Source: Paramesorhizobium deserti
GTDB taxonomy: Bacteria; Pseudomonadota; Alphaproteobacteria; Rhizobiales; Rhizobiaceae
Direction of reading: 5' to 3'
DNA length: 64,000 bases
Assembly (NCBI RefSeq): GCF_001558695.1
Contig: NZ_LNTU01000034.1
Span: forward strand, 248,001-312,000
Below the pieces are notes generated by a model. It made no database searches. It was not told the origin of the DNA and saw only the letters and a program-made list of their open reading frames with translations. The translations under genes were made by a program, and so were the position numbers. Every line of letters begins with the position of its first letter. Position 1 is the stretch's first letter. This document shows, piece after piece, positions 1 through 64,000 of the stretch.

Positions 1-681
1 CTTGGCTTGCCACCTGTTTGAGTTCACCCCCGGCGAACCATCGGTATCGCTGTTGCGGCTCGCGGCGACTTTCGGTCCGCTTTTCGCATCCACCTGCGGA
101 GCAGCCGCCCTCTTCGTGGGCTGGCGCTTCTGGACCTGCTTCGGCTCGACCTTTTTAACGACCTTCGGCTTTTCCTGTTTCGGCTTTGGTCTTTCGGCCA
201 CCTTGGGCTTTTCAACCGGCTTCGGCACGACCACCTCAGGCTTTTCCGCCTCGGCGACATCGGGAACCGGCTCCTCCGGCTGTTCGACCTCTTCGACCGG
301 ATCCACCTCGGCCACCTCTTCGGGCGGCGTTTCCGGCTGGACCTCCTCGACCGGCTCGACCGCTTCGGCCTGCTCCGGCTCGATGGGCTCTTCCGTCGTT
401 TCCTCGGTCTCGACCTCAGGCACGAGTGCCGCCTCTTCCACGGCGGGTGCGATCGGCTCGGGCGCAAGCTCTATCATGATGGCGGGAGGAGGCGAGCCAT
501 CCGGCTGAATGGGCGGCTGCAGATGGTGAATTGCATAGGCGCCGGCGGCATGGGCCACCAGCATCACGACACCCGCCCCGCCCCAAAGTGCGACATCGCG
601 CCAACCCGTGCGGTGCAGATCGGAGGAATGCGCCTGGATCAGAGGATGGTCTTGCGGTTCGGGACGCGGCGAACGGGTCAT
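1..681 (-). CDS. tonB: TonB energy transducer, C-terminus cut by window edge
   Basis: Reading from an ATG at 681 the protein opens with about 27 polar residues, then one hydrophobic segment (about residues 28-50) that would anchor it in the inner membrane, then a long stretch very rich in Pro, Glu, Val and Lys. That layout is typical of TonB, which spans the periplasm and passes proton-motive force from ExbB/ExbD to outer-membrane siderophore and haem receptors. The 227 visible codons stop at the window edge, so the C-terminal receptor-binding domain is not seen. Its ATG overlaps the exbD stop in an ATGA, so the two are translationally coupled. The identity rests on the architecture and on the exbB-exbD context. 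Confidence 0.85.
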   Translation of the reverse strand, partial: MTRSPRPEPQDHPLIQAHSSDLHRTGWRDVALWGGAGVVMLVAHAAGAYAIHHLQPPIQPDGSPPPAIMIELAPEPIAPAVEEAALVPEVETEETTEEPIEPEQAEAVEPVEEVQPETPPEEVAEVDPVEEVEQPEEPVPDVAEAEKPEVVVPKPVEKPKVAERPKPKQEKPKVVKKVEPKQVQKRQPTKRAAAPQVDAKSGPKVAASRNSDTDGSPGVNSNRWQAK

Positions 682-1154
682 TGTGCGGGCGAAGCTCCCG
701 TGGATGGGGCTGCACCGGGCGTTTCGGAGGCTGACGGTATCGTCTCGAGCCCAACCAGTGCTATCTTGAGATAGCCCGCATGGCGCAGCGCATTCATCAC
801 ATTCATCAGCTCGCCATAGTCGACAGCCTTGTCCGCGCGCAGGAAGATGCGGGTGTCCTTGTTGTTCTGCGACAGCCGGTCGAGCGTCGTCCCAAGCGTT
901 TCGCGCGTCGCCGCGTCATTGCCGACATTGAGCGTCAAATCCTGCTTCAGCGTCACGTAAAGCGGCTTGTCAGGCCTTGGCTGCGCCGTCGCCGACGAAG
1001 CCGGCAGATCGACATTGATATCGACGGTCGCCAGCGGTGCCGCCACCATGAAGATGATCAGGAGAACCAGCATGACGTCGATGAAGGGCGTCACGTTGAT
1101 CTCGTGATTTTCCTCCAGCTCGTCGCCAGCGCCTTCGCGTATCTTGGCTGCCAT
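678..1154 (-). CDS. exbD: Biopolymer transport protein ExbD
   Basis: The 158-residue product has a short cytoplasmic N-terminus, one transmembrane helix at about residues 21-42 and a periplasmic domain. The segment [17 protein letters not shown] carries the conserved membrane Asp (residue 26) that takes part in proton conduction in ExbD/TolR proteins. With ExbB it forms the motor that energises TonB. The gene starts with ATG five bases after the exbB stop and ends in a 4-base overlap with tonB, so the three genes form one operon. Confidence 0.93.
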   Translation of the reverse strand: MAAKIREGAGDELEENHEINVTPFIDVMLVLLIIFMVAAPLATVDINVDLPASSATAQPRPDKPLYVTLKQDLTLNVGNDAATRETLGTTLDRLSQNNKDTRIFLRADKAVDYGELMNVMNALRHAGYLKIALVGLETIPSASETPGAAPSTGASPAQ

Positions 1155-1159
1155 TGCTT

Positions 1160-2143
1160 CTACTCCGCCGCTGGAGCCTTGACGTCTTGCTGCGCCGGCG
1201 GCACCGCATGGATACCAGCGGCACGGAAATCGAGATCACGGCTTATGAGCCGCTCCACCCCCGCCGAAGCATCGGCCAGGATCTGACGGTATCCGGTGAT
1301 CGAACGGGCAAAGACGTTATAGATAACCACCGCCGGAATAGCAGCCACCAGCCCGATCGCCGTGGCAAGCAACGCCTCCGCGATGCCGGGTGCGACGACT
1401 GCAAGATTGGTCGTTTGTGCTTCGGAGATGCCGATGAAGGAGTTCATGATGCCCCACACCGTGCCGAACAGGCCGACGAACGGGGCGGTCGAGCCGATCG
1501 TTGCAAGCACGCCGGTTCCCTTGGTCATGCGCCGTCCGGCGCCCGCCTCGATGCGCGACAGGCGCGAGGCGACGCGTTCTTTCAACCCTTCACCGCTGCC
1601 CTTGATCGCACCCGACGAAAGCCGGACTTCCTCTTCCGCCGCGCGCACGAGCAGCGCGCCCGCGCCCTTGCGTCCGTGCAATACGCGGACTGCGTCGTTG
1701 AGGCTCCTCGCCTCGGTGATTTCCTTCAATGCGCGCTTCGCCATAACCTTGGCGCCGGCAAGCTCCAGCGATTTGGCGAGCCAGACCGTCCAAGTGACGA
1801 GCGACGCGAAGGCGAGGCCGAGCATGACGGCTTTGACCACCCAGTCAGCTGCCATGAACATGCCCCAAGGCGAAAGATCGTGCGGCAACGTCAATTCAAT
1901 GCTTTGATCCCGGCCATCGGTCGTGGCCTCCCCTATCGCCTGGTCCGGCATGTCGGCCGGCTGGCCCGTCTGGGGCGCCGCAGGCTGGGTGGCGGGTTGG
2001 GAAGGAGCCGGCGCGGCCGGTGCTTCGGGAGCCGTCATGCCCGGTTGCGGAGCTGCCGGCCCTTCCTGCGCCGAAACCGATGCCGGAAGACCGATGACCG
2101 CGAGACAACCGAATGCCATCGCAATGAATTTCGCCTTGAACAC
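1160..2143 (-). CDS. exbB: TonB-system proton channel ExbB, long N-terminal form
   Basis: The 327-residue protein begins at GTG, with AGAGAGG a few bases upstream. It has a signal-peptide-like N-terminus (about residues 1-25, ending near SVSAQ) and a Pro/Ala/Gln-rich linker to about residue 95. A three-helix MotA/TolQ/ExbB channel domain follows, with the typical stretch IGSTAPFVGLFGTVWGIM. The extra periplasmic extension is common in alphaproteobacterial ExbB and absent from the E. coli protein. It is the first gene of the exbB-exbD-tonB operon and lies about 100 bp downstream of an iron-response-like box. An internal ATG at 2119 is possible but would remove most of the signal segment. Confidence 0.92.
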   Translation of the reverse strand: MFKAKFIAMAFGCLAVIGLPASVSAQEGPAAPQPGMTAPEAPAAPAPSQPATQPAAPQTGQPADMPDQAIGEATTDGRDQSIELTLPHDLSPWGMFMAADWVVKAVMLGLAFASLVTWTVWLAKSLELAGAKVMAKRALKEITEARSLNDAVRVLHGRKGAGALLVRAAEEEVRLSSGAIKGSGEGLKERVASRLSRIEAGAGRRMTKGTGVLATIGSTAPFVGLFGTVWGIMNSFIGISEAQTTNLAVVAPGIAEALLATAIGLVAAIPAVVIYNVFARSITGYRQILADASAGVERLISRDLDFRAAGIHAVPPAQQDVKAPAAE

Positions 2144-2240
2144 TTCTAAGCCTCTCTCGACCGATCCGATGTAAGCCGGGCATGTGGTCCTGCGGGGCCG
2201 CCCGCGACTTATTGGGAGGAACTCTTAACCGCGCATAAGA

Positions 2241-2255
2241 TGATAATGCAAGTCA
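2241..2255. promoter_or_regulatory. RirA-type iron-responsive operator (IRO box) upstream of exbB
   Basis: The sequence TGATAATGCAAGTCA fits the TGA-N9-TCA consensus described for the rhizobial iron repressor RirA. It lies about 100 bp upstream of the exbB start in the 304-base gap between the divergent exbB and purU genes. That an exbB-exbD-tonB operon should be iron-repressed agrees with the site. In the rest of the gap I see only a T8 run near 2282-2289 and the purU ribosome-binding site. Confidence 0.6.
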
Positions 2256-2447
2256 TGTTTTGTGTTTAGCCCATGACGATGTTTTTTTTCATAGGCGAAC
2301 AGGCGCTTGCGGTTTCCTGTATTCCCGCTGTATTGGCAGCCGCCGACGCCGGAAAATGACCGTTCCACTTCGCTTTTGCGGCAATGCCCCCGCCGCGGCC
2401 GAACTATTGTGCGGCAAATAACAGGCTCGAACATGCCCGGAGGATAT

Positions 2448-3302
2448 ATGGCCGATCATTCTTACATCCTGACGCTTTCCTGCGAGGATCAGCCGGGGAT
2501 TGTGGCTGCGGTGACGACGGAGCTTGCGGGCGTCGGGGCGAACATCGCCGAGAGCAACCAGTTCTGGGACCGCCAGACCAACCGCTTCTTCATGCGCATC
2601 GCCTTCACCGTGGCGGAAGGGATTGCCAAGGACGACATCGAGCGCGGCATCAAGCCGGCGGTCGAGCGCTTTGCCATGAAGACGGCGATCGTCGATCAGG
2701 CGAGACGGCCAAGGATCATCATCATGGTCTCGAAATTCGACCATGCCATGCTGCATCTCCTCTACCAGATCCGCGTCGGCTGGCTCGACGCCGAGGTGGC
2801 GGCGATCGTCTCCAACCATGAGGATTCACGCCGCACCGCCGAGCTGGAAGGCATCCCCTATCACTATTGGAAGGTGACCAAGGACAACAAGGCCGAGCAG
2901 GAGGAGAAGCTGATCGCGCTGGTCAAGGAGACCGGCGCCGATCTGGTCATCCTCGCCCGCTACATGCAGGTGCTCTCCGACACTCTGTCAAAACGGCTCT
3001 ACGGCAAGGTGATCAACATCCACCATTCCTTCCTGCCGTCGTTCAAGGGGGCGAAGCCCTATCACCAGGCGCATGAGCGCGGCGTCAAGCTGATCGGCGC
3101 CACCGCGCACTATGTCACCCCCGATCTCGACGAAGGCCCGATCATCGAGCAGGAGACAGAGCGCGTGACGCATGCGATGAGCGCCGATGATTTCGTGGCG
3201 ACCGGCCGCGACATCGAGGCCCGCGTGCTCGCCCGCGCCGTCAAGCAGCATCTCGAAAGCCGGGTCATGCTCAACGGCCATAAGACAATTGTGTTTGGGT
3301 GA
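2448..3302 (+). CDS. purU: Formyltetrahydrofolate deformylase
   Basis: The 284-residue product hydrolyses 10-formyl-tetrahydrofolate to formate and tetrahydrofolate, balancing one-carbon pools for purine synthesis. An N-terminal ACT domain (about residues 3-80, SYILTLSCEDQPGIVAAV) is followed by a formyltransferase fold from about residue 88, with NIHHSFLPSFKGAKPYHQA around the catalytic Asn/His and a later LDEGPIIEQ. The ATG at 2448 is chosen for GGAGG five bases upstream. A longer frame opens at 2307 but lacks such a site, and the ACT domain already begins at 2448. The gene converges on the glycerate kinase gene with 17 bases between stops. No riboswitch was recognised upstream. Confidence 0.94.
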   Translation: MADHSYILTLSCEDQPGIVAAVTTELAGVGANIAESNQFWDRQTNRFFMRIAFTVAEGIAKDDIERGIKPAVERFAMKTAIVDQARRPRIIIMVSKFDHAMLHLLYQIRVGWLDAEVAAIVSNHEDSRRTAELEGIPYHYWKVTKDNKAEQEEKLIALVKETGADLVILARYMQVLSDTLSKRLYGKVINIHHSFLPSFKGAKPYHQAHERGVKLIGATAHYVTPDLDEGPIIEQETERVTHAMSADDFVATGRDIEARVLARAVKQHLESRVMLNGHKTIVFG

Positions 3303-3319
3303 GGGCAGCGCCTAGCGCC

Positions 3320-4600
3320 TCACCCTTCGATCAATATCGCGCGCAGATCGTTGACATTCGTCCCGGTCGGCCCTGGCACGAAGAGATCGCCGATCGCATG
3401 AAAGGCGGTCCAGGCGTCATTGGCGTTCAACAGCGTCGCGCCGTCCTTGCCTGCCGCAAGCAGCCGCGAGATGGTCGTGCCATCGGCGAAGGCGCCGGCA
3501 TTGTCCTCCGAGCCGTCGATGCCGTCCGTATCGGCGGCGAGCGCCGTGATCCCCCGCCTGCCGTCTATATCGAGCGCAAAGGACAACAGAAACTCCGTGT
3601 TGCGCCCGCCCTTGCCTGCTCCACGCACCGTCACCGTCGTCTCGCCGCCGGAAAGGATCACCACTGGCTTCCTGAACGGCCTGTCCTTCGCCAGCACCTC
3701 CTTGGCAAGCGCCGCATGGACATGCGCAACCTCGCGTGCCTCACCCTCGATCGCATCGGAGAGGATGACTGCCTCCATGCCTTGGCGGCGGGCCTCCACG
3801 GCAGCCGCCTCGAGCGAAACGGCGGCGGAGGCGATCACCCGCACCTCATGGCCTGAAAAGCGCCGATCGTCCGGGTTCGGCGCGTCCGCCGCCTCGCTCT
3901 TGAGGTGCTTGAGGGCGGCTTCCGGCAGCGGCAAGCGGTAGCGCTCGACCACCTTCAGCGCATCCTCGCGCGAGATGGCGTCGGGCACGGTCGGGCCGGA
4001 AGCCACGAAAGCCGGGTTGTCGCCGGGAATATCGGAGACCACCAGCGAGACGACTTTTGCCGGATGAGCCGCGGTGGCCAGCCTGCCGCCCTTGATGGTG
4101 GAGAGGTGCTTGCGCACGGCATTCATCGCCGAGATCGGCGCGCCGGAGGCAAGCAGCGCCTTATTGACGGCGATCTCGTCCTGAAGCGTCATTCCCTCAG
4201 GCGGCGCCGGCAGGAGGGCAGAACCGCCGCCGGAAATCAGCGCCACCACCAGATCGTCTGCCGTGAGATCCGAAACCGCGGCAACAAGGCGGCCTGCGGC
4301 GACAAGTCCTGCCTCGTCGGGTACCGGATGCGATGCTTCGATGATCTCGATATCGCGGCATTCGACGCCGAAGCCGTAACGCGTCACCACCACGCCTTCG
4401 AGCGGGCCGTTGCCGGCCTTCTCCCATGCCCTTTCGAAAGCCCGCGCCATCTGCGCCGATCCCTTGCCCGCACCGATGACGACGGTGCGGCCTTTCGGCT
4501 TATGCGGCAGGTTGGCGGCGATGATCTGTTCGGGATCGGCAGCCGCAACCGCGGCCTTGAAAAGGGATGTCAGGAAGGCTTTGGGATCGGTGACGGTCAT
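3320..4600 (-). CDS. Glycerate 2-kinase, MOFRL family (TtuD/GckA type)
   Basis: The 426-residue protein matches the GckA/TtuD family, which phosphorylates D-glycerate; some members were first annotated as hydroxypyruvate reductase. Visible family features are [18 protein letters not shown] near residue 45, the loop [17 protein letters not shown] near residue 120, and a C-terminal MOFRL domain with [20 protein letters not shown] and [16 protein letters not shown]. Start 4600 is chosen because GAGGAA lies just upstream. A longer reading to 4720 would overlap the divergent stress promoter at 4681. The family assignment is firm; the exact substrate is inferred. Confidence 0.88.
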
Positions 4601-4680
4601 CGGGTTCCTCGAAGGCAGGCACGGCGCTGGTGTCGCATGGAAGGATGCCTTTTGTCCACATACGCCATCAGTACCCCGGA

Positions 4681-4706
4681 GGAACCAAATGTTCCCATTT
4701 CGCGTT
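4681..4706 (+). promoter_or_regulatory. EcfG-type general-stress promoter of the AI-2E-family gene
   Basis: GGAAC at 4681-4685 and CGTT at 4703-4706 are 17 bases apart, which fits the EcfG/SigT/RpoE2 consensus GGAAC-N16/17-CGTT. Transcription would begin near 4713. That excludes the ATG at 4689 and favours the one at 4731 as start of the downstream gene. Confidence 0.65.
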
Positions 4707-4730
4707 GATATCCGCCACAATGAGGGGACG

Positions 4731-5843
4731 ATGCGACACTTTCAACCCAACCCGGCCTTCGTCAGATTACCGCCAAAACTGGATATCGAGGCCCTCCTCG
4801 CCATCGCCGCCCGCTTGTCGGTCGTGCTCCTGGCAATCCTCGCGACAATGATTGCATTTCACCTCGGTCGCTACATCCTTTCACCGGTGGCGCTCGCCAT
4901 CGTCATCGGCCTGATGTTCGGCCCCGTCGCGACCCATCTGGAAAACCATGGAGTGCCCAAGGAGCTGGCTGCGATCCTCGTCGTCATCTTCTTCTTCACG
5001 CTGATTGCCTTCGGCGCGGTCATGTTCGCCGTGCCCTTGTCGGTGTGGGCGGAAAAGGTTCCAGTCATCTGGCAGGAGTTGCGCCAGCAGCTCATCGCAT
5101 TGAGGCAGCCGCTCGAAATGCTGGGCGCGCTTCAGGAGCAAATCCGCAATATCACGGGCGCGGCAACCGCCATGTCGGTGAAGGTGGAGGACGGCAGCAC
5201 CGTTCAGAACATCGCCTTTCTCGCGCCGGCGATCCTGGGGCAGGTGCTGATCTTTCTCGCCAGCCTCTATTTCTTCGTCGCCACGCGCAACGAGATCCGC
5301 GCCTCCATTCTTTCAATGTGCGTCGGACGGCGGATACGCTGGCGCATCGCCCATGTCTTCCGCGATGTCGAGGCCGATGTCTCCCGCTATCTCCTCTCCA
5401 TCACCTTTATCAATGCCGGAATGGGGATCGCGGTCGGTCTGGCGATGTGGCTGGTCGGCGTTCCCTCGCCCGCCCTATGGGGCGGCCTCGCAGCAATGCT
5501 CAACTACATCATCTATATCGGTCCGGCGCTGATGACGGCGATCCTCTTCGGCGTCGGGCTCGCCACCTTCGACGGCTATGCCGTCTTCCTGCCGGCCGGA
5601 ACCTATCTCCTGATCGAGCTCCTGGAAGGGCAGTTCGTAACACCGCATGTGATCGGGCGCACCATGACGCTCAATCCATTCACGGTCTTTCTGGCGCTCG
5701 CCTTCTGGCTCTGGATCTGGGGACCGGTCGGCGGCTTCATCGCGGTGCCGTCCCTGCTGGTACTCTATGCCGTGATCCGCAACATTCTGCCCCATTACGC
5801 CAGGGGCAAACCTTCGAAACCGCTCATGCCGGGTTCTTCCTGA
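4731..5843 (+). CDS. AI-2E family transporter (PerM/YdiK-like permease)
   Basis: The 370-residue integral membrane protein has two hydrophobic segments near the N-terminus, a polar middle domain (about residues 95-165) and a cluster of five or so helices at the C-terminal end. That is the layout of the AI-2E/PerM family, and [17 protein letters not shown] with the late [15 protein letters not shown] are typical family stretches. Family members include an autoinducer-2 exporter and Na+/H+ antiporter-like proteins, so the substrate is unknown. Two starts are possible. GGAGG precedes 4689, but the stress promoter at 4681-4706 overlaps that codon, so 4731 (preceded by GAGGGG) is preferred. Confidence 0.85.
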
Positions 5844-5957
5844 GGTGGCTCAAAGACCGTCAATGAAAATTCATTTGCATTGCACCCCCAAATCACGCTC
5901 AGATGCTTCTGCATCCGACCCCGACAAGGCCCGGATAGGGAATGTGGAGGACAAGCC

Positions 5958-6116
5958 ATGATGCACAAGGACATTCAGACGCTGGAACATGCGGCACGCA
6001 CCGCGATGGCTGGAGCATATGAACCCGCGCGCATGGATGCGCCCGCCTCGCGGGCCGGCTACGTGTTGGCGGGCATCGCCGCATTTGCGGTGGTCGCCTA
6101 CTTCATGTTCATCTGA
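5958..6116 (+). CDS. Small membrane protein of unknown function
   Basis: This 52-residue protein has a polar N-terminal half and one transmembrane helix at the C-terminus (AGYVLAGIAAFAVVAYFMFI). GTGGAGGAC stands a few bases before the first of two adjacent ATGs, a strong ribosome-binding site. It follows the AI-2E-family gene by 114 bases on the same strand, has no stress promoter of its own, and may be co-transcribed with it. I do not recognise a named family. Its place among other one-helix proteins near the stress locus suggests an envelope role, which is inference. Confidence 0.65.
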   Translation: MMHKDIQTLEHAARTAMAGAYEPARMDAPASRAGYVLAGIAAFAVVAYFMFI

Positions 6117-6132
6117 CGCTATTCCCTACAGG

Positions 6133-6157
6133 GGAACAAAAACAAAAGTTTAGCGTT
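6133..6157 (+). promoter_or_regulatory. EcfG-type promoter of the DUF3309 gene
   Basis: GGAAC at 6133-6137 and CGTT at 6154-6157 are 16 bases apart, an exact match to the general-stress consensus. The site lies 29 bases before the ATG of the small gene at 6187. Confidence 0.75.
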
Positions 6158-6186
6158 AGAATCCTGGTTAAATCCAGGAGAGGAAC

Positions 6187-6345
6187 ATGTCTCTTACAAC
6201 CATTCTGATCATCATCTTGATCCTGGCGCTGATCGGCGTTTTCCCGTCATGGCCTCATGCCCGCGGCTGGGGTTATGGACCGAGCGGTATCGTCGGGCTC
6301 ATTCTCGTGATCCTGCTCATTCTCGCGCTTCTCGGCAGGATCTGA
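6187..6345 (+). CDS. DUF3309 family small membrane protein
   Basis: The 52-residue product consists of two hydrophobic helices (MSLTTILIIILILALIGVFP and GLILVILLILALLGR) joined by a turn with SWPHARGWGYGPSG, the layout of the DUF3309 family. AGGAGAGGAAC precedes the ATG. Such proteins are common in alphaproteobacteria, often stress-induced, and have no known molecular function. The exact EcfG-type promoter just upstream puts it in the general-stress regulon. Confidence 0.82.
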   Translation: MSLTTILIIILILALIGVFPSWPHARGWGYGPSGIVGLILVILLILALLGRI

Positions 6346-6478
6346 CATTCTGCCGGCGCAGATCATATCCAGCATTTCAACTTCAAACTTGTCTGAACGC
6401 AATTTTGCTTCGAGCCTGGCCTCTGCCGGTACTTTCACGGAAGCGACTGTCGTTGCTTCGGCCGCCTTGAATCGTGTT

Positions 6479-6504
6479 GGAACCGGACGAGCGGAAAAGC
6501 CGTT
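6479..6504 (+). promoter_or_regulatory. EcfG-type promoter of the DUF883 operon
   Basis: GGAAC at 6479-6483 is followed after 17 bases by CGTT at 6501-6504. The site ends 38 bases before the ATG at 6543 and would drive both the DUF883 gene and the membrane-protein gene behind it. Confidence 0.75.
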
Positions 6505-6542
6505 AAACCGAGCAGTTTATCTCATTTTGAAGGAGAACCACC

Positions 6543-6875
6543 ATGGCCCGTGCATCCACGACAATCAACCAGCCTGAAGACATTCTCAAAGGTGATGGCA
6601 AGAGTGACGCGTCGAGCGACCTGCAGGCCCAGATCGCACAACTGAAGGAGGACATTGCCGGCCTCACGGCAGCCATCGGCAATCTGGGTTCGGAAAAGAT
6701 GCACAAGGCCAAGCGCCGGGCGGCCGAAACCTATGAAAGCGCCTATCACAGCGGCGAGGACGCCGTCACCGAGCTTCGCGACCAGCTTTCCCAGACGGCC
6801 CGTGAGCGGCCGCTGACAACGATCGCCGCGGCGGCGGGCGTCGGCTTCCTGCTCGCACTGCTGGCCCGCCGCTAA
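6543..6875 (+). CDS. DUF883 family (ElaB/YqjD-like) protein
   Basis: The 110-residue protein has an acidic N-terminus, an amphipathic heptad-rich stretch (about residues 27-85) and one C-terminal transmembrane helix preceded by RERPLTTIAAAAGVGFLLAL and ended by RR. This is the layout of the ElaB/YqjD family. In E. coli such proteins are stationary-phase, membrane-anchored and ribosome-associated; whether that holds here is inference. AAGGAG lies about seven bases before the start. The stop is separated by one base from the next ATG, so the pair is an operon resembling the yqjD-yqjE pair of enterobacteria. Confidence 0.85.
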   Translation: MARASTTINQPEDILKGDGKSDASSDLQAQIAQLKEDIAGLTAAIGNLGSEKMHKAKRRAAETYESAYHSGEDAVTELRDQLSQTARERPLTTIAAAAGVGFLLALLARR

Positions 6876-6876
6876 G

Positions 6877-7353
6877 ATGCTGCGTCTCCTCGTCCCGTTT
6901 CTGACCGGCGCTGTGAGCGGCGAAGTGACCACGGCGATACACCGGACGAAACGCCGGGCCGCCACCATGTTCGTCATCGGATTGCTGGCGCTGGCAGGAA
7001 CAGCGTTCCTGCTGGTTACGATCTATCTCGCGCTCGCCCGCACCTATGGAGATATCTGGGCCGCGCTGATCGTCGCTGCCGGTTGTTTTGCCCTGGCGAT
7101 CATCGGCTTGATCGTGATGAAGATTTCCGATGCGTATTACAAGCGGCGCATGCGGGAGCGCACGCATGTCGACGGATCAGCAGTCCTGACCGCGACAGCG
7201 CTTGCGGCGCTGCCGATGCTGGCCAAGCGGCCGATGCTCATCGCAAGCGCCCTTCCGATCATCGGTCTGGCGGTCTATGCATTCATGTCCGAAGGTGCCG
7301 CCGGTACCAGGGAGAAAAGCCGCCGCGACAGCCGTGGCGGAGCGGGACGATAG
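6877..7353 (+). CDS. Holin-superfamily/DUF1469-like (YqjE-like) membrane protein
   Basis: The 158-residue protein has a basic N-terminal region, then two long transmembrane helices (about residues 28-50 and 57-80), a basic linker KISDAYYKRRMRERTH, and a further hydrophobic segment near residues 124-140. This matches the YqjE/phage-holin-like superfamily that usually follows DUF883 genes. It starts one base after the DUF883 stop and shares the stress promoter at 6479. No enzymatic motif is seen. It meets the lipid-kinase-like gene tail to tail with six bases between stops. Confidence 0.7.
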   Translation: MLRLLVPFLTGAVSGEVTTAIHRTKRRAATMFVIGLLALAGTAFLLVTIYLALARTYGDIWAALIVAAGCFALAIIGLIVMKISDAYYKRRMRERTHVDGSAVLTATALAALPMLAKRPMLIASALPIIGLAVYAFMSEGAAGTREKSRRDSRGGAGR

Positions 7354-7359
7354 GGAAAG

Positions 7360-8274
7360 TCAGGTCTCCGGCAGGGCCCTGTTTCCCGGCGCCAGCACCC
7401 TGAGCGCTCCCGGATGGATGACGATCTTGACGATCTCGTCCTTCAGCGGGACCAGTTCGCCGTCGATCACGGCATTGGCGTTCTTGCGCAAGTGCGGGAA
7501 CCGCAGGCCGACTTCCCTCGCCCTCATCTCCTCGACATCGCTGTTGCTGCGCCAGCGGCCGAGCGTGATATCAGCCATCAGCCGCATATACCCCCGGGAA
7601 GCGAGCGGACCGGTGATGTAGATACCGAGGAGCCCGGTCTCCACATCCGGCGCATAAGGCAATGGCGCGTCTCCATAGGGATTGTTGGATATGGCGAGCG
7701 CCGAAATCTTGCGCAGCTCCGTTTTGCCGCCGATCGTCAGTTCCACGCGAAAGGACGGCGGATCCTTGATCACCATTCCGATCGCTCGGACGCTCGCCAG
7801 CATCTTCCCCAGGCGCGAGTCGTACCGGAAGTTCTTCCTCACTCTCACCATACGCGGATGGAACCCGAGCGCGAACTGGTGCACGAAAGGACGGCCATTG
7901 GCAGTAGCGATATCGACATTGCGGATTTCCCCCGAGGCCAGCGCTTCGAGGGCAACGGTGAGCGTCGGGGGAACCTTGAGCGAGCGGGCGAAGAGATTCA
8001 TGGTCCCGGCCGGCAACACGGCAAGCGCGATGCCGGTTTTCCAGGCGATATCGGCCGCAGCCGAGACGGTGCCGTCGCCGCCACCCGCCATCAGCACATC
8101 GCCATCCATTGCCGCCTGTTCGAGTGCAGCGGTGATACCTCGTGCCGAAACCGGCCGGCAATCGAGCTCATGGCCTTGGCGCGCGAAGATCTCCCTCGCC
8201 TGCGCACAGAATTTGTCGATGTCCAGAGAACGGAATGTTCCGCCTTCGCGATTGAGAACGGCAATAATTTTCAT
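7360..8274 (-). CDS. Diacylglycerol kinase-family lipid kinase
   Basis: The 304-residue protein carries the nucleotide-binding motif GGGDGT at residues 64-69, followed by AVLPAGTMNLFAR, both characteristic of the DAGK/LCB5/YegS family that phosphorylates diacylglycerol or related lipids. GGGAGGTG precedes the ATG. An EcfG-type promoter lies 54 bases upstream, between this gene and the sensor-kinase gene, so membrane lipid turnover may be part of the stress response here. The lipid substrate cannot be told from sequence. Confidence 0.85.
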   Translation of the reverse strand: MKIIAVLNREGGTFRSLDIDKFCAQAREIFARQGHELDCRPVSARGITAALEQAAMDGDVLMAGGGDGTVSAAADIAWKTGIALAVLPAGTMNLFARSLKVPPTLTVALEALASGEIRNVDIATANGRPFVHQFALGFHPRMVRVRKNFRYDSRLGKMLASVRAIGMVIKDPPSFRVELTIGGKTELRKISALAISNNPYGDAPLPYAPDVETGLLGIYITGPLASRGYMRLMADITLGRWRSNSDVEEMRAREVGLRFPHLRKNANAVIDGELVPLKDEIVKIVIHPGALRVLAPGNRALPET

Positions 8275-8327
8275 GCCGGGGACACCTCCCGCTGGAAGGC
8301 CGCCCGCCGATCCATTGCTTCCGCGAT

Positions 8328-8353
8328 AACGCGCGGGCCTAGTAGAACGTTCC
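8328..8353 (-). promoter_or_regulatory. EcfG-type promoter of the lipid-kinase gene
   Basis: On the minus strand GGAAC (8353-8349) is followed after 17 bases by CGTT (8331-8328). The site lies in the gap between the sensor-kinase stop (8368) and the lipid-kinase start (8274), pointing at the latter. Confidence 0.72.
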
Positions 8354-8367
8354 TGTCGCTTCTGTCC

Positions 8368-9795
8368 TCAATCTCGCACTTCGAGCGTCGGAAAACGGAC
8401 CACCGCCCTGGTACCGGCTTCCCCGTTGTCTTCATAATGCGGCGCGTCGCCGAACTGGACACAGAGTTGTTCGATGACCAGCATGCCGAGCCCCCCGTGG
8501 TTGTTCTTTCTGTTCTTTCGGCCAACCCCGTCATCCGCGACGGTAAGCGCCAGAACGCCGTCCTCACCCCGATCGAAGGTGACGAATACGGTTCCCCGAC
8601 GATGGTCCGGAAAGGCATGCTTGACGGCATTGGTGACGAGTTCCCCAAGGATGATGCCGATGGTGGTGACGTCGCGCGCATTCAGATTGAGCGACGCGAA
8701 CGCGGTCTCGAAATTGATCCTGTCGCCCGAGGTCAGGGAAACGCTGATATCTTCGATCACCGCCTGCAGGAATTCATCGGCCCGCACCGTTTCCAGATCC
8801 TCGCCGAGCCGCAGGCGACGATGCGCCGTCGAGATCGTCTGCACCCGGTCCCGCGCGGCAATGAGCACCCTCCTCGCGTCCTCGTTCGTCGCCTGACGCA
8901 GTTGCAGTCCGAGCAGCGAAGAGACGGTTGCCAGCGAATTGCCGATGCGGTGATTGCTATCCTGCAGCAGCACCTCGACGCGTTGGCGCTCGCGCTCGGC
9001 AAGGGCGCGTGCGCTCTCAAGCTCCATCGTTCGTTCAGCCACCCGCTGCTCCAGGAGCACATTTTCCGACATGAGGGCCGACTGCCCCTCGCTCAGTTGC
9101 TGCAGATAGCGCTGCACCCGGTTGAACAGCAGGCATGCAAGCATGACCGCGCTGGCGAGAGCCGCAAGAGCGGCAATCGTCAGCCAGTTGCGGGTCCGGT
9201 TTATCTTTTCGTTGCGCTCGATCAGCCGCTGGTCTTCCTCGTCCATGAAGCTGCGGACCGTCTTGCGCAGCCGATCCATCAGTGCTTTGCCCCGATCGCT
9301 GCGGATATTGGCGATCGCCCTTTCCTGGTGACCCGCAATCGCCAGCTCGATCGTCTGCTTCACTTCCGCCTGCTTTTGTGCGGTCAGCTCCTCGATCTCC
9401 CTGACCCGCGCTTCCTGCGACGTGTTGCCCCGTGTCATTGCCGCCAGCTGCTTCAGGGATTCGTCGATTGACAGCGAAGCGGCCCGGTAGAGGTCGAGAT
9501 AGGAACTCTGGAGCGTCAGGAGGTAACCCCGCTGACTCGTTTCCATATTTGTGGCAAGCAGGAGCGTCTGGTCCGCCTGCTGGAGCAATTGGTAAGTGCT
9601 GGAGACATCGTCGAGCTGCCTGTTGACCCCACGTGACAGGAACACGGTAGAGGTAGCCGTCAGCAGCACGAGGCCAAGCGAAATGATGACGGCGAGCTGG
9701 CGCCGATAGGCCATGCGCGCGCGAGGAGCAGGCAATGATTGCGAGGTATCGTCCATCTGCTTCGTAAAGGAAGGGGACCGGGTTTTGGAGATCAT
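8368..9795 (-). CDS. CHASE3-domain sensor histidine kinase (HisKA_2/HWE type) at the stress locus
   Basis: From an ATG at 9795 the protein has 475 residues. A first transmembrane helix (about residues 35-55) and a second near residue 195 frame a periplasmic CHASE3-like domain with NMETSQRGYLLT. A short coiled coil leads to a phosphoacceptor region with SNHRIGNSLATVSSLLGL (His about residue 282), then an ATPase domain with ELVTNAVKHAF and ADDGVGR. The histidine region is of the HisKA_2 type used by kinases that feed PhyR. It lies 211 bases downstream of ecfG on the same strand, which makes it a candidate PhyR kinase. The start is uncertain; ATGs at 9756 and further in are alternatives. Confidence 0.85.
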   Translation of the reverse strand: MISKTRSPSFTKQMDDTSQSLPAPRARMAYRRQLAVIISLGLVLLTATSTVFLSRGVNRQLDDVSSTYQLLQQADQTLLLATNMETSQRGYLLTLQSSYLDLYRAASLSIDESLKQLAAMTRGNTSQEARVREIEELTAQKQAEVKQTIELAIAGHQERAIANIRSDRGKALMDRLRKTVRSFMDEEDQRLIERNEKINRTRNWLTIAALAALASAVMLACLLFNRVQRYLQQLSEGQSALMSENVLLEQRVAERTMELESARALAERERQRVEVLLQDSNHRIGNSLATVSSLLGLQLRQATNEDARRVLIAARDRVQTISTAHRRLRLGEDLETVRADEFLQAVIEDISVSLTSGDRINFETAFASLNLNARDVTTIGIILGELVTNAVKHAFPDHRRGTVFVTFDRGEDGVLALTVADDGVGRKNRKNNHGGLGMLVIEQLCVQFGDAPHYEDNGEAGTRAVVRFPTLEVRD

Positions 9796-10006
9796 AAGCT
9801 TCCGCACACGAAAAGCGAAATCCCATCTTTTTTGCAATGCGGCAGGACTGCGCAAACCTCTGAAACAATATCGATGCATCGGGCGTAATCAAACGCGGAA
9901 ATATTTCAGTTCAACAATTCCTCCCGGCCTACACGTCGCGGCATGATCGGGAACGCCGCAATTTTATCGTCGGCCGCTCAAAGCCACGGTCGACGGGCGA
10001 ATCAGC

Positions 10007-10558
10007 TCAGGCAAATGAACGGGTTGTCGTCGGGGCGGAGGTGGCATCAGGCCCATAATCGGATTCACCGCTGACGCCCAGCAGCTCCTGGAGCCGTGTA
10101 CGAGCGCGGCTGACACGGCTTTTGATGGTGCCCACCGCGCAGCCGCATATTTCCGCTGCCTCCTCATAGGCGAATCCGGACGCTCCGATCAGGATGATCG
10201 CCTCGCGCTGGTCGGCGGGGAGCTGATCGAGCGCCTTGCGGAAATCCTGCAGATCGAGGGCGCCATATTGCGAGGGATGGACGGCAAGCTGGCTGGTGAA
10301 CGTTCCCTCGCTGTCCTGGACCTCACGTCCACGCTTGCGCATCTGGCTGTAGAACTCGTTGCGCAGGATGGTGAAGAGCCACGCCTTTATGTTTGTCCCC
10401 ATCTCGAAGGAATCCTGCTTGGCCCATGCCTTCATGATGGTGTCCTGAACGAGGTCGTCGGCCTTGTCCTGCTGTCCGATCAGCGAAACGGCAAACGCGC
10501 GCAGGCTAGGAAGCGCCGCCAGAAGATCTCTTTTGAACTCGGTCGAACCATCGTTCAC
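10007..10558 (-). CDS. ecfG: General-stress ECF sigma factor EcfG
   Basis: The 183-residue protein has a sigma region 2 (LIGQQDKADDLVQDTIMKAWAKQ, about residues 26-50) and a region 4 helix-turn-helix (GFAYEEAAEICGCAVGTIKSRVSRARTRL, about 127-157). It is of the ECF15 type that directs RNA polymerase to GGAAC-N16/17-CGTT promoters. It starts with GTG at 10558: GAGGGAG lies upstream and a stop closes the frame 15 bases earlier. It follows nepR by 22 bases. In resting cells NepR is expected to bind it, with release when phosphorylated PhyR captures NepR. Confidence 0.93.
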   Translation of the reverse strand: MNDGSTEFKRDLLAALPSLRAFAVSLIGQQDKADDLVQDTIMKAWAKQDSFEMGTNIKAWLFTILRNEFYSQMRKRGREVQDSEGTFTSQLAVHPSQYGALDLQDFRKALDQLPADQREAIILIGASGFAYEEAAEICGCAVGTIKSRVSRARTRLQELLGVSGESDYGPDATSAPTTTRSFA

Positions 10559-10580
10559 GATGCCACTCCCTCAACGCCAC

Positions 10581-10817
10581 TCATTGATCATCGGCCCCGG
10601 ACCGGTGGCGCTCCGCCTGATCGAGCTTTTCGAGGAGATCGAGAAACCTGTCGGGGATGGTCTCTTCCTGGATGGAGGTATAGAGAGCCCTCAGTTTCGA
10701 GCCGATCTCGCTATTGGGGCCCAATTCGTCCCGGCCGGATGAGCGAGCCTCGCTTGCCCCGCCATGACCCGCTCTTGGACGAAGATTGGATTTTTCAGTC
10801 ATATTCAACCCAGCCAT
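10581..10817 (-). CDS. nepR: Anti-sigma factor NepR
   Basis: This small protein (78 residues from 10817, or 73 from an ATG at 10802) carries the NepR core IGSKLRALYTSIQEETIPDR followed by FLDLLEKLDQAE, two helices separated by the conserved IP. It has a disordered polar N-terminus. NepR sequesters EcfG and is titrated by phosphorylated PhyR. It is the first gene of a nepR-ecfG pair and is read from its own near-consensus EcfG promoter, divergent from phyR. Neither start has a strong ribosome-binding site. Confidence 0.92.
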   Translation of the reverse strand: MAGLNMTEKSNLRPRAGHGGASEARSSGRDELGPNSEIGSKLRALYTSIQEETIPDRFLDLLEKLDQAERHRSGADDQ

Positions 10818-10859
10818 TCTTCAATTGTGCCGCACCTTTACGCCGCATTTTTGGCTCAT

Positions 10860-10884
10860 AATGTTTCAGTGCGTGAAAAGTTCC
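10860..10884 (-). promoter_or_regulatory. EcfG-type promoter of nepR-ecfG (near-consensus)
   Basis: On the minus strand GGAAC (10884-10880) is followed after 16 bases by CATT (10863-10860), one base from the consensus CGTT. It lies 43 bases upstream of nepR and back to back with the phyR promoter, giving a positive feedback loop on the sigma factor. Confidence 0.65.
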
Positions 10885-10893
10885 AGTGTGCTC

Positions 10894-10918
10894 GGAACTT
10901 TTTTTCCCATGTTGCGTT
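10894..10918 (+). promoter_or_regulatory. EcfG-type promoter of phyR
   Basis: GGAAC at 10894-10898 is followed after 16 bases by CGTT at 10915-10918, an exact consensus match. It lies 53 bases upstream of the phyR ATG. Its GGAAC is nine bases from that of the oppositely oriented nepR promoter. Confidence 0.8.
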
Positions 10919-10971
10919 TTGCAACGGCTGTACCGTAACCGTACTTGCGGAACTGAAGGGAGCTCAAAAAC

Positions 10972-11766
10972 ATGTCATTATCGACGCGTATCGCGCCGCA
11001 TCTTCCTTATTTGCGCCGTTATTCTCGTGCCGTCACCGGTTCGCAGACATCCGGCGATGCTTATGTAGCAGCAACCCTCGAAGCGCTTATTGCCGATATC
11101 ACTATTTTTCCGGAAACCTCGTCGGACCGTATCGGTCTTTATCGGCTTTTCTCCGAAATGTTTGAAACCACCACGGTTCGTGTTCCCGAACCGACGTCCG
11201 AATTTGCCTGGGAAGCACATGCCGCCGCCAACCTGTCCACGGTAGCACCCAAGGCGAGACAGGCCTTTCTGCTGGTTTCGGTGGAAGGCTTCAGCGAGCA
11301 GGAGGCGGCTGAAGTGCTCAATGTCGGCGAAGAGGCGTTTTCATCCCTGCTTGCCAACGCCTCGCTCGAAATCTCGCGGCAGGTGGCGACGAGGATCATG
11401 ATTATCGAGGACGAACCCCTGATCGCCATGGATATCGAGCAGATGGTGGAAAGCCTTGGCCACGAGGTGGTTGGCGTGGCGCGCACCCGCCAGGAAGCCA
11501 TCGAACTCTATAAATCCACCAAGCCGCGCATGGTGCTGGCTGATATCCAGCTCGCCGACGGAAGCTCCGGCATCGATGCGGTCAACGACATTCTTCAGAA
11601 GGACACCATTCCGGTGATCTTCATCACCGCTTTCCCGGAAAGACTGCTCACAGGAGAGCGGCCGGAGCCGACATTTCTCGTTACCAAGCCGTTCAATCCG
11701 GAGATGGTGAAGGCGCTGATCAGCCAGGCGCTGTTCTTCGAAGAGAGTTCGAAAGTAGCGGCATGA
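10972..11766 (+). CDS. phyR: General-stress response regulator and anti-anti-sigma factor PhyR
   Basis: The 264-residue protein has an N-terminal sigma-factor-like domain (about residues 1-135, with FLLVSVEGFSEQEAAEVLNV resembling a region 4) and a C-terminal receiver domain (about 141-262). The receiver has the acidic pocket IIEDEPL, the phosphoacceptor Asp 191 in VLADIQLADG, a later VIFITAF and the Lys of LVTKPF. On phosphorylation the sigma-like part binds NepR and frees EcfG. GAAGGGAG precedes the ATG. Confidence 0.95.
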   Translation: MSLSTRIAPHLPYLRRYSRAVTGSQTSGDAYVAATLEALIADITIFPETSSDRIGLYRLFSEMFETTTVRVPEPTSEFAWEAHAAANLSTVAPKARQAFLLVSVEGFSEQEAAEVLNVGEEAFSSLLANASLEISRQVATRIMIIEDEPLIAMDIEQMVESLGHEVVGVARTRQEAIELYKSTKPRMVLADIQLADGSSGIDAVNDILQKDTIPVIFITAFPERLLTGERPEPTFLVTKPFNPEMVKALISQALFFEESSKVAA

Positions 11767-11844
11767 ATCGCATGAGCCGTCGCTTCCCCGGGGACCGACA
11801 TACTCGGGGAAGCGCGGCAAGACGAGAGAGGGACGCAGCTAAAA

Positions 11845-11869
11845 GGAACCTATCCTCCCCTTCGGCGTT
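11845..11869 (+). promoter_or_regulatory. EcfG-type promoter of the DUF1328 gene
   Basis: GGAAC at 11845-11849 and CGTT at 11866-11869 are 16 bases apart, an exact match. The site ends 30 bases before the ATG at 11900. Confidence 0.75.
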
Positions 11870-11899
11870 TTGTTGGAATAACCGAAGAGGAGATCGGAA

Positions 11900-12064
11900 A
11901 TGCTTTATTATGCCCTTGTTTTCCTGGTCGTGGCGCTGGTGGCCGGCGCACTTGGCTTTGGCGGCATTGCCGGCGCATCCGCGGGCATTGCCCAGATTCT
12001 GTTCTTCGTGTTCCTTGCTCTTCTTATCATATCACTGGTGGCGGGTTTCATCCGCCGGGCTTGA
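11900..12064 (+). CDS. DUF1328 family (YtjA-like) small membrane protein
   Basis: The 54-residue protein is two transmembrane helices ([20 protein letters not shown] and [20 protein letters not shown]) joined by a GGIAGASAG loop and ended by FIRRA, the DUF1328 pattern. GAGGAGATC lies before the ATG. Its function is unknown; homologues are often induced by osmotic or envelope stress. The exact EcfG promoter supports a stress role. Confidence 0.85.
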
Positions 12065-12258
12065 ACGGCCGGAAGGGGATAGGGGAAATGATGAAGGAAG
12101 GGCCGCCATGCCACTGATATTGCGGTTCGGGCAAAGGAACCGTAAAACCCATGCTGGATACTGCAGAGTGGCCCGTACTAGCGCGGGCCACCGTGATTTT
12201 ATTCAAATCTGGAAAACTTCATCGGGACTCCCGTGCGTCTCCGGCAACAGTTCAAGAC

Positions 12259-13263
12259 ATGATGAGCCCGATCCCCGCCCAGCCTGACCTGAGAGAGAGC
12301 AGCAGATTGCGTTCTCTGTTGCGGGCTATCCGCAACGGCAATGTCTGCGTACTCTATCAGACCTCCGACTTGGCCTATGTCTGGGCTGAAAATCTGCCGG
12401 ATATATGGGTGGATATGTGGCATGTCGGCCTCTATGACCACGAACTCCTGGAGGCCCCGATGGCGGCCCAGCTTGTTGCCGCCAAGCGTTCGGTTCTGGA
12501 AACGGGCGAACCGCAAAGGATTGAAATCGCGGTGCCGCATGACGATCAGTTCCGCTGGTTCGAGCTTTCGATCGATTGTGACCGCGATGATGACAACGCC
12601 ACGATCGGTGTGGTGACCACGGCGGTGGATGTCACCGAGCTCAAACGCCGCGAGCAGGTTCTCAAGACGTTGCTGCGGGAAGTCAGTCACCGCTCCAAGA
12701 ACCTGCTGGCCATCATCCAGAGCATTGCCATGCAGACCGCCCGCTTCACCGGGACGGTCGACGATTTTCTTCTCAAATTCCGCGGACGCGTGCAGTCGCT
12801 CTCCTACTCCCAGGATCTGGTGACGGATTCCAACTGGCGCGGCGCCCAGTTTCGCGAACTCGTCCGCTCGCAGATGCAGAAATATGTCGATGCCGCCGAC
12901 CCGCGCTTCACCCTGTCGGGGGATGATCCCTACATCTTCCCCGGCGCCGCTCTTCACATCGGCCTTGCGCTGCATGAGCTGATCGTCAATTCAACCTCCT
13001 ATGGCGCGCTGTCGAACGGCCAGGGAACCATTATGATATCCGGCAAACTCGAAAATATCGGGACCGACAAAATGTCCCTGCTGATCAGATGGGATGAGAA
13101 GGTTCCCGGTTCTCTCCAGGGGCAGGACCTCAACGCCCGCTTCGGCAGCGCCGTTCTGGAGCGCATCGTGCCGACCTCGGTCAACGGAACCTCGAACTAC
13201 CATATAGAGCCGGATGGCGTCAGCTATTCGCTGGACGTTCCCCGCTCCCAGTTCGATCTCTGA
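12259..13263 (+). CDS. Cytoplasmic PAS-type HisKA_2/HWE sensor histidine kinase
   Basis: From 12259 the protein has 334 residues and no transmembrane helix. A PAS-like sensor domain (about residues 15-130, ending TTAVDVTELKRREQVL) is followed by the phosphoacceptor stretch REVSHRSKNLLAIIQSIA with His near residue 144, then an ATPase domain with LALHELIVNSTSYGALS and a degenerate glycine-rich end. SHRSKN is typical of the HWE/HisKA_2 kinases that control PhyR. Together with the CHASE3 kinase it flanks the phyR/nepR/ecfG core. The start is uncertain: the frame is open from an ATG at 12151 and neither site has a good ribosome-binding site. No EcfG promoter is seen for it. Confidence 0.85.
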   Translation: MMSPIPAQPDLRESSRLRSLLRAIRNGNVCVLYQTSDLAYVWAENLPDIWVDMWHVGLYDHELLEAPMAAQLVAAKRSVLETGEPQRIEIAVPHDDQFRWFELSIDCDRDDDNATIGVVTTAVDVTELKRREQVLKTLLREVSHRSKNLLAIIQSIAMQTARFTGTVDDFLLKFRGRVQSLSYSQDLVTDSNWRGAQFRELVRSQMQKYVDAADPRFTLSGDDPYIFPGAALHIGLALHELIVNSTSYGALSNGQGTIMISGKLENIGTDKMSLLIRWDEKVPGSLQGQDLNARFGSAVLERIVPTSVNGTSNYHIEPDGVSYSLDVPRSQFDL

Positions 13264-13279
13264 ACACCTCCCGGCCGAT

Positions 13280-13316
13280 AAAAAAGATCGCCACAGGTAT
13301 TCGACCCATGACGATC
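13280..13316 (-). terminator. Intrinsic terminator of the candidate small RNA
   Basis: On the minus strand the 31 bases 13316-13286 fold into a stem of 13 pairs (three G-U) with a 5-base loop CGAAT, followed at once by TTTTTT (13285-13280). It begins 17 bases beyond the convergent kinase stop. Confidence 0.75.
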
Positions 13317-13454
13317 ATTAGGTTTTGCGCACCGTCTATATCAGGACCTGTGCATCCCATGGCGGTACGCTGGTGACCGCAAGCGTTAGGGGAATGACTT
13401 GCGGTCTCGGCACCTGGCATTCTGAGGGGGGCGGGGTCCGCCAGGCACCGGATG
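13280..13454 (-). ncRNA. Candidate EcfG-dependent small RNA with cytosine-rich loops
   Basis: Downstream of an exact EcfG promoter on the minus strand there is no convincing gene but a highly folded stretch. Hairpin 1 (13450-13408) has an 11-pair stem, including two G-U pairs, and a 21-base loop with a run of four and a run of six C. Hairpin 2 (13406-13375) has a perfect 9-pair stem and a 14-base loop containing TTCCCC. A longer stem pairs 13370-13363 with 13334-13327. The last hairpin (13316-13286) has 13 pairs and is followed by six U. The predicted RNA is about 175 bases. It resembles in concept Caulobacter GsrN, a stress-sigma-dependent RNA with a C-rich loop, but homology is not claimed. 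The 5' end is inferred from the promoter. Confidence 0.6.
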
Positions 13455-13461
13455 TCCGCTA

Positions 13462-13486
13462 AACGCAGCCGAAAACGAAAAGTTCC
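13462..13486 (-). promoter_or_regulatory. EcfG-type promoter of the candidate small RNA
   Basis: On the minus strand GGAAC (13486-13482) is followed after 16 bases by CGTT (13465-13462), an exact match. It points away from the cysteine-containing gene and towards the folded stretch between 13454 and 13280. Confidence 0.72.
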
Positions 13487-13582
13487 AAAAAAAGTAAAGT
13501 TCCTTAAACTTTTTACTCCTTCAGAAGCATCTTATACACGCGATTGTGAGTACCTATATTCATGGAGCCTTGGACGATAGAC

Positions 13583-13608
13583 GGAACTATTTTTCAGTTT
13601 TCTCCGTT
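13583..13608 (+). promoter_or_regulatory. EcfG-type promoter of the four-cysteine orphan gene
   Basis: GGAAC at 13583-13587 and CGTT at 13605-13608 are 17 bases apart. The site ends 23 bases before the ATG at 13632. Confidence 0.72.
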
Positions 13609-13631
13609 GATTTCGTCAAAGGAGAGAGGCC

Positions 13632-13970
13632 ATGGAACAGCTGGCTGCGATTATGCTGTTGGTGACATGCTCCAACGATCTGGCCGTGTGCCACGAGCGG
13701 CCGGCGCCAACCGTGTCCTATGAGACGATCACGACATGCCAAACGGAACTGAAACCGGCCATCGAGAATCTCGCGGCTGAAAACACCCGCATCTATGGCA
13801 AATGTGTCGAGGTCGACCCCGAAATCATGGAGCAGGATGTCGCCATTTACTGGGAAATCGATGCAAATGACGAACTGAAAATCACCATTCGTGAGGAGCA
13901 CGAAGGCGAAAACCCTACGATGATGGCCAAAGGCAACCCGGAAACAGGCGCGATTCCCGCCAAGAACTAG
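13632..13970 (+). CDS. Small four-cysteine protein of unknown function, stress-promoter driven
   Basis: The 112-residue product has a short hydrophobic start (MEQLAAIMLLVTCS) and four Cys (residues 13, 20, 36 and 58) in its first half, with an acidic second half. The Cys spacing and the weak N-terminal hydrophobic segment would fit an exported disulphide-bonded protein, but the signal is not clear-cut. AAAGGAGAGAGG lies just before the ATG, and an EcfG promoter lies 23 bases upstream. I do not recognise a family. It converges on the MocA-like gene with 15 bases between stops. Confidence 0.75.
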   Translation: MEQLAAIMLLVTCSNDLAVCHERPAPTVSYETITTCQTELKPAIENLAAENTRIYGKCVEVDPEIMEQDVAIYWEIDANDELKITIREEHEGENPTMMAKGNPETGAIPAKN

Positions 13971-13985
13971 AGAATTGATCCATTT

Positions 13986-15104
13986 TCAGGGAACATCGAC
14001 CCAGCATTTTTCACGAAATGAACGCGCCATGGCATGAACGGTGCGCTCAATTTCATACCCCTTTTCGAAATCGATGACATGCGCTTCGCCCTCACCGGAC
14101 ATGCGGCGGATCAGTTCCCGGCATTCGATGATCTTCAAGTCGTTGAAGCCGAGGCCATGGCCCGGCGCCGGTATAAACCGGCCATAGGGCTCGTGCTGCG
14201 GCCCCATGAGGATGGTGCGGAACCCCTGCTCCGTGCCGCGGTCACTGGTCAGGTAAAGCTGGAATTCATTGAACCGCTCCTGGTCGAAAAGGATCGAACC
14301 GTGCGAGCCGAATATCTGCAGCGCAATCCGTCCCTTCCGCCCCCAGGCAGCGCGGTTGAACTGCAGCGTACCGGAGGCGCCGTTTTCAAGCCGGATCAGT
14401 ACATTGGCGATGTCATAGGTCTCGACATCCCGCTCCCTGCCCTCCGATGTCTTCCGCCGCGCCTGCGGCTTTGCCATGTCGCACATGACGCTCGCCACCG
14501 GACCGAGCAAAACGGTGATCAGCGATAGCGGATGGACGCCGAAATCATCGAGCGCGCCATAGCCCGAAGCGGCCTGGTGCTTGTACGAGAATGGCGCATC
14601 GGGATCGGCCATGAAATCCTCGTCCATCTCGACCCTGATGTGATTGACCTGGCCGATGGCATTCTCACGCAGCAGGTGGCCGATATGGCGGATGGCCGGG
14701 TTCTGGATATAATTGTAGCCGAGTACGGCCGTCTTGCCGGACTGCCGCGCCGCCTCAAGCATCGCTTCGGCATCCGCGACCTCGGGCGCCATCGGCTTCT
14801 CACACCACAGATGCTTGCCGGCCCTAAGCGCAGCGATCGCCATTTCGGCGTGAAAACTGTTTGGCGTCGTCACCGAAACGACATCGACATCAGGATCCTC
14901 GATCACCTTTCGCCAATCGCCCGACGATCGTGCGAAGCCGAACTCCGCCGCCCTTTCGCGCGCCAGCGCTTCATTCGCCTCGCCCAGATGCACCAGCGTA
15001 ACGTCGGGTACGTCGCCGAAGACCGGCTTGACCGCATTCCAGGCAAGGGCATGGCACTTTCCCATATAGCCCGTGCCGATTAGGCCGACGCCGATCCTCT
15101 TCAT
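13986..15104 (-). CDS. Gfo/Idh/MocA-family oxidoreductase of the inositol cluster
   Basis: The 372-residue protein has an N-terminal Rossmann domain (VGLIGTGYMGKCHALAW from about residue 5), the family motif EKP in HLWCEKPMAPEVADAE near residue 100, and a C-terminal alpha/beta domain with KHQAASGYGALDDFGVHP. Such enzymes oxidise cyclitols or sugars with NAD(P). GGAGGAAAAAGG before the ATG at 15104 fixes the start. The gene is divergent from iolR with an exact GGAA-N6-TTCC operator between them, so it probably acts on inositol or a related substrate. The precise substrate is inference. Confidence 0.87.
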   Translation of the reverse strand: MKRIGVGLIGTGYMGKCHALAWNAVKPVFGDVPDVTLVHLGEANEALARERAAEFGFARSSGDWRKVIEDPDVDVVSVTTPNSFHAEMAIAALRAGKHLWCEKPMAPEVADAEAMLEAARQSGKTAVLGYNYIQNPAIRHIGHLLRENAIGQVNHIRVEMDEDFMADPDAPFSYKHQAASGYGALDDFGVHPLSLITVLLGPVASVMCDMAKPQARRKTSEGRERDVETYDIANVLIRLENGASGTLQFNRAAWGRKGRIALQIFGSHGSILFDQERFNEFQLYLTSDRGTEQGFRTILMGPQHEPYGRFIPAPGHGLGFNDLKIIECRELIRRMSGEGEAHVIDFEKGYEIERTVHAMARSFREKCWVDVP

Positions 15105-15160
15105 CCTTTTTCCTCCCATTTCGAGCAATTCAGAATAATTAAGCCGCAAAAATAATAATT

Positions 15161-15174
15161 GGAATTTTTATTCC
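15161..15174. promoter_or_regulatory. Candidate IolR operator between the MocA-like gene and iolR
   Basis: GGAATTTTTATTCC is an exact GGAA-N6-TTCC, the palindrome proposed for the RpiR-type repressor IolR in Sinorhizobium meliloti. It sits in the AT-rich divergent intergenic region, 57 bases upstream of the oxidoreductase ATG. Confidence 0.55.
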
Positions 15175-15294
15175 ATTTCCGCCATAATCCGTCAAGCATC
15201 TGCGTTTTGGGCTCGACACATGGGGATTTTCGCTCAAGCCGCTGGCGACCAGACAGTCTAAATGCGAGAACGGTCGAGGGAGGCGAGGAACGGA

Positions 15295-16143
15295 ATGAAC
15301 ATGAACAACGGCGTCAATACCAGCGACGCGCCAAAGGATTTCCATAGCCTGCGCGAGCGCATTCTGGAGCGGCGTGACCTCTTTCCGAAACGCCTTTCGC
15401 AGGTCGCGGCCTTCGCACTCGACAATCCCGACGAGATGGCGTTCGGCACAGCGGCGAGCATCGCCGCGCGCGCGCATGTGCAGCCGTCCACGCTGGTGCG
15501 CTTTGCCCAAAGCATCGGCTATGCCGGCTTTTCCGATCTGCAGGCCGTGTTCCGCGAGCGGCTGCGCGAACGTCCCTCCACCTATGATGAAAGGCTGCAG
15601 GCGTTGCGCAGCGACGCCCACCGCGACTCCAGCGCAGCGATCCTCGGCGGCGTTATCGCCGCCGCGCAATATTCCGTCGAAAGCGCCTCCACCGCTATCA
15701 GCAGCCAGGCTTTCGAAAAGGCGGTCAAGGCGCTTGCGGCAGCCGAAACGATATTTCTGGTGGCGCAGCGCCGCTCGTTCCCGATCGCGTCCTATCTCGC
15801 CTACACGTTCGGCAAACTGAAGGTGCGCAACCAGCTCGTCTCCTCGCCCTTCGGCATCGAAAGCGAGCAGATGGCTTTCGCCACGCCGCGCGATGCGGCG
15901 ATCGCCATATCCTTCTCGCCCTATGCCGCACCAAGCATGGAACATGCACGCGTGCTCTCGCAGGCGGGCGTACCCGTGGTCTCGATCACCGACAGCGCGT
16001 TCAGTCCGCTGGTGCCGTTATCGAAACACTGGTTTGAAATCGCCGAAGCCGATTTCGCCGGGTTCCGTTCGCTTTCGGCGAGCATCGCCTTTGCGCTTGC
16101 GCTCGCCATCGCCGTTGGTGAGGAGCGAGCGCGGACAAAATGA
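15295..16143 (+). CDS. iolR: RpiR-family transcriptional regulator of inositol genes
   Basis: The 282-residue protein has an N-terminal helix-turn-helix of the RpiR/MurR type (about residues 30-75, with AARAHVQPSTLVRFAQSIGYAGF) and a C-terminal SIS sugar-phosphate-binding domain (about 115-265). In rhizobia IolR represses iol genes until an inositol catabolite binds. The start at 15295 is preceded by GAGGGAGGCGAGGAA; an ATG at 15262 has no such site. It is divergent from the MocA-like oxidoreductase and convergent with iolG across a shared terminator. Confidence 0.88.
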   Translation: MNMNNGVNTSDAPKDFHSLRERILERRDLFPKRLSQVAAFALDNPDEMAFGTAASIAARAHVQPSTLVRFAQSIGYAGFSDLQAVFRERLRERPSTYDERLQALRSDAHRDSSAAILGGVIAAAQYSVESASTAISSQAFEKAVKALAAAETIFLVAQRRSFPIASYLAYTFGKLKVRNQLVSSPFGIESEQMAFATPRDAAIAISFSPYAAPSMEHARVLSQAGVPVVSITDSAFSPLVPLSKHWFEIAEADFAGFRSLSASIAFALALAIAVGEERARTK

Positions 16144-16144
16144 A

Positions 16145-16168
16145 AAAGGCGCTGAAACCAGCGCCTTT
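16145..16168. terminator. Bidirectional terminator between iolR and iolG
   Basis: AAAGGCGCTG, loop AAAC, CAGCGCCTTT form a perfect 10-pair stem two bases after the iolR stop and 20 bases before the iolG stop. A-rich and T-rich arms let it serve both strands. Confidence 0.8.
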
Positions 16169-16188
16169 CGTTGGAGTATGATCTGCCT

Positions 16189-17178
16189 TCAGCCGAGTTT
16201 TACCGGTTTGCCGGTCTGATGCGCGGTGGTCGCGGCGTCCGCAAGTCGCTGGGCCTCCAGCCCGTCCTCGCCATTCGGCCGCGGCTTCCTGCCCGTGGCG
16301 ATCGCATCGATGAAGGCTTCGACTTCCCGGGCATAGGCTTCCGCATAACGCTCCAGGAAAAAGTTCTGCACCGGATCGGCGGTGATGCCGTTCTTGGCCG
16401 CCAGCCGGACTGTCGTTTCATGCACATTACCCGCCGAGATCATGCCCTCGGACCCATGCACTTCGACACGTTGGTCATAGCCATAGGTGGCGCGGCGCGA
16501 ATTGGAGATCTGGCAGATCTTGCCCGAAGCGGTTTTGAGGAGCACCGCCGCCGTATCCACATCCCCCGCCTGACCGATCGCCGGATCGACCAGAGATGAA
16601 CCGACCGCATGCACTTCCACCACTTCTTCGCCGAGAAGGAAGCGCGCCATGTCGAAATCATGGATCATCATGTCGCGGAACAGGCCGCCTGAGCGCTCGA
16701 TATAGGAAACCGGCGGCGGCGCCGGATCGCGCGACAGGATGGTAACCATCTCGACCGTTCCGACCGCGCCTTCGGCAATACGGGCCTGCAGCGCCGCGAA
16801 ATTGGGATCGAACCGCCGATTGAAACCGATCATCAGCGGCACACCCGCATTCTCGACCTCTTTCAGCGTTTCCTCGATCCGCGCCGAGGAGAGATCGACC
16901 GGCTTTTCACAGAGGATCGCCTTGCCGGACTTTGCCGCCCTATCGATGAAATCCGCATGCGTGTCCGTCGGCGTGGCGATCAGCACCGCGTCGATATCCC
17001 CGGCCGCCAATATCTCGTCCATCGTGCGCACCGATGCGCCCGTTCCCTTGGCAAGCGATTCGGCCGCGCCAGCCATCGGGTCGGCGATTGCCGCCAGGAC
17101 CGCCTTTTTCGACGCTGCAATGTTTCTCCCGTGGATCTGGCCGATGCGGCCAGCCCCCAGCAACCCGAAACGAACCAT
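16189..17178 (-). CDS. iolG: myo-Inositol 2-dehydrogenase
   Basis: The 329-residue protein has the Rossmann motif FGLLGAGRIGQIHGRN at its N-terminus, ILCEKPVDL near residue 97 with the catalytic-region Lys, and GGLFRDMMIHDFDMARFL, a signature of inositol 2-dehydrogenases whose Asp/His act in catalysis. It oxidises myo-inositol to 2-keto-myo-inositol with NAD, the first step of catabolism. GGAGGAG precedes the ATG at 17178. It is divergent from iolC, and the shared intergenic region contains IolR-like sites. Confidence 0.92.
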   Translation of the reverse strand: MVRFGLLGAGRIGQIHGRNIAASKKAVLAAIADPMAGAAESLAKGTGASVRTMDEILAAGDIDAVLIATPTDTHADFIDRAAKSGKAILCEKPVDLSSARIEETLKEVENAGVPLMIGFNRRFDPNFAALQARIAEGAVGTVEMVTILSRDPAPPPVSYIERSGGLFRDMMIHDFDMARFLLGEEVVEVHAVGSSLVDPAIGQAGDVDTAAVLLKTASGKICQISNSRRATYGYDQRVEVHGSEGMISAGNVHETTVRLAAKNGITADPVQNFFLERYAEAYAREVEAFIDAIATGRKPRPNGEDGLEAQRLADAATTAHQTGKPVKLG

Positions 17179-17220
17179 GATCTCCTCCAAAAACACTGAA
17201 AAGCACCTCAACTCAGAAAC

Positions 17221-17264
17221 GGAACATATATTCTGAATTGACTATCAAACAGAATTTATGTTTC
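17221..17264. promoter_or_regulatory. Candidate degenerate IolR operators between iolG and iolC
   Basis: GGAACATATATTCT (17221-17234) is one base from GGAA-N6-TTCC, and AGAATTTATGTTTC (17251-17264) is two bases from it. They are spaced 30 bases start to start, three helical turns, in the AT-rich gap between the divergent genes. Confidence 0.4.
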
Positions 17265-17342
17265 ATTTTCGAAACTCATAATAGCGTTTGCGCCGGTCGT
17301 CCATCCCTTTTGCGGGGCGCGAACAGAAGTGGGAGAAGAAAG

Positions 17343-19268
17343 ATGCCGCGCCAACCGGAAAAAAAGCTCGATGTCATCACCATAGGGCGCGCCTCGGTCG
17401 ATCTCTATGGCCAGCAGATCGGCTCACGGCTCGAGGATGTGGCCTCCTTCGCCAAGTCGGTCGGCGGCTGTCCAGCAAATATCGCCGTGGGCACCGCCCG
17501 GCTTGGGCTGAAATCGGCGCTGCTCACCCGCGTCGGCAAGGAGCAGTTCGGCAATTTCCTCCGCGAGCAATTGCTGCGCGAAGGTGTTTCGGTGAAGGGC
17601 ATCGTCGTCGATCCCGCGCGCCTGACCGCGCTTGCGATCCTTTCCATCGAAAACGACAAATCCTTCCCCCTGCTCTTTTATCGCGAGAATTGCGCCGATA
17701 TGGCGCTCAATCCCGCCGATATCGATGAGGATTTCATCGCCTCCGCGAAGGCAATCGTCGTCACCGGCACCCATTTTTCCAAGCCCAACACCGATGCGGC
17801 CCAGCGCAAGGCAATTCAAATCGCCAAAGCCCATGGCGGCAAGGTGGTCTTCGATATCGATTACCGCCCGAACCTGTGGGGCCTCGTCGGCCATGCCGAG
17901 GGTGACAATCGTTACGTTGCCTCGGCGGAAGTTTCCAATCACCTCAAGACCGTGCTTGCCGATTGCGACCTGATCGTCGGCACCGAGGAGGAAGTGCTGA
18001 TCGCCTCCGGAGAAAGCGATTTGCTCGCCGCGCTCAGGACCATCCGGGCGCTCTCCTCCGCCACCATTGTTCTGAAACGCGGTCCGATGGGCTGTATCGT
18101 CTATGAAGGGCCGATCAGCGATAACATCGAAGACGGCATCATCGGCCAAGGCTTTCCCATCGAGGTCTATAATGTGCTTGGCGCCGGCGACAGCTTCATG
18201 TCCGGCTTCCTGCGTGGCTGGCTGGGGGGCGAGAGCCTCAAGACCGCCGCGACATGGGCCAACGCTTGCGGCGCTTTCGCCGTTTCCCGCCTGCTCTGCT
18301 CGCCGGAGATCCCGACCTTCGAGGAACTGCAATATTTCCTGAAGCACGGTAGCCAGCACCATGCGTTGCGCAAGGACGAGGATATCGCCCATGTCCACTG
18401 GTCGACAACCCGGCGCGGCGATATCCCATCGCTGATGGCATTCGCCATCGATCACCGCATCCAGTTGGAAGAGATCGCCAGACGGACAGGGGCCGATCCC
18501 GCCCGCATTTCCGCCTTCAAGGTGCTGGCGGTAAAGGCGGCAGCGCAGGTCGCCGATGGGCGTCCCGGCTATGGCATGCTGATCGACGAGAAATTCGGCC
18601 GCGACGCCTTTTTCGAGGCGGCGAAGCATGGCTTCGACTGGCTCGGCCGTCCCGTCGAGCGGCCGGGCTCGCGTCCGCTGCGTTTCGAATTCACGCAGGA
18701 TATTGGCTCGGAACTGGTGGAATGGCCGGTGACGCACACCATCAAATGCCTCTGCTTCTACCACCCCGACGATCCAGCTGATCTGAAAAAGGAACAGTCG
18801 GAGAAGCTGCGTGCGCTCTATGACGCCGCGCGCAAAGTAGGCCGCGAACTGCTGATCGAGATCATCGCCGGCAAGAACGGTCTTCTCGACAATCAAACCA
18901 TCGCCCGCGCCCTGACGGAACTCTATGATCTCGGCATTAGGCCTGACTGGTGGAAGCTGGAGCCGCAGGCATCGAGCGAGGCATGGCGCAATATCCAGAA
19001 CGTCATCGCCACGCGCGACCCATGGTGCCGTGGCGTCGTGCTGCTTGGCCTGGAAGCGCCGCATGACGAACTGGAAGCGGCCTTCGCCGCGACAGCAGAA
19101 ATAGACGTCGTCAAGGGCTTTGCCGTCGGCCGCACGCTTTTTGCCGATGCCGCGGAGAAATGGCTTGCGGGCAGCCTTACCGACGACGAGGCCATTGCCG
19201 ACATGGCCGCACGCTTCGAAAAGCTGACGGGCGCCTGGCTCGATGCCAGAGGACGCAAGGCAGCCTGA
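17343..19268 (+). CDS. iolC: 5-Dehydro-2-deoxygluconokinase fused to DUF2090 domain
   Basis: The 641-residue protein is longer than the roughly 325-residue Bacillus IolC. Residues 1-325 form a PfkB-type sugar kinase, with an N-terminal glycine pair in VGGCPANIAVGTARLGL and the catalytic GAGDSFMSGFLRG at about residue 280. Residues from about 330 form a DUF2090 domain resembling the aldolase IolJ, which cleaves the kinase product. The enzyme phosphorylates 2-deoxy-5-keto-gluconate, and the fusion may join kinase and aldolase steps. This form is usual in rhizobia. GGGAGAAG precedes the ATG at 17343. It heads iolC-iolD-iolE-small gene-iolB. Confidence 0.92.
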   Translation: MPRQPEKKLDVITIGRASVDLYGQQIGSRLEDVASFAKSVGGCPANIAVGTARLGLKSALLTRVGKEQFGNFLREQLLREGVSVKGIVVDPARLTALAILSIENDKSFPLLFYRENCADMALNPADIDEDFIASAKAIVVTGTHFSKPNTDAAQRKAIQIAKAHGGKVVFDIDYRPNLWGLVGHAEGDNRYVASAEVSNHLKTVLADCDLIVGTEEEVLIASGESDLLAALRTIRALSSATIVLKRGPMGCIVYEGPISDNIEDGIIGQGFPIEVYNVLGAGDSFMSGFLRGWLGGESLKTAATWANACGAFAVSRLLCSPEIPTFEELQYFLKHGSQHHALRKDEDIAHVHWSTTRRGDIPSLMAFAIDHRIQLEEIARRTGADPARISAFKVLAVKAAAQVADGRPGYGMLIDEKFGRDAFFEAAKHGFDWLGRPVERPGSRPLRFEFTQDIGSELVEWPVTHTIKCLCFYHPDDPADLKKEQSEKLRALYDAARKVGRELLIEIIAGKNGLLDNQTIARALTELYDLGIRPDWWKLEPQASSEAWRNIQNVIATRDPWCRGVVLLGLEAPHDELEAAFAATAEIDVVKGFAVGRTLFADAAEKWLAGSLTDDEAIADMAARFEKLTGAWLDARGRKAA

Positions 19269-19316
19269 ATTCGGATAGATTGTGCGCAAGGTGAAATTGC
19301 GCAGGGAGGAATATAA

Positions 19317-21167
19317 ATGACGAAGACCATAAGACTGACCATGGCGCAGGCGCTCGCCCGTTTCCTGACGCGCCAGATGACCGTCATCGACGGCGAGACC
19401 GTCCCGATCTTCGCCGGCGTCTGGGCGATCTTCGGCCACGGCAATGTCGCGGGCATGGGCGAGGCGCTGCATGCCGTTCGCGAGGAACTGCCGACCTATC
19501 GTGCCCATAACGAGCAGGGCATGACCTTTGCCGCCACCGCCTTCGCCAAGGCGTCGTTCCGCCGCCGCTTCATGGCCTGCACCTCCTCCATCGGCCCCGG
19601 CGCCCTCAATATGGTGACGGCGGCGGGCGTCGCCCACGTCAACCGCCTGCCGCTCCTGCTCCTGCCCGGCGATGTCTTCGCCAACCGCATTCCCGACCCG
19701 GTACTCCAGCAGGTCGAGAATTTCGGCGACGGCACCGCCTCGGCCAATGATTGCTTCCGCCCCGTCTCGCGCTATTTCGACCGGATCACCCGCCCGGAAC
19801 AGATCATCCCCGCCCTCGCCCGCGCCATGCAGGTGCTGACCGACCCCGCCGATTGCGGCCCGGTCACCCTCGCGCTCTGTCAGGATGTGCAGGCGGAGGC
19901 CTTCGATTATCCCGAGGAATTCTTCGCCGAGCGCATCTGGACGCCGCGCCGCCTGCGTCCGGCATTGGACGAACTGGAAATCGCAGCGGCCGCGCTCGCC
20001 AAGGCGAAGAAGCCGGTGATCATAGCCGGCGGCGGCGTGCTCTATTCCGAAGCGTCGGAAGCCCTCAGGCAATTCGCCGGGAAGCACGGCATACCGGTTG
20101 CAGAAACCCAGGCCGGCAAATCCTCGCTCCCCGCCGACCATCCGCTCAATCTCGGCTCGATCGGCGTCACCGGCACCTCGGCGGCCAATGAAATAGCGGC
20201 CGAGGCCGATGTCGTCCTTGCTGTCGGCTCGCGCCTGCAGGATTTCACTACCGGCTCATGGAGCCTGTTCCGCAACGAGGCGAAGACCATCGTCGGCCTC
20301 AACGTCCAGCCGTTCGATGCCGGAAAGCATCAGGCGCTGCCGCTCGTCTGCGACGCCCGGACCGGGCTTGGTGAATTGTCGGGCAAACTCGGCCAATATG
20401 CTTCTCCCGCCATATGGCAGGAGAAGGCCAGAGCCGCGCTCGCCGCCTGGAACGAGGCGGCCGACAAGGCCACCGCACCGACGAATGCGGCGCTTCCCTC
20501 CGACGCGCAGGTGATCGGCGCGGTGCAGCGGCAATTGACCGCCGAAGCGACCGTCGTCTGTGCCGCCGGCGGCCTGCCGGGCGAGCTGCACAAGCTCTGG
20601 CGGCAGGGCGCGCCCGGCTCTTATCATCTGGAATACGGCTTCTCCTGCATGGGCTATGAGATCGCCGGCGGCCTCGGCGTCAAGCTCGCCAGGCCGGACA
20701 AGGAGGTGGTCGTCATGGTTGGCGACGGCTCCTATCTCATGCTCAATTCCGAGATCGCCTCCTCGGTCATGCTCGGCGCCAAGCTTACCATCGTCGTGCT
20801 CGACAATCGCGGCTTCGGCTGCATCAACCGGCTGCAGATGGCGACCGGCGGCGCCAACTTCAACAATCTCCTGCGCGACACCCATCACGAGACGCTGCCC
20901 GACATCGATTTCCGGGCACATGCGGAAAGCTTGGGCGCGGAAGCGGTCAAGGTCTCCTCGATCGCCGAGCTCGAAACGGCTCTCGAGCGCTCGAAGGCCG
21001 CGACGCGCACCACCGTCATCGTCATCGACACCGATCCGCTGGTCACTACGGAAGCGGGCGGCAACTGGTGGGATGTGGCCGTGCCGGAGGTAAGCAGCCG
21101 CAAGGAGGTTGAAGCCGCACGCAAGCAATATGAGGAGGCCCGCCGGCTGCAGCGCATCGGCAACTAG
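19317..21167 (+). CDS. iolD: 3D-(3,5/4)-trihydroxycyclohexane-1,2-dione acylhydrolase
   Basis: The 616-residue protein is a thiamine-diphosphate enzyme of the acetolactate-synthase fold. The activating Glu lies in AHNEQGMTFAA (residue 66). The cofactor-binding GDGSY motif begins near residue 469, followed by the expected Asn in LMLNSEIASS. It hydrolytically opens the inositol-derived ring diketone to 5-deoxy-glucuronate. It follows iolC by 48 bases with GGGAGGAA upstream of the ATG. Confidence 0.94.
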   Translation: MTKTIRLTMAQALARFLTRQMTVIDGETVPIFAGVWAIFGHGNVAGMGEALHAVREELPTYRAHNEQGMTFAATAFAKASFRRRFMACTSSIGPGALNMVTAAGVAHVNRLPLLLLPGDVFANRIPDPVLQQVENFGDGTASANDCFRPVSRYFDRITRPEQIIPALARAMQVLTDPADCGPVTLALCQDVQAEAFDYPEEFFAERIWTPRRLRPALDELEIAAAALAKAKKPVIIAGGGVLYSEASEALRQFAGKHGIPVAETQAGKSSLPADHPLNLGSIGVTGTSAANEIAAEADVVLAVGSRLQDFTTGSWSLFRNEAKTIVGLNVQPFDAGKHQALPLVCDARTGLGELSGKLGQYASPAIWQEKARAALAAWNEAADKATAPTNAALPSDAQVIGAVQRQLTAEATVVCAAGGLPGELHKLWRQGAPGSYHLEYGFSCMGYEIAGGLGVKLARPDKEVVVMVGDGSYLMLNSEIASSVMLGAKLTIVVLDNRGFGCINRLQMATGGANFNNLLRDTHHETLPDIDFRAHAESLGAEAVKVSSIAELETALERSKAATRTTVIVIDTDPLVTTEAGGNWWDVAVPEVSSRKEVEAARKQYEEARRLQRIGN

Positions 21168-21209
21168 CCCGTACACCTCGACACGAATTCAAAACCACGG
21201 AGAAAACAC

Positions 21210-22091
21210 ATGATCCGCATCGGCGCGAACCCGATCGGCTGGTCCAACGACGACATGCTGGAAATCGGCGGCCATATCCCCCTCGAGCAATGTCTTGATG
21301 AAGCCAAAGCCGCCGGCTTCGAGGGCATGGAACTGGGAAACAAATTCCCCCGCGAGGCGCTAAAGCTGAAGCCCATCCTCGATGCCCACGGCCTTGCGCT
21401 GGTGGGCGGCTGGTATTCGACCGAACTTCTCATCCGCGACGTGGCGGAGGAGATGAAGAACGCCCGCGCCCATATCGACCTCCTGAAGGCGATGGGCTGC
21501 AAGGTCTTCATCGCCGCGGAAACCTCCAACGCCATCCATTCCAACAAGGAACTGCCGCTCTCGGCGCGCCCCGTTCTGGAAAAAGGCGCCTGGAAGGAAT
21601 TCGGCGCGCGCTATACTGAGTTCGCCAAGCAACTGCGCGAGGAAGGTCTGCAACTCGTCTACCACCATCACATGGGCACGGTGGTACAGAGCGAAGCCGA
21701 GATCGACCGCCTGATGGAAGCCACTGGCGAAGCGTTCCATCTGCTTCTCGATACCGGTCACGCCACCTGGGGCGGCGGCGATCCCGCCCGCATCGCCCGC
21801 CACTATCGCAACCGTATCAGCCATGTCCATTGCAAGGATATCCGCGAGGAGGTGATGTGGCAGTCGCAGAAAGGCGACTGGTCGTTCCTCGATTCAGTTC
21901 TGGCTGGCATATACACAGTTCCAGGCGATGGTTTTATCGATTATGTGCGTGTGCTGAAGGAACTGTCTGGCTATTCCGGCTGGGTCGTCGTGGAAGCCGA
22001 GCAGGATCCCGAGAAGGCCGATCCCGCGACCTATGCTAGACTGGGCCGCAGCAATCTCGCCGGCTTCCTCAGGGAAGCCGGCCTAACCTGA
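21210..22091 (+). CDS. iolE: myo-Inosose-2 dehydratase
   Basis: The 293-residue protein is a xylose-isomerase-like TIM barrel. It opens with IGANPIGWSNDDMLEIGG, and carries metal-site stretches LVYHHHMGTVVQ, LLLDTGHATWGGGDP and ISHVHCKDIR that match IolE. It dehydrates 2-keto-myo-inositol to the trihydroxycyclohexane dione. It lies 42 bases after iolD, with GGAGAA before the ATG. Confidence 0.94.
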   Translation: MIRIGANPIGWSNDDMLEIGGHIPLEQCLDEAKAAGFEGMELGNKFPREALKLKPILDAHGLALVGGWYSTELLIRDVAEEMKNARAHIDLLKAMGCKVFIAAETSNAIHSNKELPLSARPVLEKGAWKEFGARYTEFAKQLREEGLQLVYHHHMGTVVQSEAEIDRLMEATGEAFHLLLDTGHATWGGGDPARIARHYRNRISHVHCKDIREEVMWQSQKGDWSFLDSVLAGIYTVPGDGFIDYVRVLKELSGYSGWVVVEAEQDPEKADPATYARLGRSNLAGFLREAGLT

Positions 22092-22104
22092 AGACGAGGG
22101 CAAT

Positions 22105-22302
22105 TTGAGCCAGAACACCACCTCCCATTCCTTCCTCGATCCGCTCTGGCGCCGCATCGCGCTCGTCGGCTTCTGCGCCGCCTGGAGCCTCTATGAGTGG
22201 ACGAGCGGCGAAGCCTTCTGGGGCACGCTGACCGCCGGCATGACGGCCTATGGGGCGTGGTCATATCTCATGAATTACGAGCCGAGCAAAAAGGAAGAAT
22301 AG
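22105..22302 (+). CDS. Small membrane protein inside the iol operon
   Basis: The 65-residue product starts with TTG, with GAGGG five bases upstream. It has two short hydrophobic segments (IALVGFCAAWSLYEW and WGTLTAGMTAYGAWSYL) and a charged tail SKKEE. It sits 13 bases after iolE and 4 bases before iolB, so it is almost certainly co-translated. I do not recognise the family. Its position suggests an accessory role in inositol use, perhaps with a transporter, but that is inference. Confidence 0.7.
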   Translation: MSQNTTSHSFLDPLWRRIALVGFCAAWSLYEWTSGEAFWGTLTAGMTAYGAWSYLMNYEPSKKEE

Positions 22303-22306
22303 CGCG

Positions 22307-23122
22307 ATGTCGAAACTGCATGTCAAACCGGCTTCCGGCAGCGGCCGCATTATCGACATCACGCCGCAATCGGCAGGCTGGACCTATGTCGGCTTCGCGC
22401 TGCATCGTCTGGCACCCGGCGATACGGCAAGCGGTGAGGAAAAAGACTGCGAAACCTGCCTCGTCTTTGTCACCGGCAAGGGCAAGGTGATCGCGGACGG
22501 GGAGGATCTGGGCGAACTCGGCGAACGTACGTCCCCCTTCGAAGGTAAGCCCTGGTCGGTCTATGTTCCCGCCGGCGCGTCATGGGCCGTGGAGGCGACA
22601 ACCGATCTGGAACTTGCCGTCTGCACGGCGCCGGGCAGGCCGTTGAGCCATCCCGTCCGTGTCATCGCACCGGAAGCGCTCGGGCAGGAGACACGCGGCA
22701 AGGGCACCAATGTGCGCCATGTCGTCAACATCCTGCCGGAGACCGACCCGGGCGCCGACTCCCTTCTGGTGGTCGAGGTCATCACCCCCGGCGGCCATAC
22801 ATCGAGCTATCCGCCACACAAGCATGATCAGGACGACCTCCCGCGCGAATCCCAGCTCGAGGAAACCTATTATCACCGCCTCAACCCGCCCCAAGGCTAT
22901 GCTTTCCAGCGCGTCTATACCGATGCGGATGAGACCGGTAAACGCAAGCTGGATGAAGTGATGGTGGTCGAGGACGGCGATGTGACGATGGTGCCGGAGG
23001 GATATCACCCCTGCGCCGCCATCCACGGCTATGACCTTTATTATCTCAACGTCATGGCCGGCCCGAAGCGGACATGGAAATTCCACAACGCGCCGGAGCA
23101 TGAGTGGCTGCTGAAGGCTTAA
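22307..23122 (+). CDS. iolB: 5-Deoxy-glucuronate isomerase
   Basis: The 271-residue protein is a bicupin of the IolB/KduI type with the metal-binding stretch [18 protein letters not shown] near residues 163-181 and a later [20 protein letters not shown]. It converts 5-deoxy-glucuronate to 2-deoxy-5-keto-gluconate, the IolC substrate. It is the last gene of the operon. Its stop overlaps the stop of the convergent Fur-family gene by 4 bases. iolA is not in the window, so the final step is encoded elsewhere. Confidence 0.94.
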
Positions 23123-23547
23123 GCCTTCTTGCGCTTGCGCCCGTAGAGTTCAAGCCGGTGATGTACGATATCGTAGCCGAGCGAGCGGGCGATCTCTTCC
23201 TGCAGCTTCTCGATGCGATCGGAGCGGAACTCGACGACGTCGCCTGTTTCGATATCGATCAGGTGGTCGTGATGTACGCCGCTCGCCTGCTCGAAACGGG
23301 AGGGCCCACCGTTGAAGGCATGGCGGTGAATGGCGCCACGCTCCTCCAGAAGCTTCATCGTGCGATAGACGGTCGATAGCGAAATGCTGCTGTCGACGGA
23401 AACGGCGCGGCGGAAGATTTCCATCGCGTCCGGATGGTCTTCCGTCCCGGACAATATATCGAGGATGACACGTCGCGGCCGCGTAATCCGGATGCCCGCG
23501 TCGCGCAATTCCTTCTCGTAATCGGGTTTGTGATTCATCGTCTCCAT
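23119..23547 (-). CDS. Fur-family metal regulator (Fur/Mur type)
   Basis: From the ATG at 23547 the protein has 142 residues (139 from 23538). An N-terminal winged helix has [21 protein letters not shown] and [19 protein letters not shown]; a C-terminal metal-binding and dimer domain has the His cluster [27 protein letters not shown] is shared by Fur and the rhizobial manganese regulator Mur, so either name is possible; Mur fits Hyphomicrobiales better. No CXXC structural zinc motifs are seen. A promoter TTGCAA-N17-CATAAT overlapped by a perfect palindrome suggests autoregulation and predicts a very short leader. Confidence 0.88.
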
Positions 23548-23554
23548 AGAACCG

Positions 23555-23593
23555 ATTATGCGCCAGTTGACAAGCATTTGCAAAATTTTGCAA
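23555..23593 (-). promoter_or_regulatory. Promoter and palindromic operator of the Fur/Mur-family gene
   Basis: On the minus strand -35 TTGCAA (23583-23578), 17 bases and -10 CATAAT (23560-23555) form a plausible housekeeping promoter. The perfect 16-base palindrome TTGCAAAATTTTGCAA (23578-23593) covers the -35. Alphaproteobacterial Fur/Mur boxes are rich in TTGCAA/TTTGCA half-sites, so this is a good candidate autoregulatory operator. Confidence 0.5.
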
Positions 23594-23649
23594 CTGCGCA
23601 GTAGCCGTCTCAAGCGGCGAAAATCGTCAATTCTGCTATGAGGGAGTTG

Positions 23650-23684
23650 TTGGCACGCCCAAGGGGAATCGAACCCCTGTTTCC
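23650..23684. repeat. Partial copy of tRNA-Glu 3' end (left attachment-like repeat)
   Basis: These 35 bases are identical to 24771-24805, the T-arm, acceptor 3' side and encoded CCA of the intact tRNA-Glu gene. The rest of a tRNA is absent here: bases from 23685 diverge completely. A direct repeat of a tRNA 3' end is the usual scar of tyrosine-recombinase integration. Confidence 0.8.
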
Positions 23685-23830
23685 TCATTCGAGAGGTTGA
23701 GTTAGCTTCGCTTGCCATGTCCGCAGGGCTATACACGCGGCTGGAAACCTACGGTGCTGACGCGATGAGCAGTTGGCAAGGGATAGAGAGATGAAACCAG
23801 AGAACTCGGGGTGGAGCGAACAGATGCCAT

Positions 23831-23857
23831 CGCGCCGTGAAGGGCGCGTTCTTTTTC
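23831..23857 (+). terminator. Intrinsic terminator inside the tRNA-Glu island
   Basis: CGCGCC, loop GTGAAG, GGCGCG is followed by TTCTTTTTC. It would end a plus-strand transcript, but no gene is recognised upstream within the island. Confidence 0.55.
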
Positions 23858-23952
23858 TAATTCTCGTAGAATTATAGCGAATTATTCGTGCAATGGTAGT
23901 ATAATGACATTTGTGCATAATTAGATGCGCCAACGAGATCAGGGAATTCGTA

Positions 23953-24147
23953 ATGGACTACGTCAACACCGCAATAAAAATACCAAAGCCGGCTAGTCCG
24001 CGACGCAAAGGTATTCGTACTGCTACTGAAAATGATCTCGCTAAAGCCCATCAGCAAATGCCCTCACCGTCGAAGGACTGGACAAAGCTGGCCAATATTT
24101 TGCGACGGGCTAGCGGCGGATATTCCCGCTCGCGCTCGGCTCATTAG
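23953..24147 (+). CDS. Possible 64-residue orphan in the island
   Basis: An ATG preceded by AGGGAA opens a short frame for a basic, Ser/Pro-rich product (DYVNTAIKIPKPASPRRKG near the start, SGGYSRSRSAH at the end). It lies in AT-rich island DNA. Nothing in it matches a known family, and random occurrence is quite possible. Confidence 0.25.
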   Translation: MDYVNTAIKIPKPASPRRKGIRTATENDLAKAHQQMPSPSKDWTKLANILRRASGGYSRSRSAH

Positions 24148-24260
24148 CCACAACCAACGCCACCATCGTAGATGTTGATTGAGGTTGAAACAAAAACTGG
24201 CCCCACATGATGGTAGCGGACACGTGAGGCCGACTTCCCTCCCCAACAACAATTCCGTAG

Positions 24261-24662
24261 AAGAGGAGGCACACTACACTTTATGGGTCCCACTCACAAG
24301 GAATCGGTCACAACGCGGGCCGGCCTACGATTAGGCAGGGTACGAGTCTGGAGGCTCGCTCATGCCGCCTGCGGGAGACTGCTTTGATCTACGGGGCGGC
24401 GGCCCATCCCGGCGCGAACACAAACGCGCTATGCCGGGAACTCACCACGAGTTCGGATCAGAACTATCGGCTCGAAGTCGCCAAACTCCTCGTTCGCCGT
24501 GGTGCCCCAAACAGCGTCTCGCTTCCCGGCGCAAAATCAAATGTGTTGCTGAGTGCGCCTATAGCGACAGCGAGACAATCAGTAAAGGTTACCACCGATC
24601 AGCAGTTCTTGTCTCTTTGGTGCAGCGTAGAGCCAATGCGGTCCACGGCTCGGCGTGAGTGA
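24261..24662 (+). pseudogene. Start-poor open frame in the island, possibly a gene remnant
   Basis: One frame stays open for 133 codons from 24261 but has no ATG; a TTG at 24384 is the first plausible start and lacks a ribosome-binding site. The stretch LEVAKLLVRRGAP looks faintly like an ankyrin helix pair, but no repeat follows. It may be a decayed gene of the integrated element, or chance. Confidence 0.2.
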
Positions 24663-24771
24663 ACGGCTAATTCGCTCTTCACTTACAGGCGAATTGGCCG
24701 CTTCCGCAAAACGCTTATTTGATTGTTATTTGACACTTTTGGAAGGTGAAAAGCTAAGTGCCTGAAAGAAT

Positions 24772-24847
24772 TGGCACGCCCAAGGGGAATCGAACCCCTG
24801 TTTCCGCCGTGAGAGGGCGGCGTCCTGGACCGCTAGACGATGGGCGC
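24772..24847 (-). tRNA. tRNA-Glu (anticodon CTC)
   Basis: On the minus strand the 76 bases fold as a tRNA. The acceptor arm is GCGCCCA paired with TGGGCGT (first pair G-U), the anticodon stem CCGCC/GGCGG surrounds the loop CTCTCAC with anticodon CTC, and the T-arm contains GGTTCGATTCC. The 3' CCA is encoded. It reads GAG codons. The 3' end is the integration side of the neighbouring island. Confidence 0.93.
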
Positions 24848-24947
24848 GCAGCAGCGCCGATATAATCAAGCGCTGATAAAAGCGCAATGATTATTCGGGA
24901 AAATAATGCACGATTGCCAAAATCCTTTTAGTCCTTGAAAAACGGCA

Positions 24948-25394
24948 TCACTCCGACGCGCTGAGACGCATGCGGGCGATGATACGGGACTTGCGGAAAT
25001 CATAGACGACGATCTCCGTGCCTCCATCGGGCAGAAGCGTCTCCAGAGAAACGTGGTCGCCGGAAAGGCTCTGCGACAAGAGGCGGGCGCCGGAGGGAAG
25101 CGGCACCTCTGATTCGATGATGGCGGGCGGGACATCCTGAGCTGCGGCATCCTGCCCCGGAATGTCAGAGCGCGCCTGCTGCGGCGTTTGCGGTTCGTCG
25201 GAACGGTTGACCTTATAGACAACTGCCGTCAGCACCGCCATAAGACCGATGAGCATGATGCCGATCGAAACGGCCAGAAGCCGCATCATCTTACGGCGCA
25301 CCCGCTCCATGGCGGGATCGAGCGGCGGCTCCTCCCGATCGTCGTCAAGATAGCCCTGGTGATCAGGATATCCCTGATGATATCGGTCCTGCAT
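24948..25394 (-). CDS. Conserved single-helix membrane protein (DUF6476-like)
   Basis: From an ATG at 25394 (GGAGATATTTG upstream; a TTG lies directly before it) the protein has 148 residues. A charged cytoplasmic N-terminus ending VRRKMM is followed by one transmembrane helix (RLLAVSIGIMLIGLMAVLTAVVYKV, about residues 38-62), a Pro/Gln/Ala linker and a small C-terminal domain with LLPDGGTEIVVYDFRKSRIIAR. I associate this layout with a small alphaproteobacterial family often next to rluD, function unknown. The family label is tentative. It is divergent from the pseudouridine synthase gene. Confidence 0.7.
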   Translation of the reverse strand: MQDRYHQGYPDHQGYLDDDREEPPLDPAMERVRRKMMRLLAVSIGIMLIGLMAVLTAVVYKVNRSDEPQTPQQARSDIPGQDAAAQDVPPAIIESEVPLPSGARLLSQSLSGDHVSLETLLPDGGTEIVVYDFRKSRIIARMRLSASE

Positions 25395-25499
25395 CAAATA
25401 TCTCCGGTTCGCGCATGATCCCGAAAAGTTGCAGACTTTTGGATAAGATCATGCGGATAAATATGCGATAGGTCGCGTGATAACGAAGGGAAGTGACGA

Positions 25500-26507
25500 T
25501 TGAAAGAGCTAATTGCCGATGCCGATGCGGCGGGAAAGCGCCTCGACCAGTGGCTGGCGGCCAAGCTCGCCCCGGATCTGTCGCGCAGCCGCATCCAGTC
25601 GCTGATTGCCGACGGCCAGGTTTCAGTCGACGGCAAGCCCGTACACGAGCCCAAGCACAAGCTACGCGAAGGCGTGACTGTCCTTCTCGAAATGCCGGAG
25701 CCCGAGCCGGCGGAACCCGAAGGTGAGGATATCCCGCTCGATATCCTTTATGAGGATGATGACGTCATCGTCGTCAACAAGCCGGCCGGGCTGGTGGTCC
25801 ATCCCGGCAACGGCAACTGGACGGGAACGCTTGTCAATGCGCTGATCCATCATTGCGGCGATACGCTTTCCGGCATCGGCGGCGTCAAGCGGCCGGGCAT
25901 CGTTCATCGTCTCGACAAGGAGACGAGCGGCGTCATTGTGGTGGCAAAGAACGACCGGGCCCACCGGCATCTCTCCGCACAATTCGCCGATCATGGCCGC
26001 ACCGGTGATCTCGAGCGCGCTTATCTGGCGCTGATCTGGGGCACCACGGACCGCGCCACCGGCACCGTGGATGCTCCGCTTGGCCGCTCGCACCGCGACC
26101 GCACCAAGCAGGCGGTGGCCCATCCCGACCGCGAGGATGCCCGCCATGCGGTCACCCATTATTCGGTGATCGAAAAATTCGGCGCCAAAGAGGACGCGAC
26201 CGCCCTCGCCTCTCTGATCGAATGCCGCCTGGAAACCGGTAGGACGCATCAGATCCGCGTCCATATGGCCCATATCGGTCACCCCCTTGTCGGTGATATG
26301 GAATATGGCAGCGCATTCAAGACCAAGGCGAACAAGCTGGCTGAACCGTTGAAGCAGGCGGTGACGGCGTTTCCTCGCCAGGCGCTGCACGCAAGGCTGC
26401 TGAGCTTCGCCCATCCGGCGAATGACGTCGTGATGCGCTTCGAAGCCCCCTTGCCTGAGGATATGGCCGAACTGGTTGCTGCATTCCGCGCTCATGCGGA
26501 CACATGA
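25500..26507 (+). CDS. rluD: RluA-family pseudouridine synthase (RluD-like)
   Basis: The 335-residue protein has an N-terminal S4 RNA-binding domain (about residues 12-62, GKRLDQWLAAKLAPDLSRSR) and a catalytic domain with VVNKPAGLVVHPG and the motif HRLDKETSG (136-144), whose Asp 139 is the catalytic residue. RluD isomerises uridines in helix 69 of 23S rRNA, a step in large-subunit maturation. The start is TTG at 25500, with GAAGGGAAG upstream. Substrate specificity is inferred from length and the S4 domain. Confidence 0.88.
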   Translation: MKELIADADAAGKRLDQWLAAKLAPDLSRSRIQSLIADGQVSVDGKPVHEPKHKLREGVTVLLEMPEPEPAEPEGEDIPLDILYEDDDVIVVNKPAGLVVHPGNGNWTGTLVNALIHHCGDTLSGIGGVKRPGIVHRLDKETSGVIVVAKNDRAHRHLSAQFADHGRTGDLERAYLALIWGTTDRATGTVDAPLGRSHRDRTKQAVAHPDREDARHAVTHYSVIEKFGAKEDATALASLIECRLETGRTHQIRVHMAHIGHPLVGDMEYGSAFKTKANKLAEPLKQAVTAFPRQALHARLLSFAHPANDVVMRFEAPLPEDMAELVAAFRAHADT

Positions 26508-26757
26508 GATCGGCTTGGAGGCTATACAGGCAGCCTGAAAGCCGTTCAGATTTGAGTTTTTTTGTTTCGAAAAAAGTGAAACTTTTCGCACCGAATTATC
26601 GTTCACTTTGATGTGACAGATTGTTTCGCGCCTTAAAGGATCGTGTTTTTGCCCAAATGATGATTATATAGGTCATCTTACGCCCGAAGTGCGAAGGGCA
26701 GTCGGGCGCAACGGGTCTGCCACGTTGGGGACCCGATATCCAAGAGGAGGGTGCTAT

Positions 26758-27666
26758 ATGGCCCAGACCAGTCTTCCAAGTCTAGTTTCCGGTGACGGCG
26801 GTCTTACCCGCTATCTCGAAGAAATCCGCCGCTTTCCAATGCTTGAGCCGCAGGAAGAATACATGCTGGCCAAGCGTTATCTGGAACATGCCGACCCGCA
26901 GGCGGCCCACAAGCTCGTGACGAGCCATCTTCGTCTCGTGGCGAAGATCGCCATGGGCTATCGCGGCTATGGCTTGCCGATCGGAGAAGTGATCTCCGAG
27001 GGTAATGTCGGCCTGATGCAGGCGGTCAAGCGCTTTGAACCGGAGCGCGGTTTCCGGCTCGCCACCTATGCCATGTGGTGGATCAAGGCTTCCATCCAGG
27101 AATATATCCTGCGTTCGTGGAGCCTTGTCAAAATGGGGACGACCGCCAATCAGAAGCGTCTGTTCTTCAACCTGCGCAAGGTGAAAAGCAAGATTCAGGC
27201 GCTCGACGAGGGTGATCTGAACCCCGAGCAGGTCAGCGAAATCGCCACCCGGCTGAATGTCAGCGAGGAAGAGGTGATCTCGATGAACCGTCGCCTGTCC
27301 GGCGATGCTTCGCTCAATGCGCCGATCCGCGCGACGGAGGGCGAATCCGGCGAATGGCAGGATTGGCTCGTCGATGACAGTTCAAGCCAGGAGCAGATGC
27401 TGATCGAACAGGACGAGCTGGAAAACCGTCGTTCGATGCTGAGCGGCGCCATGGCTTCGCTCAACGACCGCGAACGTCGCATCTTCGAGGCGCGCCGTCT
27501 CTCGGATGATCCGGTTACGCTGGAGGATCTGTCGACCGAGTTCGGCATCAGCCGCGAGCGTGTTCGCCAGATCGAGGTCCGCGCCTTCGAAAAGGTGCAG
27601 GATTCGGTGAAGGCGGCCGCGATCAACCAGCAGAGGGCGCTGGCTCATGCCGGTGCTGCTCAGTAG
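26758..27666 (+). CDS. rpoH: Heat-shock sigma factor RpoH
   Basis: The 302-residue protein has sigma region 2 (HLRLVAKIAMGYRGYGLPIGEVISEGNVGLMQAVKRFEP region, about residues 60-100), the RpoH-box-like stretch NQKRLFFNLRKVKSKI (about 131-146) and a C-terminal region 4 helix-turn-helix LEDLSTEFGISRERVRQIE. It directs transcription of chaperone and protease genes. GAGGAGGG just upstream fixes the start at 26758 rather than 26689. In the 250 bases between rluD and rpoH I see AT-rich DNA with TATATA near 26666 but no EcfG consensus. A strong terminator follows. Confidence 0.95.
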   Translation: MAQTSLPSLVSGDGGLTRYLEEIRRFPMLEPQEEYMLAKRYLEHADPQAAHKLVTSHLRLVAKIAMGYRGYGLPIGEVISEGNVGLMQAVKRFEPERGFRLATYAMWWIKASIQEYILRSWSLVKMGTTANQKRLFFNLRKVKSKIQALDEGDLNPEQVSEIATRLNVSEEEVISMNRRLSGDASLNAPIRATEGESGEWQDWLVDDSSSQEQMLIEQDELENRRSMLSGAMASLNDRERRIFEARRLSDDPVTLEDLSTEFGISRERVRQIEVRAFEKVQDSVKAAAINQQRALAHAGAAQ

Positions 27667-27718
27667 CCTCAAAAAACGGCTTATGAGATAACGGCCCGTC
27701 ATAAGGTCCTGATAAACG

Positions 27719-27751
27719 AAAAGGGCTCCGTCGATCGACGGAGCCCTTTTT
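27719..27751. terminator. Terminator after rpoH
   Basis: A perfect 32-base palindrome (27719-27750, arms AAAAGGGCTCCGTCGA and its complement) ends in TTTTT. It can serve rpoH on the plus strand and the convergent membrane-protein gene on the minus strand. Confidence 0.88.
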
Positions 27752-27780
27752 CTATGCTTTGAACGCCGGAAACACGGCCA

Positions 27781-29400
27781 TCAGCCGCCGGTATTGCTGT
27801 CACCGCTGCCAGTGCTTCCCCAACTCTTCAGCACCTCATCGAATACCTTGTCGCCGGGCACGCCCTTCTCGAGGGTGATGAGCGCGCGGCGACCCGTCCG
27901 GTAGGTGATCGGAATGTCGATCCATTGCTGGCGACGCATGAGCGTCATATTGGTATCGATGGCAGTGCGCGCATCGTTCAGCCACACAATGAAGATGTTG
28001 TCCGCGATCTTGGTCGGAACGGCGATCAGCGGGCTTCCGGCAGCCTGTTCGGTATCCTTGAACGTCATACGCTGCACATTGTCGATCGCGCCGCCGGGGA
28101 AATTCTCCGGTACGGTGAAGATCATTTCCACCAGATGGCTCGCCGGCAACGATTTATCGGTATTGCGGCGGATCGTCATGCGCAGGCTGATGCCGTTTTC
28201 CGGCACTGTGACCTCACCGCGGATCGCCGGCTCTTCCGGCTCGCCTTCGCCGGGCGAATCCTGCACCACCGACCACACGACCGAACCCTTTTTGGCGGAA
28301 CCCGCCTCCTGGCCGCTACGTTCCTCGTAGAAGAACGCCTGCTGCCCGACGGGGACTGCCGCTTGAGGCGCTGCCGGCGCCGGCGTCTGTGCCCCGTCGC
28401 TGGAGGCGGCCGTCGACGTCCCCTCTCCTATACCTGGCTTGTCGCCGGCCGGACCGGGATCCACCTCGGAACCATCAGGCAACAGGCGCTGTGTCAGTTT
28501 CGGCGGGGATTGCGGCTGCTGGCCGGCGTCGTTCTCCGCGGGCTGCGTGTTCGCAGGCGCCGGTTGGGGCTCCTCTACCGGCTGTTCACCCGTGAGCGGG
28601 GGAGCCGGTTCTTCCGCGGCTTCATCGCCTCCGTTGAACTGGTCCATCACACCAGCCAGATAGGTCTGCAGTTGTTCCTTGTTGACCCAGGCGGCATAGC
28701 CGGCGCCGCACAGCACGATCAGTGAGAGCAGTCCGATGATCAGCCCCTTGCCGACACCGCGGCGTCTTTCGCCGGCTTCGCCATAGGAAGGATCACGCGC
28801 AAAGGCGTCTTCCTCCTCCCGATCCTTGCGCCATTCGTCCTGATCGCTACGGTCCACGGAAAGCACGGGATCGTTTTCATGCAAAGCCTGCGATCGCGAT
28901 GCTCCCGGAGCAGCGGAGGTAAAATCCGGCATCGGATGGGAAGACATCGGGGCAGGCTGCGCCCCCTTCAGAAACTCCTCGAGCGGATCGGACGGCTGCG
29001 GCTCTGTATCGCCGACAGGCTCGGCTTCCGGCACACTCGTTTCTTCCGCGGGAGCGGTTTCCTCTGCAAGATGCTTTTTGACAACGGGCTTTTCTACGGC
29101 AGGCTCCGGCGCGACTACCTTCGGCTCCTGCTTTACTTCAGGCACCTTATCTGCCTCGGGAACCTTGCTTGGCTCCGGCGCTTCACTTACTTGCGGCGCC
29201 GCATATTGATCCTCGACCTCGGCGATGGCGTCTTCCAGCGCCTTGCGCTGGCGATTGGCGACGGCAGCGGGCGCGTTGGCGGAGACGAGCTTCTGCTCGA
29301 TTGTCGCGCGCGCCTTGGCATAGACGCGCTGACGCAATTCGGGCGTTGGATGCGCCTGCGCATCGATGGTCTTTTTCAGTACCGCTGCGAAATCTGCCAT
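27781..29400 (-). CDS. Large membrane-anchored protein of unknown function
   Basis: The 539-residue protein has a helical N-terminal part (residues 1-65, ADFAAVLKKTIDAQAHPTPE), a long Pro/Glu/Ala low-complexity stretch (about 70-190), one transmembrane helix (about 217-237, GLIIGLLSLIVLCGAGYAAW), a second Pro/Gln/Glu-rich linker and a beta-rich C-terminal domain from about residue 345 (GQQAFFYEERSG to the end). The second half would lie in the periplasm. I do not recognise a named family. It lies 129 bases downstream of purA on the same strand. Confidence 0.8.
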   Translation of the reverse strand: MADFAAVLKKTIDAQAHPTPELRQRVYAKARATIEQKLVSANAPAAVANRQRKALEDAIAEVEDQYAAPQVSEAPEPSKVPEADKVPEVKQEPKVVAPEPAVEKPVVKKHLAEETAPAEETSVPEAEPVGDTEPQPSDPLEEFLKGAQPAPMSSHPMPDFTSAAPGASRSQALHENDPVLSVDRSDQDEWRKDREEEDAFARDPSYGEAGERRRGVGKGLIIGLLSLIVLCGAGYAAWVNKEQLQTYLAGVMDQFNGGDEAAEEPAPPLTGEQPVEEPQPAPANTQPAENDAGQQPQSPPKLTQRLLPDGSEVDPGPAGDKPGIGEGTSTAASSDGAQTPAPAAPQAAVPVGQQAFFYEERSGQEAGSAKKGSVVWSVVQDSPGEGEPEEPAIRGEVTVPENGISLRMTIRRNTDKSLPASHLVEMIFTVPENFPGGAIDNVQRMTFKDTEQAAGSPLIAVPTKIADNIFIVWLNDARTAIDTNMTLMRRQQWIDIPITYRTGRRALITLEKGVPGDKVFDEVLKSWGSTGSGDSNTGG

Positions 29401-29529
29401 GCCGGGATGCTCATGATTTGCGAATAGGTTTGGCTATTAAATTGCTCAATAATCACAATAATCAAGCAAAAGCAAAATTTCGGAACGATTTTGCTCCCCT
29501 AACCACCCATCACTGTCCGGCTGCAACGA

Positions 29530-30819
29530 TCAATCCTGGAAAGGATCCGTCACCAGGATCGTGTCCTCGCGTTCCGGGCTCGTCGAAAGCATCGCGACGG
29601 GCGCGCCGATCAGTTCCTCGATATGGCGGACATATTTGACCGCCTGCGCCGGAAGCTCATTCCAGGAACGCGCACCGGCCGTCGTTTCCGACCAGCCCGG
29701 CAGCGTTTCATAGATCGGCTTGACACGCGCCTGCGCCCCCATCGAAGCCGGCAGATAATCGATCCGCTTCCCGTCGAGTTCATAGGCCACGCAGATTTTG
29801 ATCTCTTCGAGACCGTCGAGCACATCGAGCTTGGTGAGCGCGATACCCGTGATGCCTGATGTGCGGACCGTCTGGCGCACGATCACCGCATCGAACCAGC
29901 CGCAGCGGCGCTTGCGGCCCGTCACCACGCCGAATTCATGGCCGCGCGTGCCAAGGAAATTGCCGATCTCATCGTCCAGCTCGGTTGGGAACGGCCCCTC
30001 GCCCACGCGCGTCGTATAGGCTTTCGTGATGCCGAGCACATAACCAATCGCCGTCGGGCCGAGGCCGGAGCCGGCGGCGGCCTGGCCGGCGACCGTGTTG
30101 GACGAGGTCACGAAAGGATAGGTGCCGTGGTCATTGTCGAGCAGAGCGCCCTGCGCGCCCTCGAAAAGGATGCGGTCGCCCGCCTTGCGGCGTTCGTCGA
30201 GCACGCGCCAGACCTGATCCATGAACGGCAGTACCTGGTCTGCAACCTGCATCAATTCGTCATAGATCGCCTGCAGCTCGATCTCGTCCTTCCCCATGCC
30301 ACGGCGAAGCGCGTTGTGATGGGCAAGCAGGCGCTCGACCTTGGGCATCAGCGTTTCGGGCTCGGCCAGATCGATCAGGCGGATGGCGCGGCGGCCGACC
30401 TTGTCCTCATAGGCAGGACCGATGCCGCGCTTGGTCGTGCCGATCTTGAGGCCGGAATTGGCGTTTTCGCGGGTGGCATCGAGATCGCGATGCAGCGACA
30501 GGATCAAAGGTGCATTCTCGGCAACCCGCAGCACCTCCGGCGTCACCGTGACACCCTGCCCACGCAGCTTCTCCACTTCCATCACGAAATGATGCGGATC
30601 GACCACCACACCATTGCCGATGACGCTGAGCTTGCCGCGCACAAGGCCTGACGGAAGCAGTGAGAGCTTGTAGCTGACGCCGTCAATGACCAGCGTATGG
30701 CCGGCATTGTGACCGCCCTGGTAGCGCACGATCACATCGGCACGCTCCGACAGCCAGTCGACGATCTTACCCTTGCCCTCGTCGCCCCACTGCGACCCGA
30801 CGACAACCACATTGGCCAT
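29530..30819 (-). CDS. purA: Adenylosuccinate synthetase
   Basis: The 429-residue protein has the GTP-binding [16 protein letters not shown] at its N-terminus (GDEGKGK at 12-18, with the catalytic Asp), GGHNAGHT near residues 38-45, and [14 protein letters not shown]. It joins IMP and aspartate to adenylosuccinate, the committed step to AMP. GGAGAG seven bases upstream supports the ATG at 30819; the longer frame to 30909 has no comparable site. It follows the GNAT gene on the same strand with a 116-base gap. Confidence 0.96.
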
Positions 30820-30935
30820 GAAAAAACTCTCCGCTCTGGGCGGAAACACGCCCGCCATGAAGTGCAAACGTGAGCCTCTATAGAGCCTCGGGCTCCTATT
30901 GGAAACCATTCTTTACGCAAGAAACGTAAAAGCCG

Positions 30936-31454
30936 TCAGGCGGAAGACAACTCCCGTGTCATATATCGCACATCGCCGGAATAGCTGAGAAGCTTGTCGC
31001 CAAGTTCGGACACATCCGCAATCGAAAAACCCTGTTTCTGCCAGAAACCTGACGAACCGTTCACCGCGACGAGCGACATGGCCGCGAATCCGTCGCGCAT
31101 CGCCTGCTCCGCCATCATCGCCACGACGCGGCGCGCCGCACCGCCGGACCGGGCTTCCGGTAGAAGCGCAATATCATGCAGATAATACGTGTCCGCGCTT
31201 TCCGGCAGTTCCCCGAGAAGCGTGTTCAGGGCCGGTATCTCGAACAGGCGCCAGGGATGACTGATACCATAGCCAACCAGCGCCCCATCCCCTTCGAGGG
31301 CGAAGCATCCCGCAGGATAAAGCTTCAGCCGTTCGATGAAGACGGCGTCATCCTCGAAGAAATCCGTATGAATGGCGGCGGCAATGGTGCTGACATCAGG
31401 GATATCCGCCCCTCGCATCAGCCGCCAGTGCAGGCCGCCATTCATCTCATTCAT
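30936..31454 (-). CDS. GNAT-family N-acetyltransferase
   Basis: The 172-residue protein matches the GNAT fold: an N-terminal strand-helix with LMRGADIPDVSTIAAAIH, a central strand TYYLHDIALLPEARSGGAARRVV with the acetyl-CoA pyrophosphate loop R-SGGAAR, and a C-terminal VNGSSGFWQKQGFS. It starts six bases after the serA stop, so it is probably co-transcribed with serA. The acceptor substrate cannot be inferred. Confidence 0.82.
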   Translation of the reverse strand: MNEMNGGLHWRLMRGADIPDVSTIAAAIHTDFFEDDAVFIERLKLYPAGCFALEGDGALVGYGISHPWRLFEIPALNTLLGELPESADTYYLHDIALLPEARSGGAARRVVAMMAEQAMRDGFAAMSLVAVNGSSGFWQKQGFSIADVSELGDKLLSYSGDVRYMTRELSSA

Positions 31455-31460
31455 TTATCC

Positions 31461-33062
31461 TCAGGCCTCGGCCACGTCGAATTCCAGCGGACGAGCCGAA
31501 AGAATAGCCGTGTTGGTGCGCAACTCTTCCAGAACGCGCTCGGGCACCTGCTCGTCAAGATAGAGCAGCGCGATCGCGTCCCCACCCGGATGATTGCGGC
31601 CGAGCGAGAAGTTTGCGATGTTGACACCGTGCTTGCCGCACACCGTGCCCAGCAGGCCGATCATGCCCGGCGTGTCGTTGTTGGTGGTGTAGAGCATGTG
31701 CTGACCGACCTCGGCGTCGAGATTGATGCCCTTGATCTGAATGAAGCGCGGCTTGCCATCGGAGAAACAGGTGCCAGCGATGGACCGAGTGCGCTGCGTG
31801 GTCTTCACCGTCAGCTTGATATAACCGTCGAACACGCCCGACTTGTCGCGCTTGACCTCGGAAACGATGATGCCGCGCTCCTTGACCATGATCGGCGCGG
31901 AGACCATGTTGACGTCGGCCACCTGCGGACGGATCAGACCGGCAAGAGCGGCGCTGACGAGCGCCCGGGTGTTCATCGTCGCGGTCACGCCGTCGAAAAG
32001 CACTTCCACTTCCTGGATCGGCTCATCCGTCACCTGGCCTACGAACGCGCCCAGCACTTCCGCCAGCTTGACGAAAGGCTTCAGCCTTGGTGCTTCTTCC
32101 GCCGTGATCGACGGCATGTTGATGGCGTTGGTGACGGCCCCCTTGATGAGGTAGTCCGACATCTGCTCGGCCACCTGCAACGCGACATTCTCCTGCGCTT
32201 CCGAGGTCGAAGCACCCAAATGCGGCGTGCAGACGACGTTGGGCAGATGGAACAGCTCGTTCTCGGTTGCCGGTTCCGTTTCGAACACGTCGATGCCGGC
32301 GCCGGCGACCTTGCCGGACTTCAGCCCCTCGATCAGGTCCTTCTCGACGATCAAGCCGCCGCGCGCGCAATTGATGATGCGCACGCCGTCCTTCATCTTG
32401 GCGATGGCTTCGGCATTGATGATGTTGCGCGTCTTGTCGGTGAGCGGCGTATGCAGCGTGATGAAATCGGCACGTGCGAAGAGATCGTCGAGCTCCACCT
32501 TTTCCACGCCCAATTCCTGCGCGCGGGCTTCCGAGAGGAACGGATCGAAGGCAATGACGTGCATCTTCAGGCCGATGCCGCGCGTTGCCACGATCGAGCC
32601 GATATTGCCGCAGCCGATCACGCCCAGCGTCTTGCCGGTGATCTCGACGCCCATGAAGCGATTCTTTTCCCATTTGCCGGCGCGGGTGGAGACATCCGCC
32701 TCCGGCAGCTGGCGGGCGACGGCGAACATCATCGCCACGGCGTGCTCGGCCGTCGTGATCGAATTGCCGAAGGGCGTGTTCATGACAATAATGCCGCGGC
32801 GTGACGCCGCCGGGATGTCGACATTGTCGACGCCGATGCCGGCGCGGCCGATGACCTTGAGCTTCTTGGCGGCGGCGATCAGCTTTTCCGTGACCTTGGT
32901 GGCCGAGCGGATCGCCAGACCGTCATACTGGTCGATGACTTCGAGGAGTTTTTCCTTGTCCTTGCCGAGATCGGGCAGGTAATCGACTTCGACGCCGCGG
33001 TCCTTGAAGATTTGTACGGCGGTCGGCGACAGCTTGTCGGAAACGAGTACGCGAGGTGCCAT
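31461..33062 (-). CDS. serA: D-3-Phosphoglycerate dehydrogenase
   Basis: The 533-residue protein is the long form. It has a catalytic/NAD-binding part (about residues 1-310) with the Rossmann stretch LGVIGCGNIGSIVATRG and the active-site region CARGGLIVEKDLIEG and HLGASTSEAQ, an intervening domain (about 315-450) and a C-terminal ACT domain (about 455-530, with GMIGLLGTVCGKHGVNIANF) for serine regulation. It oxidises 3-phosphoglycerate in serine synthesis. GGAGG five bases upstream supports 33062 over 33074. It follows serC by 72 bases. Confidence 0.96.
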   Translation of the reverse strand: MAPRVLVSDKLSPTAVQIFKDRGVEVDYLPDLGKDKEKLLEVIDQYDGLAIRSATKVTEKLIAAAKKLKVIGRAGIGVDNVDIPAASRRGIIVMNTPFGNSITTAEHAVAMMFAVARQLPEADVSTRAGKWEKNRFMGVEITGKTLGVIGCGNIGSIVATRGIGLKMHVIAFDPFLSEARAQELGVEKVELDDLFARADFITLHTPLTDKTRNIINAEAIAKMKDGVRIINCARGGLIVEKDLIEGLKSGKVAGAGIDVFETEPATENELFHLPNVVCTPHLGASTSEAQENVALQVAEQMSDYLIKGAVTNAINMPSITAEEAPRLKPFVKLAEVLGAFVGQVTDEPIQEVEVLFDGVTATMNTRALVSAALAGLIRPQVADVNMVSAPIMVKERGIIVSEVKRDKSGVFDGYIKLTVKTTQRTRSIAGTCFSDGKPRFIQIKGINLDAEVGQHMLYTTNNDTPGMIGLLGTVCGKHGVNIANFSLGRNHPGGDAIALLYLDEQVPERVLEELRTNTAILSARPLEFDVAEA

Positions 33063-33134
33063 GATGGCCTCCATCAGATAGATATGAAACGGGGATGAAG
33101 GCGGCCGCTCAGGCGCGGCCGCTTGAAGACCAGA

Positions 33135-34310
33135 TCAGGCGGCTTTTTTCAGCTCGGCCTTCTGATTGGCGAAGGCCCAGTCGAGCCACGCAGTAAGCGC
33201 TTCGAGATCGGAAGCCTCGATGGTCGCCCCGGCCCAGATGCGCAGGCCCGAAGGCGCATCGCGATAGGCGCCGATGTCATAGGCGACACCCTCCTTGTCG
33301 AGAGCGGAGACCATACCCTTCGCGAAGGCCGCCTGGGCGTCTGCGTCGAGCGCCAACACATCATGATCGACGATGGTCAGGCAGACGGAGGTGTTGGAGC
33401 GCGTTTCCGGCTTCACGGCCAGATTGGCGATCCAAGGCGTCTTTTCGACATAGGCGTCGAGCACGGCGAAGTTCTTGTCGGCACGGGCGATCAGCGCATC
33501 GAGCCCGCCGATCGATTTCGCCCAATGGAGCGCATCGAGATAATCCTCGACGCACAGCATGGAGGGCGTGTTGATCGTCTCGCCGGCAAAGATGCCTTCG
33601 ATCAGCTTGCCGCCCTTGGTGAGGCGGAAGATCTTCGGCAGCGGCCAGGCCGGCTTATAGCTTTCCAGCCGCTCGGCGGCGCGAGGCGACAGGATCAGCA
33701 CGCCATGCGCGCCCTCCCCGCCCAGCACCTTCTGCCAGGAGAAGGTGACGACATCGAGCTTGGAGAAATCGAGGGCTTGAGCGAATGCGGCCGAAGTTGC
33801 GTCGCAAATGGTCAAACCCTTGCGATCATCAGGAATGAAATCGGCATTGGGCACGCGCACGCCCGAGGTCGTGCCGTTCCAGGTGAAGACCACGTCGCGG
33901 TCGAAATCAACTTTGCTGAAATCAACGATTTCGCCATAGGGCGCTTCGAAGATACGCACATCCTCGAGCTTCAGTTGCTTGGCGACATCCGTCACCCAGC
34001 CAGCGCCGAAGCTCTCCCAGGCGACCATGTCGACGCCGCGTTCGCCGAGCAGCGACCAGAGCGCCATTTCCACGGCACCGGTATCGGATGCAGGCACGAT
34101 GCCGATGCGGTAATCGGCGGGAACCTGGAGGACTTCGCGGGTAAGGTCGATGGCGTCCTTCAGCTTGGTCTTGCCGATTTTGGCACGATGCGAGCGACCA
34201 AGAGAGGCATCGGCGAGAGCTTGAAGCGACCAGCCGGGACGTTTTGCACAGGGACCGGATGAAAAATTGGGATTGGCCGGACGCTTGTCCGGCTTCGCGA
34301 TATCAGTCAT
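33135..34310 (-). CDS. serC: Phosphoserine aminotransferase
   Basis: The 391-residue protein is a class V aminotransferase of the alphaproteobacterial SerC type. The PLP Lys is residue 194 in [27 protein letters not shown] near the N-terminus and [14 protein letters not shown] are family stretches. It converts 3-phosphohydroxypyruvate to phosphoserine. It precedes serA in one operon and is preceded by a structured leader in which its ribosome-binding site lies in a hairpin loop. Confidence 0.95.
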
Positions 34311-34370
34311 GTTTTCCTATCCTTTCAGATAGCACGCCTCTCGTTGGGGAGAGGTGGCCCGCTGCGGGAA
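34311..34370 (-). ncRNA. serC leader RNA motif
   Basis: On the minus strand directly before serC lie three small hairpins: CCCGCAGCGGG (34368-34358), CCTCTC-CCCAAC-GAGAGG (34354-34337) and CTATC-TGAAAG-GATAG (34332-34317). The last holds most of the ribosome-binding site AAAGGA, eight or so bases before the ATG. A conserved serC leader RNA of alphaproteobacteria is known in this position. I recognise the place and layout, but its consensus was not compared base by base. Confidence 0.55.
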
Positions 34371-34458
34371 TTAGGAGAAACGTCGCATGCAGTCAAGAAA
34401 TTTGTTCGCCCGCGACATCACTTTTGCAAAGGCAGGATAATGAAGCCGGGGGCAACAA

Positions 34459-34483
34459 CAAAAAAGCCCGGTCAAGCCGGGCT
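34459..34483 (-). terminator. Terminator of the first Omp gene
   Basis: On the minus strand AGCCCGG (34483-34477) and CCGGGCT (34471-34465) enclose a 5-base loop and are followed by a run of T (34464-34459). It lies 20 bases after the Omp stop and isolates that gene from the serC leader. Confidence 0.85.
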
Positions 34484-34503
34484 CTTTCTCCAATTCGTTT
34501 GGT

Positions 34504-35364
34504 TCATTTATAGACCGGTGCCGGGCCTTCATTATAAACTGGCATAGGTTCGGGCTGGTAGACCGCCATCTGCGGCCCGCCGAACTCATAGCGCAAGCCG
34601 ACTCGGACCTGATGCACCGAGAAACCGTCGTCATAGCCCTGCGGCCCCGTCGCACCCGCTGCCTGGTCGAAAGCATCCCAGCCGAAGGCCTTGCCGCCCT
34701 TTATGTGCGAGTAACGATAGCCGAAATCAAGCTTGGTATTGGCTGTTATGTCAACCGTCGCGCCAGCCATCAGTGCCCAGGTAAAGCGTGTCGATGACAG
34801 GCCGCCATGATCTGCCTCGTAGCTATTACCGCAGATGGATGGCTCATAGCAGAATGCGCGATTCTTCAGCGTGCCGTATTTGACCCGTGTGAAGCCGAGG
34901 CCGCCGCCGATATAGGGCGTGATCTTGCCCCAGGTGGCGATGTCGACATAAGCATTGGCCATCAGCTCCCATGCGCTGATCTTGGACGTGTCGTCAAAGA
35001 AGAGCACGTCGCTGAACGCCGTCGAGCCGAAGACATCGCGGTTCCAGTAGCCGAGCGTCGCATCCGCACGCAGATAGCGGTTGAAACGGTAGCCGGCGCC
35101 GATACTGAAATCCGTATTGCCGCGCAACTCTATGGTGTCGTAGTCGCGCTCGGTAATGACGCCGCTGTCCAGGACCCGATAATGCCCATCGGTTTCAGCA
35201 TCGAAGCTGTGGCCGACATCGCCACGCAGATACCATCCGGATGCGACTTCGACGGGAGCAGCTTCGGGCTGCACATAGACCGGATCGTAATCGGCAGCAA
35301 ATGCCGGGCCTGCCAGAAACTGGCCGAACAATGCGGCCGCCAAAATGCGCTTGTTGCTTGTCAT
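34504..35364 (-). CDS. Outer-membrane beta-barrel protein, Omp25/31-like
   Basis: The 286-residue protein has a signal peptide (about residues 1-23, ending PAFAAD). GWYLRGDVGHSF opens a series of amphipathic beta strands, and VHQVRVGLRYEFGG leads towards the C-terminus. The mature part resembles the Omp25/31/RopB family of Hyphomicrobiales, eight-stranded barrels of the outer membrane. The very C-terminus continues past the last strand with a Pro-rich PMPVYNEGPAPVYK. GGGGGATTCG precedes the ATG. It is paralogous to the gene behind it (35566-36426), which has the same length. Confidence 0.87.
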   Translation of the reverse strand: MTSNKRILAAALFGQFLAGPAFAADYDPVYVQPEAAPVEVASGWYLRGDVGHSFDAETDGHYRVLDSGVITERDYDTIELRGNTDFSIGAGYRFNRYLRADATLGYWNRDVFGSTAFSDVLFFDDTSKISAWELMANAYVDIATWGKITPYIGGGLGFTRVKYGTLKNRAFCYEPSICGNSYEADHGGLSSTRFTWALMAGATVDITANTKLDFGYRYSHIKGGKAFGWDAFDQAAGATGPQGYDDGFSVHQVRVGLRYEFGGPQMAVYQPEPMPVYNEGPAPVYK

Positions 35365-35514
35365 ATCGAATCCCCCACGGATACGGGCGATAGACGCCTT
35401 GCCGCCATGTCGCCGATCATTAACCAAAAACCTTAAACAGCCGTTAAGCATAACGGGCTGCGCCCTGACGGATGCTGCCGTGGCAGGTCTGATGCCACGC
35501 CGGCACATCTGCTC

Positions 35515-35541
35515 AAAAAAAAAGCCCGACCGAAGCCGGGC
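35515..35541 (-). terminator. Terminator between the two Omp genes
   Basis: On the minus strand GCCCGGC, loop TTCG, GTCGGGC is followed by an unbroken run of T. It separates the two paralogues into distinct transcripts. Confidence 0.87.
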
Positions 35542-35565
35542 CGCTGGAGGTTGGGAGGTATCAGA

Positions 35566-36426
35566 CTATTTGTAGACCGGCAGTGGCTCGGGCGCATAAG
35601 CGACCGCGGACGGTCCGCCGAACTGGTAGCGCAGACCGACGCGCACGTCGTGCAGCGACAGCCCGTCATCATAGCCCTTGCCGACGAAATCATTGCCGGC
35701 GAACATGTTGCCGCCTTCGATCCGGCGATAGCGATAACCGGCATCGAGCTTCAGGTTCTGCGCAATATCGACGGAGACGCCAGCCATCAGCGCCCAGGTG
35801 AAGCGCCAGCTTGCAGCACCATCATGATATTCCGTGCCGCTCTGATCGAAATCGCCGCCGATCGTGTTCTCGAGCGTTCCCCACTTGACCCGCGTACCGC
35901 CGATACCGGCACCGACATAGGGCGTGAAGCCATTGAAATTGCCGAGATCAACATAGGCATTGGCGAGGATCGACAGTGCGGAGAGCTTGCTGCTGTCGGT
36001 CGAGGTACAAGCGAATGCCGCGCCACCGGACGTGCAGGTGCCGACCGTTTCGCCGGAGAATTTCGAGCGTGTGAGATAATCCACCGTCAGATCGGTGCGG
36101 AAATAGTCCGTCACCTGATAGCCGATACCACCGCCAATGAGGAACGAGCCCTTCAGGTCGCCATCAAGTTCATTCTCGCCGATACTGCCTGCGCCGCATT
36201 CATCGCAGCCGAAAGTGGCGTAGGTGGCCTTGCGGAACTTGGCCCAGGAATAGCCGACATCGCCGCGCAGATACCAGCCGCCGACGGACGGGGGCACCAC
36301 CACTTCGGGCACGATCGGTGTTTCAGGCACCGGTTCCACGAAGTCCGCCGCGAGAGCGGAATGAGAGGCTCCGGCGACGGTCAGAAATACCGCGCCGACG
36401 ATAAAGGATCTTGTCTGATTGAGCAT
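35566..36426 (-). CDS. Outer-membrane beta-barrel protein, Omp25/31-like (second copy)
   Basis: The 286-residue protein has a signal peptide (about residues 1-27, ending HSALAAD), a short Pro/Val/Glu linker and a barrel domain starting GGWYLRGDVGYSW and nearing its end with LHDVRVGLRYQFGG. It shares the WYLRGDVG opening, the FTWALMAG strand and the final PVYK with the neighbouring paralogue. Two Cys pairs (GCDECG and TCTS...ACTS) are peculiar to this copy. GGGAAG precedes the ATG. Confidence 0.87.
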   Translation of the reverse strand: MLNQTRSFIVGAVFLTVAGASHSALAADFVEPVPETPIVPEVVVPPSVGGWYLRGDVGYSWAKFRKATYATFGCDECGAGSIGENELDGDLKGSFLIGGGIGYQVTDYFRTDLTVDYLTRSKFSGETVGTCTSGGAAFACTSTDSSKLSALSILANAYVDLGNFNGFTPYVGAGIGGTRVKWGTLENTIGGDFDQSGTEYHDGAASWRFTWALMAGVSVDIAQNLKLDAGYRYRRIEGGNMFAGNDFVGKGYDDGLSLHDVRVGLRYQFGGPSAVAYAPEPLPVYK

Positions 36427-36570
36427 GGTCGCTTCCCATCCGGAACTTATTGGCGCTGACGCGCCGGAACCCACTGACTTCAATCGCTAGAAATAGACGG
36501 GAAAAGTTAAGCCCGGCTTAACCCTGTTTTTTCACCATTCTTGTTAAGAAATTCGGAACCCACCAAAGAA

Positions 36571-36595
36571 AAAGGCTCCAGAACGGAGCCTTTTT
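36571..36595. terminator. Terminator after glmM
   Basis: AAAGGCTCC, loop AGAAC, GGAGCCTTT with TT following. Both arms are bordered by A/T runs, so it can act on the minus strand for glmM, 33 bases beyond its stop. Confidence 0.82.
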
Positions 36596-36627
36596 GAAAC
36601 AGATTCGCGAAAAGTGTGGGCCGCTCG

Positions 36628-37980
36628 TCAGGCTGCGGTACGGACACCTGATATCACATTGACGATATCGTTGACGACCGTTTCGACGAGATTGCGATCG
36701 TCGCCCTCGGCCATCACGCGGATCAGCGGCTCAGTTCCGGATGGCCGGATGACCAAGCGCCCGGCCTTGCCGAGCCGATCGCGGGCATCGTCGATGGCGC
36801 TCTTGACGCTCTTGTCCTCGAGTGGCTTGCCGCCGGTGGTGCGCACATTTTTCAGGAGCTGCGGCACCGGTTCGAATTTCTGGCAGATCTCGCTCAATGG
36901 CCGCTGCTGCTCCTGCATCACTGCGAGGATCTGCAGGGCCGAGACGAGACCATCGCCCGTGGTCGAGAAATCGGAAAGGACGATATGGCCCGACTGCTCG
37001 CCGCCGACATTGAAGCCATGCTCCCGCATGTGTTCGACGACATAGCGATCGCCCACCTTGGTCCGCGCGAGGGTCAGCCCCATGCCGCCGAGGAAGCGTT
37101 CGAGACCCAGATTGGACATGATGGTGGCGACGATGCCGCCCCCGGTCAGCCGGCCGGTATCGGCCCAGGATTCGGCGATCACCGCCATCAGTTGGTCGCC
37201 ATCGATGACATTGCCGTTCTCGTCGACCATCAGCACCCGGTCGGCATCGCCGTCAAGCGCGATGCCGAGATCGGCCCTGACCTCGTGCACCTTTTTCATG
37301 AGGCCGATTGGATGGGTCGATCCGCAATCCTCATTGATATTGATGCCGTTCGGCTCATTGTTGATCGTGACCACTTCCGCGCCGAGCTCCCAAAGCGCCG
37401 AGGGGGCCACCTTGTAGGCGGCGCCATGCGCGCAATCGACCACGATGCGCAGGCCTGAAAGCGAAAGGTTGCGCGGCAGAGTACGCTTGGCGAACTCGAT
37501 GTAGCGGTAGATGTCGCCCTCGACGCGCTTGGCCCGGCCGATATCGCCATTGCTGGCCAGCATGCCGCTCATATCTTCTTGGATCAGCTTCTCGATTTCG
37601 AGTTCCAACTCGTCAGAGAGCTTGAAACCATCGGGACCGAACAGCTTGATGCCGTTGTCGTAATAGGGATTGTGCGAGGCCGAGATCATCACGCCGATAT
37701 CGGCGCGCAGCGACCGGCACAGCATCGCCACAGCAGGCGTCGGAATGGGGCCGAGCAGGAAGACATCCATGCCCGTCGCGGTGAAGCCCGCCACCAGCGC
37801 ATTCTCCAGCATGTAACCGGAAAGACGCGTATCCTTGCCGATCACGACGCGCTTGCCCTGGCCCGATTTCCTGAAGATGAGCCCGACCGCCATGCCGACC
37901 TTCATGGCGATATCCGGTGTCATGGGAGAGCTGTTGGCTTTTCCGCGGATGCCGTCCGTTCCGAAATATTTGCGACTCAT
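36628..37980 (-). CDS. glmM: Phosphoglucosamine mutase
   Basis: The 450-residue protein starts [16 protein letters not shown]. It has the phosphoserine loop [14 protein letters not shown] (Ser 102), the metal-binding loop DGDADR and a C-terminal phosphate-binding [14 protein letters not shown]. It converts glucosamine-6-phosphate to glucosamine-1-phosphate for peptidoglycan and lipid A. It follows ftsH on the same strand after 270 bases of structured intergenic DNA. Confidence 0.96.
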
Positions 37981-38085
37981 GATTGTGCCTTATCTGAGTT
38001 TTTGTGCAGGCTTTTTGGGCTGTTTTATCGCAGAAACAGCAACTCTGCGCAATTTAACCTTTTGTAAGTAGCCTACATATCCTTG

Positions 38086-38222
38086 TGAGGGTGCAAAAGA
38101 TGCAACCTCATTACACCCAATAATGAACCGGGATTCCTTAACCGAGGCTTTCAGCGCGTTTTGCTGGCTTGAGGGAGCAATACTGCCTCACATGATACAG
38201 CCGGGCATTGCCCGGCTGCTTT
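38086..38222 (+). ncRNA. Structured intergenic stretch, possible small RNA
   Basis: Between glmM and ftsH the plus strand can fold three hairpins: TGAGG...CCTCA with an inner TGCA pair (38086-38110), a second TGAGG...CCTCA (38170-38190), and AGCCGGGC-ATT-GCCCGGCT (38199-38217) followed by GCTTTT. That order resembles a short RNA ending in a terminator. No clear promoter is seen upstream, and the last hairpin might instead belong to the ftsH-glmM transcript, although on the minus strand no T run follows it. Confidence 0.35.
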
Positions 38223-38250
38223 TCATTGGAAATGTCGGATAGCTCCGCAT

Positions 38251-40182
38251 TTACGATTGCGGCTGCGGCTCCATGCCGGTGTCGGGCTCGTTGCCCTTGC
38301 GCTTCTTGGCGGCACCCGCTTTGGGAACGCTGGAGCCTCGTGAAGGCGGCGTGTCGTCGCCCAGATCGCGCGCCGGCTTCTTGCCGGCAGTAAGCGCCTT
38401 GAGCTCTTCACCGCTCAGCGTCTCATATTCGAGCAGGCCCTCTGCGATCGCAATCCATTCCTTCTTCTTCTTGGTCAGGATGCTGCGCGCCTCGGTGTAG
38501 GCATTGTCGATCAGCTTGCGAACCTCGGCATCGATCAGCTGCGCGGTCTCTTCCGAAATGTTCTGCTGGCGCGCGACGGAGTGCCCCAGGAACACCTCTT
38601 CCTGGTTTTCTCCATAGGCCACCTGGCCGAGCTTGTCGGAAAAGCCCCAGCGCGTCACCATGGCGCGGGCGAGCTTGGTCGCCTGCTCGATATCGGACGA
38701 TGCGCCCGAGGTGATGTTCTCCTTGCCGAACTTGAGCTCCTCGGCCACGCGGCCGCCCATCATGATGGCGAGCCGGGACACCATCCACTTGTAGCTCATC
38801 GAATATTTGTCGCCTTCCGGCAACTGCATGACCATGCCGAGCGCGCGGCCGCGCGGAATGATCGTCGCCTTGTGTACCGGATCGGCGGCGGCGACGTTCA
38901 TCGCCACGACGGCGTGACCGGCCTCGTGATAGGCGGTCAGCTCCTTCTCTTCCTGCGTCATGGCGCTGGAGCGGCGCTCCGCGCCCATCATCACCTTGTC
39001 CTTGGCATCCTCGAATTCGAGCATGGTGACAAGGCGCTTATTGCGCCGCGCCGCCATCAGGGCAGCCTCGTTGACGAGGTTCATCAGATCGGCGCCGGAG
39101 AAGCCGGGCGTACCGCGCGCCAGCACCTTCAAATCCACATTGGGCGCCAGCGGCACGTTGCGGACATGAACCTTCAAAATCTTCTCGCGGCCGGCGACAT
39201 CCGGATTGGGCACGACCACCTGGCGGTCGAAACGGCCGGGACGCAAGAGCGCCGGGTCGAGAACATCGGGGCGGTTGGTCGCGGCGATCAGGATGATGCC
39301 CTCATTGGCCTCGAAACCGTCCATCTCGACCAGCAGCTGGTTCAGCGTCTGCTCGCGCTCGTCATTGCCGCCGCCGAGCCCGGCGCCGCGATGACGGCCG
39401 ACGGCATCGATTTCGTCGATGAAAATGATGCAGGGCGCGTTCTTCTTGGCCTGCTCGAACATGTCGCGGACGCGGCTTGCGCCGACGCCGACGAACATTT
39501 CGACGAAATCCGAACCGGAGATGGTGAAGAACGGCACATTCGCCTCGCCTGCGATGGCGCGGGCGAGCAGCGTCTTACCGGTTCCCGGAGGGCCAACGAG
39601 CAGCACGCCGCGCGGGATGCGGCCGCCAAGGCGCTGGAACTTCTGCGGATCGCGCAGGAACTCGACGATCTCCTCGAGATCTTCCTTGGCTTCGTCCACG
39701 CCCGCCACGTCCTGGAAAGTCACGCGGCCATGCGCTTCCGTCAAAAGCTTGGCCTTCGACTTGCCGAAGCCCATCGCCCCGCGCGAGCCGCCCTGCATCT
39801 GGCGCATGAAGAAGATCCAGACGCCGAGGATCAGGATCATCGGCAGCCATGAGAGAAGGATGCCGACGAGCGAGCTGGAGCCATCGCTTTCGGGACGCGC
39901 GGTGATCGCGACGCCCTTGTTCTCGAGCCGGGAAACGAGGCCGGTATCACCCGGAGAATAGGTCTGGAAGGTGGAGCCGTTATCGGAATAGGTGCCGCTG
40001 ATTCGCTCCCCCGTAATGGTCACCGATTTGACCCGTCCGTTCGCGACATCATCGATGAACTGTGAATAGGAAATCTCGCGCGACGACGTGCGTTGCGCCG
40101 GGCTCTGGAACAGATTGAAAAGCGCAATCAGGAGAAGGGCAATTATCGCCCACAAGGCGAAGTTGCGATAATTCGGATTCAT
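38251..40182 (-). CDS. ftsH: ATP-dependent zinc metalloprotease FtsH
   Basis: The 643-residue protein has two transmembrane helices (about residues 7-25 and 104-126) around a periplasmic domain, an AAA+ module with Walker A GPPGTGKT (197-204) and Walker [10 protein letters not shown], a second region of homology [21 protein letters not shown], and the zinc motif HEAGH (419-423). It degrades misassembled membrane proteins and some regulators. Upstream lies an RpoH-type promoter. It is downstream of tilS. Confidence 0.97.
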
Positions 40183-40238
40183 AACGGGTCCAATCGGTCA
40201 TCACGCCCGCCCCGGAAAAGCCGGAACGGCAATTTCAG

Positions 40239-40270
40239 CTAACATAGGATCGAAGCAAGGCCTTGCCAAG
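40239..40270 (-). promoter_or_regulatory. RpoH-type heat-shock promoter of ftsH
   Basis: On the minus strand CTTG (40270-40267), 18 bases and CCTATGTTAG (40248-40239) fit the alphaproteobacterial RpoH consensus CTTG-N17/18-CYTATNTNNG at every specified base. The site lies 57 bases upstream of ftsH, and rpoH is in the same window. Confidence 0.65.
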
Positions 40271-40309
40271 GCAGACCATAGCTGTTGCTGCGATTCTTAT
40301 CGCTCTGGT

Positions 40310-41713
40310 TTACAACATATTCGGCAACGCTGGCGGCTGCGGATAGCCAGCCCGCCCGAACAGACGCGCGGTGGCATTGGCAAGCGCCAGATCGTGCCCC
40401 GGCAACACCTTGTCGAACAGGGCGATATGCCGCGTGACCGCCAGTTCCGGGGGCAGAAAGCGGCCGTCTGTCATCGCGGGAATATCGATGATCTCGCCGC
40501 CAACCTGGACCGCCGGCCCAGTCAGAACGGCAGCGCGATAAAAATCCATGTCCTCCAGGCCGTTGCTCAGGCAGAACGCGGTCAATTGCGCGGCCGTTGG
40601 CGGCGCGATCCGCACATCCTCACCGCCGGGAATGCGATTGACGATCCGGTAGCGCCCATCCCAGATGGCGCTTTTGCCGGAAGCGAGCGTCAGGCTCGGC
40701 AGCCCGCGGGCCTCGCGCCAGATGCGATGTCGTTTCGCCCCGCGCTGCACGATACAGCCGCCGAGGCTGAGTCTGACCGGCCCGCTTTCCTCGGCGAGAT
40801 GAGCGAGAAGACGCGCACGCTCTGCCTCGCCCGGCAGGAAGCTTCGTCCGCCGATGACGGCGACGAGCACGCCGAGGGCCAGCGCAGCGACATCTTGTCC
40901 TGTATCCACCAGCGCCCCTGTATTGATGGTTGCGACATCGCCAGGCTCGATATGGACCTGTCCCGCAGAAAGGAAAGCGGCCGAGGCCATGCCTTGTTCC
41001 CGCCGCGCCGCCATTCGCGCCGCAATCTCCTCGAGAACGGCACTCCGCTTCACATCATCGGAGCCGCGGCGTATACGCGGGCGTTCAAAAGCCGTGTTTT
41101 CATTGGTCGGATCTTCGAACCATGCGATCCGCCGTTCCGACAGGAATGCACGCAAATCCGTCCTGCGCGTTGCGAGCAGCGGACGCAGGAGCCAGATCTG
41201 GCCATCGAGCAAGGTCAGCGCCGCCATCCCCGCCAGCCCGCGTTCTCCGCCGCGCACCTTGCGCATCAGGAACGTCTCGATCTGATCGTCCTGCGTATGG
41301 CCAGTGAAGACGAGCCCGGCGCCGGCCGCTCGCGCGGCCTCCACCAGGAGGCGATAGCGCGCTTCGCGCGCCGCCGCCGGGATGCCGGTTTTGGGTTTCT
41401 CGCCTTCCCAGCGCAGAATGCGATGGGCAATGCCGTGTTTCGTGCAAAGCTCTGCCACCGCCGCTGCTTCGTCAGCCGATTCCGGACGCAGTCCATGGTC
41501 AACCGTGACGGCGATCAGTTCCGGCGCATTGCCGATCCCGGAGAGATAGTCCTTCAGCAGGAAAAGCAGGGCCAGCGAATCGCTGCCGCCCGAAACCGCT
41601 GCGATGACGGCGCGTTCCCTGCCGAAATCGATCGGCGCGAAAATCCGTGCGGGACCAACCTGTGAAAAACCTTGGCGGGCAACCGGCTCAGCAGCGGTTT
41701 TTGGTACGCTCAT
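40310..41713 (-). CDS. tilS: tRNA(Ile)-lysidine synthetase
   Basis: The 467-residue protein has the PP-loop ATPase motif SGGSDS at residues 41-46, then TVDHGLRPES and FTGHTQDDQIETFLMRKVRGG, all characteristic of TilS. It modifies the wobble C of the AUA-reading tRNA-Ile to lysidine. The start at 41713 lies inside the end of cpoB (26-base overlap), with AACGGGTCACGG before it. The C-terminal part is less conserved. Confidence 0.93.
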   Translation of the reverse strand: MSVPKTAAEPVARQGFSQVGPARIFAPIDFGRERAVIAAVSGGSDSLALLFLLKDYLSGIGNAPELIAVTVDHGLRPESADEAAAVAELCTKHGIAHRILRWEGEKPKTGIPAAAREARYRLLVEAARAAGAGLVFTGHTQDDQIETFLMRKVRGGERGLAGMAALTLLDGQIWLLRPLLATRRTDLRAFLSERRIAWFEDPTNENTAFERPRIRRGSDDVKRSAVLEEIAARMAARREQGMASAAFLSAGQVHIEPGDVATINTGALVDTGQDVAALALGVLVAVIGGRSFLPGEAERARLLAHLAEESGPVRLSLGGCIVQRGAKRHRIWREARGLPSLTLASGKSAIWDGRYRIVNRIPGGEDVRIAPPTAAQLTAFCLSNGLEDMDFYRAAVLTGPAVQVGGEIIDIPAMTDGRFLPPELAVTRHIALFDKVLPGHDLALANATARLFGRAGYPQPPALPNML

Positions 41714-42764
41714 CCGTGACCCGTTCCAGAACGGCCGGCGGCGCATTCGGGTAACGCGTCGGCACCTGGGCGAATGTTGCACAGGCGACATCGTGATCTT
41801 TCATCTTCGACATGGTCATGCCGAGCTTCAGCAGATTCTCGGCCCCGCGTTTGGATTGCGGAAAATCACGTTGCGTATCGATGAAGACCGTCGCCGCTTC
41901 GGGATAGCGTTCCTGGGCATAGAGCGATTCCCCCAGCCAGAACCGCGCATCGGAGGTCATGGGGTCACTGGGAAAACGGCTGATGTGCTCGCGGAAAGCC
42001 GTTTCAGCGGCGCGGTAATCACCCGCCAATATATATTGATAGGCGAGCTGATAGAGCTCCCGCGGATCATCCGTCTGAGGCAGCGCGGCGACATCGTTGC
42101 CACCCTTCGGCACCATGGAAGGCGCATCGCCGTCGGATGCCGCGGGCGCTTCGATCGTCCCGCCGATTGCATTGCCATTGGCGTCAAAACGGATCGTGCC
42201 GAGCGTGCGGGGAGGAACGCCCTGCTCTTTCGGCGTGCTTTGCGGTTCAATGGCAGTGGAATCGGCGCGGGCGGATGTGCCGCTCTGAGCAGGCGTGGAG
42301 ATCGAAGCGATCGAGGCATCTCCCGATGCCTCGACGTTGCTTCCGCGGGAAGCGGATGCAACAGCCCTGTCCTGACGCCCGCCGGCATCCGAGCGCTTGC
42401 TCTTCTCCAGCTCCTCGAACCGGAATTCATTGTCCTCCTGCACCTTGCGCATCTGCTCCTGCATCTGGAGGATTTGGAAATTCAGCTCCTCGACCTTGCC
42501 GGTCAGATCACGGATCTGCTCCTCGAGCTGCCGCACACGAGGATCGGCAACCTGCGCCAACTGCACCTGATCACGGGCAGCGGGCGCTTCCGCATCCGAT
42601 TTCTGCGTCATCCATGCCGGCAGGAGCTTGTCTGCAAGGGTCGCGCGTGAAGCCTGCACGGGTTGCCTGCCTCCCTGATCGGCGCTCGCGGCGAGCACCG
42701 GCCCTCCGACAAGCAGCGGTAGCACAGCCATACCCAATATCAGTCTTTTCAATGGTTCGTTCAT
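41688..42764 (-). CDS. cpoB: Periplasmic Tol-Pal accessory protein CpoB (YbgF)
   Basis: The 358-residue protein has a signal peptide (about residues 1-25, ending VLAAS), a coiled-coil stretch (VRQLEEQIRDLTGKVEELN, about 78-120), a Ser/Ala-rich linker and a C-terminal TPR domain (about 235-350, with YQLAYQYILAGDYRAAETAF). In E. coli it coordinates peptidoglycan synthesis with outer-membrane constriction. It follows pal, but a terminator between them suggests that it has some transcription of its own. The 231-base gap otherwise shows nothing. Confidence 0.92.
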   Translation of the reverse strand: MNEPLKRLILGMAVLPLLVGGPVLAASADQGGRQPVQASRATLADKLLPAWMTQKSDAEAPAARDQVQLAQVADPRVRQLEEQIRDLTGKVEELNFQILQMQEQMRKVQEDNEFRFEELEKSKRSDAGGRQDRAVASASRGSNVEASGDASIASISTPAQSGTSARADSTAIEPQSTPKEQGVPPRTLGTIRFDANGNAIGGTIEAPAASDGDAPSMVPKGGNDVAALPQTDDPRELYQLAYQYILAGDYRAAETAFREHISRFPSDPMTSDARFWLGESLYAQERYPEAATVFIDTQRDFPQSKRGAENLLKLGMTMSKMKDHDVACATFAQVPTRYPNAPPAVLERVTDERTKNRC

Positions 42765-42902
42765 TCCTCTTTGGCCCCTTTTGTCGGCCCATGCCGTGAG
42801 AAGAAACACCGCCATACCGGTCGGCTTGCTCATTTATCAGTCCATGCCCCATTTGAAGGCAAGCGAGTTCGGCCAAAGTTTGTTGGGAGAGATGGACGAA
42901 AC

Positions 42903-42929
42903 AAAAAAGCGGCCGGTAGGGCCGCTTTT
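42903..42929. terminator. Terminator between pal and cpoB
   Basis: AAAAGCGGCC, loop GGTAG, GGCCGCTTTT is a perfect 10-pair stem; on the minus strand six T follow. It lies 67 bases after the pal stop. Confidence 0.83.
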
Positions 42930-42995
42930 CTTTATCGATATGTGGCTTTTTTGCAAGCCTGCCCCAATGTCCTGAGACATCTGGAGGAAACAGCC

Positions 42996-43502
42996 TTAGC
43001 TGCCGGCGCCGCCGAGAACGGTGACCGCGCGGCGGTTCTGCGACCAGCAGGAAATATCGTCGCAAACCGCGACCGGGCGTTCCTTGCCGTAGGAAATGGT
43101 GCGCATGCGGTTTGCAGGCACACCCTGCGATGCCAGATAGTCACGCGTGGCGGCGGCGCGGCGCTGGCCAAGGGCGAGGTTGTACTCGCGTGTGCCGCGC
43201 TCGTCGGCATGGCCTTCGATCGTGATCTGGTAGTTCGGATAACGCTGCAGCCACTGGGCCTGCTTGGCGAGCGTCTGCTGCGCATCGGCGCGAATGACCG
43301 AGGAATCGGTATCGAAGAAGATACGGTCGCCGACATTGACCGTGAAATCCTGCGCGGAGCCGGGAGCAGCTCCGTTTGCGCCCAGCCCAAGATCACCGGC
43401 ATTGTTCGGAAGATTTTTCTTGGAGGCGCATCCGGCAACGGCAAGCGTCATGAAAAGGGCGACAACGATCGGGCTGCGTGCAATCGACTGGATACGGCGC
43501 AT
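42996..43502 (-). CDS. pal: Peptidoglycan-associated lipoprotein Pal
   Basis: The 168-residue protein has a lipoprotein signal with the lipobox AVAGC (Cys 25) and an OmpA-like peptidoglycan-binding domain (about residues 55-160) containing TIEGHADERGTREYNLALGQRRA. It links the outer membrane to peptidoglycan as part of Tol-Pal. AAGGAG before the ATG at 43502 fixes the start. It is 202 bases downstream of tolB. Confidence 0.96.
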   Translation of the reverse strand: MRRIQSIARSPIVVALFMTLAVAGCASKKNLPNNAGDLGLGANGAAPGSAQDFTVNVGDRIFFDTDSSVIRADAQQTLAKQAQWLQRYPNYQITIEGHADERGTREYNLALGQRRAAATRDYLASQGVPANRMRTISYGKERPVAVCDDISCWSQNRRAVTVLGGAGS

Positions 43503-43704
43503 GGGCCGGAACTCCTTGAAATTTGAAATGTTGCGGTGAACAACCAGTAACCATATCGAGGTTAAGACGCGCCCAAGAAACATGGTTAATGCTTTCTTGA
43601 GCGCCATTCCCGTCCCCGGCGACTTTCCGTCCGGAGATTAAGAGATAATGCGGCGGAAAGACGGCTGGCGATGAAAAACCGCCGCCGTCTTGCCCGATTG
43701 TTGC

Positions 43705-45018
43705 TTAGTCGAGCAGCGGCGACCAGGCCGGATCCGAAGCGAAGTTCGGCGTCTGGATCTGGCGCTCGTTGCGGCCGGTCAAATCGACGGTGTAGAGGCG
43801 CGGGCCGGCGCCGGGAGGCTGGCGGAAGAACATCAGGACGCGGCCGTTCGGCGCCCAAGTCGGGCCCTCGTTGTGAAAGCCCGTCGTCAGCAACCGCTCG
43901 CCCGAGCCGTCAGTCTTCATCACACCGATGGAGAACTGGCCGCCGGACTGCTTGGTGAAGGCGATCAGATCGCCGCGTGGTGACCAGACGGGCGTCGAAT
44001 AGGTGCCGTCGCCGAAGGAGACGCGGCGTGGATTGGAGCCATCGGCGCCCATCACATAGATTTGCGGGCGGCCGCCGCGGTCCGACTCGAACACGATCTG
44101 CGTGCCATCCGGCGAATAGGAAGCCGAAGTGTCGATTGCCGAGCTGCTGGTGAGGCGCGTCGTGGTGCGACTGCGCAGGTCCATCGTATAGATGTTGGCG
44201 CTGCCGTCATCCTGAAGCAGGCTCATGATCACCTTCTGCCCGTCGGGAGAAAAGCGCGGCGCAATCGTCATCCCCGGAAAATTGCCGACGATCTCGCGCT
44301 GCCCCGTATCGAGCTGCAGGAGATAGACGCGCGGCTTGCTGCCAGCGAACGACATATAGGTGATTTCCTGGCGATTGGGTGAGAAGCGCGGGGTAAGCAC
44401 CAAGTCGCGCCCGTCGGTGAGATAAATGACGTTCGCACCATCCTGATCCATGATGGCGAGACGCTTCACGCGCTTTTCCTTGGAACCCGATTCATCGACG
44501 AAGACGATACGTGTGTCGAAATAGCCCTTCTCGCCGGTCAGTCGCTCGTAAATGGCATCAGCGATAATATGCGCGATGCGACGCCAATTGTCGGGTGAGG
44601 TATAGAACTGCTGTCCGGACAATTGCTGCCCGGCAAAAGTGTCCCACAGGCGGAACTCGGCCTTCAGCCGCCCGTCCGCCTCTTTGGTGACGCGGCCCGT
44701 GACCAGCGCCTGCGCATTGATGACCTTCCAGTCTTCGAAGCGCGGCGAAGCGTCGGGATTGGAAATCTTCTCGATGAATGCGCCTTTGTTGATCGGCGCG
44801 AACAGTCCGGAACGCTCCAGATCCGCGGAAATGATCGAGGAAATGTTCGCGCCGAGCTGGTCACCTGACAGGAAGTCGGTGATCGCGATCGGCAGCGGCT
44901 CCACATTGCCCTTGTTGATGTCGATCTCGACGACGGCGTGGGCGGGCAGGACCGCCGCCACGCTCACCGCCACGAACATGGCAAAAGCCGAAAGAAACGT
45001 CCGGATCATTGTCTTCAT
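43705..45018 (-). CDS. tolB: Tol-Pal periplasmic protein TolB
   Basis: The 437-residue protein has a signal peptide (about residues 1-28, ending LPAHAV), a small N-terminal domain and a six-bladed propeller with repeated SPDG/SPNR units ([50 protein letters not shown]). It binds Pal and TolA. It follows tolA by 55 bases. Start 45018 is the first ATG with a proper signal peptide; GAGG lies 11 bases upstream. Confidence 0.96.
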
Positions 45019-45073
45019 AATGTCGGGGACCTCGTTTGTCCTTGGCACTTGATTGGCAGAATTGTTGAAATTG

Positions 45074-46138
45074 TCAGAACATTTCGCTGGGGTCGAAATT
45101 GATGATCACGTCGGCCCAGGCGTCATATTTGTCGCGCGGCAGATTGTAGGGAGCGCAGCGGATCACGGCACGCCGCGCGCTCTCGGCGGCCACCCTGCCG
45201 ATACCGGAATCACCGCCGCCGGAGACGACATTGGGCGCACCCTCGATCTCGCCTGCTTCGGTAAGCTTCATCTTCACCGTCACGCGCAGCCCCTTGGCGT
45301 CCGCCGCGCCGGCGGGCACGTTCCAGCAACGGGAAATCTGGCTTCGCAGCGCGTCCATTTCGCTCTGGCTCAGCTTGGAACCCCCGGTGTTCTTTTCGCC
45401 GCCAAGCGATGCCTGTTCGGTCGAACGCTTCGCCCCGCCGCCGGAGGCTTTCTCCCGGTTGAGAAGCGCCCTAACCTCATCGGCGATGGCATCTTTCTCC
45501 TGCGAGGCATTCTTCGCCGAGGATGCCGACCTCTCCGTCTGCTCGGCCTGTCTGCGATCCGGGGTCTTGGCCGTCTGTGCCTGCGGCGGCTTCGGCTTGG
45601 CGTCGGGCGCGGGCACCTTGTCGGGAAGCTTGACCGTTTCCGCGTCGGGACTTTCCGTCTGCTTTTCGATCGCCTCGGCGACCGCGTCCGGCTTCACCTC
45701 CTGTTTGGGCTCAGGTTGAGGCTGAACCTCGGTCGCCGGAACCTTTACGGGTTCGGGTTTCGGCTCGGGCTTGGGATCAGGAAGAGGCTCGGGCTTTTCG
45801 ACGGGCTTTGGTTCCGGCTTGGCGGCCTCAGCCGTCTCGACGGGCTTGGGTTTCGCATCCGGTTTGGGCGGCGTTTTCAGATCGAGTTCGTTGTCGCCGG
45901 CGTTCTCGGCGTTCTCGACCGTGTTCGGCTTGCTCGTCGGCTTCGGCGCGGGCTTTTCCTTCATCGCCGCCTTCTTGTCGCCCTGCTGCACCTGCGCGAT
46001 CGACTCGATCGGTACGATATCCACCGGCAGCGCCTCGGTATCGGCCACGTCAAAAGTCTTCGGCGACGAGAAGGAAAACAATCCCCACCCGATGACGATG
46101 GCATGCAAGATCGCAGAGGATGTCAGGCCAGCCTTCAT
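45074..46138 (-). CDS. tolA: TolA, periplasm-spanning Tol-Pal protein
   Basis: The 354-residue protein has an N-terminal transmembrane helix (about residues 5-24), a long Lys/Pro/Glu-rich middle (about 50-215) with repeated KPEPKP units, and a C-terminal domain with [22 protein letters not shown] and [13 protein letters not shown], typical of TolA. It carries energy from TolQR to the outer membrane. It starts seven bases after the tolR stop. Confidence 0.93.
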
Positions 46139-46145
46139 GATGGCG

Positions 46146-46595
46146 TCAGCTATCCTGCTCCTGGAGTGTCACAAGGCCGATATTCTTGAAACCGGCCGCC
46201 GAAATCCGCGCCATGACCCTCATGACGGTACCGTAATCCGCCGTCTTGTCGCCGCGCACGAAGATGCGTTCCTCATAGCCGGTCTTGGAGATCGCTTCGA
46301 GCTTGGGCACCACCTCGTCTATGCCGATCTCCGTTTCCTGTAGATAGATCTGCCCTTTGTCGTTGACCGAGACGGTGATCGGCTGCGTCTGGGCGTTCAT
46401 CGCCTTCGCCTGGGTTTCCGGAAGATCGATGGGAACGCCGACCGTCAGCAGCGGCGCCGCGACCATGAAGATGATCAAGAGCACCAGCATCACGTCCACG
46501 AACGGCGTGACGTTGATTTCGCTCATCAGCGCTTTCTTGCGGCCACGGCGACGACGTCCCGACTGCAGCCCTTGACTTCCCACCGACATGCCCAT
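46146..46595 (-). CDS. tolR: TolR proton-channel subunit
   Basis: The 149-residue protein has a basic N-terminus ([15 protein letters not shown]), one transmembrane helix with [17 protein letters not shown] containing the proton-carrying Asp 34, and a periplasmic domain with [21 protein letters not shown]. It resembles ExbD at 678-1154, but its place between tolQ and tolA identifies it. It lies 31 bases after tolQ. Confidence 0.95.
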
Positions 46596-46626
46596 GGCAT
46601 AGTTTCCCTAGCGTCCAGAACCTGTT

Positions 46627-47340
46627 TTACTGATTGCGCGGTGCGAGCTTCTCATCGATTTGCCGCGAGAGTATGGCGGAAAACTCGTCGGCGAAGCCCT
46701 CCATGCGCGCGCTGATCTTGCCGGCGTCGCTCGAAAGCTTGTTATAGGCGATAACAGCCGGAATAGCGGCCAGAAGGCCGATGGCCGTCGCCAGCAGGGC
46801 CTCGGCGATACCGGGCGCCACCACCGCAAGATTGGTCGATTTCGAGGCGGCGATCGCCTGGAACGAGGTCATGATGCCGACGACCGTGCCGAAAAGCCCG
46901 ATGAACGGCGCCGCCGAGCCGATCGTCGCGAGGAACCCCAGCCGCGCTTCGAGCTTGTCGTTCTCGCGCGCGAGCGCCACATCCATCGCCTTGTCGATGC
47001 GCATCTGCAGGGCGATCGGCGAGCGGGCGCCTTTCTCGAACGACTTCTTCCACTCGCGCATCGCCGCCATGAAAATGGCGCTCATGCCCGTCGCGCGGCG
47101 TTCGCTGAGATTGCGGTAGAGCTCCTCGAGCGACTGTCCCGACCAGAACACCTGCTCGAAGCGATCAAGCGCGCGCCGCGTCCTGCCGAAGCCGAGCGTC
47201 TTGTCGACAATGATCGCCCACGTCCAGATCGACGCGCCGAGAAGGCCGAGCATGACGAGCTTGACCACCCAGTTCGCCTGTATGAACAGACCCCAGAGCG
47301 TGACGTCAGCGCTGGGTGCCGCAAGCGCAATGTTTTCCAT
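46627..47340 (-). CDS. tolQ: TolQ proton-channel subunit
   Basis: The 237-residue protein has three transmembrane helices (about residues 15-40, 137-160 and 172-195) and the conserved stretch LATIGSAAPFIGLFGTVVGIM. With TolR it converts proton flow to force on TolA during constriction. It is the first gene of tolQRA. The 245 bases between it and ybgC include TATAAAG near 47419-47425 as a possible -10 region. Confidence 0.95.
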   Translation of the reverse strand: MENIALAAPSADVTLWGLFIQANWVVKLVMLGLLGASIWTWAIIVDKTLGFGRTRRALDRFEQVFWSGQSLEELYRNLSERRATGMSAIFMAAMREWKKSFEKGARSPIALQMRIDKAMDVALARENDKLEARLGFLATIGSAAPFIGLFGTVVGIMTSFQAIAASKSTNLAVVAPGIAEALLATAIGLLAAIPAVIAYNKLSSDAGKISARMEGFADEFSAILSRQIDEKLAPRNQ

Positions 47341-47585
47341 AAGTCCACCATCCTCGAATCCAAACGCCCGGCTCGTGACCGGGCGGCAAGGGTCGCATTT
47401 GTTGTCGCAATCGCCGCTTTATAGGGTTAATCAGCCCCTAATGCGGCTTCTTGCGGCTAAATTTGGTGAAAGGAAGGCGCTTTAGTAAAACGCTCGCTTC
47501 CTGTCGTTCCCTACTTCGCCATTAATGGATTGTTATGGTTAAGGATGAGTTAGGATTCCGGGCAATTCTGACAGGACGAAAACAT

Positions 47586-48074
47586 TTATAACGTCTTGAG
47601 CTGAAAAACGTCTTTCCATTCCTTGGGGAAACGGCGTGGCCGCCCCGCACTGTTTATCAGCGCCGCCTCGACCCGCGCCTCAATCAACAGCGCACCCTCC
47701 CGGGAGATCGTCTGCCGCATATGGATGCGGGCACCCGAAGCATCCTCCACCTTGGTTTCGATCACCAGCACATCGTCGATGTGCGCAGGCGCCCGAAAAT
47801 CGATCTCCATGCGCCGGACGATCCAGACGAGCTGCTCGCCATGCAGCCCGTCCGCCAGTTCCGAATGGTAAATGCCGATCAGACGGAGAAAATCGGTACG
47901 TCCGCGTTCGAGAAATTCGAGATAACGGCCGTGATAGACCACGCCGGAAAAATCCGTATCCGCATAATAAACCCGCGCCAGCAACCGGTGCCCGCCATCC
48001 ACCAGAGCGCCCGAAAGCGTCTTTTCATCTTCCGTCATTGGATTATTATCCGCGAGCCTGCTTTGTTCCGTCAT
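47586..48074 (-). CDS. ybgC: Acyl-CoA thioesterase YbgC
   Basis: The 162-residue protein is a hot-dog-fold thioesterase with YADTDFSGVVYHGRYLEFLERGR (about residues 37-59) holding the catalytic Asp, and MEIDFRAPAHIDDVLVIETKV. YbgC genes commonly head the tol-pal cluster. AGGAAGG six bases upstream supports 48074; an ATG at 48038 is an alternative. It is divergent from the GH5 gene with 59 bases between starts. Confidence 0.9.
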   Translation of the reverse strand: MTEQSRLADNNPMTEDEKTLSGALVDGGHRLLARVYYADTDFSGVVYHGRYLEFLERGRTDFLRLIGIYHSELADGLHGEQLVWIVRRMEIDFRAPAHIDDVLVIETKVEDASGARIHMRQTISREGALLIEARVEAALINSAGRPRRFPKEWKDVFQLKTL

Positions 48075-48133
48075 CCCGCCTTCCTCTCACTGGGAGCATT
48101 TTCTTGCAACCTTTTACTGGCGACAGGGAAGCG

Positions 48134-49390
48134 ATGGCATTCTTGCCGATCACGTTCAAGAAGCTGCTGATTTGGATATTGGGTTCAGCGATCGCCGCCG
48201 GATTCTGCATTCCGGCTGCCGCGGCGACCTTCAAGATGCAACGCGGCGTCAATCTCGACATGTGGACCACCTGGCCAAACGAGAGCCGCTGGAATGACGA
48301 AGGCGTGCTCCTGCCCTATCCGGAGTGGCGCAAAACCCTCGGGGAACATAATTTCCTCGCGCTGAAACAGGCAGGTTTCGATTTCGTCCGCATCCCTGTC
48401 GACCCCTCACCCTTCCTTTCCAACCGGACAGCGGCATTTCGCGATGAGCTCTACCGAAGCGTCCGGCAGTCCGTACATCTGGTCAATCAGGCGGGGCTGA
48501 AGGCCGTCGTCGATCTCCACCTCATCCCCGCCGGAGATAATCGCGGCATCGGAATGACCGAGGTTATGAACGACCCCGCCCTCTTCGAGCGTTATCTCGA
48601 AGTCGTCCGCACCATGGCGCATACGCTTTCGCAAGAACCGCCGGAGCAGGTGGCGCTGGAATTGATGAACGAGCCGGTAGTCGATTGCGATCCTGCACCG
48701 TTCTACCAATGGCCAGCGAAGCTCCGACAGCTCTTCGCGGCCGCCCGTGCCTCGGCCACGCGGCTGACCTTGGTGCTTTCAGGAGGCTGCTGGGCGAAGG
48801 CCGATTTTCTGGCGCGCCTCGATCCGCGCGACATTCCCGACGACAACATCATCTGGACCTTCCATTCCTATGAGCCCTTCCTTCTGACGCACCAGGGCGC
48901 CCTATGGGCCGGAGACTTCATCCGCTATGTCACCGGTATCCCCTATCCGCCATACAGCGTTCCGAAGCCACAACAGCAGAATATCCTCGATAATATCCGC
49001 CAGCGCATAGAAGGTGAGGCGCCGCAGATGCGCAGGGCCGGCATGCTCGCCTATCTCGATGAGCAATATGCGGAGATCGACACGCCGGAGAAGCTGTCGG
49101 CAGTCCTGGAAGCCCCGTTCAGGACCGTCAAGGCCTGGGCGGAGAAATACGGCATCGGCCCGGAAGATATCTTCCTCGGCGAGTTCGGCATGATCCGTCA
49201 GGAATACGGCCAATCCCACAGCATGCCGGCCCCATGGCGCGCCGCCTATCTGCGCGATGTCACCGCATTGGCGGAGCGCTACGGCTATGCCTGGGCGGTC
49301 TGGTCATGGGGCGGAGCCTTCGGCATTACCACCGATGACGAGAGCGGCACATTGGATCCCGTCATCTTGAAGGGGCTCGGCCTGAAATAG
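48134..49390 (+). CDS. Exported glycoside hydrolase family 5 (endoglucanase-like)
   Basis: The 418-residue protein has a signal peptide (about residues 1-30, ending PAAAATF) and a TIM barrel of GH5 type. RGVNLDMWTTWP opens the domain, VALELMNEPVV contains the acid/base Glu (about residue 180) and IFLGEFGMIRQ the nucleophile Glu (about residue 351). Family members cleave beta-1,4-glucans; the substrate here is not determined. GGGAAGCG precedes the ATG. It is the only plus-strand gene inside the tol-ruv block. Confidence 0.85.
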   Translation: MAFLPITFKKLLIWILGSAIAAGFCIPAAAATFKMQRGVNLDMWTTWPNESRWNDEGVLLPYPEWRKTLGEHNFLALKQAGFDFVRIPVDPSPFLSNRTAAFRDELYRSVRQSVHLVNQAGLKAVVDLHLIPAGDNRGIGMTEVMNDPALFERYLEVVRTMAHTLSQEPPEQVALELMNEPVVDCDPAPFYQWPAKLRQLFAAARASATRLTLVLSGGCWAKADFLARLDPRDIPDDNIIWTFHSYEPFLLTHQGALWAGDFIRYVTGIPYPPYSVPKPQQQNILDNIRQRIEGEAPQMRRAGMLAYLDEQYAEIDTPEKLSAVLEAPFRTVKAWAEKYGIGPEDIFLGEFGMIRQEYGQSHSMPAPWRAAYLRDVTALAERYGYAWAVWSWGGAFGITTDDESGTLDPVILKGLGLK

Positions 49391-49399
49391 CTTTTCGGC

Positions 49400-50440
49400 C
49401 TAATCGTCATTGTCGAACAGCCCAATCTGCGTCTGGGCGAGATCGGACGGAGCGGTCAAGCCCAGATGCTTCCACGCATTGACGGTCAGGAGCCGCCCGC
49501 GCGGCGTGCGCTGAATGAAGCCCTGCTGGATCAGATAAGGCTCGATGATATCCTCGATCGCGTCGCGCGGCTCCGAAAGCCCGGCGGCGATCGTCTCGAT
49601 GCCGACCGGCCCGCCGCCGAAATTCCGGGCGATCATGTTGAGATAGCGCCGATCGAGCTGGTCGAGGCCGAGGCTGTCCACCTCGAGCCGCTGCAGCGCC
49701 TCGTCGGCCACTTTGCGGTTGACCGTATCTGCACCCGCCACCAGCGCGAAATCGCGCACCCTTCTCAGCAGCCGCCCCGCGATGCGCGGCGTGCCGCGGG
49801 CGCGGCGGGCGATCTCCAGCGCCCCGTCATCGGCGATGCCCAATTGCATGATGCGCGCACCGCGCCGCACGATGTGCTCCAGTTCCTCCACCGTATAGAA
49901 ATTGAGCCGCACGGGGATGCCGAAGCGGTCGCGCAGCGGCGTGGTCAGAAGGCCTAGGCGGGTGGTCGCGGCGACCAGCGTGAACCGGGCGAGGTCGATC
50001 TTCACCGAACGTGCCGCCGGTCCCTCGCCGATGATGAGGTCGAGCTGGAAATCCTCCATTGCTGGATAGAGGATTTCCTCCACCGCCGGGTTCAACCGGT
50101 GGATTTCGTCGATGAACAGCACGTCGCGATCTTCGAGATTGGTCAAAAGGGCGGCGAGATCGCCCGCCTTGGCGATCACCGGGCCGGAGGTCGAGCGGAA
50201 ATTGACGCCGAGCTCCTTCGCCATGATCTGCGCCAGCGTCGTCTTGCCGAGCCCCGGCGGCCCGACGAAGAGCACATGGTCGAGCGCCTCGCCGCGCGTT
50301 CTTGCCGCCTCGATGAACACTTTCAGATTGGCGCGCGCTGCCGCCTGCCCGACAAAATCGTCAAGCGTCTGCGGCCGCAGCGTATTGTCGACATCCTCGC
50401 CGCGCTTGTCGGCGGAAATCAGGCGGTTGGCGTCGTTCAT
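49400..50440 (-). CDS. ruvB: Holliday junction branch-migration helicase RuvB
   Basis: The 346-residue protein has [12 protein letters not shown] near the N-terminus, Walker A GPPGLGKT (60-67), Walker [12 protein letters not shown] (DEIH at 111-114) and a C-terminal winged helix (from about residue 260, with [11 protein letters not shown]). It drives branch migration with RuvA. It follows ruvA by 129 bases that include a long inverted repeat. Confidence 0.97.
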
Positions 50441-50501
50441 GCCGCTTTTCTCATAAATATCATACTCTTCATCCGCCTTCGCATTGCGGAGGGGAGTAAG
50501 T

Positions 50502-50566
50502 GAGTAGGGGAATAAGGGAGCATGTCTATCACAAACATACTCCCCTACTCCCTTATTCCCCTACTC
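50502..50566. repeat. Inverted repeat between ruvA and ruvB
   Basis: GAGTAGGGGAATAAGGGAG (50502-50520) and its exact complement (50548-50566) form a 19-base inverted repeat around a 27-base loop. It lies in the ruvA-ruvB gap, its right arm ending four bases before the ruvA stop codon. No T run follows on either strand. Confidence 0.85.
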
Positions 50567-50569
50567 CCC

Positions 50570-51187
50570 TCACCGCGCCAGTTCCTTCAAGCCCACGCGA
50601 ATAAGCTTCGCCGAATCGGCGTCTTCTCCCGCCTGCTTCAGCGCTGCCGCCACAGCATTGGCCGCCTGATCGCGCGAATAACCGAGATTGCTGAGCGCCG
50701 AAACCGCATCGGCGACTGGCGCGGAAGCGACGCCTTCGCCCAACTCCTGCTTCAGCCCGATGGTTCCAGAGGCCTCCCCGGCGAAGGCCGGAGCCTTGTT
50801 CTTCAATTCGGTGACGATGCGCTCCGCCACCTTCTTGCCAACGCCCGGCGCGCGGCTGACCATGGCGATGTCGCGCAGCGCGATCGCGTTGGCGAGATCG
50901 GAAGGCGTCAGCGTACCGAGCACGGCAAGCGCCACCTTGGCGCCGACACCCTGCACGTTCTGCAGGAGGCGGAACCATTCGCGCTCCAGCTGTGAGGCGA
51001 AGCCATAAAGCCGGATCATATCCTCGCGCACATAGGTCTCGATGAAGAGGATAGTCGCCTCGCCCGGTCCCGGCAGATTGCCCAGCGTCCGCGTCGAGCA
51101 AAAGGCGACATAGCCGACCCCGTGCACATCGATGATGACATGATCCTCGTCGATCTCCTCGACAGTCCCCTTGAGCTTGCCGATCAT
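50570..51187 (-). CDS. ruvA: Holliday junction DNA-binding protein RuvA
   Basis: The 205-residue protein has an OB-fold N-terminal domain ([23 protein letters not shown]), tandem helix-hairpin-helix motifs ([17 protein letters not shown] and [20 protein letters not shown]) and a C-terminal RuvB-binding domain (from about residue 158). Its ATG overlaps the ruvC stop as ATGA, so the two are translationally coupled. Confidence 0.96.
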
Positions 51188-51699
51188 GCGATTGCCGCGA
51201 GCCTCCCGCTTCCAAGATAGCTTTGCCTGTTATGTGCATGGCAGATGGCGATGGCCAGCGCGTCGGCGGCATCGCTGGTATCGAAGGCCGCCTTCGGCAT
51301 CAGCACCTTGACCATCATGTGGATCTGCTGCTTCTCGCCATGCCCGACGCCGATCACCGCCTTCTTGACCGCGTTGGGCGCATATTCGGCAACGCGCAGG
51401 CCCGCCTGGGCGGGCACCAGCATGGCGATGCCGCGCGCCTGGCCCAGCTTCAGCGTCGCGGATGCATCCTTGTTGACGAATGTATGCTCGACCGCGGCCT
51501 CATGCGGCATCTGCTGATGCAGGACCGCCGAGAGCCCTTCGTGCAATTGGCAGAGCCGGGATGCCAGGTCCATCTTGTCGTCGGACTTGACCGTGCCGGC
51601 GGCAATGAAGCGCAGCGAATTACCGAGTGTTTCCACCACGCCCCAGCCCGTGCGCCTGAGCCCCGGGTCTATGCCGATGATCCGAATCGCTTCCTTCAT
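51184..51699 (-). CDS. ruvC: Holliday junction resolvase RuvC
   Basis: The 171-residue protein has the catalytic carboxylates of RuvC: Asp 11 in [14 protein letters not shown], Glu 71 in [11 protein letters not shown], and Asp 143/146 in [16 protein letters not shown]. It cuts four-way junctions placed by RuvAB. It heads ruvC-ruvA-ruvB. Confidence 0.97.
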
Positions 51700-51819
51700 G
51701 TGCAGACCTTATCTTTTGACAGGCGCACTTGACAGCAGAAATGTGAACAAAAGAGAAACAAAGAAGGCTGCGCTTCATTCGCTCCACAGCGGAACGAATA
51801 GCGAATTCCTGCTCCGAAT

Positions 51820-52344
51820 TTACCGCCCGCCGAAGGCCGTCTGCAGCAGCACCAGCTGATCCGACACCGGATTGCTGTTCGCCGCCGCATGCGAGAGGCT
51901 GTGCTCGCCATAGATTTCGTCATCCATGCGCCGCACGCGATCCTGCAGCCGCAGCGATCGCTCGATGATATTGACGAAATCCGCAGGCATTTCCGCCCAG
52001 CCCGGCAAGGCCTCGGCGGCCGAAGAGGTGTCGAGGCGGACCTTGGCTTTTTCCAGCGCCACCTGTTCGCGGGTCAATTCCCCGTTGCGCGCGGCACGTT
52101 GCAGGAGAAGCCATGAGGCTATCTGCATGAGGCGCGTGGTCAAGCGCATCGATTCGGCGGCATAGAAGGTCGCCGCAGAGCGCGACAGGGCTTTCGCCTC
52201 GCCGCGGCCGGCACCATCGAGATAGGCTGCCGCCTCCTCGACCAGGCTCATCCCCTCCTTATAGAGAGGCTTGAACGAATCGGAGAAGACGACGCGCTCG
52301 GCCAGCCGAATGGTATTGTCGTTCCGGCACTCATGTTCGATCAT
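51820..52344 (-). CDS. rcdA: DUF1465 protein, RcdA-like (regulator of CtrA degradation)
   Basis: The 174-residue, mostly helical protein matches the DUF1465 family, whose Caulobacter member RcdA is an adaptor in regulated ClpXP degradation of CtrA. Visible family features are VVFSDSFKPLYKEGMSLVEEAA near residue 18, a long helix with FYAAESMRLTTRLMQIASWLLLQ, and FVNIIERSLRLQDRVRRMD. That it acts on CtrA here is inferred from the family. It lies upstream of ruvC on the same strand with a 120-base gap. Confidence 0.82.
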   Translation of the reverse strand: MIEHECRNDNTIRLAERVVFSDSFKPLYKEGMSLVEEAAAYLDGAGRGEAKALSRSAATFYAAESMRLTTRLMQIASWLLLQRAARNGELTREQVALEKAKVRLDTSSAAEALPGWAEMPADFVNIIERSLRLQDRVRRMDDEIYGEHSLSHAAANSNPVSDQLVLLQTAFGGR

Positions 52345-52567
52345 GATACTCTTCGCAACCCCGCATCGCCGCTATTCATGGCAGATGATCATTCAACTTA
52401 ATCGACAAAGCCTGTTCGTCGTTGCTCCGGTTCGATCACGAACCAAAAGCGGGCGAAACAGGCTGGGTCATGAATTCCACCGTAAACTGACTCGCAATAC
52501 ACTGTCGCGCAAGATTATGTTTAAGAAAGGGTTAATGCAATCCGCCTCCTCCCAAAAAATTGTGAAC

Positions 52568-52700
52568 AAAAAAAGAGCCGCAAAGGCGGCTCTCAGGAGT
52601 TTAACAGGGAGGCGTCAAACAGAGTGGCAAAACCACTCGGTAAGTATCCAGATAAACCGGATATCAAGCATTTAACACGCTTAGGATTAATGAAGAGTTA
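52568..52700 (-). ncRNA. Candidate intergenic small RNA with intrinsic terminator
   Basis: The 438-base gap between rcdA and the OpgC-like gene contains on the minus strand a hairpin GAGTGG-TTTTG-CCACTC (52638-52622), an unpaired CCTCCC (52612-52607) that could pair with ribosome-binding sites, and a terminator AGAGCCGC-CTTT-GCGGCTCT (52593-52574) followed by seven T. The 5' end is unknown; CTTAAC near 52711 is a weak -35 candidate. It may instead be the 3' end of the OpgC-like transcript. Confidence 0.4.
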
Positions 52701-52735
52701 ACTCGGTTAAGGATTTCCGAACCATCGACAACGAA

Positions 52736-52764
52736 ATGGCGCCGCGATCACATCGCGGCGCCAT
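52736..52764. repeat. GC-rich palindrome after the OpgC-like gene
   Basis: ATGGCGCCGCGAT, loop CAC, ATCGCGGCGCCAT is a perfect 13-pair stem 19 bases beyond the OpgC-like stop. It lacks a T run and may protect or partly terminate that transcript. Confidence 0.65.
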
Positions 52765-52782
52765 CCCCATGTCATTGCAGAA

Positions 52783-53979
52783 TCAGACCGGTTGGAGAAC
52801 CGGTTTTCCCGCGGGAAAATCATTGCCGGGCAAGGGATCCGGACCTGCAGAGGGCGAAGCCGCCGCAGCCGGCTTCGGTGCACCCTTGCCGCTCCAGCCG
52901 ATGCGCGGCAGCCATTCCAGATAATAGGCCAGCGCGAACTGCACCACGATGCCGGTGGCGATCAGCAGCGTATCGTAGGGAAGACCGCCGGGATTGACGA
53001 GCTTCATCACCTGAGCCGCCATGGCAAGGATCGTCCCCGCGACGAAGATCGGCAGCGAATGCTTGCCGAGGATCGCCAGCGGATGATCGGACGCCGTGCG
53101 CGCCAGGTTTGAAAGCGCCGGGATTGCCACGATGAGATAGCTCGCCGCCAGAACGTGCAGGAGCCGCGGCGCCGACAGGAATGTCTTGTCGAAACCTGTC
53201 AGGACGGCGGGCAGCCCCATCGAAACATCGATACCCCACAACGGCACCCGCACCCATGCAAAGGCTAGCAGCAGATAGGCAGTTGATACCCCGAGCAGCC
53301 ACGGATTGGCCGATATCCGGCCGCCGCGGCGCACATGCAGGACCCCGGTGATGCCGATGACGAACAGGAACTGCCACGACAGCGGATTGAGGAACCAGAC
53401 GCCATCGTTCGGATAATTAGGAGGTCCGAGACGATAGATGCCGGCAAGAAGCCAGAGGAGGCCCGAGACACCGACCATCAGCCGCAGGCTTATGCGTGCC
53501 AGCAGGAGAAATGCCGGCGCCAGCAGGAGAAGCACCGCATACATTGACAATATGTTGTTGTAGCCGAGCTGGTGGCCGAGCGTCGCCATGCCGAAGAGCG
53601 ACTCCACCGGATGTTTGATCACCGGCCCGATATTGATCTGGGACAGGAATTCCGGACGTTTGAAGAAGATCGCCGCGCCGCAGAAAATGGCCAGCGTCGC
53701 CATAGTCGTCATGATATGGGTGATGTAGAGCACGCCAGCGCGCCGCCACATCTTCAGCCCGATCAGAAGACGGCTGCCCGGCTGGAACTTTGCCCCGTAG
53801 GCAAGCCCCACCGCAATTCCGGATATGAGCACGAAGGCCTCTGCAGCATCCGAGAAGCCCAGATTTCTGTGGGTCAGATGCTCGTAAATCGTACCGGGCA
53901 CATGATTGACGAAGATCGTCAACAGAGCCAGCGCCCTGAACACGTCGATCCGAGTATCCCGTTTGTTTGGAACCTGCAT
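52783..53979 (-). CDS. opgC: OpgC-like membrane acyltransferase
   Basis: The 398-residue integral membrane protein starts RDTRIDVFRALALLTIFVNHVPG, the typical opening of OpgC proteins with the His in the first helix, and has ten or so hydrophobic segments. OpgC adds succinyl groups to osmoregulated periplasmic glucans; cyclic glucans of Hyphomicrobiales are similarly modified. The donor and acceptor here are inferred. ATG 53979 is chosen because AGGG lies six bases upstream; 53985 is equally in frame. The C-terminal 40 residues are Pro/Ala-rich and probably cytoplasmic. Confidence 0.82.
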   Translation of the reverse strand: MQVPNKRDTRIDVFRALALLTIFVNHVPGTIYEHLTHRNLGFSDAAEAFVLISGIAVGLAYGAKFQPGSRLLIGLKMWRRAGVLYITHIMTTMATLAIFCGAAIFFKRPEFLSQINIGPVIKHPVESLFGMATLGHQLGYNNILSMYAVLLLLAPAFLLLARISLRLMVGVSGLLWLLAGIYRLGPPNYPNDGVWFLNPLSWQFLFVIGITGVLHVRRGGRISANPWLLGVSTAYLLLAFAWVRVPLWGIDVSMGLPAVLTGFDKTFLSAPRLLHVLAASYLIVAIPALSNLARTASDHPLAILGKHSLPIFVAGTILAMAAQVMKLVNPGGLPYDTLLIATGIVVQFALAYYLEWLPRIGWSGKGAPKPAAAASPSAGPDPLPGNDFPAGKPVLQPV

Positions 53980-54150
53980 GGTCATCCCTGTAAACGACCG
54001 GGAAAGGCCCCGGCTTTGATTTGCCAACTCTTGGTTGAACCTATAGCCGGCCAGATAGAACATATATTGGCATTCGCGAAGCCGGCGAAGTTCATATTCC
54101 CGTTAAAAGAGCCCGAATTCAGTATCGGGATGATCAACTTTCGTTCCAGT

Positions 54151-54918
54151 TCAAAACATACCGGCAACGCCGTCGTAGATAAGCTTCGATCCGGTCAGAA
54201 AGACCATGGCATACATGAAGGGGTAAAAGACTTCCGGCTTCATCCGGCGGACGATCCATGCTCCCGCAAAGGGCGCGGCGAACGCAAGCGGCGCGAGAAC
54301 GCCGGAGGCAGACAGATTGGTTGCATCGAACTGGCCGAGTGCGAAATAGGGGATGACCTTCACAGCGTTCACGATGGCGAAGAAGATGACGCTGGTGCCA
54401 TTGTAGATCTTCGGGTCCTGCCTGAGCGGCAGCGCATAGATCTGATAGGGTGGCCCGCCGGCATGGGCGACGAAACTGGTGAACCCGGCGACCGTCGACC
54501 AGCCCGTCGCGGCGATGACATTATGCGGCTTCGACCTGGCCCGCCCTGCCGCGCCGGCAAAGACATAGCGCAGCACGAACAGCACCGCGACCGCGCCGAC
54601 GATCAGCCGAACCATGTCGTCGGTCACCACCGCCGCCATCAGCCAGCCCAGGCCAATTCCGATCATGCCGCCCGGCAGCATGTATTTGAGCGTCTTGACA
54701 TCGCGATAACCGCGCCAGCTCCACAGGCTCGCCACATCCATCACCAGGAGAATCGGCAGCATGATCGCAGCCGCCTGCACCGGCGCCATCACCAGCGTCA
54801 TCAGCGGCACGCCGAGCTGTCCCATGGCGCCGCCGAGCCCTCCCTTGGAGAGGCCGACAAGGACAACCGCCGGAACGGCAGTCGCATAGAACCAGGGATT
54901 GGCAAGGAGGTCGTGCAT
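54151..54918 (-). CDS. TSUP (TauE/SafE) family sulfite/anion exporter-like permease
   Basis: The 255-residue protein has about eight transmembrane segments and the TSUP pattern: LVGLSKGGLGGAMGQLGVPLM in the first half and GFTSFVAHAGGPPYQIYALP as its inverted counterpart in the second. Members move sulfite, sulfoacetate or other organosulfur anions. The substrate is unknown. The ATG at 54918 gives a normal N-terminus; a frame to 54993 is open but adds polar residues of no family value. Confidence 0.85.
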   Translation of the reverse strand: MHDLLANPWFYATAVPAVVLVGLSKGGLGGAMGQLGVPLMTLVMAPVQAAAIMLPILLVMDVASLWSWRGYRDVKTLKYMLPGGMIGIGLGWLMAAVVTDDMVRLIVGAVAVLFVLRYVFAGAAGRARSKPHNVIAATGWSTVAGFTSFVAHAGGPPYQIYALPLRQDPKIYNGTSVIFFAIVNAVKVIPYFALGQFDATNLSASGVLAPLAFAAPFAGAWIVRRMKPEVFYPFMYAMVFLTGSKLIYDGVAGMF

Positions 54919-55085
54919 GGAAGAAACTCTGAGGAACGCGTTCTCATAGCCGCCTGCCGCACCGATGGCGAGACATGTTTTCGTGAAGCCCACTGTTCAT
55001 CCCCTTCCACGAAGGGGACTGTTCAACCGGCATGTCATGCTCTATGCCCGAATTCGATCACTTTCTTCCGTTTTAGGCTTCATCC

Positions 55086-55742
55086 ATGACCACGCCGAAC
55101 CAAGCCGACCGCTGCCGTATCGTTCTCGTCGCTCCGCCGCTCGGGGATGGCGCGGCACTTGCCGGCCTTCTGCGCAAGACGCTCTCGGGCGGCGATGCGG
55201 CAAGCGTCATTCTTGATTCCACCGGCCTGGACGAGGCGACGTTCCAGACTGTGGCGGAACAGGCAGTTCCCGTCATACAGGAAGCGGGCGCGGCGGCGCT
55301 GATCCTCAACGACACACGTATTGCCGGTCGCGTCGGCGCCGATGGCGTGCACCTCGAAGGTAGGGTTGCCGACCTTGCCGAAACCATCGAACGCCACTCT
55401 CCAAGGCTGATCGTCGGCATGGGCAATCTGCGCGACCGTCATGGCGCCCTGGAAATCGGCGAATTGCAGCCCGACTACGTCCTGTTCGGCAAGATCGGCG
55501 CCGACAAGAAGCCCGAGCCGCATTCGCGCAATATCGGCCTTGCCGAATGGTGGGCGGGCATGGTCGAGATACCCTGCATCGTGCAGGCAGGAAATGCCCT
55601 GGCAAGCATTGAGCAGGCGGCCGCGACCGGCGCGGAATTCGTGGCTCTCGGTGCCGCTGTCTTCGACAGCGCCGATCCGGCGGAAGCCATGCGCGAGGCA
55701 AACCGGCTGCTTGACGAAACCGCCCCGCGCTTCGAGAATTGA
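55086..55742 (+). CDS. Thiamine-phosphate synthase-like protein (ThiE family)
   Basis: The 218-residue TIM-barrel protein has ThiE family stretches: ALILNDTRIAGRVGADGVHLEG near residues 90-111 and DYVLFGKIGADKKPEPHSRN near 150. The usual ThiE phosphate-binding and pyrophosphate motifs are altered (GKIGADK replaces the common GPIF-T-TK), so it may be a paralogue such as a TenI-like protein rather than the main synthase. It ends three bases before the ATG of the Sel1-repeat gene, so the two are co-transcribed. Confidence 0.75.
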   Translation: MTTPNQADRCRIVLVAPPLGDGAALAGLLRKTLSGGDAASVILDSTGLDEATFQTVAEQAVPVIQEAGAAALILNDTRIAGRVGADGVHLEGRVADLAETIERHSPRLIVGMGNLRDRHGALEIGELQPDYVLFGKIGADKKPEPHSRNIGLAEWWAGMVEIPCIVQAGNALASIEQAAATGAEFVALGAAVFDSADPAEAMREANRLLDETAPRFEN

Positions 55743-55744
55743 AT

Positions 55745-56809
55745 ATGATGCGGAATCCCACACGCCCCTTCACCCTCGTGGTGCGATCCCGAGCTTGCGA
55801 GGGTGAGCCTCGAAGGACGAGGGCGCTTGGCGCGACTCTTGCCTTTACGATGCTCGCCGCCCTGCCCGGCGCATTTGCGCAAGCCGCGGCCCCCACGGAG
55901 AAGGACGACAAGCCGGTCATGCTGAAGCAACCGGCTTCGACCGAATCCCTGCCGCCCATCGACCCGAACCGTTTCGGCGAAAAGCCGGCGGACGAGGCTT
56001 TCGGCGCATTCCAGCGCGGGCTCTATCTTACGGCGCTGAACCTTGCGCTGCCCCGCGCTGAAAAGGGTGATCCCGCCGCGCAGACGCTCGCCGCCGAGAT
56101 CTATTCGCGCGGACTTGGCGTGCCCATAAACCAGGCCGAAGCGGCACGCTGGTATGAAAAAGCCGCCGAGCAGGGTGTGACCGAGGCGCAGTTCCGCTAT
56201 GGAGCCATGCTGCTCCAGGGCAGATATATCCCTCGTGACAAGGCCAAGGCCGAGAAGCTGATGAAGGCGGCGGCCGATGCCGGAAACCGCATGGCACAGT
56301 TCAACTACGGCCAGCTGATGATGGTCAATCATCCCGGCGAGACGGGTCTCGACGAGGCGTTTCCCTGGTTCATGAAAGCAGCGGAGGCGAAGCTTGCCGA
56401 TGGAGAATATGCCGTCAGCCAGATTTATGCCAACGGCACGCTGAAAATCCCGCGCGACGACGAAAAGGCGAGAGAATATCTCGAACGGGCGGCAAGGCAG
56501 GGCTACGACACGGCGCAGCTCGACCTGGCCAGCTGGTATATAGAGGGACGCGGCGGCCCGCGCGATTACACGGCCGGCTTCCGCTGGATGCACCGCACCG
56601 CCATGGGCGGCAATGTGGCGGCCCAGGCCCGCCTCGCGCGGCTCTATCGCGACGGCATCGGCACCGACGGCGATTCTATCGAGGCCGCCGCATGGTATAT
56701 CGTCGCGCGCCGCGCCGGGCTCGCCGCCCATGATCTCGATAGCTTCATGGACGGCCTGGCCGAGGATCAGATCAAGCAGGCGATGGCGCGCGCCAACAGG
56801 CTGCGCTGA
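55745..56809 (+). CDS. Exported Sel1-like repeat protein
   Basis: The 354-residue protein has five or more Sel1 repeats (about residues 105-330), for example AQTLAAEIYSRGLGVPINQ and AQFRYGAMLLQGRYIPRDK. A hydrophobic segment near residues 30-45 (LGATLAFTMLAALPGAFAQ) looks like a signal peptide, but an unusual Arg-rich stretch precedes it, encoded by a palindromic repeat. Sel1 proteins serve as scaffolds, often in envelope assembly or morphogenesis. Two ATGs (55745, 55748) are possible, with no strong ribosome-binding site. It may be coupled to the ThiE-like gene. Confidence 0.82.
   Translation: MMRNPTRPFTLVVRSRACEGEPRRTRALGATLAFTMLAALPGAFAQAAAPTEKDDKPVMLKQPASTESLPPIDPNRFGEKPADEAFGAFQRGLYLTALNLALPRAEKGDPAAQTLAAEIYSRGLGVPINQAEAARWYEKAAEQGVTEAQFRYGAMLLQGRYIPRDKAKAEKLMKAAADAGNRMAQFNYGQLMMVNHPGETGLDEAFPWFMKAAEAKLADGEYAVSQIYANGTLKIPRDDEKAREYLERAARQGYDTAQLDLASWYIEGRGGPRDYTAGFRWMHRTAMGGNVAAQARLARLYRDGIGTDGDSIEAAAWYIVARRAGLAAHDLDSFMDGLAEDQIKQAMARANRLR
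55766..55823. repeat. Palindromic repeat inside the 5' end of the Sel1 gene
   Basis: TCACCCTCG (55770-55778) and CGAGGGTGA (55798-55806) form an inverted repeat, bordered outside by CCTT and AAGG. The unit is read in frame as an Arg-rich insertion before the signal peptide. It resembles extragenic palindromic repeats of rhizobial genomes, but here lies in coding sequence. Confidence 0.6.
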
Positions 56810-56955
56810 ACGCCAAACCTCTATTGCCTCGGCGGAATTTGCGCCTAAGTCTTGCGTAAATCCTTAATATATGGTCTTGGAAGCCCGATTGCTGCGGCTT
56901 ATGCCCATCCTCGGCATTACCGCGCCCTTCTTTCAAGAACGATCCGGATAACCCA

Positions 56956-57519
56956 ATGAAGATCAACGGTAATGAAATCCGCCCCGGCAATGTCATCGAG
57001 CATAATGGCGGCCTCTGGGCGGCAGTTAAGACCAACGCGGTGAAGCCCGGCAAGGGCGGCGCCTATAATCAGGTCGAACTGAAGAACCTCATCGACGGCA
57101 CCAAGCTCAACGAACGCTTCCGCGCCGCCGAGACTGTCGAGAAGGTCCGTCTCGAGCAGAAGGACTTCACATTCCTCTATGAGCAGGGCGATGCGCTGGT
57201 CTTCATGGATTCCGAAACCTATGAGCAGCTCGAGCTCCAGAAGGATTTCGTCGGCGATCGCGGCGCCTTCCTGCAGGACGGTATGACCGTCACCGTGGAA
57301 CTCTACGAGGAAAAACCGATCGGCATCTCGCTGCCGGATCAGGTGACGCTCACGATCACCGAAGCCGATCCGGTCGTGAAGGGCCAGACGGCGGCCTCTT
57401 CCTACAAGCCGGCGATCCTCGAAAACGGTATCCGTATCCTGGTTCCGCCCTTCATCGCGTCGGGCGAGCGCGTGATCGTCGATACCAACGAGCTGACCTA
57501 TATCCGCCGCGCGGATTAA
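56956..57519 (+). CDS. efp: Elongation factor P
   Basis: The 187-residue protein has the three-barrel EF-P layout. KPGKGGAY near residues 30-37 holds the tip Lys (residue 33) that enters the peptidyl-transferase centre, and the C-terminal [24 protein letters not shown] is typical. It relieves stalling at polyproline stretches, which several proteins of this window contain. No neighbouring modification gene is seen. A 146-base gap separates it from the Sel1 gene. Confidence 0.96.
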
Positions 57520-57528
57520 CATTCCCGT

Positions 57529-57678
57529 CGTCATCCTCGGGCTTGTCCCGAGGATCTACGATCAGAAGAGCACAATCCTCAACATATCCTCTTGGCAATT
57601 TTGATAAAGTCCGTCGCCTAGATGGAAACCTTAATGTTTCTCTTATGGTAGATCCTCGGGACAAGCCCGAGGATGACG
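57529..57678. repeat. 150-bp MITE-like unit with 31-bp terminal inverted repeats
   Basis: The arms 57529-57559 and 57648-57678 are perfect inverted copies of 31 bases, each itself a palindrome around CCTCGGG and CCCGAGG. The 88 bases between them are AT-richer and without coding signs. It lies between efp and suhB, starting 10 bases after the efp stop. Confidence 0.8.
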
Positions 57679-57696
57679 GATCAAAGGAACTAACAA

Positions 57697-58497
57697 ATGG
57701 CGCGTTCGGCGATACTCAATGTCATGGTCCAGGCCGCGATGAAGGCCGGACGTTCCCTGGCGCGCGATTTCGGCGAAGTGCAGAACCTTCAGGTCTCCCT
57801 GAAAGGCCCGGGCGACTACGTCAGTCAGGCGGACAAGCGCGCCGAGGACATCGTCCATACGGAACTCAGCCGGGCAAGACCTGACTACAGCTTCCTCATG
57901 GAGGAGACCGGCGCCATTGAAGGCAGCGACAGCCAGCATCGCTGGCTGGTCGACCCGCTTGACGGCACGACCAACTTCCTGCACGGCATTCCCATATTCG
58001 CCGTTTCCATTGCACTGGAGCGCCAGGGGCAGATCGTCGCCGGTGTCATCTACAATCCTGCCATGGACGAGCTCTACACGGCTGAACGCGGAGGCGGCGC
58101 CTTCCTGAACGATCGTCGGCTGCGCGTCGCAGCGCGTGCCAAGCTGCAGGATGCAGTCATCGGCACCGGCGTGCCGCATCTGGGCCGCGGTCACCATGGC
58201 AATTACCTGCTCGAGCTGCGCAACGTCATGGGCGAGACGGCGGGCATCCGTCGCCTTGGCGCGGTTGCGCTTGATCTGGCTTATGTCGCCGCCGGGCGCC
58301 TTGACGGTTTTTGGGAAGATGCGCTTTTCCCATGGGATATCGGCGCCGGCATTCTTCTCATTCGCGAGGCGGGCGGCTTTCTCTCCGACAAGAATGGCGG
58401 CCAGGACATGTTCGAGACGAAATCCGTCGTCGCCGGAAACGAGGCCATCCATTCCGCGCTGCTGAAAGTGCTGAAGAAGCCCATCAAACCCGCCTGA
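57697..58497 (+). CDS. suhB: Inositol-1-monophosphatase family protein (SuhB-like)
   Basis: The 266-residue protein has the metal motifs EETG (about residues 69-72), DPLDGTTNF (86-94) and WDIGAGILLIREAGG (about 211-225), as in inositol monophosphatases. SuhB proteins dephosphorylate inositol-1-phosphate and in enterobacteria join rRNA antitermination complexes. AAGGAAC stands before the ATG. A link to the iol cluster is possible but not shown. Confidence 0.92.
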   Translation: MARSAILNVMVQAAMKAGRSLARDFGEVQNLQVSLKGPGDYVSQADKRAEDIVHTELSRARPDYSFLMEETGAIEGSDSQHRWLVDPLDGTTNFLHGIPIFAVSIALERQGQIVAGVIYNPAMDELYTAERGGGAFLNDRRLRVAARAKLQDAVIGTGVPHLGRGHHGNYLLELRNVMGETAGIRRLGAVALDLAYVAAGRLDGFWEDALFPWDIGAGILLIREAGGFLSDKNGGQDMFETKSVVAGNEAIHSALLKVLKKPIKPA

Positions 58498-58685
58498 TGC
58501 GCCGCGCGACGGCCGTTCCCACGCGCCGATCCCGATAAATCCCGCAAGACCATGAAGATAGTGGGACGACAAGCGGAAAAGCTTCTGTTTCGTCCTTTCA
58601 ATTTCGCCGCAATTTCGGTTAGGCTCCGCATCCTGTAGCGTTGCTTATGCAGGCAGGGCGTGGATTTGGCCGGGAGTGGGAATAT

Positions 58686-59717
58686 ATGGCGAGATCGAAA
58701 GCATCGAGGGCAGATCTGGATATCGGGGAGGATTTCGATCCCTATAGGCTGTCGAGCCCCCGTATTGTCGTTCTGTCGATGGTGATCTTCCTGATCATCG
58801 TGGCCTTTCTCGCCGCCATTCTGTTTCGCCAGATACAGAGCTTCTTCATGACCAATCCCGGACTGAACGGGCTCATCCTCGGCGTCCTGCTGGTCGGCAT
58901 CCTGCTGGCCTTTGGCCAGGTTTTGCGTCTTTTTCCGGAAATCCGCTGGGTCAATTCGTTTCGCGGCGGCTTCGAGGAAAAGAGCGGCCGGGAACCGGTC
59001 CTGCTGGCGCCCATGCGGGCGCTGATCGGCCGCCGTCAATCGATGGCACTCTCCACGACTTCCATGCGGTCGATCCTCGATTCCATCGCCACCCGTCTCG
59101 ATGAGAGCCGTGATATTTCGCGATACCTGATCGGGCTTCTGGTCTTTCTCGGCCTGCTCGGCACCTTCTGGGGCCTGCTCGAGACCATCGGCTCGATCGG
59201 CCAGACGATCCAGTCTCTTGATCCGAGTGCGAGTGACGCCAATGGCGTGCTGGATGCGCTGAAGGCGGGGCTGCAATCGCCGCTGCATGGCATGGGCACG
59301 GCGTTTTCCTCCTCGCTCTTCGGCCTCTCAGGCTCGCTCGTTCTCGGTTTTCTCGACCTGCAGGCCGGCCGCGCTCAGAACCGCTTCTATACGGAACTGG
59401 AGAACTGGCTCTCCTCCGTCACCGATCTGGGCTCCGATCTCATCGCCCAGGAAGGAGCACCCGGTTCGACGGAAGAGCTGCGGATTCTGGCCGAACGCCT
59501 GCAGTCCATGCACGAAGCCGGCGCGCCCAGCCAGCGCACCACCGCGGCGCTCGCCAATCTCGCCGAAGGCATTCAGGGCCTGGTCAAGAACATGCGCAGC
59601 GAGCAGCAATTGATGCGCGATTGGGTGGAAAAGCAGGCGGACGAACAAAAGGCGATCCGCACGACGCTCGACAAGCTCGGCACCGCCATCGCCAAGCAGC
59701 AGCGTGAGGTGAAATAA
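58686..59717 (+). CDS. MotA/TolQ/ExbB-like membrane protein, partner of an OmpA-like protein
   Basis: The 343-residue protein has two N-terminal helices (about residues 27-48 and 57-78), then a pair (about 145-168 and 205-230) with the channel stretch VFLGLLGTFWGLLETIGS that resembles the GTVxG motif of proton-channel proteins, and a C-terminal heptad-rich cytoplasmic domain. GGGAGTGGGAAT precedes the ATG at 58686. It lies three bases before the OmpA-like gene, so the pair is likely a motor complex, perhaps acting on peptidoglycan. Its cellular task is unknown. Confidence 0.8.
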   Translation: MARSKASRADLDIGEDFDPYRLSSPRIVVLSMVIFLIIVAFLAAILFRQIQSFFMTNPGLNGLILGVLLVGILLAFGQVLRLFPEIRWVNSFRGGFEEKSGREPVLLAPMRALIGRRQSMALSTTSMRSILDSIATRLDESRDISRYLIGLLVFLGLLGTFWGLLETIGSIGQTIQSLDPSASDANGVLDALKAGLQSPLHGMGTAFSSSLFGLSGSLVLGFLDLQAGRAQNRFYTELENWLSSVTDLGSDLIAQEGAPGSTEELRILAERLQSMHEAGAPSQRTTAALANLAEGIQGLVKNMRSEQQLMRDWVEKQADEQKAIRTTLDKLGTAIAKQQREVK

Positions 59718-59720
59718 GCC

Positions 59721-60752
59721 ATGGCGCTCGCCCGCAGCCGTCGCCAGAACCGGACCATCGACTATTGGCCGGGCTTCGTCGATGCCCTGTCGACGCTGCT
59801 GCTCGCCATCATGTTCCTGCTTTCCGTTTTCGTGCTGGCACAATTCCTTCTGAGCCAGGAAGTGACCAGCAAGGATACGGTGCTGAACCGGCTCAACAGC
59901 CAGATCAACGAATTGACCCAGCTCCTGTCGCTTGAGCGCAGCAACAAGCAGGACCTGCAGGACAATATCGCCAATCTGCAGGCGTCGCTTGCGCAGGCCG
60001 AGAGCGAGCGCTCTCGCCTGCAGAGCCTTTTGAGCGAGGGAGCCGGTGCCGGTGCCGCAGCGGAGAGCCGCATAGGCGAACTCTCAAGCAATCTCGAAAG
60101 CGAGAAGCAGGTCAGCGCCCGGGCGCTGTCGCAGGTCGAGCTGCTCAACCAGCAGATCGGCGCACTGCGCCGCCAGATCGGTGCCCTCGAAGCTGCACTC
60201 AACGCCTCCGAAGCGCGCGACCGGGAATCAAACGCCAAAATCGCCGACCTCGGCAAGCGGCTGAATGTGGCGCTCGCCCAGCGCGTTCAGGAACTCAATC
60301 GCTATCGCTCCGATTTCTTCGGCCGCTTGCGCGAGATCCTGTCCGACCGTGAGAATATCCGCATCGTCGGCGACCGCTTCGTTTTCCAGTCGGAAGTGCT
60401 CTTCCCCACCGGATCAGCCGATATCAACCCCGCCGGCCAGGACGAGATGAAGAAGCTCGCCGGCGCGATCATCGAGCTGAACAAGGAAATCCCTGACGAT
60501 ATCAACTGGGTCCTGCGCGTCGATGGGCATACGGATAACGTACCGCTCGCCGGCACAGGGCGCTTTCGCGACAATTGGGAGCTGTCGTCGGCACGGGCCA
60601 CCGCAGTGGTGAAATTCCTCATCGCCAACGGCGTTCCGGCCAATCGTCTGGTGGCGGCCGGCTTCGGCGAATATCAGCCGCTCGATCCCGCCGACACGCC
60701 CGAAGCAAGGAGCCGCAACCGCCGCATCGAGCTGAAACTAACGGAGCGGTAG
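59721..60752 (+). CDS. MotB-like OmpA-domain protein with coiled coil
   Basis: The 343-residue protein has one N-terminal helix (about residues 20-44) that begins DYWPGFVDALSTLLLAIMFLL with an Asp in or near the membrane as in MotB/ExbD. A long coiled coil (about 50-195) follows, then an OmpA-like peptidoglycan-binding domain (about 215-340) with RVDGHTDNVPLAG and SSARATAVVKFL. It pairs with the channel-like protein encoded three bases upstream. It differs from flagellar MotB by the long coiled coil. Confidence 0.85.
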   Translation: MALARSRRQNRTIDYWPGFVDALSTLLLAIMFLLSVFVLAQFLLSQEVTSKDTVLNRLNSQINELTQLLSLERSNKQDLQDNIANLQASLAQAESERSRLQSLLSEGAGAGAAAESRIGELSSNLESEKQVSARALSQVELLNQQIGALRRQIGALEAALNASEARDRESNAKIADLGKRLNVALAQRVQELNRYRSDFFGRLREILSDRENIRIVGDRFVFQSEVLFPTGSADINPAGQDEMKKLAGAIIELNKEIPDDINWVLRVDGHTDNVPLAGTGRFRDNWELSSARATAVVKFLIANGVPANRLVAAGFGEYQPLDPADTPEARSRNRRIELKLTER

Positions 60753-60758
60753 CCCCTC

Positions 60759-60795
60759 CGTCATCCTCGGGTTTAACCCGAGGACTTCGGATGAC
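60759..60795. repeat. Palindromic repeat after the OmpA-like gene
   Basis: CCTCGGGTTTAACCCGAGG is a palindrome nested in outer arms GTCATCC and GGATGAC. The opening CGTCATCCTCGGG is identical to the arm of the 57529-57678 unit, so both belong to one repeat family. It starts six bases after the stop and could also work as a weak terminator. Confidence 0.7.
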
Positions 60796-60867
60796 AACAG
60801 GAGAGGGGCTGCCGGCACAGAGGGGGATGGGAGTATCCCTTTTGTTGTGAAAAACAAGGAGGGGGAA

Positions 60868-62526
60868 ATGGCAACCGATGCTGATGTCATCATCGTCGGC
60901 GCGGGTCTGGCCGGGCTTGTCGCCGCGGCCGAGTTGGCGGCTACAGGCAAACGCGTCATCTTTGTCGAACAGGAAGGCGAAAACGGCATAGGCGGACAAG
61001 CCTTCTGGTCGCTGGGCGGGCTTTTCATGATCGATACGCCGGAACAGCGGCGTCTCGGCATCAAGGACAGTTTCGAGCTCGCCCGGCAGGACTGGCTGGG
61101 TTCCGCCGGTTTCGACCGTCCCGAGGATCACTGGCCGAAACAATGGGCCGAGGCCTATCTGCAGTTTGCCGCCGGCGAAAAGCGCGCCTGGCTTCATTCC
61201 CTTGGGCTACGCTGGTTTCCAGTGGTCGGCTGGGCCGAGCGCGGCGGCGGCCTTGCCACGGGACACGGCAATTCCGTGCCGCGCTTCCACATCACATGGG
61301 GCACCGGACCCGGCGTGCTCGAGCCGTTCGAGCGTCGCGTGCGCGATGCGGCAGCCAAAGGCCGCATCACCATCAAATGCCGCCATCGCGTCAGCACCAT
61401 CGTCAAGACAAACGGTATTGTCACCGGCGTCGCCGGCGAAATCCTCGAGCCCACCTCGGCTGGTCCAGGAGAAAAATCGAGCCGGGAAGTCGTCGGATCG
61501 TTTGAACTGTCAGCTGGCGCAATCATCGTCACATCTGGCGGCATTGGCGGCAATTTCGACCTGGTGCGCAAGAACTGGCCGCGTGACCGGCTGGGCGAGC
61601 CGCCGGCCCATATGGTCGCCGGCGTTCCCGATCATGTCGACGGCCGGATGATCGGCATTGCAGTGGAAGCCGGCGGCGCCACGATCAACACCGATCGCAT
61701 GTGGCATTATACGGAGGGTCTGAAGAACTGGGACCCTATCTGGACCAATCATGGCATCCGCATTCTGCCCGGCCCCTCCTCCCTCTGGTTCGATGCGACA
61801 GGCAATCGCCTCCCCGCCCCTTGCCTGCCGGGCTTCGATACGCTCGCCACGCTCAAGCACATCCTTTCGACCGGCTATGATTATTCCTGGTTCGTGCTGA
61901 CCCAGAAGATCATTGAAAAGGAATTCGCCCTCTCCGGCTCTGAACAGAACCCGGACCTGACCGGCAGGGATTGGAAGCTGCTCCTCAAGAGCCGGCTCGG
62001 CAAGGGCGCGCCGCCACCGGTCGAGGCATTCAAGCAGCATGGCGAGGATTTCATCGTGCGAGACAATCTCCCTGACTTGGTCGAGAGAATGAACGCACTG
62101 ACCGGTGAGAAGCGGATCGATCTCGACCATCTGCGCACACAAATCGAAGCGCGCGACCGCGAGATCACCAACAAATTTTCCAAGGATGCGCAGGTGATAG
62201 CCCTGCGCGGCACGCGCAATTATATCGGCGACAGGCTGGTGCGCACGGCAAAGCCGCATCGCATCCTCGACCCGGCCGCAGGGCCGTTGATCGCCGTTCG
62301 CCTGCATATACTGACGCGCAAGACGCTTGGTGGCCTCCACACCAATCTGCAGTCACAGGTGCTGGATGCTTCGGGTGAGCCGGTCACCGGTCTCTATGCG
62401 GCCGGCGAAGCCGCGGGCTTTGGAGGCGGTGGCTACCACGGCTATAACGCGCTGGAAGGCACGTTCCTCGGCGGCTGCCTCTTTTCCGGCCGATCCGCTG
62501 GCCGGGCTGCAGCTAAGAACTCTTGA
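60868..62526 (+). CDS. FAD-binding dehydrogenase (succinate dehydrogenase/KsdD-like fold)
   Basis: The 552-residue protein opens with the FAD Rossmann motif DVIIVGAGLAGLVAAAELA, followed by VEQEGENGIGGQAFWSLGG. It has a C-terminal cap and FAD part with GLYAAGEAAGFGGGGYHGYNALEGTFLGGCLFSG. This layout is shared with 3-ketosteroid dehydrogenase-like and fumarate-reductase-like flavoproteins; the substrate is unknown. AAGGAGGGGGAA precedes the ATG. It meets the ABC exporter gene tail to tail with 18 bases between stops. Confidence 0.85.
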   Translation: MATDADVIIVGAGLAGLVAAAELAATGKRVIFVEQEGENGIGGQAFWSLGGLFMIDTPEQRRLGIKDSFELARQDWLGSAGFDRPEDHWPKQWAEAYLQFAAGEKRAWLHSLGLRWFPVVGWAERGGGLATGHGNSVPRFHITWGTGPGVLEPFERRVRDAAAKGRITIKCRHRVSTIVKTNGIVTGVAGEILEPTSAGPGEKSSREVVGSFELSAGAIIVTSGGIGGNFDLVRKNWPRDRLGEPPAHMVAGVPDHVDGRMIGIAVEAGGATINTDRMWHYTEGLKNWDPIWTNHGIRILPGPSSLWFDATGNRLPAPCLPGFDTLATLKHILSTGYDYSWFVLTQKIIEKEFALSGSEQNPDLTGRDWKLLLKSRLGKGAPPPVEAFKQHGEDFIVRDNLPDLVERMNALTGEKRIDLDHLRTQIEARDREITNKFSKDAQVIALRGTRNYIGDRLVRTAKPHRILDPAAGPLIAVRLHILTRKTLGGLHTNLQSQVLDASGEPVTGLYAAGEAAGFGGGGYHGYNALEGTFLGGCLFSGRSAGRAAAKNS

Positions 62527-62544
62527 TGAGTAGAAACGATCGGT

Positions 62545-64000
62545 CTACTCCGCCGCACCGCGAAACGCGTCCGCTCCCGCCTCGAACTGCAGCTTGGCGA
62601 GGCGGGCATAGATCCCGCCTTGTCTGACGAGGCTTTTATGCGTTCCCTCCTCGACAATCCGCCCCTCATCCAGAACGAGGATGCGGTCGGCCTTGAGCAC
62701 AGTCGCCAGCCGGTGCGCGACAACAAGCGTCGTGCGCCCTTCCATCAGATGTTCGAGCGCCTTCTGAACCAGCATCTCGCTTTCCGCGTCGAGCGCCGAA
62801 GTCGCCTCGTCGAGCAGCAGGATCGGCGCATTGCGCAAGATCGCGCGGGCAATGGCGATGCGCTGGCGCTGGCCGCCCGAAAGCGTCACCCCGCGCTCGC
62901 CCACCTCGGTATCATAGCCGTTTTCGAGCGCCAGGATGAAATCATGGGCGAGTGCGGCCTTCGCCGCGGCCTCGATCTCCGCATCGCTCGCGCCCGGCCT
63001 GCCGAAGCCGATATTGTCGCGCACGGAGGCGGCGAAGATCGCCACATCCTGCGGCACGACCGCGATGCGGCCGCGCACATCCAGCGGATCGGCCTGACGC
63101 AGATCGACGCCATCAATGGTGACGCTGCCTGATTGCGGATCGTAATAGCGCAGGATCAGGGAGAAGACCGTGCTCTTGCCAGCGCCCGACGGGCCAACGA
63201 TGGCGATGGTCTCGCCAGGCTTCGCCGCAAAGCTGATATCGTTCAGCGACGGCGCGTCGGGCCGCGCCGGATAGCTGAAACGCACATGGTCGAAGGCAAG
63301 CGCCCCGCGCGCCGGCGCAGGCATGGCGATCGCGTGGGCTGGCGCGGCGATCGCCGGCTCCTCAGCCAGAAGTTCGGTCAGCCGCTCGGCAGCACCGGCC
63401 GCCTGCGCCAGTTCGCCCCATACCTCCGACAGCGCGCCGAGCGCACCCGCGGCGAATACCGCATAGAGCAGGAACTGGCCGAGCGTTCCCGGCGATATCG
63501 TTCCGTTCAGGACGTCGCGCGAGCCGAACCACAGCACCGCCACCACGCTGGAAAACACCATGAAGATGGCGAAGGCCGTGAGGAACGAACGCGCCAGGAT
63601 CGAGGCCCGGGCAGCATGGAAAGCATGTTCGACCGCGGCGGAAAAGTGCTTCGTCACCAGCGTCTCGTTGGTGAAGGCCTGCAGGGTCCGAACCGCCGAT
63701 ATCTGCTCGCCTGCATAGGCCGTGGCATTGGCCAGCATGTCCTGCGCGGTGCGCGAGCGCCGGCGCACAGACCGTCCGAATGCGATCAGCGGCAGGACGA
63801 CCAGCGGAATGGCCGCGATGACCAGCGCCGATAGTTTCGGGCTGGTGACGATCATCATCGCTATCGCGCCCAGGCCAAGGATGAGATTGCGCAGCGCCGT
63901 CGACGCGGTCGCCCCCACGGCCGATTTGATCTGCGTGGTGTCGGCGGCGAGCCTGGAGACGATCTCGCCCGACTGCGTCCTGTCGAAGAAGATCGGCGAC
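62545..64000 (-). CDS. ABC exporter, fused permease-ATPase, N-terminus cut by window edge
   Basis: The visible C-terminal 485 or so residues contain the second part of a six-helix exporter domain ([17 protein letters not shown], then helices up to [19 protein letters not shown]) and a nucleotide-binding domain with Walker A GPSGAGKS, signature [13 protein letters not shown], Walker [13 protein letters not shown] and switch His in VVAHRL. It is of the MsbA/multidrug half-transporter type, working as a dimer. The first transmembrane helices lie beyond the edge. Substrate unknown. Confidence 0.93.

Follow-up and report, generated by a model that had tools for sequence, protein, structure and literature searches.

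A candidate general-stress small RNA with two C-rich loops at the phyR locus of Paramesorhizobium deserti

The analysis of a 64,000-nucleotide stretch of the Paramesorhizobium deserti genome (hereafter, the window) revealed a putative small RNA gene on the minus strand at positions 13280..13454, recognized by its promoter, predicted fold, terminator and conservation in relatives. We assign a probability of about 0.75 to the reading that this is a stand-alone gene encoding a general-stress small RNA, transcribed under the control of EcfG, whose C-rich loops would pair with G-rich leaders of mRNAs. It is very probable that the RNA is a genuine regulator, and its gene lies next to those of the switch that would govern it.

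Promoter, predicted fold and genomic surroundings

The start of the RNA was placed near position 13454 on the basis of its spacing from a promoter of the EcfG (general stress sigma factor) type located at 13462..13486 on the minus strand, whose sequence, GGAAC-N16-CGTT, is exact, as the initial annotation had stated. The minus strand between 13278 and 13454 (177 nt) has a minimum free energy of -75.0 kcal/mol, versus -53.9 +/- 4.02 kcal/mol for 200 shuffled sequences (z = -5.25), none of which (0/200) folded as low. In the predicted fold, the hairpin H1 (13408..13450, 12 pairs) carries a CCCC and a CCCCCC run in its loop, and the hairpin H2 (13375..13406, 10 pairs) exposes the loop CAUUCCCCUAAC, which includes UUCCCCUAAC. 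The stem H3 (13327..13370) is closed by the apical loop GCACAG, and the intrinsic terminator (13280..13316) consists of 13 pairs followed by UUUUUU; all these elements are read on the minus strand. The folds had been described beforehand with the right coordinates and the right layout, including the 13-pair terminator and its six U, which are present in the predicted fold of 13278-13454; it is the pair counts of the two hairpins that had to be corrected, from 11 to 12 in H1 and from 9 to 10 in H2.

No family of Rfam 15 matches the RNA locus of the window at the gathering score, 11 related loci gave no Rfam matches either, and a lenient search of the region 13100-13640 returned just two matches, both at chance level; a blastn search of the RNA against plasmids gave no match. 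The cuckoo RNAs of alphaproteobacteria are likewise small RNAs with C-rich loops, in their case CCUCCUCCC loops, and are often linked to stress. The RNA of the window differs from them in that CCUCCUCCC does not occur in it and no Rfam family matches at its place.

The surrounding genes are those of the general stress response. A sigma factor gene (10007..10558, minus strand), with Pfam and NCBIfam matches to the sigma-70 family, was assigned as ecfG because it is of the ECF type and adjoins nepR and phyR. The nepR gene (10581..10817, minus strand; Pfam NepR) encodes the anti-sigma factor, and phyR (10972..11766, plus strand) matches NF006623 and Pfam PhyR_sigma2. A PAS-HWE histidine kinase gene (12151..13263, plus strand; Pfam HWE_HK and PAS_4) follows, so that the gene order is phyR, kinase gene and then the RNA, which is convergent with the kinase gene, their two ends being 16 bases apart.

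The window contains nine exact GGAAC-N16/17-CGTT sites versus 0.88 expected. Besides the RNA promoter, one of them (13583-13608, N17) precedes an ORF of 112 amino acids (13632-13970, plus strand), which has no Pfam or NCBIfam match. This site recurs beside the RNA in the related loci L009, L010, L012 and L013, not in L011, and the recurrence of the ORF itself in relatives was judged by eye only. The other exact sites are located at 4681-4706, 6133-6157, 6479-6504, 10894-10918, 11845-11869 and 28297-28322 on the plus strand and at 8328-8353 on the minus strand; among these, one precedes phyR and one lies between phyR and the kinase gene.

Conservation and covariation in close relatives

The RNA is present in all six genomes of the genus that were examined, five of which were recognized by blastn and the sixth (G003) by a covariance model (R1, see below), whose match agrees in its coordinates with the locus L013. 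A search of public records with the kinase protein returned 14 kinase loci (L009-L022), and 13 of them harbor an RNA of the same plan, convergent with the kinase gene, the exception being L022. The phyR gene was found in 12 of the 14 loci, i.e., not in L022 nor in L019, which is a contig of 3.9 kb.

The promoter of the RNA is exact (GGAAC-N16-CGTT) in the window, in L009-L013 and in L021, and has the form GAAAC-N16-CGTT in all seven Pseudochrobactrum-type loci (L014-L020). The expectation that the promoter near phyR would be conserved in relatives is thus borne out, with the exact form in 6/6 cases (the window and L009-L013) and the GAAAC form in 7/7; these counts are not independent of the way in which the RNAs were delimited, since the delimiting script looked for that promoter form, the loci having been chosen by the kinase protein alone. 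The replacement of GGAAC by GAAAC in the -35 element is a departure from the EcfG consensus common to L014-L020. This set comprises four Pseudochrobactrum loci, two from further relatives and one, L015 (JAHREI010000006.1), from a record titled Bacillus subtilis SK6B4; the latter is closely similar to the Pseudochrobactrum loci, and the record is probably mislabelled or contaminated.

The stem H3 is clear in the window and in L009-L011, altered in L012 and L013 and missing from L014-L020; folds were computed for L017-L020, while L014-L016 were read from the sequence, the script having ended them before the terminator.

Concerning covariation, which had been predicted for the stems, the score obtained on the unfitted six-row alignment was matched by 0/500 shuffles. 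In the alignment of the six core sequences produced with MAFFT and not fitted to a model (A3), 96.8% of the cells pair and 7 of the 22 pairs show double changes; when the partners are slid by one to three columns, only 29-36% of the cells pair. The number of further pair types in A3 was equalled by 88/500 shuffles and is hence uninformative. RNAalifold, applied to a full-length six-row alignment (A2), yielded 48 pairs, 11 of which with a double change, and 11 of the 12 consensus pairs of the terminator form in all six rows. An alignment of 13 rows (A5, the window plus 12 loci) gave 96.1% of pairing cells and double changes in 17 of 21 pairs, and on none of the five measures did any of 500 shuffles do as well; having been fitted to the model, A5 is biased towards its structure. 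In A5, double changes affect 12/12 pairs of H1 and 5/9 modelled pairs of H2. Although the stems vary, the CCCCC-UC of loop 1 and the CCCC of loop 2 are invariant over the 13 rows.

The model R1 was built from the six core sequences, with L014-L020 held out, and it found all seven of these held-out loci with 22-33 bits (E from 0.0006 to 0.065). A single further match outside the training sequences reached 10.7 bits; L005, also included in this search, shares its genome with L012 and does not count as held out. When R1 was run over 151 genomes of the family, only three were matched, all belonging to the genus, among the best candidates scored (at most 31 per genome), a scan that could miss distant members. 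A second model, R2, found one copy of the RNA in the genome of the window among the best 150 of 1659 candidates. Neither R1 nor R2 matched L021 (Rhizobium smilacinae), whose RNA has the same two-loop plan at the same place as that of the window. Beyond the near clade, R2 had no match at E 10 in any of 82 loci (80 phyR loci plus L021 and L022); the case for a wider kinship is therefore one of place, promoter and plan rather than of alignable sequence.

Other phyR loci and comparison with known RNAs

At a threshold of E 1e-40, a PhyR match was obtained in 66 of 81 genomes of the family and in 39 of 81 genomes of the order. Eighty phyR loci were surveyed, 64 of which belong to the family, coming from 63 genomes because one genome contributed two, and the remaining 16 to other families, in which 36 genomes had a match. 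The strict signature, i.e., an EcfG site (exact, or with TGTT for CGTT), one hairpin with a C-rich loop and two C4 runs, was matched by 13 of the 80 loci, in every case 3' of phyR and on the minus strand. The relaxed signature (an EcfG site in which one mismatch is tolerated, together with two or more C4 loops) occurred 14 times in 240 kb on the strand of the RNA 3' of phyR, never in 240 kb of the opposite strand and twice in 1.55 Mb elsewhere; these figures are to be read considering that the thresholds were set after reading the sequences of the kinase loci, and the relaxed form after the result of the strict search.

A search for tandem C-loop hairpins that ignored the promoter returned the same 14 loci at the place and on the strand of the RNA, each of them with an EcfG-like site upstream (nine exact and five with one mismatch). 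Outside that place and strand, it returned five cases in about 1.8 Mb (one on the opposite strand and four elsewhere), for which upstream sites were left uncounted. Taken together, the script-based searches recognized the signature in 17 of the 80 loci, corresponding to 17/64 in the family and 0/16 in other families, with a patchy distribution; L030 resembles, by eye, an eighteenth.

Taken by themselves, exact EcfG sites show no enrichment at the place and on the strand of the RNA (25 in 191 kb versus 185 in 1.24 Mb elsewhere in the loci of the family). The opposite strand has more of them (76 in 191 kb), which may reflect an abundance of stress genes at these loci. The special feature of this place is the combination of an EcfG site with C-loop hairpins, not the EcfG site alone. 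Among the loci that lack the RNA signature, nine (L041, L043, L072, L078, L088, L089, L090, L093 and L103) have on the same (minus) strand, at most 3 kb 3' of phyR, an EcfG site that precedes a short ORF starting with MNW(N/D), which we take to be CsbD-like.

The position of the gene brings in a different explanation, namely that it acts in cis on the kinase gene, as an antisense element or as a convergent one at its 3' end; the RNA or its terminator would then mainly limit the read-through of the kinase mRNA or pair with its 3' end. In favor of this explanation, the gap between the RNA and the kinase gene encoded on the other strand measures 16 bases, and each of the 13 loci shows the same convergent layout as the window. 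A role of this kind leaves unexplained both the C-rich loops that stay fixed amid changing stems and the presence of an EcfG-type promoter at 13/13 loci. Moreover, L031 and L052 carry the signature at most 600 bases after phyR, with no relative of the kinase found between the two. For these reasons, the cis-acting element appears improbable.

The reading as a trans-acting general-stress RNA can be compared, by description, with two known cases. In Rhizobium etli, ReC64 is located downstream of phyR-tcrY and has an EcfG1 promoter motif with a RACE-mapped start, and the expression of its reporter is described as lost without ecfG1 (PMC3892343). It was detected by Northern blot as an 88-nt species with an additional larger band (PMC2881028) and is reported to rise under saline shock, in an account that predicts overlapping SigA and RpoH promoters rather than an EcfG promoter (PMC4167512). 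According to these descriptions, ReC64 shares with the RNA of the window the place downstream of phyR and the kinase gene and the EcfG promoter, and differs in length (88 nt versus about 175 nt).

The second case is GsrN of Caulobacter crescentus, whose C-rich loop is described as pairing with a G-rich site of an mRNA, the katG leader, and for which BLASTn matches were reported only in Caulobacteraceae (PMC5869019). In the same account, Tien et al. (2018) predicted GsrN-like RNAs near the general stress response locus in R. etli, S. meliloti, B. abortus and A. radiobacter, and the homologues of Rhizobiaceae are described with one C-rich 5' loop. Of the traits on which those predictions were based, which also include evidence of intergenic transcription, the RNA of the window shows a near-consensus EcfG site upstream, the vicinity of the ecfG-nepR-phyR locus and, in the predicted fold, a C-rich loop that is exposed towards the 5' end and has invariant C runs. 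In the published description (PMC5869019), GsrN and the GsrN-like RNAs likewise have a promoter of the general-stress sigma factor and an exposed C-rich 5' loop and, in most relatives, are placed near ecfG-nepR-phyR. Compared by description, the RNA of the window differs from GsrN in having two C-rich loops versus the one described, in addition to H3, and the second C-rich loop is a feature not seen in the available descriptions of GsrN-like RNAs.

On the basis of place and promoter, the RNA of the window is likely the counterpart of R. etli ReC64 and of the GsrN-like RNAs, and it is reasonable to suppose that it works like GsrN. As for Sinorhizobium meliloti, 23 small RNAs with RpoE2-type promoters have been described (PMC3616915), and none placed at the phyR locus is identifiable from what is given in PMC3616915 and PMC2573895. 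No paper on the RNA in Phyllobacterium or Paramesorhizobium was found in queries that were made mostly above the full-text level and did not include Paramesorhizobium itself.

A more tentative proposal, to which we give rather less than even odds, is that these RNAs might form an unnamed family of small RNAs with two seeds, present at least in the GTDB family of the window. Its members would have an EcfG promoter and at least two C-loop hairpins and would be convergent 3' of phyR, usually after the kinase gene, with the C loops kept and the stems and flanks nearly all replaced. Such a family might be distinct from Caulobacter GsrN and have different targets, with each loop serving as the seed for its own set of mRNAs. 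The loci described here form a series of positional orthologues, backed by covariation, for the post-transcriptional side of the general stress response in alphaproteobacteria. Outside Caulobacter, the literature considered supports this side so far with positional predictions and with R. etli ReC64; the bases to mutate are indicated by the two fixed C loops.

Proposed action, targets and the overlapping ORF

According to the proposed mechanism, stress would release EcfG by way of the kinase-PhyR-NepR switch, whose genes adjoin that of the RNA, and EcfG-RNA polymerase would synthesize an RNA of about 175 nt extending from 13454 to the terminator at 13280. H1 and H2 would hold open two unpaired C-rich seeds, which may pair with G-rich stretches at or near the ribosome-binding sites of mRNAs, and this pairing would alter the translation or the stability of the targets.

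The katG gene, which GsrN activates, was found in two of the six genomes of the genus, i.e., not in four of the six carriers of the RNA. It was accordingly rejected as a genus-wide target, and targets must therefore be sought afresh. No GGGG run directly precedes the start of katG in L106, and in the genome of the window itself (L107) G runs lie further upstream of a katG gene whose start position is ambiguous.

In the window, where the ranking covered 55 called genes, the first place was taken by a gene for a FAD-binding dehydrogenase (60847), which has the strongest leader, with GGAGGGGG before its ATG; when loop 2 was considered, ecfG was level with it. The leader with GGAGGGGG is missing in the other five genomes, and the gene was rejected as a conserved target. 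The leader of ecfG pairs with loop 2 of the window at 12 of 13 positions, judged by eye and including two G-U pairs (p 0.003 versus shuffled loops). It was also rejected as a conserved target, with p from 0.33 to 0.97 in the 12 other loci scored, four rows of which are weak: in L017 and L018 a C run belonging to the 3' arm was scored as loop 2, and in L013 and L021 the aligned start of ecfG is not a start codon.

The complement of loop 1, with at most one mismatch, occurs at 91 places in the six genomes versus 65 for a control read backward; the corresponding values in the genome of the window are 16 versus 5, and two genomes fall below the control. Exact complements are found at five places in the six genomes, four of which are the RNA gene itself. 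The target tests were negative or weak, and the mechanism and the targets are therefore inferred, as are transcription under EcfG, the pairing, the direction of the regulation and any need for Hfq.

The presence of at least two tandem C-rich loops in many loci might also suggest a decoy, in which the loops would capture an RNA-binding protein or G-rich small RNAs instead of mRNAs, and no conserved mRNA target emerged from the few tests made. We consider the decoy unlikely, as GsrN of Caulobacter, which has a C-rich loop and depends on the equivalent sigma factor, is described as pairing with the leader of the katG mRNA (PMC5869019).

The initial annotation had also claimed that the region holds no credible gene, and this stands. 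An ORF of 66 amino acids (13220-13420, minus strand) overlaps the RNA region; it is poorly kept in relatives and matches no Pfam family. By eye, its counterpart in L009 has 61 amino acids and an altered C-terminus, L010 shows mere fragments of it inside an ORF of 53 amino acids, and no full-length counterpart was found in L011-L013. That the locus is a short stress-induced coding gene, transcribed as the mRNA of a small ORF, is very improbable, despite this overlap and the ATG CAC AGG TCC TGA stretch within H3 in four of six loci, because the ORF is not full-length in four of five relatives, has no Pfam match, and the sequence variation follows the base pairing; the coding reading was therefore rejected in favor of the regulatory RNA.

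Elsewhere in the window, Rfam recognizes on the minus strand a BjrC1505 small RNA at 52568-52708 (81 bits) and a serC leader at 34312-34364 (68.5 bits).
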